Assembly (NCBI GenBank): GCA_944332465.1
Contig: CALVJZ010000003.1
Location: 1-33,187 of the forward strand
Direction of reading: 5' to 3'
Source of the DNA: an uncultured Bacilli bacterium
GTDB lineage: Bacteria; Bacillota_I; Bacilli_A; RF39; UBA660
DNA: 33,187 nucleotides
Shown here: positions 1 through 33,187 of the stretch, one piece after another
Layout: the number at the start of each line of letters is the position of its first letter
Position numbering within the stretch: position 1 is the stretch's first letter
Position numbers and translations under genes: made by a program
Notes under the pieces: generated by a model
Databases searched by the model: none
What the model saw: only the letters and a program-made list of their open reading frames with translations
What the model was told of the DNA's origin: nothing

Positions 1-2066
1 TATTTATTGGTCTTGGTATTTTAGCTTTTATATTGATTGTTGTTGCGGTTATTGCTACTTTTTCTTTTGCTGCTCCTTTAGATAATGATGTTAAGGTTGA
101 AGAGAATAGTGAGTTAACTTATTATATTGATATTATTTATGATGGTAAGGATGGTAGTGCTGTTACTTCTAGTGATAATGCTACTGCTCAGGTATATAGT
201 GATTATATTTATGTTGAAGATAAGATACCTGATGGTTTAACTTTTAAAGGGTTTGTAGAAACAGAAGATGGTACTATTGGTGCTGTTAAGCGTAGTGATA
301 ATAGTTTTTGTGCAGGTTATGTTGTTGATGGTGTAGATGGACTTAAATATGATGCAGATACACGTATGGTTACTTTTAAAGTTAAGAATTTACAAGCTGG
401 TTGTAAGATAACAGTTGGTATTATTACACAGACTCCTACTTTACCTAGTGGTGTTAATAGAATGGATTTTTATAATACAGCATTTGGACGTGAGGGTAAT
501 CAATCAGCTACTTCAAATACTGTTCATGCTTTTATTGGCCGTGATAGTGTAACTACTTATAATGTTACTTATCAATATACAGGTGATGTTCCTGATAATG
601 CACCAAGTCTTCCACCTGTTTCAAGTTATGCTGCTGGAACAACAGTTGGTATTGCCCAAGATATTAATTTAGATGGTTATCAATTTAGTGGTTGGAAATT
701 AGAGGGCGTAACATCTGTTGATGGTAAATCATTTGTGATGCCAGCTAAGAATGTTGTTTTAACTGGTAGTTTTACGAAGAAAGAACAAAAAGTAGAAGAG
801 GTTAAATATACTATTTCTGGTGTTGCACCTGATGGCTATCTTCCTCCGCTTGATAAGAGTTATCCTGTAGGTAGTGATGTTAAACTTGATTCTTTAAAAC
901 CAGGTGATGTAATTAATGGTTATCGTTTCTTAGGATGGAAAACTGATGATGTAGAACTTCCTCCACTTACAACAGAAGAGTCAACTATATTTACGATGCC
1001 AGATAATCCCGTTACTTTAGTTGGTCAATTTGAAAGAATTAGTTATAAAGTTACTTATAAATTTCAAGGTTCAGTTATTCCACCAAATGCAGATAGTTTG
1101 TTACCAAGTGAAGAAAGTTATTATCCAGGTGATAAAGTAATAACAGCACCTTTCCCTGAGACTTCAGGATATCGTTTCTTAGGGTGGTATCAAGCAGATG
1201 AATTTATAATGCCTGAAGAAGATGTTGTTATTTATGGGGAATGGATGGTTGAAACTGGGGTTTTTGCTCCAAGTATAAGTAAAGATATTGTTGATAAACA
1301 GACTTCTTATCAGTCTGGTGATATAGTTAAGTTTAATATCGTCGTTACAAATAATGAAAATTATGAAATAACTGATGTTATGTTAGAAGAACAATTAGAT
1401 GGTGCTAAGTTTGTAAGTGGTACTGGTTATGAAGTTAAAAATGATTCTTATGTTTTTATACCTAGTATAGGACCTAAAGGAAGTATTAGTGTTTCTGCAC
1501 AATATGTTGCTGGTGATGATGTTGTTAAGACATATAAAAACGTTGTTTCATTAACTGGTGCTCTTGCAGAGGGTAATTATATTTTAGATACTAGTAAAAC
1601 TTATAAAGCTGAAATAGAGTTTTTAGTTAGTAATATATCTTTAGATATTAATAAAGTTAATGAAGATGGAGAAAAATTAAGTAATTCAGAGTTTACTTTA
1701 TATCGTAATTCTAGTTTAACTAGTGTTGTTTCTAAAGGACTTAGTTTTAAAGGTTTATCTCCTGGTACAACATATTATTTAAAAGAAACTAAAGCACCAA
1801 GTGGTTACCAATTATTAGGTAAGACTTTAGAAGTTAAAGTAGATAGTAGTGGTAAAATAACTATTCCAAATTATGAAGTTACTTCTCAAAGTGGAAAACA
1901 TCAAGTTACAATTGTTAATCAAGAAATTAATGTATTACCAAATACTGGTGGAGTAGGAATTGTTCCATTTATAGTAGTTGGATTAGTTCTTATTATATTT
2001 GGTATAGGTTTTGTTATAGCGATGTTTAGAAAGAGAGGTGATAAACATGAAAAGAGTCGTAAGTAG
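1..2066 (+). CDS. LPXTG-anchored adhesin-like pilus protein with InlB-type and Cna_B domains, 5' partial
   Basis: The reading frame is open to the first complete codon at base 3, so the true start and part of the signal peptide lie upstream; the TTG at 33 falls inside the hydrophobic signal core and is not the start. After the signal come about 150 residues of unassigned ectodomain. Three InlB/Listeria-Bacteroides-type repeats follow (about 555-780, 802-1035 and 1042-1245), each with a G-Y-x-F-x-G-W core and a closing MP motif. Then come a DUF11-like beta domain (about 1265-1560) and a Cna_B/SpaA domain (about 1635-1900) with an ETKAPSGY E-box. The C-terminus is a standard sorting signal: LPNTGG at 1935-1952, a hydrophobic helix and a basic tail. 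It is probably the tip adhesin or an ancillary pilin, covalently linked by the sortases downstream. The next gene starts 20 bases before this one ends. The ligand cannot be told from sequence. Confidence 0.88.
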   Translation, partial: FIGLGILAFILIVVAVIATFSFAAPLDNDVKVEENSELTYYIDIIYDGKDGSAVTSSDNATAQVYSDYIYVEDKIPDGLTFKGFVETEDGTIGAVKRSDNSFCAGYVVDGVDGLKYDADTRMVTFKVKNLQAGCKITVGIITQTPTLPSGVNRMDFYNTAFGREGNQSATSNTVHAFIGRDSVTTYNVTYQYTGDVPDNAPSLPPVSSYAAGTTVGIAQDINLDGYQFSGWKLEGVTSVDGKSFVMPAKNVVLTGSFTKKEQKVEEVKYTISGVAPDGYLPPLDKSYPVGSDVKLDSLKPGDVINGYRFLGWKTDDVELPPLTTEESTIFTMPDNPVTLVGQFERISYKVTYKFQGSVIPPNADSLLPSEESYYPGDKVITAPFPETSGYRFLGWYQADEFIMPEEDVVIYGEWMVETGVFAPSISKDIVDKQTSYQSGDIVKFNIVVTNNENYEITDVMLEEQLDGAKFVSGTGYEVKNDSYVFIPSIGPKGSISVSAQYVAGDDVVKTYKNVVSLTGALAEGNYILDTSKTYKAEIEFLVSNISLDINKVNEDGEKLSNSEFTLYRNSSLTSVVSKGLSFKGLSPGTTYYLKETKAPSGYQLLGKTLEVKVDSSGKITIPNYEVTSQSGKHQVTIVNQEINVLPNTGGVGIVPFIVVGLVLIIFGIGFVIAMFRKRGDKHEKSRK

Positions 2067-2730
2067 TTTATTTGTTCTATTTTGTATTTTATGTTTAGTA
2101 CCTTTCTCAGTTTCTGCTGATGTGATAGATAATACACATACATCTAGTATGAATATTAGTTATAAGTATGGTGATATTTCTATTAGTAATACGCAAGTAT
2201 CATTATATTATTTAGGTGGATATGATGAGAGTGGTAATTTACAATTTACAGAAGAATATGCACCTGTTAGTTTTAATCCTTTAGAATTAGATACTATGGG
2301 ATTAGAAGTTCAAGCTAAAAAAGTAGAAGATTTTATTACTACTTCTAAGTGTATTCCTAGTTATGATGAAAATACTAATGAATCTGGTGAGATTAATTTT
2401 AGTAATTTAGTACCAGGAATTTACTTTGTTAGTTATGATGTTAAAGAGATAGATGGTTATTCTTATTATGCAGCTCCTGTTTTAGTAAGCATTCCTGTTT
2501 TACAAGATGATTTATATCAATATGATATTAATATGAATGTAAAGACAGAGCGTGAACAAATTATTTTGGATAATACTCCTAATGGAGAAGATATAAATGT
2601 GCCTAATACAATTGATAATGTTTTATATTATGGGGTATTATTAGTAATTTCTGTATTAGTCATTTTTGGAATAATGACTTATTTGATAAAAATTAAAGAA
2701 GTGAAAGGTGAGAAAAATGATAAAAAGTAA
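2047..2730 (+). CDS. Small minor pilin / surface protein with atypical VPNTI sorting motif
   Basis: This is a 227-residue secreted protein with an N-terminal signal peptide ending near S-V-S-A. The ectodomain is beta-rich and resembles a Cna_B-type pilin domain; the segment around VPGIYFVSYDV is typical of those folds. A C-terminal membrane helix and Lys-rich tail complete a cell-wall-sorting layout. The motif before the helix is V-P-N-T-I, with Ile where LPXTG has Gly, so recognition by an ordinary sortase is uncertain. ATG 2047 is chosen over the GTG at 2038 because AGAGAGGTGAT lies just upstream of it. It sits between the adhesin and the major pilin, which fits a pilus base or minor subunit. 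The pilin role is inferred from domains and position. Confidence 0.75.
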   Translation: MKRVVSSLFVLFCILCLVPFSVSADVIDNTHTSSMNISYKYGDISISNTQVSLYYLGGYDESGNLQFTEEYAPVSFNPLELDTMGLEVQAKKVEDFITTSKCIPSYDENTNESGEINFSNLVPGIYFVSYDVKEIDGYSYYAAPVLVSIPVLQDDLYQYDINMNVKTEREQIILDNTPNGEDINVPNTIDNVLYYGVLLVISVLVIFGIMTYLIKIKEVKGEKNDKK

Positions 2731-4240
2731 AAAGATTTTAATTTTTGTTGTCTCTGTATTTATGTTCTTTGGTCTTTTAAATGTTAGTGCTATTACAACT
2801 GGTAGTACTACAGGAACTATTGATACAGGAAGTAAAATTGTTACAGACCAAGCGTCTCTTATTGTAAGAGGTGTTGAAAATGGTGATCGTTTTAATGCTT
2901 ATAAAGTATTAGATACATATTATAATGCTACTACAAATACTATTAGTTATCAGTTTACAAATGATTTTCAAAAGTTTTTAAGTAGTAGTGATACTTATAG
3001 AGATTTAACTGTTGATAATTTATATAAGTATACAAGTGGTAATATTTCTAGTGGAAGTACTTTATCAACTTCAGATATTGATAAATTAGCTAGTGCTTAT
3101 GCTGGATATGTTCGTAAGAATAGTGTAAATGGTACAGCAATGAATGTAAGTGCTAATACAGCTAGTGCTCAACTTCAAGCTGGTTCTTATTTAGTATTAC
3201 CTACACAAACAATGAAAGTTTATGCTGTTATGTTTGGTAACTTAGATTTTACAGCAAATGGTGATAGTTGGACAATTAATAATGAAACAATTACAGCTAA
3301 AGTAAGTAATGCTGGTGTTAGTAAATCAGTTGGTGAAGAGAATATGGATAATGGTTCATATTCAATTGGAGATGATATTCCATTTATTGTTAAAGCAACT
3401 GTTCCACAATATCCAACAAATGCAACTAATAAGACTTATGTAATTAAAGATACTGTTACAGCTGGTCTTACATTTAATGGGGTACAATCTGTTATTATTC
3501 ATGATGGTGATGAAACTTTAGTAACTGCTAGTAATGGTAATGTTACAAATAGTTCAGATGAACAAGTAGCAACTATTAAGATTAGTGGACAAACATTAAC
3601 TATTACATTTAATGTAGATTATGTTAATAGTACAGCTTTAACTATTAATTATTCTGCTAAGTTAAATAATAATGCTGGTCTTGGAGCAACAGGTGGAAAT
3701 AAAAATAGTGTTAGTTTAACTTATTCAAATGATCCATATGGTACAGGTAGTTATACAACTATACCAGCTGATGGAGATAGTGAAGTAGATATTTATGTTT
3801 ATGGATTAGAAATCTATAAATATGGTGAAAGTGATGATAGTGTTAATGTTGCGTTACAAAATGCAGAATTTACTATTTATAAAGATAGTAGTTTAAATAA
3901 TAAAATTGCAACAGTAACTACTAATGCTAAAGGTATTGCTCAATACAAAGGTTTAGGTGCAGGAACTTATTATGTAAAAGAAACTAAAGCTCCTACTGGT
4001 TATGTATTAGATAGTAGTATTCATGAAATTGAAATTGGTCCTAGTGGTACATTAGAGGCTGCTGATACTGAAGGTTATTATCGTTTAGAAGTTAGTAACC
4101 AAAAAGCGGGACTTTTACCTGTTACAGGTAGTGTTGGAACTATTTTATTTGTAGTTTTAGGTCTTGCAATTATTGGTATAGCTGTATATTTCTTTGGATT
4201 TTACAAAAAGAATAAAAAACAAGGTGAACAAGCTATATAA
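2717..4240 (+). CDS. Major pilin subunit (SpaA/FimA-like), LPVTG-anchored
   Basis: The product is 507 residues: a signal peptide (about 1-25), an N-terminal pilin domain, a fimbrial isopeptide-forming D2-type domain (about 205-335, beginning near VSKSVGEEN), a C-terminal Cna_B domain with the E-box KETKAPTGY, an LPVTG motif at residues 467-471, a membrane helix and a basic tail. A Trp followed ten residues later by Lys (WTINNETITAK) sits where SpaA-type pilins carry the pilin-motif lysine used for cross-linking, so that lysine is the likely polymerisation site. ATG 2717 is preferred over GTG 2708 because AAGGTGAG lies five bases upstream. The gene overlaps the preceding one by 14 bases and is followed three bases later by a class C sortase, the usual partner of such pilins. 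Confidence 0.88.
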   Translation: MIKSKKILIFVVSVFMFFGLLNVSAITTGSTTGTIDTGSKIVTDQASLIVRGVENGDRFNAYKVLDTYYNATTNTISYQFTNDFQKFLSSSDTYRDLTVDNLYKYTSGNISSGSTLSTSDIDKLASAYAGYVRKNSVNGTAMNVSANTASAQLQAGSYLVLPTQTMKVYAVMFGNLDFTANGDSWTINNETITAKVSNAGVSKSVGEENMDNGSYSIGDDIPFIVKATVPQYPTNATNKTYVIKDTVTAGLTFNGVQSVIIHDGDETLVTASNGNVTNSSDEQVATIKISGQTLTITFNVDYVNSTALTINYSAKLNNNAGLGATGGNKNSVSLTYSNDPYGTGSYTTIPADGDSEVDIYVYGLEIYKYGESDDSVNVALQNAEFTIYKDSSLNNKIATVTTNAKGIAQYKGLGAGTYYVKETKAPTGYVLDSSIHEIEIGPSGTLEAADTEGYYRLEVSNQKAGLLPVTGSVGTILFVVLGLAIIGIAVYFFGFYKKNKKQGEQAI

Positions 4241-4243
4241 TTT

Positions 4244-5137
4244 ATGAAGAATGCGATAAAAGAAAATAAGTTAGTTATTTTTCTATTTATCCCTATGATT
4301 TTATTAGGATTAGGATTACTCCTATATCCTTTTATAAGTAATCGAATTAGTGTTGGACATTATCAGAAGGTTATTCAAACTTATGATAAAAAAGTAAGTG
4401 AAGAAACAAGGGATGCTAATAATAAACTGCTTATGGATGCCAGAGAATATAATAGAAGTTTATCGTTTGGTGAAGTAGTTGATGTTTTTCAAAATCCTGA
4501 AGTTAAAAATTCTGATAGATATTTGTCTATTTTAAATATTAATGATAATGGAATGATGGGATACATCTCAATACCTAAGATAGATGTAAGAATACCAATT
4601 TATCATGGTACAACGTCAGATGTATTGCAAAAAGGGGTTGGACATTTAGAAGGTAGTTCTTTTCCAGTAGGTGGAGAAAGTACGCATGCGATTTTATCTG
4701 CTCATAGAGGACTACCTTCATCTAAATTATTTACTGATTTAGATCAATTGAAAAAAGGGGATATTTTCTATATATATATTCTCAATCAGGTCCTTGCCTA
4801 TCAAGTAGATCAAGTATTAGTTACAGAGCCATCAGAAACAGATGCTTTAAGAATTGTTGATGGTAAAGACTATATTACTTTAGTTACTTGTACACCATAT
4901 GCTATTAATACTCATAGATTACTAGTTCGTGGGGAAAGAATAGAATATAATGAACAAGTCGAAAAGGATATAGAAGTAGATTATGCTTTATCTACAGCAG
5001 ATATCATTTTATATATCAGTTTAGTTATAGCATTATTACTTATTGTTGTTGCTATAATATGTTTTATTAAATCTAGAAAAAATAGACAAAATCCAAAAGA
5101 TGTAGAAACTAATTCTTCAGATATTGAAGTTATATAG
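4244..5137 (+). CDS. Class C (pilin-polymerising) sortase
   Basis: This 297-residue membrane transpeptidase has an N-terminal signal-anchor, an extracellular sortase barrel and a C-terminal transmembrane helix (about 247-270), the class C layout. The catalytic set is intact: His154 in SAHRG, Cys216 in TLVTCTP and Arg225 in NTHRLLVRG, with nine residues between Cys and Arg as in pilus sortases. In this family the enzyme cleaves the Thr-Gly bond of LPXTG and joins it to the pilin lysine of the next subunit. The DPW/DPF lid motif common in class C enzymes is not evident. The gene begins three bases after the major pilin stop, and its nearest Shine-Dalgarno-like AAGGTG (4221-4226) is far from the ATG, so translation is probably coupled to the pilin. 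Confidence 0.9.
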   Translation: MKNAIKENKLVIFLFIPMILLGLGLLLYPFISNRISVGHYQKVIQTYDKKVSEETRDANNKLLMDAREYNRSLSFGEVVDVFQNPEVKNSDRYLSILNINDNGMMGYISIPKIDVRIPIYHGTTSDVLQKGVGHLEGSSFPVGGESTHAILSAHRGLPSSKLFTDLDQLKKGDIFYIYILNQVLAYQVDQVLVTEPSETDALRIVDGKDYITLVTCTPYAINTHRLLVRGERIEYNEQVEKDIEVDYALSTADIILYISLVIALLLIVVAIICFIKSRKNRQNPKDVETNSSDIEVI

Positions 5138-5146
5138 GAGGACGTT

Positions 5147-5929
5147 ATGAGAAAGATTAAAAGAATTATTTTATATATTATTTTAGTCTTTTTTATAGGC
5201 GTTTTCTTTTTTTCTTTATGTCATATTATTATGTGGTATTTTGATAATAAAAAAACAGATAAAATTATTAATGAATTACAAGATATGGTGGAAGTTATTC
5301 CTCCTAAAGAGAATATTACAACAGAGATGTTAGATAGTAGTAAATATTATGATGTTTCATTATTAAGTGTTGATTTTACTAATTTATTACAAAAGAATAA
5401 TGATGTTGTTGGATGGATTCAAATACCTAATACTAATGTTGATTATCCATTTGTACAAACTAAAAATAATAGTTATTATTTAACACATTCTTTTGATAAG
5501 AAATATAATGATGCAGGATGGTTGTTTTTAGATTATAGAAATCATTTAAATCCCATAGATATGAATACTATTATTTATGCACATGGTAGAGTAGATGGTA
5601 CTATGTTTGGTAGTTTAAAAAATATACTTAGTGATGAGTTTCTAGATAAAGATGAGTGTTATATTAAAATGTCTACATTAAGTTATAATTATTTATTTGA
5701 AATATTTAGTGCATATCATATAAAAACAACAGATGATTATTTAGATACTAATTATAAAGATTTAAGTAAGTATCGTGATTATTTAGATAAAATTAAAAAG
5801 CGTAGTATGATAGATTTTGATAATAGTGTTTCAACTCAGAATAAAATAATTACACTATCTACTTGTTATAACAACTGGGAGAAGATGGTAGTTCATGCAA
5901 AGCTTGTTAAACAGGAAAAAAGATATTAA
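5147..5929 (+). CDS. Class B-like sortase with Lys at the expected catalytic Arg position
   Basis: The 260-residue protein has one N-terminal membrane anchor and a sortase domain with class B features: GWIQIPNTNVDYPFVQ, then His146 in YAHGR and Cys240 in TLSTC, ending with MVVHAKLV. In typical SrtB-type enzymes the third catalytic residue is an Arg immediately before the [MF]VV strand; here that position is Lys246 (codon AAG), and no other Arg occurs until the extreme C-terminus. The enzyme may be altered, inactive, or able to use Lys. It follows the class C sortase by nine bases and has a strong AGGAGG site. It probably attaches the finished pilus to the wall or handles the atypical VPNTI protein; this role is inference. 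Confidence 0.85.
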   Translation: MRKIKRIILYIILVFFIGVFFFSLCHIIMWYFDNKKTDKIINELQDMVEVIPPKENITTEMLDSSKYYDVSLLSVDFTNLLQKNNDVVGWIQIPNTNVDYPFVQTKNNSYYLTHSFDKKYNDAGWLFLDYRNHLNPIDMNTIIYAHGRVDGTMFGSLKNILSDEFLDKDECYIKMSTLSYNYLFEIFSAYHIKTTDDYLDTNYKDLSKYRDYLDKIKKRSMIDFDNSVSTQNKIITLSTCYNNWEKMVVHAKLVKQEKRY

Positions 5930-5947
5930 AGTCTTTTTTCTTTTTTT
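5915..5947 (+). terminator. Intrinsic terminator of the pilus operon
   Basis: A 9-bp perfect stem, GAAAAAAGA (5915-5923) with TCTTTTTTC (5932-5940), has an 8-base loop and is followed by a T run. The stem is A/T-rich and therefore weak. The sortase stop codon lies in the loop. Confidence 0.6.
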
Positions 5948-5982
5948 GTTTTTTGATATACTTTTTTTGTGGTGAAGTACTT

Positions 5983-6837
5983 ATGAAATTAATAGTTAAT
6001 AAAAATAGTGAGTTATTAGAATATCTATATGAACATTTAGATATGCCTAAAAAACGTGTTAAACAGTATTTAGTACATGGTGCTGTTTATGTAGAAGATG
6101 ATAGAGTTACACAGTATAATTATCCTTTAATTGCAGGGATGAGAATTACTATTGATACAAATAGTCGTAATTTAGCGAAATTACCTTTTGAGGTATTGTT
6201 TGAAGATGAACATTTACTTGTTGTTAATAAACCTAGTGGACTACTTACAATTGCAACTGAGAAAGAAAAAGAAAGAACTTTATATCATATTGTTAGAGAT
6301 TATGTTATTTCTAAAAATCCACATGGAAGAATATTTATTGTGCATAGATTAGATAAAGATACAAGTGGTATTGTTTTATTTGCAAAAGATGAAAGAACTA
6401 AAAATCAATTACAAGAAAATTGGAATGAGTATGTTAGTTTAAGAGAATATACAGCTGTTTGTCATGGTACTCCTAGAGAAGATAGTGGACAAATTGTTCA
6501 GTATTTAAAAGAGACTAAAACTAATTTAGTTTATGTAGCACGTGGAGAAGATGGTAAAAGAGCTATTACTAATTATAAACTATTACAAAAGAGTAATAAT
6601 TATTCTATGTTAAAGATTACGATTGAAACTGGTCGTAAAAATCAAATTAGGGTTGCTTTAGCAAGTAAAAAGATGCCTATTGTAGGTGATAAAAAGTATG
6701 GAATTAGGGATAAAGCAAATCGTTTGTTTTTACATGCTAATCGTTTAAAGATTTATTATCCTGTAATTAAGAAAGATATTTTATTTGAAACAAGTATTCC
6801 TAATGAGTTTAAAAAGTTAATTAGTAATGATAAGTAG
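5983..6837 (+). CDS. RluA-family 23S rRNA-type pseudouridine synthase
   Basis: The 284-residue protein has an N-terminal S4 RNA-binding domain (about 1-50) followed by the RluA catalytic domain. The signature HRLDKDTSGIVLFAKD contains the catalytic Asp that attacks the uridine base. The family converts specific uridines in rRNA (RluC/RluD type) or tRNA to pseudouridine; the target here cannot be assigned. ATG 5983 is chosen because it follows GGTGAAG and begins directly at the S4 domain; an upstream in-frame start at 5953 would add only a hydrophobic stretch encoded in promoter-like sequence (TGATATACT at 5954-5962). The next gene starts eight bases after the stop and may be cotranscribed. 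Confidence 0.9.
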   Translation: MKLIVNKNSELLEYLYEHLDMPKKRVKQYLVHGAVYVEDDRVTQYNYPLIAGMRITIDTNSRNLAKLPFEVLFEDEHLLVVNKPSGLLTIATEKEKERTLYHIVRDYVISKNPHGRIFIVHRLDKDTSGIVLFAKDERTKNQLQENWNEYVSLREYTAVCHGTPREDSGQIVQYLKETKTNLVYVARGEDGKRAITNYKLLQKSNNYSMLKITIETGRKNQIRVALASKKMPIVGDKKYGIRDKANRLFLHANRLKIYYPVIKKDILFETSIPNEFKKLISNDK

Positions 6838-6845
6838 GTGATATT

Positions 6846-7145
6846 ATGGATTATAGTAAAAGAGTTGAAATAGAAAGATTAAGAGCACTTCGTAGCGCTT
6901 TAACTACTTTTAGTGGAGGTAGTTTTATTTTAGCTTGTGCTTCTTGTATTTTTCCTGATTCTCTTTCTGTTAGTCCTGAATTATCTACTTTTTTATTTGG
7001 AATTGTAGGACTTGCAAGTTATTGTAAAAGTATAGAATGTAGTGATAGAATTTCACTTTTAGAAAGTGAAAGTTCTAAAACTATGAAAAAAGTTTTTAAA
7101 CCTGGTGTTTCATTAGACAGGAATAAAAATTTGACAAATTCATAA
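6846..7145 (+). CDS. Small two-helix membrane protein of unknown function
   Basis: The product is 99 residues with a charged N-terminus (about 1-17), two hydrophobic segments (about 19-38 and 46-60) and a charged, Lys-rich C-terminal tail. No catalytic motif is visible and I do not recognise the family. A good ribosome binding site (TAGGTGAT) precedes the ATG, and it lies eight bases after the pseudouridine synthase, so the two probably form a unit. The -35 box of the promoter for the next transcript (7131-7136) lies inside the last codons of this gene, which may constrain its C-terminal sequence. Confidence 0.65.
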   Translation: MDYSKRVEIERLRALRSALTTFSGGSFILACASCIFPDSLSVSPELSTFLFGIVGLASYCKSIECSDRISLLESESSKTMKKVFKPGVSLDRNKNLTNS

Positions 7146-7159
7146 TTATATAGTAGAAT
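7131..7159 (+). promoter_or_regulatory. Sigma-A-type promoter of the asnB-asnS T-box transcript
   Basis: TTGACA (7131-7136), a 17-bp spacer and TAGAAT (7154-7159) form a near-consensus housekeeping promoter. The -35 box lies in the 3' end of the preceding gene, and the T-box leader begins just downstream. Confidence 0.8.
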
Positions 7160-7164
7160 CAATT

Positions 7165-7450
7165 TATCGTTTTTAAAACGTTGAGGAAAAGAAGTAACTA
7201 TTTATTTATTCTTAAAGAGAGCTTGTGGTTGGTGGAAACAGGTAGAAGATAGTAGTGAATAACATTTCTGAGTGCTTAAAGAATTAAGTAGACTAAGCCG
7301 GTAGCAGACCGTTATATTTGCTAGATTTGATTGAATCGAAAAAGTGATTATGAAGAATTAATAACCTTTATAATAAATTGGGTGGCACCGCGGAAGACTA
7401 GTTTCGTCCCATAGTACTATTTAAGTATTATGGTACAGACTAGTCTTTTT
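7165..7450 (+). promoter_or_regulatory. T-box riboswitch, asparagine type
   Basis: The leader carries the conserved Stem I block AGAGAGCTTGTGGTTGGTG at 7216-7234, then GTGAAT followed by AAC at 7261-7263 in the specifier position and an A after it. AAC is an Asn codon. The T-box sequence GGTGGCACCGCG lies at 7381-7392; its UGGC bulge would pair with a tRNA ending GCCA, as expected for tRNA-Asn with discriminator G73. The leader ends in the terminator at 7394-7450. Uncharged tRNA-Asn should favour the antiterminator and switch on asnB and asnS, both of which help produce Asn-tRNA. The specifier is read by alignment to the usual Stem I order. Confidence 0.93.
7394..7450 (+). terminator. Regulated terminator of the Asn T-box
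   Basis: AAGACTAGT (7394-7402) pairs with ACTAGTCTT (7439-7447), followed by Ts. An inner stem pairs CCATAGTACT with AGTATTATGG. The 5' arm follows directly after the T-box sequence, as expected for a mutually exclusive antiterminator. Confidence 0.9.
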
Positions 7451-7476
7451 AATTTATTATTTAAGGAGTGATATTT

Positions 7477-9060
7477 ATGTGTGGATTTAGTGTTTATACT
7501 AAAAGAGATATTAGTAAGGAAGAGTTTAGTAAAAGTTTTAAGAAGATAGAGTATCGTGGACCAGATATGAGTCGTATAGAAGAGTATGATTATGGTATAT
7601 TTGGTTTTCATCGTTTGTCTATTATGGGACCTAGTGAAAGTGGTATGCAACCTATGCATTATCATGATAATGTTTTAGTTTGTAATGGTGAAATTTATGG
7701 TTTTCATAAAATTAAAGAAGAATTAATAGCAGATGGTGTAGAGTTTAAGAGTGAAAGTGATTGTGAAGTTTTACTTCCTATGTATGAAAAGTATGGTTTA
7801 GATATGTTTCGTATGTTAGATAGTGAGTTTGCTTGTTGTTTCTATGATGCAAAGAAAAAAGATTTTATTGCAGCAAGAGATCCAATTGGAATAAGAGCAA
7901 TGTTTTATGGGTATTCTAAAGTAAGTCATTCTATTATGTTTGCTAGTGAAGCTAAAGCCTTAGTTGATCTTTGTGATGAGGTATTTCCTTTTCCTCCAGG
8001 ATATTATTATGCTGATGGTAAGTTTACACAGTATTGTGATATGACTAAGGTTGATAAGTTTGTAAGTGGTGATTTAGAAAAGATTTATCCGGAGATTAAT
8101 AAAAGATTAGTAGAAGGAATTAAGAAAAGATTAGATTCTGATATGCCAGTAGGATTTTTACTTAGTGGGGGACTTGATTCAAGTTTAGTTTGTAGTGTAG
8201 CTGCAAAAATTTCTGATAAACCAATTCGTACTTTTGCAATTGGTATGGATATTGATGCAATTGATTTAAAATATGCAAAACAAGTAGCAGATTATATTGG
8301 TAGCAATCATACAGAAGTTATTATTAGCCGTGATGATGTAATTGAAGCATTACGTGATGTTATTTATCGTTTAGAAACCTGGGATATAACAACAATTCGT
8401 GCTAGTATTGGAATGTATTTACTTTCTAAATGGATAAGAGAAAATACAGATATACGTGTTCTTTTAACAGGGGAAGTTAGTGATGAGTTATTTGGATATA
8501 AATATACAGATTTTGCACCTAGTGCTGAAGAGTTTCAAAAAGAAAGTGAAAAAAGAATTCGTGAACTTTATATGTATGATGTTTTACGTGCTGATAGATG
8601 TATTTCAAGTTGTAGTTTAGAAGCTCGTGTACCATTTGCAGATTTAGATTTTGTGTCTTATGTTATGAGTATTGATCCTAAGTTAAAGATGAATAGTTAT
8701 GGACAAGGTAAATATTTACTTCGTAAGTCTTTTGAAGGTGGTTATTTACCGGATAGTATTTTGTATAGAGAAAAAGCTGCTTTTAGTGATGCAGTTGGAC
8801 ATTCTTTAGTGGATGATTTAAAAGAATATGCTGAGAGTTTATATAGTGATGAAGACTATAAAGAAAGAATAAAAAAATATACAACACATACACCATTTAC
8901 AAAAGAATCATTATTATATCGTGAGATATTTGAAGAATTTTATCCAGGACATAGTGACTTTATTGTTGATTACTGGATGCCAAATAAAAATTGGGAAGGT
9001 TGTCAAGTAGATGATCCAAGTGCGAGAGTGTTATCTAACTATGGTGCTAGTGGAGAATAG
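7477..9060 (+). CDS. asnB: Asparagine synthase (glutamine-hydrolysing)
   Basis: The product is 527 residues. ATG 7477 is required because it places Cys at residue 2 (M-C-G-F), the N-terminal nucleophile of class II glutamine amidotransferases after Met removal; the GTG at 7468 would block this. The N-terminal domain (about 1-190) hydrolyses glutamine, and the C-terminal synthase domain carries the ATP-pyrophosphatase loop SGGLDSS at residue 230. The enzyme makes asparagine from aspartate, glutamine and ATP. A strong AAGGAG site follows the T-box terminator, so expression should rise when Asn-tRNA charging falls. It is 28 bases upstream of asnS. Confidence 0.95.
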   Translation: MCGFSVYTKRDISKEEFSKSFKKIEYRGPDMSRIEEYDYGIFGFHRLSIMGPSESGMQPMHYHDNVLVCNGEIYGFHKIKEELIADGVEFKSESDCEVLLPMYEKYGLDMFRMLDSEFACCFYDAKKKDFIAARDPIGIRAMFYGYSKVSHSIMFASEAKALVDLCDEVFPFPPGYYYADGKFTQYCDMTKVDKFVSGDLEKIYPEINKRLVEGIKKRLDSDMPVGFLLSGGLDSSLVCSVAAKISDKPIRTFAIGMDIDAIDLKYAKQVADYIGSNHTEVIISRDDVIEALRDVIYRLETWDITTIRASIGMYLLSKWIRENTDIRVLLTGEVSDELFGYKYTDFAPSAEEFQKESEKRIRELYMYDVLRADRCISSCSLEARVPFADLDFVSYVMSIDPKLKMNSYGQGKYLLRKSFEGGYLPDSILYREKAAFSDAVGHSLVDDLKEYAESLYSDEDYKERIKKYTTHTPFTKESLLYREIFEEFYPGHSDFIVDYWMPNKNWEGCQVDDPSARVLSNYGASGE

Positions 9061-9088
9061 GTGTTATACTAAGTGAGGAGGAATAATT

Positions 9089-10471
9089 ATGGTAATTGAT
9101 GCGAAAGAGTTATATGAAAAAATAGAAGAATTTATGGATAAAGATGTTACAATTCAAGGATGGATTCGTAATCATCGTAAACAAAAAGAATTTGGGTTTA
9201 TTGATTTTTCTGATGGAACTTGTTTTAATCATATTCAAGTTGTCTATGATGATAAGTTAGAGGACTTTGATGATATTCAAAAATATCATGTTGGTAGTGC
9301 AATTGAAGTTTTAGGTAAAGTAGTAGAATCACCTAAAGAGGGACAAGCTTTTGAAATTCAAGCTAAGAAAGTTATATTACTTGGTGACTGTCCAGAAGAT
9401 TATCCAATTCAACCTAAAAAACATTCACGTGAGTTTTTAAGAGAACAAGCATATCTTAGACCTAGAACAAACTTATTCCAAGCTGTATTTCGTGTTAGAA
9501 GTGTAGCAGCTTATGCAATTCATAGATATTTTCAAGAACATGGTTATGTATATTTTCATGCTCCACTTATTACAGCAAGTGACTGTGAAGGAGCAGGGGA
9601 GATGTTTCATGTTACTTGTATGGATTTAGAGAGTGTTCCTAAAGTAGATGGTAAAGTTGATTATAGTAAAGATATGTTTCAAAAGCCTGCTTCATTAACT
9701 GTTTCTGGACAACTTGAAGCAGAAACTTTTGCTTTAGCATATAAGAAGACTTATACATTTGGACCTACTTTTAGAGCAGAAAATTCAAATACTAAAGTTC
9801 ATGCTAATGAGTTTTGGATGATTGAACCAGAGATTGCTTTTTGTGATTTAAAACAAGATATGGATATTATGGAAGAGATGTTAAAGTATGTAGTTGGTTA
9901 TGTACTTGATCATTGTAAAGATGAAATGAGTTTCTTAGATAAATTTGTGGAAAAAGGATTAATTGAAAAACTTACAAAGTTAGTTAATTCTAAATTTACA
10001 CGTGTTACACATAGAGAAGTTATTGATATTTTACAAAAAGCAGATGTTAAATGGGAATTTGAACCTAAACAGGGTGAAGATATTGCGAAAGAACATGAAA
10101 AATATATTACAGAATATTTTAATGGACCAGTATTTATTACAAATTGGCCAAAAGATATTAAAGCATTCTATATGAAATTAAATGAAGATGGTGAAACTGT
10201 TGCGGCAGTTGATCTTGAAGTACCAGGTGCTGGAGAAATCATGGGAGGAAGCCAAAGAGAAGAAGATTATGATAAACTTGTGTCTCGTATGAGGGAGTTA
10301 GATATGGATATGAGTGAGTTAGATTGGTATATTAATCTTCGTAGGTTTGGTGGATGTGTTCATTCAGGATTTGGTATGGGATTTGAACGTTTACTAATCT
10401 ATTTAACAGGTGTTGAAAACATTCGTGATGTTATTCCATATCCTAGAACACCAGGTAATTGTGACTTTTAA
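9089..10471 (+). CDS. asnS: Asparaginyl-tRNA synthetase
   Basis: The 460-residue class IIb synthetase has an N-terminal OB-fold anticodon-binding domain (about 15-105) and a catalytic domain with motif 2 around FRAENSNT and motif 3 GFGMGFERL near the C-terminus. It attaches Asn to tRNA-Asn. Asn rather than Asp specificity is supported by overall length, the AsnRS-like segment KVHANEFWMIEPEIAF and the Asn T-box upstream. A GTGAGGAGG site precedes the ATG. Being in one transcript with asnB, it is induced together with asparagine synthesis. Confidence 0.95.
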   Translation: MVIDAKELYEKIEEFMDKDVTIQGWIRNHRKQKEFGFIDFSDGTCFNHIQVVYDDKLEDFDDIQKYHVGSAIEVLGKVVESPKEGQAFEIQAKKVILLGDCPEDYPIQPKKHSREFLREQAYLRPRTNLFQAVFRVRSVAAYAIHRYFQEHGYVYFHAPLITASDCEGAGEMFHVTCMDLESVPKVDGKVDYSKDMFQKPASLTVSGQLEAETFALAYKKTYTFGPTFRAENSNTKVHANEFWMIEPEIAFCDLKQDMDIMEEMLKYVVGYVLDHCKDEMSFLDKFVEKGLIEKLTKLVNSKFTRVTHREVIDILQKADVKWEFEPKQGEDIAKEHEKYITEYFNGPVFITNWPKDIKAFYMKLNEDGETVAAVDLEVPGAGEIMGGSQREEDYDKLVSRMRELDMDMSELDWYINLRRFGGCVHSGFGMGFERLLIYLTGVENIRDVIPYPRTPGNCDF

Positions 10472-10501
10472 GTTTACAGTGGTTTACTGTAAACTTTTTT
10501 T
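10471..10501 (+). terminator. Intrinsic terminator after asnS
   Basis: A perfect 10-bp stem, AGTTTACAGT (10471-10480) with ACTGTAAACT (10486-10495), has a 5-base loop and a run of eight Ts. The stem begins at the last base of the asnS stop codon. Confidence 0.9.
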
Positions 10502-10527
10502 GTTTTTGTCTTCTTTTTTATTTGGTG

Positions 10528-10536
10528 TGGTATACT
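10528..10536 (+). promoter_or_regulatory. Extended -10 promoter for the PP2C gene
   Basis: TGG followed by TATACT forms an extended -10 element 23 bases before the ATG. A weak TTGTCT lies at 10506-10511 with a 19-bp spacer. Confidence 0.55.
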
Positions 10537-10558
10537 ACTTGTGCAAAAGAGGTATTAT

Positions 10559-11371
10559 ATGGAGAAGTTATATAATTATATTTTACAAAAAGAAAGTGAT
10601 ATTGGATTACTTAGAGAAAGTAATGAGGACTCTGTTTTAGCTTTAGTTCATCCCGAAGATGATTCTCTTAAGATATTAGCCGTTGCGGATGGAATGGGTG
10701 GAAAAGAGTATGGTGATGTTTGTAGTAATTATGTTACTAGAAAGTTTGGGGAATGGTTTTTGGGAAAAAATAAAGGTTTTTTTTCAAATCCTTTAAAAAT
10801 ACGTGATGAATTATTAAAATTAACTTATGAATGTAATGATTATTTTATTTCTTTCTTTGGTAAAAATATAGTTGGTACAACTCTTACTTTAGCAATTATT
10901 TTAAATAAAGAAACAATTATTTTACACTTAGGTGATTCTAGATGTTATTTTTATAAAGATAATATTTTAACACAAGTAACAGAAGATGATAGTGATGTTT
11001 GGTTATATCATAAGTTTCAAGGTATAAAAAAAGAATGGTTAAGATATTTTTCATCTAGTAATATTATTAATAATTGTATTGGAATATCAAAAGATAGTTG
11101 TAAACCACATATTTATATTTATTCTAACGATGAATATAATACTCTTTTATTAACAACTGATGGTGTTACAGATTTAGTAATGGATAATAAAATTCGTAGT
11201 ATTTTAGGACAAGATATAAAAAGAGCTTCTAAAGTGTTAATAAATGAAGCTGTTAATGTTGATCAACATTTATTTATTCCAAGTGAATTAAAAAATTATT
11301 CATATGATTATTATTTAGTGCCTGTACGTGGTAGAGATAATGCTAGTGTTGTGCTTTTTTCAAAATTTTAG
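10559..11371 (+). CDS. PP2C-family serine/threonine protein phosphatase
   Basis: The 270-residue protein contains the PP2C motifs in order: RESNED (19-24), VADGMGG with metal-binding Asp44, GTTLTLA, HLGDSRCYF, TTDGVTDLV and the final RGRDNAS with a metal-binding Asp. These coordinate two divalent metals for dephosphorylating Ser/Thr residues. There is no membrane segment, so it should be cytosolic, as in PrpC/Stp. ATG 10559 follows AGAGGT at good spacing; the upstream GTG at 10541 lacks a site. No PASTA kinase gene is adjacent, but three kinase-like genes lie about 4 kb downstream. The region between the motifs is somewhat divergent from PrpC, so the substrate is unknown. Confidence 0.85.
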   Translation: MEKLYNYILQKESDIGLLRESNEDSVLALVHPEDDSLKILAVADGMGGKEYGDVCSNYVTRKFGEWFLGKNKGFFSNPLKIRDELLKLTYECNDYFISFFGKNIVGTTLTLAIILNKETIILHLGDSRCYFYKDNILTQVTEDDSDVWLYHKFQGIKKEWLRYFSSSNIINNCIGISKDSCKPHIYIYSNDEYNTLLLTTDGVTDLVMDNKIRSILGQDIKRASKVLINEAVNVDQHLFIPSELKNYSYDYYLVPVRGRDNASVVLFSKF

Positions 11372-11416
11372 TATAAAACTTTTTTCTTTGTTCATTCTAT
11401 TAGTGGAGGGATAAAA

Positions 11417-12016
11417 ATGAAAAAAGTTATGAAGATATTTCTTGTAGTTATATTTTCTTTATTTATTGTAGGGTGTGGTAATACAATGTCAACACCAACA
11501 AATAAAGTAGAAGAGTTTTTAGGTAAATATCAAAATATGGATGATGATGTTACTATACAACTTGATGAAGTATTAGATTCTGAAGATATGAGTAGTGAGC
11601 AGAAAGAAAAGTATCGTTCTATTTTAGAAAAACAATATCAAAACTTATCTTATAAAATTAAAAATGAAGAAATTAATGGAGATAATGCAACTGTCGATGT
11701 AGAAATTAAAGTATTGGATTATGCAACTACAATAAATGATGCGAAAAAGTATTATGAAGAACATAAAGAAGAAATTGATAAAAAATATAATGAAGAACAT
11801 AAAGATAATGTAGTGGAAGATGCAGTAGAAGGAGTAGAAGAAGCGTTAGAGAAAAGTGCTGCATATATTGATTATAAGTTGAAAGAGTTAGAGAATGTTA
11901 CTGATACAATTAGTTATGATATTACTTTTTATTTAAGTAAAGAAAATGGTAAGTGGAAAATACAAGATTTATCTGATGTTGATTTAAAAAAAATTCATGG
12001 TTTATATGAAGGATAG
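11417..12016 (+). CDS. Lipoprotein of unknown function
   Basis: The 199-residue protein has a lipoprotein signal peptide with lipobox L-F-I-V-G-C and acylation site Cys20. The mature part is highly charged: an N-terminal helical stretch, an alternating strand pattern (SYKIKNEEINGDNATVDVEI), an acidic helix rich in Glu and Lys (about 110-150) and a closing strand with NGKWKIQDLS. The strand pattern resembles NTF2-like lipoproteins common in Bacillota, but I cannot assign a named family. A GGAGGG site precedes the ATG. It is probably tethered to the outer face of the membrane. Confidence 0.75.
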   Translation: MKKVMKIFLVVIFSLFIVGCGNTMSTPTNKVEEFLGKYQNMDDDVTIQLDEVLDSEDMSSEQKEKYRSILEKQYQNLSYKIKNEEINGDNATVDVEIKVLDYATTINDAKKYYEEHKEEIDKKYNEEHKDNVVEDAVEGVEEALEKSAAYIDYKLKELENVTDTISYDITFYLSKENGKWKIQDLSDVDLKKIHGLYEG

Positions 12017-12033
12017 AGCAATCTATCTTTTTT
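12012..12033 (+). terminator. Intrinsic terminator after the lipoprotein gene
   Basis: GATAGA (12012-12017) pairs with TCTATC (12022-12027) around a 4-base loop, followed by six Ts. The 5' arm contains the stop codon of the lipoprotein gene. Confidence 0.65.
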
Positions 12034-12106
12034 GTTTTTCTTGCTTTTTTATCTTTTATTTTGTTTTTAATTTTGTTATACTTATAAAAGAATAGAGGGT
12101 GTTTCT

Positions 12107-14095
12107 GTGATAGGAAGAATTGTAGAAATTGTTGATAATAGCGTTACTATAAAATTAGAGATTAATATTAGTGAGCAACCCAATTTAGTTAATTTACATG
12201 TTGTTTTTGATGACGGTAGTGGTAGAAGTGTTGTTGCAGAAGTAGCGAATGTTAATCAAGAGAAGATGCTTGCTAATATAGTTGGTGAAATTGAAAATGG
12301 TGTTTTTACACCTGGATCTAGTGTAAAGCCTTCTTTTAAGTCACAAGTAAGATTAATAAAAGCAGAGGAGTTAGCACTTCTTTTTGGGAATTCTGAAACA
12401 GAGTTTGGTTATACTAATTTTGGTACTAGTAATGTTTATCGTGGATATAAAATTAATGTGCCAGTTAATGAGTTTTTTAATTCACATTTTGCAATACTTG
12501 GTAACTCTGGTGCTGGTAAAAGTTGTACGGTTGCGTCTATTGTGCAAAAATTATTTTTAAGTAGTCCTAAAGCACCAATTAATTCAGCAATATTTTTCTT
12601 TGATGCATATGGTGAGTATACTAATGCCTTTGGAGCTATTCACGAGAAAAATCCAATGTTACATTATAAATCATATACAACTAATGTTATTGATCCTGAT
12701 ACAGAAATATTACGTATTCCAGCATGGCTACTTGATGTTGATGATTTAGCTTTATTACTTGATGCGACAACACCAGCTCAACTTCCTATTTTGGAAAAGA
12801 CATTAAAGCTAGTACCAATTTTAACAGGTAATTCAGGAGTCGTAATTAAGCGTAAAAATGATATTATTGCAAGAGCATTACAAGATATTTTACTTAGTGG
12901 TAATGAATCAACAAAGATTCGTGACCAAGTTGTAGCTGTTTTAACGAAGTTTAATACACCAGAGTTAAACTTGGAAAGTCAAATAGCACAACCTGGATAT
13001 GTTCGTACTTTAAAACAATGTTTATATGTAGATAAAACTGGTAAAATGCAAGAGATGGAACTTGTTGTTGAGTTTATTAGAGGATATATTAGTGATGTTC
13101 AAGAAGAGATTAATGAAGCAGATTTAAATTATTTTTATTCACTTACTGATTTGGAAGAAGCTATGGAATTTGCAATGATTAGTGAAGGTATTTTAAAAAG
13201 TGATAAAGTTTTTGATGTAGCAAATATTATGAATGTTAGACTTCATTCTTTAGCAACAGGTGATCATAAAGCTTATTTTGAATATCCTAGATATGTTAAT
13301 AAAGATCAGTATATTGATAGTTTGATGTTAGATCCAACATCTAATACAAGAGCTCAAATTATTAATTTTAATATTAATTATATTGATGATAGATTAGCAA
13401 AAGTATTTACAAAGATTTTATCGCGTATGTTATTTAATAAAGCTAGTAATTTTAAACCACGTGGGTCAATGGCTTTTAATATAATTATTGAGGAAGCACA
13501 TCGTTATGTTCAACATGATAGTGATGTTAGTCTACTTGGATATAATATATTTGAACGTATTGCGAAAGAAGGTCGTAAGTATGGACTTTTCTTAGGACTT
13601 ATTACACAACGTCCTAGTGAGTTATCTGATACTTGTGTATCACAGTGTATGAATTTTGTAATATTAAGAACACTTCATCCAACGGATTTACAATATATTC
13701 GTGAAATGGTACCTAATGTTTCTTCAGAGTTAGTATTACAGCTTAAAAACTTAAAACCAGGTAATTGTATTGCCTTTGGTAGTGCTTTTCAAGTACCAAC
13801 TTCTATGTATGTGGATTTACCTAATCCAAGACCGCTTTCTAATAATGTTGATTTAAATGATGTTTGGTATAGACAAAGTAATCCTGATACTTTAATTAAT
13901 GCTAGTTCTAGTAATTATACACAAATGCCTGAAGTTAGAACTGTTGATTTTAATCCTAATAATAATGGTATGGTTGTTCCACAACAAGTTGTTAGTGTAG
14001 CAGCAAATCCTACTGTTAGTGCAGGTGGAAGTCTAGCAATGGGACAAAGTGTTCCAACTCAGAATAGATTTATACAAAATATTCCTAATCAATAA
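12107..14095 (+). CDS. HerA-like P-loop ATPase (DUF87 / FtsK-HerA superfamily)
   Basis: The 662-residue protein starts at GTG 12107, preceded by AGAGGGTG. The first 90 residues form a beta-rich domain like the HAS barrel. The Walker A motif GNSGAGKS begins at residue 132, and the Walker B segment is FNIIIEEAH near residue 460. A HerA-type sensor/arginine-finger region follows (LITQRPSELSDTCVSQC, then RTLHPTDLQYIREMVP). The last 75 residues are Asn/Gln/Ser-rich and probably disordered. HerA ATPases form hexameric rings that pump or unwind DNA, often with the nuclease NurA or, in defence systems, with Sir2 or nuclease partners. No such partner is adjacent here, so it is likely a stand-alone chromosomal member. 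The substrate is unknown. Confidence 0.85.
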   Translation: MIGRIVEIVDNSVTIKLEINISEQPNLVNLHVVFDDGSGRSVVAEVANVNQEKMLANIVGEIENGVFTPGSSVKPSFKSQVRLIKAEELALLFGNSETEFGYTNFGTSNVYRGYKINVPVNEFFNSHFAILGNSGAGKSCTVASIVQKLFLSSPKAPINSAIFFFDAYGEYTNAFGAIHEKNPMLHYKSYTTNVIDPDTEILRIPAWLLDVDDLALLLDATTPAQLPILEKTLKLVPILTGNSGVVIKRKNDIIARALQDILLSGNESTKIRDQVVAVLTKFNTPELNLESQIAQPGYVRTLKQCLYVDKTGKMQEMELVVEFIRGYISDVQEEINEADLNYFYSLTDLEEAMEFAMISEGILKSDKVFDVANIMNVRLHSLATGDHKAYFEYPRYVNKDQYIDSLMLDPTSNTRAQIINFNINYIDDRLAKVFTKILSRMLFNKASNFKPRGSMAFNIIIEEAHRYVQHDSDVSLLGYNIFERIAKEGRKYGLFLGLITQRPSELSDTCVSQCMNFVILRTLHPTDLQYIREMVPNVSSELVLQLKNLKPGNCIAFGSAFQVPTSMYVDLPNPRPLSNNVDLNDVWYRQSNPDTLINASSSNYTQMPEVRTVDFNPNNNGMVVPQQVVSVAANPTVSAGGSLAMGQSVPTQNRFIQNIPNQ

Positions 14096-14169
14096 GATTT
14101 AGGACTTTTCCTTTTATGAAAACTGTGTTAAAATATTATTTAGTTAAGATAGAAAATGGAGGATGACAT

Positions 14170-14601
14170 ATGGCTTTTGATAAATTAAAAGAATTAATCG
14201 GTGGCGGAGAAGTAGAAGAAGAAGGAACAGATGAAGAGTTTTATACAACTTCTCGTGAAGAATATCATGAAGAAAATGGTGTTGCGGGTAGTAAGATGAT
14301 GTTATTAGAACCTCGTGCTTATTCAGAAAGTCAACAAATTGCAGATTATTTAAAAAGTCGTTCAGCTGTTGTTGTTAATTTAAAAAGAGTTACACCAGAT
14401 CAAGCAAAAAGAATTGTAGATTTTTTAAGTGGTACTATTTATGCAATTGGTGGGGATTTACAAAAACTAGGCGGAGGAATATTCTTATGTACACCTAATA
14501 ATGTAAATGTTGAAGGTAAGATTAGCGAGGATAATGCTAATACTACTAAGAGAGAAAAAAGTACAAGTAAAAAAGATAAAGATGATGATTTCGATTTTTA
14601 G
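14170..14601 (+). CDS. sepF: Cell division protein SepF
   Basis: The 143-residue protein begins with [13 protein letters not shown], an N-terminal amphipathic membrane-targeting helix, followed by an acidic linker. The SepF core (about 55-120) includes [17 protein letters not shown] and the conserved [12 protein letters not shown] block. A Lys/Asp-rich tail ends the protein. SepF binds FtsZ and anchors and bundles it at the division site. A GGAGG site precedes the ATG. It is directly upstream of divIVA, as in the sepF-divIVA-ileS clusters of other Bacillota, although the ylmG and ylmH genes that often intervene are missing here. Confidence 0.93.
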
Positions 14602-14622
14602 TTAATTTTATGAGGTGATTAT

Positions 14623-15060
14623 ATGGAAAAATTTAGTTATGAAGCTAATGGATATAATCGCCAGGAAGTGAATCAGTTTGTTAGTGATGTTATTCGTCAG
14701 ACAGAGGGTATTATTAAAAAGTGTCAAGCACAGGGTGATGCTTTAGAAAAGTTAAAAGCAGAACTTGAACATTATAAGGGATTAGAAAATACATTACAGA
14801 CGGCAATTCTTAAAGCTGAGGAAACGGGCGATAATATTAAGAGAATGGCAAGAGAAGAACGTGAATTAATCGTTCGTGATGCTAAGAATAATGCTAGTCG
14901 TATTGTTAATGAGGCATTACTAAAAGCTGAAAGAATTGAAAATCAAAGAGAAACTTTAGAAAAGAATATGAAAATATTTAAACGTAAATTAAAAGTCATT
15001 ATGGAGCAACAAATGGCTGTAGTTGATGAGATAGAACTTTTAGAATTAGATCCTAAATAG
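14623..15060 (+). CDS. divIVA: Division/polarity coiled-coil protein DivIVA
   Basis: The 145-residue protein has a DivIVA-type N-terminal lipid-binding region (EANGYNRQEVNQFVSDVIRQ) and then an almost continuous coiled coil to the C-terminus. It is shorter than B. subtilis DivIVA (164 residues) and the N-terminal motif is degenerate, so a GpsB-like role is possible, but its position after sepF supports DivIVA. Such proteins recognise curved membrane at septa and poles and recruit division or wall-synthesis factors. An AGGTGAT site precedes the start 21 bases after sepF, so the two form an operon. Confidence 0.88.
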   Translation: MEKFSYEANGYNRQEVNQFVSDVIRQTEGIIKKCQAQGDALEKLKAELEHYKGLENTLQTAILKAEETGDNIKRMAREERELIVRDAKNNASRIVNEALLKAERIENQRETLEKNMKIFKRKLKVIMEQQMAVVDEIELLELDPK

Positions 15061-15070
15061 GATCTTTTTT
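15048..15070 (+). terminator. Intrinsic terminator after divIVA
   Basis: AGATCC (15048-15053) pairs with GGATCT (15060-15065) around a 6-base loop, followed by Ts. The divIVA stop codon lies in the loop and 3' arm. Confidence 0.8.
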
Positions 15071-15071
15071 A

Positions 15072-15100
15072 TTGCAATTTTTTAAGTTTTGTAGTATAAT
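15072..15100 (+). promoter_or_regulatory. Sigma-A-type promoter of the kinase trio
   Basis: TTGCAA (15072-15077), a 17-bp spacer and a perfect TATAAT (15095-15100) lie just after the divIVA terminator. The three kinase-like genes therefore appear to have their own transcript. Confidence 0.8.
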
Positions 15101-15125
15101 ATGTTTTACTTTTTAGGGGGATATT

Positions 15126-15848
15126 ATGAGTTGTGATACATATTATTTAGAGGATGGTAGTAGTTTTAAGAAAAGTGACTTGGTATATCTTGGAGAAGGA
15201 GCTAATGCACGTGTATGGAAATGTGGAAATAGTGCTTTTAAGGAATTTATACCTAGTCATATAGGTTCTGGTATTGATAAAAGACTAGGTGATATTTTTT
15301 CGGAGATTAATTTTTCTAATTTACCAAATTTTTATTCTTTTGTAAGATGGAGTAAAAGCGGAGATGTTCCATATATTGGTTATATGATGGAATATTTTGA
15401 AGAAGATAAAAAAGCAAGTATTTTAGATTTACCTATTTCTACCATTGTTTCTTCTTTTAGAGATTTAGAAAGAGATATTGAAGCTATTTCTGACTTTAAT
15501 ATTTTAATGAATGATGTAACGATTTATAATACAATGATTACAAGTGATGGTAAAATTCATACTTTTGATTATGATATGTTTTATATTGATGAGCATCATA
15601 GAGATGTTTTAAGAAAAAATAAACTTATGGAGTTAAGACTTTTGAAAGGGTTATTTGAATATTATACTTTTCACGATGCTGATTTAGATATAGAAGAAAA
15701 ACTTAATTGTGGAGCTCTTTATAGAAATATATTTTCTTTAAGAAATACTTATGGTTTTGATGTTAGTGGTGTTGTTTTAGATTTATTTGATAAAGATAGA
15801 ACACCGCGTGAAGGTGTAAAGAGGTTGGTGTATGAAAGATTTAGTTGA
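15126..15848 (+). CDS. Protein-kinase-like protein, tandem paralogue 1
   Basis: The 240-residue protein has a minimal kinase fold. A glycine loop LGEGANARV (22-30) is followed by Lys39 in AFKEF, which matches the ATP-binding VAIK lysine. The catalytic loop is D130-V-T-I-Y-N135, keeping the Asp and Asn of HRDLKPxN at the right spacing but without the usual Lys. D148-Y-D replaces DFG. A YMMEYFEE hinge-like segment lies between the lobes. The C-lobe is short compared with Ser/Thr kinases of about 260-280 residues. There is no membrane helix. It starts with an AGGGGG site, and its end overlaps paralogue 2 by 17 bases. The substrate is unknown; a degraded kinase or small-molecule kinase is also possible. 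Confidence 0.75.
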   Translation: MSCDTYYLEDGSSFKKSDLVYLGEGANARVWKCGNSAFKEFIPSHIGSGIDKRLGDIFSEINFSNLPNFYSFVRWSKSGDVPYIGYMMEYFEEDKKASILDLPISTIVSSFRDLERDIEAISDFNILMNDVTIYNTMITSDGKIHTFDYDMFYIDEHHRDVLRKNKLMELRLLKGLFEYYTFHDADLDIEEKLNCGALYRNIFSLRNTYGFDVSGVVLDLFDKDRTPREGVKRLVYERFS

Positions 15849-16533
15849 TAAAGATGGTAAGGTTTATGAAAGGGATAATTTAATTTTATTAGGGGGAGGA
15901 AGTAATTCTTATACCTTTTCCTATGATGATGGGGATATGAAAAAAGTAATTAAACTTTTTAAGAAGGAATGTTTAGATTTTGCTTTAAATCCCTATGTTG
16001 CGGGAATTATTAAATTATTACCACTAAAAAGTTATCCTAATTTTTATTCTATTTTAGAACAAGATGGAGAGTATTTAGGATATGTTATGGAATATTTTGA
16101 AAGATGTGATAATCTTTTACTAGATATGACAAAAGATAGTCTTATTACTTCATTTCAAGCAATGGAAGAAGATGTTAGTAGTTTTTCTAGAGGTCATTTA
16201 TTAATGAGTGATGTAAGAAGTTATAATTTATTATTTAGTAGTGATGGTTTAGCTCATTTAGTTGATTATGATATGTTTCAACTACATTTAAGAGCAAATC
16301 CAGATTCTTTGAAATTATATAATAGTGATACACTTAGTTCTTTTGTAAGAAGTGCCTTTGGAAAAGAAGTTTCAGATGAAATAACGTTTACGGATGATGA
16401 AAGGACTCAAATATATGGTATTTTAGATGAAATTTTTCCAGTATATATTCCTTTTTTACCTAGTGAAAGTATTGCTGATATGTTAGAAGATGGTGAAACT
16501 CCTAGACAATTTTTTAAGAAAAGGGTGAAATAA
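15832..16533 (+). CDS. Protein-kinase-like protein, tandem paralogue 2
   Basis: The 233-residue product shares the layout of paralogue 1: a leading D-K-D-G-K-V-Y hairpin, a Gly-rich loop LLGGGSNSYTF (19-29), Lys41 in VIKLF, the hinge-like YVMEYFE, a catalytic loop D-V-R-S-Y-N with Arg where canonical kinases have Lys, and DYD for DFG. Asp and Asn needed for phosphotransfer and metal binding are kept, so activity is plausible. The start overlaps paralogue 1 by 17 bases, which suggests translational coupling. Sequence divergence from its neighbours is high outside the motifs, pointing to an old duplication. Confidence 0.75.
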   Translation: MKDLVDKDGKVYERDNLILLGGGSNSYTFSYDDGDMKKVIKLFKKECLDFALNPYVAGIIKLLPLKSYPNFYSILEQDGEYLGYVMEYFERCDNLLLDMTKDSLITSFQAMEEDVSSFSRGHLLMSDVRSYNLLFSSDGLAHLVDYDMFQLHLRANPDSLKLYNSDTLSSFVRSAFGKEVSDEITFTDDERTQIYGILDEIFPVYIPFLPSESIADMLEDGETPRQFFKKRVK

Positions 16534-16536
16534 TTT

Positions 16537-17253
16537 ATGGATCGTTATGTAGATAGTAATGGTCAAATTTATGGAGAAGATAATTTAAGTTATCTTGGAC
16601 AAGGATATAATAGTAAAGTTTATAAAAATAGTAGTTATGATAGAGATGTTGCGGTAAAAATATTTAGAGATTCTTCTAGTATATTTTCTTTATCTGAAGA
16701 GACAGCTAGTATTATTTCTGATTTAAGACTTTATAGTTTTCCTACATTTTATTCAACTTTAAAAAAATGTAGTGATGGTAAACATTCAGGATATGTAATG
16801 CAATTTTTTTCTGTAGATGAGGATAGTAGGGTTATTGATATGGATTCTCATCAATTACTTGCATCAATAGAAGATATAGAACATGATATAAAAGAGTTTT
16901 CTAGTCATGATATTTTTATGGAAGATGTTAAAAAAGATAATTTTGTTTTGACAAGGGATGGAAGACTACATTTAATTGATTATGATATGTTTAGTCATTA
17001 TCCTGGTTTTTCTGTTGAAGAGGTAGAAGATAGAAATAGAAGAAGAATACAGGCTTTATTTTTAGATTATTTTCATGGTGAAGTATTTAATGATAGGTCT
17101 TTTACGAGTGATGAAAAAAGAGGAATTGATCAAATACTTAAATTTTATTTAGCAACAGATAGTCTTTATGAGGGATTAGAAAGTATGTTTTCTAGATATG
17201 AAAGTCCACGAGATTATTTTGAAAAAATTGGAAAAGAATTTGTCAAGAAGTAA
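16537..17253 (+). CDS. Protein-kinase-like protein, tandem paralogue 3 (most canonical)
   Basis: The 238-residue product has the clearest kinase motifs of the three: LGQGYNSKVY (20-29), VAVK with Lys41, hinge-like YVMQFF, a catalytic loop D-V-K-K-D-N that keeps the standard Lys, and DYD in the DFG position. A short C-lobe follows, and no membrane segment is present. AAGGGTGA eight bases before the ATG is a good ribosome site, and only three bases separate it from paralogue 2. The promoter for the Ile T-box overlaps the 3' end of this gene. If only one member of the trio is active, this is the best candidate. Confidence 0.8.
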   Translation: MDRYVDSNGQIYGEDNLSYLGQGYNSKVYKNSSYDRDVAVKIFRDSSSIFSLSEETASIISDLRLYSFPTFYSTLKKCSDGKHSGYVMQFFSVDEDSRVIDMDSHQLLASIEDIEHDIKEFSSHDIFMEDVKKDNFVLTRDGRLHLIDYDMFSHYPGFSVEEVEDRNRRRIQALFLDYFHGEVFNDRSFTSDEKRGIDQILKFYLATDSLYEGLESMFSRYESPRDYFEKIGKEFVKK

Positions 17254-17268
17254 AATATGTGTTATATT
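17240..17268 (+). promoter_or_regulatory. Sigma-A-type promoter of the Ile T-box transcript
   Basis: TTGTCA (17240-17245), a 17-bp spacer and TATATT (17263-17268) overlap the last codons of the third kinase gene. Confidence 0.75.
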
Positions 17269-17274
17269 AATTGG

Positions 17275-17483
17275 GAAAGCATGTGCGAAAGACGGAATGT
17301 TTTGGAGTAGGTAGAGAGCTTGTGGTTGGTGAAAACAAGTTATGAAAAAACATTTGGATCACTTTCAAGTTGCGATTTATGGATAAGATAAATACGGTGA
17401 CGCGTTATAGTATTAGAGATAGATTTTCTATAAATTAAGGTGGTACCACGAGCAATTCGTCCTTTGGATGTTGCTCGTTTTTT
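17275..17483 (+). promoter_or_regulatory. T-box riboswitch, isoleucine type
   Basis: The Stem I block AGAGAGCTTGTGGTTGGTG (17313-17331) is identical over 19 bases to the Asn T-box at 7216-7234. ATC at 17358-17360, followed by A, is the likely specifier and is an Ile codon. The T-box sequence AAGGTGGTACCACG is at 17437-17450; its UGGU bulge fits a tRNA ending ACCA, as expected for tRNA-Ile with A73. A terminator at 17449-17483 follows. Uncharged tRNA-Ile should allow readthrough into the small ORF and ileS. Confidence 0.92.
17449..17483 (+). terminator. Regulated terminator of the Ile T-box
   Basis: CGAGCAA (17449-17455) pairs with TTGCTCG (17471-17477), followed by six Ts. The 5' arm overlaps the end of the T-box sequence. 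Confidence 0.88.
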
Positions 17484-17506
17484 ATTTATCTGGGAAAGGA
17501 GTTTAT

Positions 17507-17686
17507 ATGAATAAGTTAGAGTTTTATTTAAGATCTTTTATCAATACTGTTGGTCATGGATTAAACTTAGTTGCTAATCGTGGAAGAAGTGAAGTTATTG
17601 AAAGAGTTAGTGCTAGTAGTTTAACGCCACAACAAAAGACATTTGTAAAAAGACCAGTTAATCGTGGTAGAAAGGGGAGAAAATAA
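17507..17686 (+). CDS. Small basic protein between the Ile T-box and ileS
   Basis: The product is 59 residues, with a mildly hydrophobic N-terminal half and a strongly basic C-terminus (RPVNRGRKGRK). ATG 17507 is preceded by AAGGAG at good spacing; the upstream in-frame start at 17468 lies inside the T-box terminator and would be wrong. Its stop TAA is followed immediately by the ileS ATG, so it is cotranscribed and probably translationally coupled with ileS. I do not recognise a family. It could be a nucleic-acid-binding microprotein or a short leader ORF that sets ileS translation. Confidence 0.6.
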   Translation: MNKLEFYLRSFINTVGHGLNLVANRGRSEVIERVSASSLTPQQKTFVKRPVNRGRKGRK

Positions 17687-20600
17687 ATGAAATTTCAAAA
17701 ATTAGAAAAGGGAACAATTAATGAAGTTGAATCTAAATATGTAGAAGAGTGGAAAGAAAAAGATATTTTAGAAAAAACTATTAAACATCGTGAAGGTTGT
17801 CCTGATTTTGTTTTTTATGATGGACCAATTTATGCTAATGCTAAACCTGGAATTCATCATGTTTTTGCGAAAACTATTAAGGATGCTTTTTGTAAATATA
17901 AGACAATGTCAGGGTATCGGGTTTTAAGAAAGATTGGGCTTGATACTCACGGACTTCCTATTGAAGTAAATGTTGAGAAAAAACTTGGTTTTAAAAATAA
18001 AGGTGATATTGAAAAGCTTGGAATTGAGAAGTTTTGTGAAGAGTGTAAAATAGAGACTGATAGTAATATTGATGAAGTAAAAAAAGTAACAGATATGATG
18101 GGGCAATTTATTGATTGTGATAATCCTTATGTTACTTGTAGTAATGATTATATTGAGTCTGAATGGTGGATTGTTAATGAGTTAAATAAAAAAGGCTTAA
18201 TTTATCATGGTAATAAAGTTTTACCTTATTGTCCTAGATGTGGTACAGAACTTGCATCTCATGAAGTTTCTCAAGGATATAAAGAAGTTAGTGTTAATAC
18301 TGTTATCGTTCCATTTAAAGTAAAAGATAAAGATGAATATTTCTTAGTATGGACAACTACTCCTTGGACTTTGATGGCAAATGTGGCTTTATGTGTTAAT
18401 CCTGATTTAGAGTATGTAAAAGTAAATTCTCGTGGTTATACATTTATTGTAGGTAAAAGTTTAGCTGATAAAGTTTTAGGTGAAGACTACGAAGTACTTG
18501 AAGTTTATAAAGGTACTGATTTAGTAGGTATAGAATATGAACAATTAATGCCTTTTGTTGAAGTAGAAGGAAAAGCATTTGTTGTTTTAGCTGATAACTA
18601 TGTTACTGATAGTGATGGTACAGGTATTGTCCATATCGCTCCTGCTTATGGTGAAGATGATAATCGTGTTTGTCGTCTTAATGGTATTGGTTTTGTTAAT
18701 CCAGTAGGGAAAGATGGTTGCTACACAACTGGTCCATGGAAAGGTACTTTAGTTACAGATAGTGAACTTGAAATTACTATTATTAAATGGTTAAAAGAAA
18801 ATGATAAGTTGTTTAAGAAACAAAAAATGACACATGATTATCCACATTGTTGGAGATGTAAACAACCATTAATTTATTATGCAAAACCTGCTTGGTATGT
18901 TAAAAATACAGCTTATAAAAAAGAAATTATTGAAGCTAATAAAACAGTTAATTGGTATCCAAGTTATGTTGGTGAAAAGAGATTCCATAATTGGCTTGAA
19001 AATATGATTGATTGGGGAATTTCTAGAAATCGTTACTGGGGTTGTCCACTTCCTATTTGGACTTGTGATTGTGGTCATTTTGAAACAATTGGTTCTAAGG
19101 CAGAATTAAAAGAAAAAGCAATTGAAGATGTCGATATTGATAATTTAGAACTTCATCGTCCTTATGTTGACCGTATTCATATTAAATGTCCTAAATGTGG
19201 TAAAGAAATGAGTCGTGTTAGTGATGTTATGGATGTATGGTTTGATTCAGGGGCAATGCCTTATGCACAATTTCATTATCCATTTGAAAATAAAGAATTA
19301 TTTGCTTCCCAATTTCCAGCAGACTTTATTGCTGAAGGAGTAGATCAAACTCGTGGATGGTTCTATGTCTTAATCGTTTTATCAACATTGATTAGTGGAA
19401 AAAGTAGTTTCAAAAATGTTGTTGTTAATGATATGATGCTAGATGCTTATGGTAAAAAGATGAGTAAATCTACTGGTAATATCATTGATCCAATTGAGAT
19501 TATGAAACAATATGGTGCAGATACAATTCGTTTTTATATGTTATATGCATCTCCTGTATGGACACCTTTAAAGTTTGATGAAGAGGGTGTTAAAGAAGTT
19601 TATTCTAAATATATTTCTACATTTAGAAATGCTTATTCATTCTTTGAAATGTATGCTAATGCTGATCATATTGATCCAAGAGAATATAATATTCCAGTAG
19701 AAAAACGGGAACTTATTGATCGTTGGATTTTATCTAAACTTAATAAATTAATTCGTGATGTACAAAGTGCTTATCAAGAATATGATTTAAATAAAGTTAC
19801 AAAACTTGTAGTTCCATTCTTAAATGATGATTTGTCTAATTGGTATATCCGTAGTAATCGTAGAAGATTCTGGGATAGTGAACTTACAGAATCTAAAAAG
19901 TGTGTTTATTTAACAACCTATGAAATTTTAGTTACTTTATGTAAATTATGTGCACCTATTACACCATTTATTACAGAAGAAATTTATCAAAGATTAACAG
20001 GAGAAGATTCTGTACATCTTGCTGATATGCCTAATTTTGATGCTTCATTAATTAGTGATGCCGTAGAAGAGAGAATGGATTTAGTAAGAGATGTTTGTTC
20101 TTTAGGACGTTTTGCTCGTGAAGAAGCTGGTATTAAAGTACGTCAACCTATATCTGATTTAATATTACCTAAGAGTGATGAAGTTATTATTGGAGATTTA
20201 CTTCCAATAATTGAAGAAGAATTAAATGTTAAAGAAGTTGAATTTAAAGAAGATATGACTGAATACTTAGAGTATATTGTTAAACCTAATTTTAAAGTTG
20301 TAGGTAAGACACTTGGACCTAAAGTAAAATTACTTAGTGAAGTATTAAATAACTTAACTAGTGATAAAATTCAAAAGATTCAAGATGAAGGACTTGTTGT
20401 TAATCTTGAAGGAGAAGATGTTACTATTACAGATGATATGGTGTTAATTTCTTTAAAACAAAAAGAAGGTTATGCATCAAGTAGTAATAATCGTACTTGT
20501 GTAGTTTTAAATACAGAACTTAGTCATGATTTAATATTAGAAGGTCTTGCACGTGAATTTGTTAGAAAAGTACAAAGTCTTAGAAAAGATGCAGATTTTG

Positions 20601-20782
20601 TAATTACTGATCATATTAATGTAACATATCATGGAAGTAGTATGATAAATGAAATGCTTGATAAATATTATGATTATGTAATGGGAGAGATACTTGGTGA
20701 TAAGTTAGTAGAAGATAAAAGTCTTTCCTTCGATGATAAATTAAATGATGAAGATGTAGTAATTAAAGTAGAAAGAGTTTAA
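17687..20782 (+). CDS. ileS: Isoleucyl-tRNA synthetase (IleS2-like, with GIHH in place of HIGH)
   Basis: The 1031-residue class I synthetase charges tRNA-Ile. The nucleotide-binding HIGH motif reads G-I-H-H in the context YANAKPGIHHV, while KKMSKSTGN is intact. An editing (CP1) domain lies about 180-400 and contains the WTTTPWTL segment. Cys pairs occur in CPRCG, CWRC, CDCG and CPKCG, suggesting zinc sites. The C-terminal anticodon-binding region is long, as in the type 2 (eukaryote-like, often mupirocin-resistant) group. From memory, the PGIHHV form also occurs in Bacteroidota-type IleRS, so it is a family variant rather than damage. AGGGGAG precedes the ATG. The Ile T-box upstream confirms specificity. 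Confidence 0.95.
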   Translation: MKFQKLEKGTINEVESKYVEEWKEKDILEKTIKHREGCPDFVFYDGPIYANAKPGIHHVFAKTIKDAFCKYKTMSGYRVLRKIGLDTHGLPIEVNVEKKLGFKNKGDIEKLGIEKFCEECKIETDSNIDEVKKVTDMMGQFIDCDNPYVTCSNDYIESEWWIVNELNKKGLIYHGNKVLPYCPRCGTELASHEVSQGYKEVSVNTVIVPFKVKDKDEYFLVWTTTPWTLMANVALCVNPDLEYVKVNSRGYTFIVGKSLADKVLGEDYEVLEVYKGTDLVGIEYEQLMPFVEVEGKAFVVLADNYVTDSDGTGIVHIAPAYGEDDNRVCRLNGIGFVNPVGKDGCYTTGPWKGTLVTDSELEITIIKWLKENDKLFKKQKMTHDYPHCWRCKQPLIYYAKPAWYVKNTAYKKEIIEANKTVNWYPSYVGEKRFHNWLENMIDWGISRNRYWGCPLPIWTCDCGHFETIGSKAELKEKAIEDVDIDNLELHRPYVDRIHIKCPKCGKEMSRVSDVMDVWFDSGAMPYAQFHYPFENKELFASQFPADFIAEGVDQTRGWFYVLIVLSTLISGKSSFKNVVVNDMMLDAYGKKMSKSTGNIIDPIEIMKQYGADTIRFYMLYASPVWTPLKFDEEGVKEVYSKYISTFRNAYSFFEMYANADHIDPREYNIPVEKRELIDRWILSKLNKLIRDVQSAYQEYDLNKVTKLVVPFLNDDLSNWYIRSNRRRFWDSELTESKKCVYLTTYEILVTLCKLCAPITPFITEEIYQRLTGEDSVHLADMPNFDASLISDAVEERMDLVRDVCSLGRFAREEAGIKVRQPISDLILPKSDEVIIGDLLPIIEEELNVKEVEFKEDMTEYLEYIVKPNFKVVGKTLGPKVKLLSEVLNNLTSDKIQKIQDEGLVVNLEGEDVTITDDMVLISLKQKEGYASSSNNRTCVVLNTELSHDLILEGLAREFVRKVQSLRKDADFVITDHINVTYHGSSMINEMLDKYYDYVMGEILGDKLVEDKSLSFDDKLNDEDVVIKVERV

Positions 20783-20798
20783 TCTCTTTCTTTTTTTT
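20771..20798 (+). terminator. Intrinsic terminator after ileS
   Basis: GAAAGAG (20771-20777) pairs with CTCTTTC (20784-20790) around a 6-base loop holding the ileS stop codon, followed by eight further Ts. Confidence 0.85.
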
Positions 20799-20806
20799 GT
20801 TATAAT
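20798..20806 (+). promoter_or_regulatory. Extended -10 promoter for the thioredoxin-like/SDR pair
   Basis: TGT followed by a perfect TATAAT (20801-20806) comes immediately after the ileS terminator T run. No good -35 box is visible, which is common for extended -10 promoters. Confidence 0.5.
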
Positions 20807-20828
20807 AAAAAAAAGAATAGGTGATTAT

Positions 20829-21266
20829 ATGTATCGTAATGAAGAAGTTGAATCTTTAAAAAAACAAATGGTTATTTGTGTTGTTGTATTTATTTTTGTT
20901 TTATTAATTGGTCTTTTAGTTGTTTTTAATCGTTTTAGTTATGATGAAGCAAGTGTTTTAAAAGAAATACAAAAGAAAGAAAGTTTTGTTGTTTTAATAC
21001 ATGATGGGGATTATGATTTATGTAGTAGTGTCTTAGATGAAGAGAAAATTAGTTATTATTTATTTGATATTAATTCGTCTTCTTATGATGAAGTACTTAA
21101 TAAGTTACATATTAATTATGAAGTTAGAGTACCAGCTATTTATGTTATAGAAGATGGTGAAGTTAGTTATAATATTACAAATATTAAAGACAAAAAAACA
21201 GTAAGAGATTTTATAGAAAATAATAATATAGCTTCTATTTTAGAAGGAGTTGAAGAAGATGAGTAA
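20829..21266 (+). CDS. Membrane-anchored thioredoxin-fold-like protein without CXXC
   Basis: The 145-residue protein has one N-terminal transmembrane helix (about 15-37) and a domain with a thioredoxin-like strand order: SFVVLIHDGDY, then a single Cys in DLCSSV where CXXC would be, and RVPAIYVIEDGEV, which matches the cis-Pro loop of thioredoxins. Lacking the second Cys, it is unlikely to be an ordinary disulfide reductase; it may be a structural or monothiol variant. An AGGTGAT site precedes the ATG. The following reductase gene overlaps it by eight bases. The fold assignment is inferred from motifs only. Confidence 0.65.
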   Translation: MYRNEEVESLKKQMVICVVVFIFVLLIGLLVVFNRFSYDEASVLKEIQKKESFVVLIHDGDYDLCSSVLDEEKISYYLFDINSSSYDEVLNKLHINYEVRVPAIYVIEDGEVSYNITNIKDKKTVRDFIENNNIASILEGVEEDE

Positions 21267-22002
21267 TGTTGTTGCACTTGTGACAGGGGGAAGTAGAGGA
21301 ATTGGTAAAGCTACTATTTTAGAGTTTGCGAAAGCAGGAGTAAATGTCGTTATTAATTATAATAAGCATGCGATGTTAGCAGAAGCTGTTAAAGATGAAA
21401 TATTAAATAAATATGATGTTGAAGTTATGTGTATTAAAGCAGATATATCTAGAGAAGAAGAAGTTGAAGAGATGGTTAATCAAATAATTGATCGTTTTGG
21501 GAAGATAGATATTTTAGTGAATAATGCTGGTATTTGTCATGATAGTTTATTTATGGATAAGTCAGTTAATAATTTTAAAAAAATCTTAGATGTTAATTTA
21601 ATTGGTACTTATTTATGTAGTAAGTATGTAGGTAGGGTTATGTTAGATCGTGGTAGTGGAAAAATTATAAATATAGCTTCTACTAATGCAATAGATACAT
21701 ATTATCCAGAGTCTTGTGATTATGATGCTTCTAAAGCAGGTGTTATTTCTCTTACTCATAATATGGCTAGAGAGTTTGCTCCTCATATTTTAGTAAATTG
21801 TATTTGTCCTGGTTGGGTAAAAACAGAGATGAGTGAGGGTTTATCTTATGAACAAATTGAAGAAGAAAAAGAAAAAATATTAGTAAAACGTTTTGCTGAT
21901 CCTTCTGAAATAGCAAAAGTAGTTGTCTTTTTAGCTAGTTCTAAAGCAAGTTATATAAATGATGCAATTATTAGGGTTGATGGTGGTAGATTTTATGGCT
22001 AG
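21259..22002 (+). CDS. Short-chain dehydrogenase/reductase, FabG-like
   Basis: The 247-residue classical SDR has the NAD(P) motif TGGSRGIG (9-16), the NNAG motif after DILV, the catalytic Ser in IASTN, and Tyr155-x3-Lys159 in YDASKAG. The closing ICPGWVKTEM and the C-terminal VDGGRFYG segment are typical of the FabG group, which reduces 3-oxoacyl-ACP in fatty acid synthesis. No other fab genes are nearby, so a different keto substrate is possible. ATG 21259 is chosen because AAGGAG lies ten bases upstream; the TTG at 21250 adds only three residues. Confidence 0.85.
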   Translation: MSNVVALVTGGSRGIGKATILEFAKAGVNVVINYNKHAMLAEAVKDEILNKYDVEVMCIKADISREEEVEEMVNQIIDRFGKIDILVNNAGICHDSLFMDKSVNNFKKILDVNLIGTYLCSKYVGRVMLDRGSGKIINIASTNAIDTYYPESCDYDASKAGVISLTHNMAREFAPHILVNCICPGWVKTEMSEGLSYEQIEEEKEKILVKRFADPSEIAKVVVFLASSKASYINDAIIRVDGGRFYG

Positions 22003-22045
22003 TTTTGTAGTATAATAGTCATGCATTTAGTTAGGAGTGGTGATT

Positions 22046-23296
22046 ATGTATCAAGAATTAGGTATTAGTAATGAAGTTATTCAATTAATAAAGGAAGCAG
22101 AAGTTGATTGTCGTGAGGAGTTTTTAAAGATTGATAAACAAGCTTATCTTAATAGTTTAAAAGTTTTATCTAGTTTTCATAAAAATGAAATTACAGAGTC
22201 TCATTTTAATTCAACAACAGGATATGGTTATAATGATGTAGGAAGAGATGGAATAGAAGCAGTTTTTCGTGATGTTTTAGGAGCAGAGAGTGCTCTTGTA
22301 CGTAGTCAATTTATTTCAGGTTCTCATGCTTTAAATGTATGTTTTTTTGCTTTACTTCGTCCAGGTGATTTACTTTTAAGTGTTAGTGGTAAACCATATG
22401 ATACATTAGATGAAGTAATTGGTATTGTTGATAATCCAAGCTCTTTAAAAAGCTTTGGAGTTAAATATGACCAAATAGAGTTAGTTAATGATGATTTTGA
22501 TTATGCTGCTATAGAAAAATATTTAGCAGAGCATAAAGTTAAAGTAATTGAAATACAACGTAGTAAAGGTTATTCTACTAGAAAAAGTATTTCTATTGAT
22601 AAGATGGAGAAAGTTATTTCTTTAATTAAAAAAGTAGATTCTAATGTTATTGTGATGGTTGATAATTGTTATTGTGAAATGGTAAGTAATAAGGAACCAG
22701 TTGAAGTTGGTGCTGATATTATGGTTGGTTCTTTAATTAAAAATCTAGGTGGTGGTATTGCTCCAAATGGTGCTTATATTGCAGGTAGAAAAGATTTAAT
22801 TGATTTGTGTGCTGATAGATTAACTTTACCTGGAGAAGGAGCAGAAGTTGGACCAACACTTGGTATTAATAAACAATTATTACAAGGTATATTTATGGCA
22901 CCTAGTGTAGTTTCTTCAGCTTTAAAAACAGCTGTTTTGACAAGTAGAGTTATGGAAAAGTTGGGATATTTAGTGGAACCTAAATATAATGAAGAAAGAG
23001 TTGATATTGTTGAAAATATAATTTTTAATGATAAAGAAAAATTAATACGATTTACAAGAGGTATTCAACATGGTTCACCTATTGATTCTAATGCTTTAGT
23101 AGAAGCCTGGGATATGCCAGGATATACTGATCAAGTAGTAATGGCAAGTGGTTCTTTTACACAGGGTTCTTCCATTGAACTTTCTTGTGATGGACCAATT
23201 AGACCTCCATATATAGCTTATATGCAAGGAGCTTTAACATATGATTATGGAAAACTAGGTCTTATGAAGGCAGTAGAAGAGTTACTTCATTCTTAG
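22046..23296 (+). CDS. YnbB-type PLP-dependent enzyme (methionine gamma-lyase family / aluminium resistance protein)
   Basis: The 416-residue fold-type I PLP protein has the family landmarks STTGYGYNDVGRDGIEAVF near residue 55, the SGSHALN segment, an Asp in VDNCYCE for the PLP ring nitrogen, and Lys232 in SLIKNLGGG as the Schiff-base lysine. The family is often annotated as methionine gamma-lyase-like or aluminium resistance protein; its true substrate is uncertain. ATG 22046 follows AGGAGTGGTGAT; the GTG at 22037 overlaps that site and is rejected. A TATAAT at 22011-22016 suggests its own promoter. Confidence 0.85.
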   Translation: MYQELGISNEVIQLIKEAEVDCREEFLKIDKQAYLNSLKVLSSFHKNEITESHFNSTTGYGYNDVGRDGIEAVFRDVLGAESALVRSQFISGSHALNVCFFALLRPGDLLLSVSGKPYDTLDEVIGIVDNPSSLKSFGVKYDQIELVNDDFDYAAIEKYLAEHKVKVIEIQRSKGYSTRKSISIDKMEKVISLIKKVDSNVIVMVDNCYCEMVSNKEPVEVGADIMVGSLIKNLGGGIAPNGAYIAGRKDLIDLCADRLTLPGEGAEVGPTLGINKQLLQGIFMAPSVVSSALKTAVLTSRVMEKLGYLVEPKYNEERVDIVENIIFNDKEKLIRFTRGIQHGSPIDSNALVEAWDMPGYTDQVVMASGSFTQGSSIELSCDGPIRPPYIAYMQGALTYDYGKLGLMKAVEELLHS

Positions 23297-23324
23297 AATA
23301 TGTTTTGTCATATTCTTTTTTTTT
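23295..23324 (+). terminator. Intrinsic terminator after the YnbB-like gene
   Basis: AGAATATG (23295-23302) pairs with CATATTCT (23309-23316) around a 6-base loop, followed by eight further Ts. The stem begins within the stop codon. Confidence 0.85.
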
Positions 23325-23358
23325 ATTCATAAGATGTAATAAAACAAGGAGGAGTTAG

Positions 23359-23859
23359 ATGATTAATAAACAAAATTTGTGGTTTTTAACATTATTTAGT
23401 TTGATTTTAGTACTTAGTGTTTATTACATTACCATGCCTAATGATTTACTTACGAAGGCTCAAGAAGAGAATGTAGAAGAAAAAGATAAAAAGGTAAAAG
23501 AAACAGTTGAAGAAGTATCCTCTTTGACAGCGATGAGAGTTAGTTTAGAAGAAGAAAGACAAGATAAGATGGATGATTTACAAGAACAGTTAACGAGTGA
23601 TACTATTGGGAGTGAAGAAAAGAATAATTTATATGAACAGTTAAAATATTTAAACACGTTACAAAGTCGTGAAGAAGAATTAGAAAAAGCAATAAAAAAA
23701 GAATTTAAATTAGATTCTTTTGTAAAAATCGATAATAATACTGTTTCAGTAGTTTGTGTTTCTAAAGAACATAATAATCCTTTAGCAAATAATATTATGA
23801 GACTTATACAATCTTCTTATGAAGATAAAATGTATATTACGGTTAAATTTCAAAAATAG
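23359..23859 (+). CDS. SpoIIIAH-like membrane protein
   Basis: The 166-residue protein begins MINKQNLWFLTLFSLILVLSV, a single membrane helix of the type that opens SpoIIIAH proteins, followed by YYITMPNDLL, a charged Glu/Lys coiled-coil stretch (about 35-105) and a C-terminal alpha/beta ring-building-like domain (about 110-166). SpoIIIAH sits in the mother-cell membrane and pairs with SpoIIQ to form the feeding channel between mother cell and forespore. The other spoIIIA genes are not adjacent, so this may be a stand-alone member used elsewhere. A GGAGGAG site precedes the ATG. Confidence 0.75.
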   Translation: MINKQNLWFLTLFSLILVLSVYYITMPNDLLTKAQEENVEEKDKKVKETVEEVSSLTAMRVSLEEERQDKMDDLQEQLTSDTIGSEEKNNLYEQLKYLNTLQSREEELEKAIKKEFKLDSFVKIDNNTVSVVCVSKEHNNPLANNIMRLIQSSYEDKMYITVKFQK

Positions 23860-23914
23860 TTAAAAACATACACAGAAAGTATTGTTTTTCATAGAATACT
23901 TTAGGTGGTGTGAT

Positions 23915-24121
23915 ATGGCAAGTGGTATTTTAACAAGTAGAGAACGTGAGATATTTCTTTTGTTAATAAAGAATAAAACAACAAAGGAAATCGCAAAACA
24001 ATTACATATTAGTGAAAAGACTGTTAGAAATCATATTTCTAATACTATGCAAAAGCTAGGAGTTAATGGTAGAGCAGCGGCAGTAGTAGAACTTTTGAAA
24101 TTACATGAATTGACTATATAA
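23915..24121 (+). CDS. GerE-like LuxR-type DNA-binding regulator
   Basis: The 68-residue protein is almost wholly a LuxR/GerE helix-turn-helix: LTSREREIFLLLI, then TTKEIAKQLHISEKTVRNHI and MQKLGVNGRAAAVVELLKL. There is no receiver or other sensory domain. B. subtilis GerE, the late mother-cell regulator of spore-coat genes, has a similar size (74 residues) and design. ATG 23915 follows AGGTGGTG; the longer frame from 23882 lacks a site. It sits between SpoIIIAH-like and GerM-like genes, which supports a spore-type origin, although short LuxR-type proteins also exist in non-sporulating bacteria. Confidence 0.8.
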   Translation: MASGILTSREREIFLLLIKNKTTKEIAKQLHISEKTVRNHISNTMQKLGVNGRAAAVVELLKLHELTI

Positions 24122-24146
24122 ATCGTACTAACTTAGTACGATTTTT
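24120..24146 (+). terminator. Intrinsic terminator after the GerE-like gene
   Basis: An almost perfect palindrome pairs AATCGTACTAA (24121-24131) with TTAGTACGATT (24133-24143) and is followed by Ts. The inner pairs must open to form the loop. It should stop transcription strongly before the GerM-like gene. Confidence 0.85.
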
Positions 24147-24169
24147 CATATACTTTTTTAGGTGATGTG

Positions 24170-25126
24170 ATGATTAAGACAAGAGCAATTAGAAAAATAT
24201 TTGTTACAAGTTTATCGTTGTTTATATTTTTGTTTATAACTACTTTTTTTCATTTTAATACTGATAATACGTTGCGTACTAATTTAGAAATTGCTAGTCC
24301 TTCAGGTCTTTATACTGATACTATTTATTTACTTAATGAACGTAATTTACTTGTAAAAAGTAAAGTTTTATTAGATGAAGTTGATTTAAAAGATAAAATT
24401 ATAGATTTATTAGATAAGTTAACTGTTAAAAAGAATGATTATTTACCTAATGGACTTTTTACTTATATTCCTAAAAATACAGAAGTATTAAATGTAGTAT
24501 TAGGTGATGGATTAGTTACGGTTGATTTTTCAAAAGAGTTTTTAAAGATGAAATTACATTTAGAAAAACAAATAATATCAGGAATTGTTTATAGTATTTT
24601 AGAGTTGGATAATAAGTTAGAAGGGGTAGTTATTTTGGTTGAGGGTGAAGTTTTTTTAGAATATCCTAATACACATGAAAAGTTAGATAGTCCACTTACT
24701 AAAAAGATAGGGATTAATGAAGAGTATAATTTAACTTCACGTAAAGATATTAATAGAGTAGTTATATATTATTTATCGAGGATTAATAATGATATTTATT
24801 ATGTTCCTGTTACAAAGTATGTTAATGATAGTCGTGATAAAATTAAAATTATTATTGATGAGTTAGCTAGTAGTGTTATTTATGAAGATAATTTAATGAG
24901 TTTTTTACATAGTAATGTTAAATTATTGGATTATTATGAAGAAGGTGGTGTTTTCTTTTTAAACTTTAATGATTATTTGTTTGATAGTGATGATAAAGTT
25001 TTGGAAGAAGTTTTATATAGTATTTCTTATTCAGTTTTTGATAATTATGATGTTAACCAAGTAATGTTTGAAGTTAATGATAATTTTATTGGACAAGTAT
25101 TTAGTGATGGAACTATAAAAAAATAA
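24170..25126 (+). CDS. GerMN-domain protein (GerM-like)
   Basis: The 318-residue protein has an N-terminal signal-anchor (about 9-27) and two tandem GerMN-type domains (about 45-155 and 180-310). The first contains VLNVVLGDGLVTVDFSKEF, the typical GerMN core, followed by GIVYSILEL; the second repeats the pattern with VKLLDYYEEGGVFFLNFND. In B. subtilis GerM is an exported protein needed for SpoIIIAH-SpoIIQ channel function and germination. The SpoIIIAH-like gene two genes upstream makes a functional link likely. GTG 24167 and ATG 24170 both follow AGGTGA; ATG is preferred. Confidence 0.82.
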   Translation: MIKTRAIRKIFVTSLSLFIFLFITTFFHFNTDNTLRTNLEIASPSGLYTDTIYLLNERNLLVKSKVLLDEVDLKDKIIDLLDKLTVKKNDYLPNGLFTYIPKNTEVLNVVLGDGLVTVDFSKEFLKMKLHLEKQIISGIVYSILELDNKLEGVVILVEGEVFLEYPNTHEKLDSPLTKKIGINEEYNLTSRKDINRVVIYYLSRINNDIYYVPVTKYVNDSRDKIKIIIDELASSVIYEDNLMSFLHSNVKLLDYYEEGGVFFLNFNDYLFDSDDKVLEEVLYSISYSVFDNYDVNQVMFEVNDNFIGQVFSDGTIKK

Positions 25127-25190
25127 TAATTTTCTTTTTAGATTTAGAAAGTTTATGATAAAATGAATATAGTTAAGGTTGGTGAGTTAT

Positions 25191-26342
25191 ATGAAAAAAT
25201 TTATGTTAGATTGTGATCCAGTATCTTCTGTAGGGAGCTCTATTTCAAGTTTGGCAAGCGAAGTTACTCAAATTAGTTCAAATGTAAGTGGTTATGATAC
25301 AAGTAATTCAGAGGGATTTGATTTTGCTTCTGCTAAAAGTAGTATTGTAAATAATATTGAGGCTTGCAGTACTAAAATACAAAATACAGCAACTATTTTA
25401 GAGAAGGTAGTAACAAATCATACAGAGACACAAAATAGATTATCTGGTAAAGATAAAGAAGAAGAGAAAAAAGCAAATTCATCACAAAGCACTACATCTG
25501 GTGGATATTCATCTAATGGTGGTGGAGGTTATCATACATATTCTTCTAATAGTAGTAGTGGAGGCTATTATGCTGGGGCTACTTCAGCTGCTGTTAGTGG
25601 GGCAATTGAGACAGCATCAAGTAGTAATTGGAGAGATGCGAAAGTCGACGGAGGAATATATGGTACATCTACAGCTAGTAAGCATGCAGGACCTGCTGAT
25701 ACAACTGGCTGGGGTGAAGATAAGTATACTTGGAAAGGTTATGGTGAAGTTGTTGCTTTAGAAAATGATGGTGGCATGAAAGTTGACTTTGTAGATGAAG
25801 ATGGTAATCTTTTAATTACATCTAAATTAGAAGATGGTAAAGATGTTTTCTATGATGCAGAAACTGGTGAAGTTATTGAAGATTTAGGAGCAAGTGGAGC
25901 TGAATTTTCTGACGATATTGAATATCTTGCTGAGATGCGTGAAAAAGCAACTACTAATGGAAGTGATACAGATTGGTATATTACTGTAGATAGAGATAAC
26001 TTCAGAACAACTGTTTTAACGAAATTAGATGGCGAATGGAAAGTTGTTAAAACATATGACTGTGGTACTGGTATCTGGGGACTTGAAGGTAAGGATGAAT
26101 CTCATACATTTACGGGTATGTGGAAAGTTGATCACAAATCAGCATATGATGGACCATGTGATTGGTGGACTTGTTATATTCCTTGTTGGAATGAAGATGG
26201 TTCTGAAAATGGTCAAGGATTCCATGCTGGATATACTGGTACTCCAGAATATCAATCAATGGGCTGTACTAGATTAGATACATATAATGCTAAATGGATA
26301 TTTGACAATATTCCAATGGGAACAACTGTTGAAGTATTTTAA
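25191..26342 (+). CDS. L,D-transpeptidase (YkuD-type) with WXG100-like helical N-terminus
   Basis: The 383-residue protein ends in an L,D-transpeptidase domain (about 260-383) with His345 in GFHAG and nucleophile Cys359 in SMGCTRL, matching the HG(x)nSxGCxR signature. The family forms 3-3 cross-links in peptidoglycan or attaches proteins to it. The N-terminus has no hydrophobic signal peptide or lipobox. Instead residues 1-90 look like two amphipathic helices split by a short turn, as in WXG100/type VII substrates. A Ser/Gly/Tyr-rich linker (about 100-150) and a short beta segment follow. ATG 25191 has GGTTGGTGAG upstream. Type VII export is inference; no T7SS gene is in the window. Confidence 0.8.
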   Translation: MKKFMLDCDPVSSVGSSISSLASEVTQISSNVSGYDTSNSEGFDFASAKSSIVNNIEACSTKIQNTATILEKVVTNHTETQNRLSGKDKEEEKKANSSQSTTSGGYSSNGGGGYHTYSSNSSSGGYYAGATSAAVSGAIETASSSNWRDAKVDGGIYGTSTASKHAGPADTTGWGEDKYTWKGYGEVVALENDGGMKVDFVDEDGNLLITSKLEDGKDVFYDAETGEVIEDLGASGAEFSDDIEYLAEMREKATTNGSDTDWYITVDRDNFRTTVLTKLDGEWKVVKTYDCGTGIWGLEGKDESHTFTGMWKVDHKSAYDGPCDWWTCYIPCWNEDGSENGQGFHAGYTGTPEYQSMGCTRLDTYNAKWIFDNIPMGTTVEVF

Positions 26343-26362
26343 AAGTATATGAAAATTGATGG

Positions 26363-26389
26363 AAAAACACTTGCAACAAGTGTTTTTTT
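26363..26389 (+). terminator. Intrinsic terminator after the L,D-transpeptidase gene
   Basis: AAAAACACTTG (26363-26373) pairs with CAAGTGTTTTT (26377-26387) around a 3-base loop, followed by Ts. Confidence 0.88.
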
Positions 26390-26399
26390 GTTGTATAAT
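26371..26399 (+). promoter_or_regulatory. Promoter of the tRNA-Arg gene, nested in the upstream terminator
   Basis: TTGCAA (26371-26376), a 17-bp spacer and TATAAT (26394-26399). The -35 box occupies the loop and inner stem of the preceding terminator. Confidence 0.72.
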
Positions 26400-26419
26400 T
26401 TTAGTTGTCAGTTGATTAT

Positions 26420-26496
26420 GTCTGCGTAGCTCAGCTGGATAGAGCAATCGCCTTCTAAGCGATCGGTCAGGCGTTCGAGTCGCCTCGCGGACACCA
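26420..26496 (+). tRNA. tRNA-Arg, anticodon UCU
   Basis: The cloverleaf is complete: acceptor GTCTGCG with CGCGGAC (one T-G pair), D-stem GCTC/GAGC, anticodon stem ATCGC/GCGAT with loop CTTCTAA (anticodon TCT, reading AGA), T-stem AGGCG/CGCCT with loop TTCGAGT, discriminator A and encoded CCA. AGA is a common Arg codon in the surrounding genes. Confidence 0.97.
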
Positions 26497-26505
26497 TTAG
26501 AAAAT

Positions 26506-26540
26506 AAACCCTTGATTTTCAAGGGTTTTATTGTTTTTAT
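26506..26540 (+). terminator. Intrinsic terminator after tRNA-Arg
   Basis: AAACCCTTGA (26506-26515) pairs with TCAAGGGTTT (26519-26528), followed by a T-rich tract broken by A and G. Confidence 0.8.
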
Positions 26541-26593
26541 TTGATTTTACCTCTTATTTACCTCTTGTTTTAGAATTTGTAAATAGTGGTATT

Positions 26594-26621
26594 TTGTTGT
26601 TTAAGATATTTTTGATATAAT
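26594..26621 (+). promoter_or_regulatory. Promoter of the tRNA-binding protein gene
   Basis: TTGTTG (26594-26599), a 16-bp spacer and TATAAT (26616-26621), with TGA before the -10 box (extended -10). Confidence 0.65.
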
Positions 26622-26639
26622 TTATATAGAGGTGATTAG

Positions 26640-26978
26640 ATGAAAGAAAAAATAGATTATGAAGATTTTAGTAAAGTTGAATTTAAGATAGGAGTTATTA
26701 AGGAATGTGTAAAACATCCTAATGCAGACCGTTTACTTGTTTTTCAAATTGATGTAGGAGAAGAAGTTCCACGACAAATAATTTCTAGTATTGCAGAGTT
26801 TTATAATCCTGAAGATGTTATTGGAAAAAGAGTAGTTGTTGTGACAAATTTAAAGAAAGCAAAGTTCCGTGGTATGGAATCTGATGGAATGTTAGTTTGT
26901 GCTTCATTACCAAATGATGAAGATGTAGAACTTTTAACTATTACAAAAGATTTTCCAGGTGGTACAACTGTAGACTAA
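26640..26978 (+). CDS. tRNA-binding OB-fold protein (CsaA/MetRS C-terminal-like)
   Basis: The 112-residue protein is one EMAP/tRNA_bind OB-fold: it opens with FSKVEFKIGVIKECVKHPNA, a standard start of this fold, and contains VVVVTNLKKAKFRGMESDGM, a strong match to the dimerisation domain found at the C-terminus of many methionyl-tRNA synthetases. As a free-standing protein it may act in trans with MetRS or as a CsaA-type chaperone. An AGGTGAT site precedes the ATG. It is monocistronic and convergent with the HD-domain gene. Confidence 0.85.
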   Translation: MKEKIDYEDFSKVEFKIGVIKECVKHPNADRLLVFQIDVGEEVPRQIISSIAEFYNPEDVIGKRVVVVTNLKKAKFRGMESDGMLVCASLPNDEDVELLTITKDFPGGTTVD

Positions 26979-27008
26979 AAAAGAGACTAAAATCTCTTTT
27001 ATTTTTTT
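26979..27008. terminator. Bidirectional terminator between convergent genes
   Basis: AAAAGAGA (26979-26986) pairs with TCTCTTTT (26993-27000), with a T run downstream on the + strand and an A run upstream that gives Ts on the minus strand. It can serve both the OB protein and the HD-domain gene. Confidence 0.78.
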
Positions 27009-27709
27009 ATTAAATTTTTATTATGTCCTGTTATACAGGCGGTAATACCATTAATATTTGTTAAGTCTTTACCAAATGATACTATTTTATCGGCTTTACT
27101 CATTATTCTTCCTTCGGGATATCTACTCCTACAAATAGACACAGGTCCAATTTTAAAACGTGTGGAAGAAGTAATAATTTGACCTTTTATATGAGATGGT
27201 AGTGTTTCATATTTTTCTTCGTTATTTAATTCAAGGTCACTTCCGTCAATAGCTCTTACTGGAAATGGAAACATATGATGAACAATACCGTCGATAATTC
27301 TTTCTTCTTCATATTGGTCTTCAAAGTATGATGGATACCAGGTTGCTGCGTTAATAGCACCCTCAAGAGGATGCGTGAAACCATGTTTGTTTGTTAATCT
27401 AGATTTTTTTATCCCTGAATTTTGCCAAGGTAATTCATATAAATCATGAAACATAGCAATAGTTGTGGCACGTCTTGTAGATTCTATATCCCAATCTTTT
27501 TTCTTAGCTATTAAATAAGTTACAATAGCATCACTTACTATGTGTTCTCCTAAACTTACGGTATCATGATGTGGAAACTCTTCACTATTAAGACGTTTTA
27601 TAAACTCTTCATGGCTATATATTTTTTCAATCATTGACCAAATTTTTTTACTATCTTCTTGTGGTATTTTATAATGTTCTACTAATTTATCAAAAACTTG
27701 TTTTTCCAT
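26999..27709 (-). CDS. HD-domain phosphohydrolase-like protein
   Basis: The 236-residue protein carries HD-superfamily metal ligands: an early His in SLGEHIVSDAI, the core His-Asp in MFHDLYELPW, His residues in HGFTHPLEGA and a HHMFPFP motif. Such proteins hydrolyse phosphate esters of nucleotides or related compounds; the substrate is unknown. The last 40 residues (ICRSRYPEGRIMSKADKIVSFGKD) resemble metal-binding-loop segments of membrane-associated HD proteins, but no transmembrane helix is present. AAGGAG lies nine bases before the start. It and the next gene form the only minus-strand block in the window. Confidence 0.8.
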   Translation of the reverse strand: MEKQVFDKLVEHYKIPQEDSKKIWSMIEKIYSHEEFIKRLNSEEFPHHDTVSLGEHIVSDAIVTYLIAKKKDWDIESTRRATTIAMFHDLYELPWQNSGIKKSRLTNKHGFTHPLEGAINAATWYPSYFEDQYEEERIIDGIVHHMFPFPVRAIDGSDLELNNEEKYETLPSHIKGQIITSSTRFKIGPVSICRSRYPEGRIMSKADKIVSFGKDLTNINGITACITGHNKNLIKK

Positions 27710-27736
27710 ACCCTTATTCTCCTTAAATTGCTATAT

Positions 27737-27765
27737 ATTATAGCATATTTATATATTTTTGTATA
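27737..27765 (-). promoter_or_regulatory. Promoter of the HD-domain gene
   Basis: On the minus strand, TATACA, a 17-bp spacer and TATAAT preceded by TGC (extended -10) lie just upstream of the ribosome site. Confidence 0.6.
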
Positions 27766-27766
27766 T

Positions 27767-27792
27767 AAAAAAGTGATTTAATTATCACTTTT
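27767..27792 (-). terminator. Intrinsic terminator of the CDP-alcohol phosphatidyltransferase gene
   Basis: On the minus strand, AAAAGTGA pairs with TCACTTTT around an 8-base loop containing the stop codon, followed by two more Ts. It is weak but well placed. Confidence 0.6.
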
Positions 27793-28602
27793 ATTTGTTT
27801 CGTTAGGTTGTTTTCTTAAAGTTTTTGGTTTACTTATTTCTGGTTCTGCAAGCATTAATTCAGGAATTTTACTTAAATCGATATTATTTAGAAACTCTTT
27901 TTCTTCTGGTGTTAGGGCTCTTGGAGGTGTTTTTTTTTCTATTTGAATTGTCTTTTCTGCTGTTAAATTTTTTTCTAATTCATTTTCTTTTTGTTCTTTT
28001 TCCTCGTCTTCTTGTGTTGTAAATTGAGAAGTTGTTGTAGCTTGTTCTTTTTTTGCAGTTTCGTAATAGTCTTTGGCAACAGCGGTTTGAACACCTAATG
28101 TTCCAAGACTTGCGATGGCTGTTAAAGCAGCAAGTTCAGGAGTTCCTAGGGCTGTTGCGAGATAGGCAAGGCCAATAGTAGGGAATAAGCACCATGTTTT
28201 TATTTTTCCTAAACGTGAACTCTGAGGATTTCCTTGCTCCGAAAAAGATTTAGCATTAATAAGTCCTATAGCAGCTTCCATAGCAACATTTAGGGCAAGG
28301 ATAGGCATACTTGGTACAATGGCTAAAGCTGGTACAGCAGCAAAGACTTTATCAACAATAGGATCTAGAAGTCGACCAAATTCACTATATCCATCTAATT
28401 TTCTAGCAGCAAGTCCATCAAAGAAGTCGGTAGCACTAAAGGCTGCTGTGGCAATAAGCGCACCAGGTATATTTCCAGTTAAAAATAAAGTGGGAATTAC
28501 AAAAGCACCTACTAATCTAGAAGCTGTTAATAAATTGGGAATGTATGTATTTTTATTTTTTAGACTTTCTTTAAATAATTTTAGTAAATCTTTGTCTGGC
28601 AT
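27778..28602 (-). CDS. CDP-alcohol phosphatidyltransferase (PgsA-like)
   Basis: The 274-residue membrane enzyme carries the full family motif D59-x2-D62-G63-x2-A66-R67-x8-G76-x3-D80-x3-D84. The family joins a CDP-diacylglycerol phosphatidyl group to an alcohol such as glycerol-3-phosphate, making phosphatidylglycerol precursors; PgsA is the likeliest role but not proven. Several hydrophobic segments span about 30-190. A charged, Glu/Lys/Thr-rich cytosolic tail of about 85 residues (190-274) is unusual for PgsA. The inner ATG is chosen as start because AAAGGGGG lies directly upstream; the longer frame from 28623 would place that site inside the coding region. Confidence 0.85.
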   Translation of the reverse strand: MPDKDLLKLFKESLKNKNTYIPNLLTASRLVGAFVIPTLFLTGNIPGALIATAAFSATDFFDGLAARKLDGYSEFGRLLDPIVDKVFAAVPALAIVPSMPILALNVAMEAAIGLINAKSFSEQGNPQSSRLGKIKTWCLFPTIGLAYLATALGTPELAALTAIASLGTLGVQTAVAKDYYETAKKEQATTTSQFTTQEDEEKEQKENELEKNLTAEKTIQIEKKTPPRALTPEEKEFLNNIDLSKIPELMLAEPEISKPKTLRKQPNETNKSDN

Positions 28603-28625
28603 TATAAGGCCCCCTTTGTCCATTT

Positions 28626-28654
28626 ATTATAACAGATACATTTTTTTTCGTAAA
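28626..28654 (-). promoter_or_regulatory. Promoter of the CDP-alcohol phosphatidyltransferase gene
   Basis: On the minus strand, TTTACG, a 17-bp spacer and TATAAT preceded by TGT (extended -10). The predicted 5' leader is very short, just long enough for the AAAGGGGG ribosome site, which supports the start at 28602. Confidence 0.65.
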
Positions 28655-28700
28655 TAGTTGTTTTTTTCAAGGAAAAGTAATTGTTTTTACTAATAATAAA

Positions 28701-28722
28701 GGTGGAGGTGGAAGAAAGTTTG
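28701..28722 (+). promoter_or_regulatory. Ribosome binding site and TTG start of the exporter
   Basis: GGTGGAGGTGG (28701-28711) lies about nine bases before TTG 28720. This start gives M-K-V-V-L-Q-D-G-N-K-D-C, the normal opening of a C39 peptidase domain. The upstream frame from 28681 would translate the ribosome site itself. Confidence 0.8.
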
Positions 28723-30792
28723 AAAGTTGTCTTGCAGGATGGAAATAAAGACTGTGGAATTAGTGCACTTCTATCTATTATTAGATATTTTGGGGGGAAT
28801 ATATCAAAAGAATATTTAAGAAGTCTTACAGGCACTAATAAAAATGGAGTCTCCATCTATCAGTTAATGGAAGCAGCAACAACACTTGGTTTTTCTTGTG
28901 AGGGTGTGAAGGGTGAGGTTTCATTTTTAGATTTATCTAAATTACCTTGTATTGCTCATATTGTATATCAAAAGAAATACCAACATTTTGTAGTTATATA
29001 CAAGATTGATTTTGATAAAAATGAAGTTGTTTTGATGGATCCAGCTAAAGGAAAAGTTGTATTATCTGTTAGTGCTTTTCAAATGTTATCTAGTGGTTAT
29101 TTTCTTTACTTGGTTCCTAATAAAAGTCTTCCTTGTTATTATGAAAAGAAAACTTTATTCAAATTATTAAGTCAGTTTTTAAAGCAGTATAAAATTATAT
29201 TTTTAATAATCATTATAGCATCTTTTCTTTTAATATTTATTGAAATTCTTTTAACCTTTCATTTTCAATATTTATATGATTTTGCTGTATCTTATAAAAT
29301 TATTGATAATATTTTTGTGATTAGTTATTTTCTTCTCGCTTTTTGTTTATTTCTAATATGTTTTAAAACCTTAAAAAACTACTTAATTTTAAGACTTAAT
29401 CTTTTCTTTGATCATAATATGAGTCTTTATTTTTATAAACAAATTCTTCTACTTCCATATTTATTTTTTAAGAATAGACCACTTGGAGAAATTTTAGAAA
29501 GACTACGTGATGTTAGTGAAGTTAAAAATTTTGTACTGGGACTATTTACTTCTATTGTTAGTAATTTATTATTTTTTATATTATTTTTTATACTACTATA
29601 TCGTATTCATTATATCTTTTTGTTACTGTTGTTAGGATATTTTGTTGTATTAGTTTTACTTTCTTTTTTCTTTTTTCGAAAAAAAGAAAGAAGACTTAAG
29701 AAGTTATTTACTAAGAAAGATTTTGTTCAGTCTTTTTTAGTAGAAACGTTTCAAAATGTAGATACTATTAAAGGTTTACATTTAGAATATGATTTTTTGG
29801 AACAAATAGAAAAATATTATCAAATTTATTTGGAGAAAAACTATGAGTTTCAAAAAATTGTTTTTTTAGAAAATTTTTTAAAACAGAGCTTTTATTATGT
29901 ATTAAATTTATTGTTTTTTGGATTTGGTAGTTACCTTTTAATAGATAGTAATATTTCTATCGCCTCCTTTATTATTTGTCAACAGATATTTAATTATTTA
30001 ATGCAGTATGGGGAAGATATTATGAGTTTTTTCTTTAATAGTTATAAAATTCCATTATCTATTTCAAGAATTGAAGAATTGTTTTCTATTTTTAGAGAGA
30101 ACTTTGAAGGTGGTAGTTATTATCAGTTATTAAAATTAGATGGTGATATTGTGTTTAGACATTTATCTTTCTCTTATGGCTTAAAGACAATTTTTTCTGA
30201 TTTTTCGTTTACAATTTTTTCACATAGTAAAGTTTTAATTACTGGTAAAAGTGGATGTGGAAAAAGTAGTTTGGTAAAAATAATTATGCGCTATTTAGAA
30301 GTTAATTATGGAGTGGTACGAATTGGTGGTATTGATATTAATCATATTCATTTAGATGTTATTAGAAATAATATTTCTTATGTGACGGGGAATGAACTTT
30401 TATTTTCTAATACATTACTTTATAACATTACGCTTGGTCGAGAAATAGAAGAAGAAAGGGTAAAAAAAGTTATTTCTTTAGTTAAGTTAGATGAGGTTGT
30501 GGAAAGACTCCCATTAAAATTAATGACTATAGTAGAAGAAAATGGTTTTAATTTTAGTGGTGGTGAAAGAGGGAAAATATTATTAGCAAGAGCTTTACTT
30601 AAAGTTAGTGATATTTATATTTTTGATGAGGCGTTTCACCAAATAGATATAGAACAAGAACATATTATTTTAGGTAATATTTTTAATTATTTGCGTGAAA
30701 AAACTATTATTGTGATTAGTCATAGATTAAATAATTTGGATTATTATGATAAAAGATATCGTTTGGAGGATGGTGAAATGCATGAATTTTAA
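28720..30792 (+). CDS. Bacteriocin-type ABC exporter with C39 peptidase domain
   Basis: The 690-residue protein combines three parts. The N-terminal C39 peptidase (about 1-135) has oxyanion Gln6, nucleophile Cys12 in KDCG, His89 in QHFVV and Asp107 in MDPA; it cleaves double-glycine leaders. A six-helix ABC membrane domain spans about 155-450. The nucleotide-binding domain has Walker A GKSGCGKS (509-516), signature FSGGE near 612, Walker B IFDE with catalytic Glu637, and the switch His668 in ISHRL. The usual DEATSALD is altered to DEAFHQID, but the catalytic Glu is kept. Such exporters cut and secrete peptide bacteriocins or pheromones. Two cognate double-glycine peptides lie at the end of this operon. 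The next gene overlaps it by 11 bases. Confidence 0.95.
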   Translation: MKVVLQDGNKDCGISALLSIIRYFGGNISKEYLRSLTGTNKNGVSIYQLMEAATTLGFSCEGVKGEVSFLDLSKLPCIAHIVYQKKYQHFVVIYKIDFDKNEVVLMDPAKGKVVLSVSAFQMLSSGYFLYLVPNKSLPCYYEKKTLFKLLSQFLKQYKIIFLIIIIASFLLIFIEILLTFHFQYLYDFAVSYKIIDNIFVISYFLLAFCLFLICFKTLKNYLILRLNLFFDHNMSLYFYKQILLLPYLFFKNRPLGEILERLRDVSEVKNFVLGLFTSIVSNLLFFILFFILLYRIHYIFLLLLLGYFVVLVLLSFFFFRKKERRLKKLFTKKDFVQSFLVETFQNVDTIKGLHLEYDFLEQIEKYYQIYLEKNYEFQKIVFLENFLKQSFYYVLNLLFFGFGSYLLIDSNISIASFIICQQIFNYLMQYGEDIMSFFFNSYKIPLSISRIEELFSIFRENFEGGSYYQLLKLDGDIVFRHLSFSYGLKTIFSDFSFTIFSHSKVLITGKSGCGKSSLVKIIMRYLEVNYGVVRIGGIDINHIHLDVIRNNISYVTGNELLFSNTLLYNITLGREIEEERVKKVISLVKLDEVVERLPLKLMTIVEENGFNFSGGERGKILLARALLKVSDIYIFDEAFHQIDIEQEHIILGNIFNYLREKTIIVISHRLNNLDYYDKRYRLEDGEMHEF

Positions 30793-31195
30793 ATTTCAAA
30801 AACCTTTTTCTTGTTTTTATTTTTTGTTTATATTTTTTGGTATTCTTTTTTTCATTTTTTTGTTTGTTTTGTTTCATAAAAAAATTATTAATACTTATCA
30901 AATGATTCCTTTTGTGGCAATAGGAGAAGATACTATAGAAGGAGTTGTTTCAACCTCAGAACTTTCGTGGTTAGAAAAAAATAAATATTTACTTATTGAT
31001 GGAGAAAAAATTTTATTTAATATTACTTCCGTACAAAGAAAAGTTATGAAAAAAAAGAGACTTTGGTATCATCAAGTGGAGTTAAAACTTACGGTTTCTA
31101 AATATCATTTTAATGATTCTTTATTAGTTGGAGTTTTACAGAAGAAAAAAACATTTAGTTATTTGTTTTTTGAAATATGGAAAGGAGAGTCATGA
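30782..31195 (+). CDS. Short membrane-anchored accessory protein of the bacteriocin operon
   Basis: The 137-residue protein has a Phe-rich N-terminal membrane helix (about 8-32) and a beta-rich extracytoplasmic part. Segments such as FVAIGEDTIEGVVS, KYLLIDGEKILFNI and WYHQVELKLTV alternate like the barrel domain of HlyD/MFP-type accessory proteins, but the long coiled-coil hairpin and lipoyl domains are missing. It could be a reduced export accessory protein or the immunity protein. ATG 30782 is chosen because it overlaps the exporter stop with GGTGA just upstream. Its own stop TGA overlaps the ATG of the first peptide gene (ATGA). Confidence 0.7.
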   Translation: MNFKFQKPFSCFYFLFIFFGILFFIFLFVLFHKKIINTYQMIPFVAIGEDTIEGVVSTSELSWLEKNKYLLIDGEKILFNITSVQRKVMKKKRLWYHQVELKLTVSKYHFNDSLLVGVLQKKKTFSYLFFEIWKGES

Positions 31196-31332
31196 AAAGA
31201 GTTAGTGATTTAGAATTAGAAGAAATAAGAGGAGGTGTATCTGGATGGGTAATGGTTGGTATTGCGGCAATAGTAGTCTTTTTAGCAGGCGTTTTTGAAG
31301 GTATCACCAATCCCACTCCATGTCAAAGATGA
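31192..31332 (+). CDS. Double-glycine-leader bacteriocin precursor, peptide 1
   Basis: The 46-residue precursor has leader MKRVSDLELEEIRGG (1-15), matching the double-glycine pattern (L, E-L, I, GG) recognised by C39 peptidases, and a 31-residue core beginning V-S-G-W. The core is a hydrophobic helix (about 19-35) with a GxxxG motif at G33-V-F-E-G37, ending in ITNPTPCQR with a single Cys44. AAGGAG lies just before the ATG, which overlaps the accessory-gene stop. GxxxG motifs and paired genes are hallmarks of two-peptide (class IIb) bacteriocins. A peptide pheromone is an alternative. Confidence 0.88.
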   Translation: MKRVSDLELEEIRGGVSGWVMVGIAAIVVFLAGVFEGITNPTPCQR

Positions 31333-31499
31333 AAATAGTTGATAATAATGAGTTAGATTGTGTTTTAGGAGGAGAAACTATATCTGGTACAGTAATTAAT
31401 GCCTTTGGAAATATTATAGAGTTATTACTTGATGCAGGTAGAAGAGTAGGAAGTGCTATTAGACGATTTTCAGAGGGGAATTTATGTTCTTTAGACTGA
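31329..31499 (+). CDS. Double-glycine-leader bacteriocin precursor, peptide 2
   Basis: The 56-residue precursor has leader MKIVDNNELDCVLGG (1-15) with the expected E-L, V and GG positions, and a 41-residue core beginning E-T-I-S-G. The core has an amphipathic helix (about 20-36), then a basic segment with GxxxG at G37-R-R-V-G41 and paired Arg at 45-46, and ends NLCSLD with one core cysteine, Cys53. Another Cys (11) lies in the leader, which is unusual. The ATG overlaps the stop of peptide 1 (ATGA) with no clear ribosome site of its own, so it is probably made by coupled reinitiation. The cationic character complements the hydrophobic peptide 1. Confidence 0.87.
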   Translation: MKIVDNNELDCVLGGETISGTVINAFGNIIELLLDAGRRVGSAIRRFSEGNLCSLD

Positions 31500-31510
31500 T
31501 TTTGTCTAAA
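31490..31510 (+). other. Hairpin at the end of the bacteriocin operon
   Basis: TTTAGAC (31490-31496) pairs with GTCTAAA (31504-31510) around a 7-base loop, overlapping the peptide 2 stop. No T run follows directly; a T run lies at 31528-31534. It may protect the 3' end or be a weak terminator. Confidence 0.4.
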
Positions 31511-31557
31511 AATGTGGTAAAACTTGCTTTTTTTAATAAAAAAATGGGCAAAAATTG

Positions 31558-31586
31558 TTGAAATATAAGGAAAGGTTTGATATAAT
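31558..31586 (+). promoter_or_regulatory. Promoter of rpsU
   Basis: TTGAAA (31558-31563), a 17-bp spacer and TATAAT (31581-31586), preceded by TGA (extended -10). This is among the strongest promoters in the window. Confidence 0.8.
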
Positions 31587-31619
31587 TCATTGTAGTTAAA
31601 GCGAAGGGAGGGATAATTG

Positions 31620-31820
31620 ATGGCAACACAAGTAACAGTTAAAAACGGAAATTTGGATTTAGCTCTTAGAAAATTCAAACAAAAAGTGGCTAGAGACGGT
31701 GTCCCTTCTGAATGCAAAAAACGTGAATCTTATATCAAACCTGGAGTAGCTAGAAGAGCAGCTAAAAAAGAAGGAATTAAAAATTCTAAAAAAAGAAATC
31801 GTAAAGATAACAGAGACTAA
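31620..31820 (+). CDS. rpsU: 30S ribosomal protein bS21
   Basis: The 66-residue, highly basic protein opens MATQVTVKNGNLDLALRKFK, followed by VARDGVPSECKKRESYIKPG, the usual bS21 pattern, and ends in a Lys/Arg-rich tail. It is a small-subunit protein near the anti-Shine-Dalgarno region of 16S rRNA and helps initiation. ATG 31620 follows GAAGGGAGGG. It stands alone with its own promoter and terminator. The long minus-strand frame across it is a shadow. Confidence 0.96.
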   Translation: MATQVTVKNGNLDLALRKFKQKVARDGVPSECKKRESYIKPGVARRAAKKEGIKNSKKRNRKDNRD

Positions 31821-31836
31821 GAGGTCTCTTTTTTTT
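31812..31836 (+). terminator. Intrinsic terminator after rpsU
   Basis: AGAGAC (31812-31817) pairs with GTCTCT (31824-31829) around a 6-base loop holding the stop codon, followed by a run of Ts. Confidence 0.85.
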
Positions 31837-31855
31837 ACATATTTAAGGAGGATTT

Positions 31856-32935
31856 ATGTTAAAGGTTTCAAAGAAATTTAAAAGTCTTGCTTTAGCAGGA
31901 TTATTGTCTCTTTGTATTATTCCTGTTAATGGATGTAGCAGTAAAAATAGTAATGAAGGTTATGAACCAACTGAATATGCAGAGGGAGAACATCAAATTG
32001 TTTCTGTAGAAAAAAGTTTTGATCCATTCTTTGGTAAAAATGGTACTTATGGATTAAAAGCACCAGAAGGATATAAAATTACTGATTATGATTATGATAA
32101 AACTGATTATTTCGGTTTTGATGATTATACTTATGAAAATGTAGCTCCTGTAGAAGTCTTAAATCCTAATAATATTGGTACACCATTAGAAGAGACTGAA
32201 GAAGTTAGTGAAGTTTATGAAAGTGGAGAACATGTTATTGTAGATATAAAGCGTGGTTTTAATCCTTTCTTTGGTAAAGGAGATCAAGTTTTTCATTTAA
32301 CAGCACCAGAAGGATACGATGTTTTAGATTATGATTATGATAAAACTGATTCATTTGAATTTGTAAATATTACATATGTTAATAATCAACAGGTAAAGGT
32401 TAATGATATTAATCAGTTTGGTGAAGTTGTAGATAAAGTAGAGAGTAAAGAACAAGGTAATACATATGATGTTGGTACTGATTTTATGGTGGTATTAAAT
32501 CGTAGCTTTAATCCATTGTTTGGTAAAGATGAGATGAAAGAAGTACCTAGTATTCCTGGTTATGTAGTTGTTGATTATGATTATGATAAAACCGATTCAT
32601 TTGAATTTGAAACAATAGTTTATAAAAACATCGTACCTGTTGTTGTGGAAAATGAAAATGAAATTGGAGTTCCTGTTTCACCTGTAGAAGAAGATACACA
32701 TAGTGATGGTATTTATGATGAAGGGGAACACGTATTAGTAGATATTGATAGAAATTTAAATTTTTTAACTGGTTATAGTGGAACAAAAGAAGTAACATCA
32801 CCTGATGGATATGAGGTTTTAGACTATGATTACGATAAAAATGATGATTTTGAGTTTGATACTATAGTTTATAGTAATGACGAAAGTGTTTCTGTAAGCG
32901 ATAGTAATGATTTTGGTAAAGTCTTAAAAAAATAG
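31856..32935 (+). CDS. Lipoprotein made of four tandem repeats of about 80 residues
   Basis: The 359-residue protein has a lipoprotein signal with Cys27 in VNGCSS. The mature protein is acidic and consists of four repeats whose starts are 80, 83 and 83 codons apart. Each has the order GEHxxVxVxRxFNPFFGK, then APEGYxVxDYDYDKTDSFEF, then xYxNxxxVxV and an acidic linker. The DYDYDK[TN]D segment is the most conserved and its Asp spacing could bind calcium. I do not recognise the family. Repeat 4 is the most diverged in its first half (NLNFLTGYSG). AAGGAGG precedes the ATG. It is probably a surface-exposed protein tethered to the membrane. Confidence 0.85.
   Translation: MLKVSKKFKSLALAGLLSLCIIPVNGCSSKNSNEGYEPTEYAEGEHQIVSVEKSFDPFFGKNGTYGLKAPEGYKITDYDYDKTDYFGFDDYTYENVAPVEVLNPNNIGTPLEETEEVSEVYESGEHVIVDIKRGFNPFFGKGDQVFHLTAPEGYDVLDYDYDKTDSFEFVNITYVNNQQVKVNDINQFGEVVDKVESKEQGNTYDVGTDFMVVLNRSFNPLFGKDEMKEVPSIPGYVVVDYDYDKTDSFEFETIVYKNIVPVVVENENEIGVPVSPVEEDTHSDGIYDEGEHVLVDIDRNLNFLTGYSGTKEVTSPDGYEVLDYDYDKNDDFEFDTIVYSNDESVSVSDSNDFGKVLKK
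31985..32932 (+). repeat. Four in-frame repeat units in the lipoprotein gene
   Basis: Units begin at 31985, 32225, 32474 and 32723, giving spacings of 240, 249 and 249 bases. The block around GATTATGATTATGATAAAA recurs in each with small changes. Confidence 0.85.
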
Positions 32936-32947
32936 AAAATATAAAAT

Positions 32948-32976
32948 TTGACGAATTTTTTATTTTTTGATATAAT
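32948..32976 (+). promoter_or_regulatory. Sigma-A-type promoter of the last gene
   Basis: TTGACG (32948-32953), a 17-bp spacer and TATAAT (32971-32976), preceded by TGA (extended -10). Confidence 0.8.
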
Positions 32977-33002
32977 TTGTTGGATTTTGAGGGGGAGTAT
33001 TT

Positions 33003-33187
33003 GTGTTTTATTCAGATGAATCAGTAAATGATTTACTTCAATATTCTAAAAGTATGGTTGATGATATAGCTAGTAAAAAAACTAAGCAAAACGATTTTTT
33101 AGTAGAACAGTATTTAATATTTGCAGGTATGATAGCATACTATGGTTTTGAACATATTAATGCAATATATAAAGCATTTCAAAATAC
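33003..33187 (+). CDS. Unknown protein, 3' end cut by the window
   Basis: A frame opens at GTG 33003 with GAGGGGGAG just upstream and remains open to the window end (61 codons). The visible residues begin V-F-Y-S-D-E-S and contain a soluble helical stretch followed by a hydrophobic segment (about YLIFAGMIAYYGF). No family is recognisable from this fragment. The strong promoter and ribosome site support a real gene. Confidence 0.65.
   Translation, partial: MFYSDESVNDLLQYSKSMVDDIASKKTKQNDFLVEQYLIFAGMIAYYGFEHINAIYKAFQN

Follow-up and report, generated by a model that had tools for sequence, protein, structure and literature searches.

Bacteriocins are mostly regarded as strain-variable weapons in an arms race, and in class IIb the two peptides have to be present together, at roughly equal levels, for antibacterial activity. 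Hallmarks of this class are GxxxG motifs and membrane-associated immunity proteins, and lactococcin G and plantaricin EF/JK have adjacent genes with GG leaders, a C39-ABC exporter and GxxxG motifs (PMC8538875), three features that the locus described here has as well. In Streptococcus pneumoniae, the two-peptide bacteriocin CibAB, which goes with CibC, is universal in the species and serves a predation that is tied to DNA uptake, while in S. mitis its carriage is 27% of genomes (PMC13059744). Among two-peptide bacteriocins that are fixed and linked to DNA uptake, CibAB comes closest to the present case. The closest mining work in the literature, going by the accessible part of its text, is IIBacFinder, and no paper on bacteriocins of the present lineage was found in the literature searched, in which few subscription papers were covered.

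The window analysed here is a stretch of 33,187 nucleotides from an uncultured Bacilli bacterium (contig CALVJZ010000003.1 of GCA_944332465.1), the draft assembly of which comes to 1.23 Mb at a completeness of about 80%. A continuous run of four plus-strand genes, from 28720 to 31499, encodes a C39-peptidase ABC exporter, an accessory membrane protein and two precursor peptides, here called A and B. The exporter gene (28720..30792, 690 aa) starts at a TTG that follows the RBS-like GGTGGAGG, with an in-frame TTG at 28681 as an alternative start. The accessory gene (30782..31195, 137 aa), which begins with ATG, overlaps the 3' end of the exporter gene and is followed by the genes of precursor A (31192..31332, 46 aa) and precursor B (31329..31499, 56 aa), both also with ATG starts. 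Precursor A consists of the leader MKRVSDLELEEIRGG and the core VSGWVMVGIAAIVVFLAGVFEGITNPTPCQR, and precursor B of the leader MKIVDNNELDCVLGG and the core ETISGTVINAFGNIIELLLDAGRRVGSAIRRFSEGNLCSLD. Neighbouring genes overlap in the sequence by 4 to 11 bases each, which suggests coupled translation. The first-pass annotation had described this arrangement of an exporter, a short membrane accessory and two frames of 46 and 56 residues with the right sizes, the exporter being intact with all three of its domains, and its 15-residue GG leaders with the consensus E-L-x-x-[IV]-x-GG are correct for both A and B.

The boundary gene is rpsU (ribosomal protein S21; 31620..31820, plus strand), which has its own promoter-like site at 31558-31586 according to a promoter scan and is found 3' of the peptide genes in 41 of 84 loci with short flanks, this being the usual genomic position. 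Downstream of rpsU, the region 31856-32935 encodes a lipoprotein-like protein with four repeats around YDYDKTDSFEF, and some members of the genus (L003, L006, L008) encode proteins similar to it at the same place after rpsU. Other parts of the window contain a T-box leader at 7172-7414 (Rfam RF00230, 134 bits), located directly 5' of an asparagine-synthase-like gene (7468-9060), which is followed by an asparaginyl-tRNA-synthetase-like gene (9089-10471), both named from their translations. The region 3-5929 encodes three secreted proteins with LPxTG-like ends (LPNTG, VPNT and LPVTG) and then two sortase-like genes, as read from the translations, and this cluster is probably a pilus locus. Three tandem related genes at 15126-17253, of 233-240 aa and with a kinase-like pattern, are an apparent local triplication.

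The exporter matches the Pfam models Peptidase_C39 (E 3e-32), ABC_membrane (E 4e-28) and ABC_tran (E 2e-21), and it is homologous end to end to PCAT1 (E 9e-85) and ComA (E 2e-77), two transporters with solved structures whose cargo is unlike A and B. In the end-to-end alignment with PCAT1 (4ry2) and ComA (8hf4), the DCG, HF and DP stretches of the peptidase are conserved. Its score against the NCBIfam model of C39-type bacteriocin exporters (TIGR01193) is 334.7 bits over the full length, below the NCBI cut-off of 523.85, which makes it a relative that stands outside the curated subfamily. It is also related to the mycoplasma Mbov_0121 family ABC transporter (NF045998), with a score of 265.7 bits that is below the 500-bit cut-off. 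This exporter is the sole C39 gene found in the roughly 80% complete draft, and it is present once per genome in 80 of 88 family genomes.

The accessory protein, modelled with AlphaFold2 (mean pLDDT 84), is predicted to have a single TM helix at its N-terminus, together with a small beta domain. A fold search of the PDB with this model gave no match at E<=0.001, and MacA and MexA were weakly present among many barrels; the accessory is at most a possible membrane-fusion protein. Relatives of the accessory are found in 58 loci, and it is missing from 19 loci that keep A and B. Remote similarity to the mycoplasma MAG1140 family (NF045999) was detected in 8 of 15 members (best E 9e-5). Because the accessory remotely resembles this family and the exporter is related to the Mbov_0121 family, exporter and accessory may have formed a module before the A-B pair arose. 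The mycoplasma-like genomes looked at encode GG-leader proteins that are longer than A and B, with no exporter within about 6 kb. These proteins, of 88-130 aa, have the same type of GG leader (L136, 6042-6431; L142, 5617-6006; also L137-L140) and an SGALLNG-like start after it, and could be a second, longer class of cargo. The idea that such leader-only matches are the same pair was rejected, the proteins being longer and the exporter not nearby.

The core of A has 31 residues and is strongly hydrophobic (mean hydrophobicity 0.91), with a GxxxG motif and a C-terminal P..C, while the core of B has 40-41 residues and is amphipathic (helix moment 0.76) and cationic, with a GxxxG motif, an RR and a C-terminal Cys. 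Both precursors are readable in 73 loci, where A is always followed by B, and the GxxxG motif is present in 71 of the 73 A cores and in all 73 B cores. All 73 cores of either peptide have a Cys within the last nine residues; it is the only Cys in 62 A cores and 68 B cores, and further Cys are found in 11 and 5, respectively. Alignments of 36 rows have G33, G37, P41 and C44 of A, and G37, G41 and C53 of B, as invariant positions in the cores. The A and B models give one strong match each in this genome, at these genes (E 2.9e-20 and 1.5e-24), and these single matches together with the ordered pair in 73 loci indicate that A and B are not chance frames. As an observation apart, one locus (L066, genome G059) has four GG-leader peptides after the exporter, which look like two successive A-B pairs.

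Both cores had been described at first as unmatched to any named bacteriocin, which holds for B, whose sequence in the window matches no named family, TIGR03949 included, and does not hold for A, which scores 22.1 bits against TIGR03949 (class IIb, lactobin A/cerein 7B family), just over the NCBI cut-off of 21.5. Of 36 A members compared with this family, 33 reach E<=0.1, the best of them 4e-8. As A is over the cut-off of a class IIb family, the pair is new but not alien. Profile searches of the PDB with A, B and the accessory gave matches that were restricted to leaders or due to chance, and bacteriocin precursors in the PDB are similar to A and B in their leader regions only.

A third small gene, here called C, is found in 30 of the 73 loci. 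It starts out of frame in the last codons of B and forms a frame of 31-62 residues with a TM segment and a GxxxG motif and with no leader. C as a chance frame was rejected, because shuffled downstream sequences contain such frames at a mean of 0.02 (maximum 1). In a profile comparison, the C-terminal half of C matches the core of B over the last 29 columns of B (probability 94%, E 1.6e-7), the shared pattern being G-xxx-GTFxR, and C is a candidate immunity peptide that would mimic B. In the window, the site of C (31484..31561, plus strand) has its start codon inside the end of B and contains a 25-aa frame without the TM segment; an alignment of the genus indicates that the corresponding stretch is deleted here and in several genus mates. 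No match to C was found elsewhere in the draft assembly, about 80% complete, and no recognisable immunity gene is located beside the operon of the window. The flanks of 84 loci contain no recurrent immunity-like neighbour other than C, and a survey of Abi/Rce1-type genes is uninformative for immunity because nearly all genomes, in the family or outside it, have them. That the unit is complete, as had been stated at first, is doubtful for the window, since the gene C of many relatives is lost here and no immunity gene is recognisable.

The B model matches 268 of 291 family genomes, 144 of 150 genera and 196 of 206 good-quality genomes (about 95%), nearly always once per genome; among the genomes close to that of the window are uncultured Bacilli and a 'Tenericutes' MAG. 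The A model matches 134 of 143 good genomes of the order, in a sample of 146 genomes that all come from one family. Full-length B was found in none of 341 other genomes of the class, which gave nine leader-only matches, and full-length A in none of 373 other genomes of the phylum; plasmid and phage collections contain no match to B. Trees of the exporter and rpoB from 60 genomes largely agree, with 20 of 57 splits in common (0.24 with shuffled names), and their distances are correlated (r 0.47, a value that 2000 permutations never reached), while two exporter splits with support of at least 0.95 conflict with equally supported rpoB splits. Vertical inheritance is the best reading of the history of the operon, the exact course of which falls short of proof because single-gene trees are noisy. 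Within the genus, the exporter has a pooled pairwise dN/dS of 0.24, and the cores of A and B have lower values of 0.14 and 0.09, respectively, which indicates that the mature peptides are under purifying selection and are more constrained than their own exporter. The two frames reported by the first-pass annotation are thus conserved as an ordered A-B pair beside homologous exporters, and the synonymous-site pattern upholds that they are coding.

Adjacent genes with GG leaders, a dedicated C39-ABC exporter and GxxxG motifs in both peptides are the class IIb features seen at this locus, and the initial proposal of a two-peptide bacteriocin-type unit with C39 export is supported by conservation, gene order and selection. 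As far as sequences can tell, the locus is probably a core operon, passed on vertically, for the production and secretion of a class IIb-like, putatively membrane-active A/B pair. By analogy with known families, the C39 domain would cut the leaders of A and B after GG and the ABC part would export both cores. A as a hydrophobic TM-like helix and B as an amphipathic cationic helix would pack via GxxxG, a disulphide between the conserved C-terminal Cys residues perhaps holding the two together, and the packed pair would permeabilise the membranes of neighbouring cells. Where C is present, it would act as a membrane-anchored copy of the pairing segment of B and confer immunity by capturing A.

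Most bacteriocins do not have cores conserved across a whole family, and such conservation would be compatible with a role in structure or signalling as well. A and B could be a small hetero-oligomeric structure in the envelope of the producer itself, with no antagonistic function, and the single copy, near universality, vertical inheritance and strong purifying selection agree with this, as does the lack of a clear immunity gene in over half of the loci. Such a housekeeping part is nevertheless unlikely, given that a leader-cutting exporter is used rather than direct insertion, that A is over the cut-off of a bacteriocin family, and that the adjacent B-like membrane peptide C, absent from many loci, fits immunity better. 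C39 transporters also export the signals ComC and BlpC, and the exporter found here is of the same class as ComA, so that A and B might instead be the secreted signals of a family-wide quorum-sensing system, to which the high conservation of the peptides and the presence of ComEC in 65 of 71 family genomes would also correspond. Signals usually diverge between genera, however, and cores of 31 and 40-41 residues, one of them TM-like, with paired GxxxG motifs have the look of a pore former. Moreover, no recurrent kinase or regulator is present in the flanks of 84 loci, and a search of this genome (assembly about 80% complete) for PF14501, the kinase domain of AgrC/ComD type, gave no match, although this survey is not decisive, the matches in relatives being mostly weak and possibly generic kinases. 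A pair of pheromones is quite improbable.

The exporter and leaders are of bacteriocin type, as would be expected of an ordinary variable bacteriocin cluster recently acquired by the strain, but this origin is contradicted by the trees with their vertical pattern, by the conserved place beside rpsU, by the occurrence of B in 144 of 150 genera and by the lack of B matches in plasmids and phages, and we consider it extremely improbable. A near-universal single-copy unit in the family itself argues against an ordinary strain-variable bacteriocin. The class IIb-like, putatively membrane-active pair is the reading preferred here. What counts against it is that the window has no recognisable immunity gene and C is missing in over half of the loci, that the cores are conserved throughout the family, that the accessory has no confident fold match in the PDB and, for the disulphide, that some cores have a further Cys.

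The family has small genomes and next to no fabF, the gene being present in 1 of 71 genomes against 24 of 47 from elsewhere in the class; both traits agree with the description that Nayfach et al. (PMC6784871) give of RF39, an uncultured order to which the lineage probably belongs, with UBA660 as its family. With fabF lacking and ComEC kept, it is reasonable, if speculative, to propose that lysed neighbours are a source of lipids or DNA, a scheme in which the pair would open neighbouring cells for lipids, nutrients or DNA and would not serve rivalry between strains. It is conceivable, though doubtful, that a genome-reduced, lipid-dependent gut lineage has fixed a predicted disulphide-linked A-B pore former as a core "feeding" tool for lipids, nucleotides or DNA, with the small membrane peptide C, a copy of the pairing segment of B that is not secreted, protecting the producer by taking the place of B.

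That an uncultured gut lineage has kept a single-copy pair, with cores more conserved than their exporter, over about 150 genera suggests that its ecological function is a basic one. The A and B cores, at 31 and 40-41 residues, are a synthesizable lead on the life of genome-reduced bacteria that live among others without fatty-acid synthesis, and immunity by a membrane-bound mimic is a testable idea. The pair is also a marker of the family, of which existing annotation recognises half.

Compared with the lactobin A/cerein 7B family (TIGR03949), A is alike in its GG leader and its glycine-rich hydrophobic core, but that family has no fixed partner B, and its match covers residues 5-38 of A, which places the invariant P..C end of A outside it. 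In contrast to lactococcin G and plantaricin EF/JK, each peptide of the present pair has a conserved C-terminal Cys, the window has no recognisable immunity protein, and the pair is conserved over about 150 genera and is not scattered. CibAB is core at the level of a species, whereas the pair described here is core to a whole family and has its own exporter. The kind of system is thus already known, and what is new is that the pair is fixed throughout the family, that both peptides have a C-terminal Cys, and that a gene C exists.
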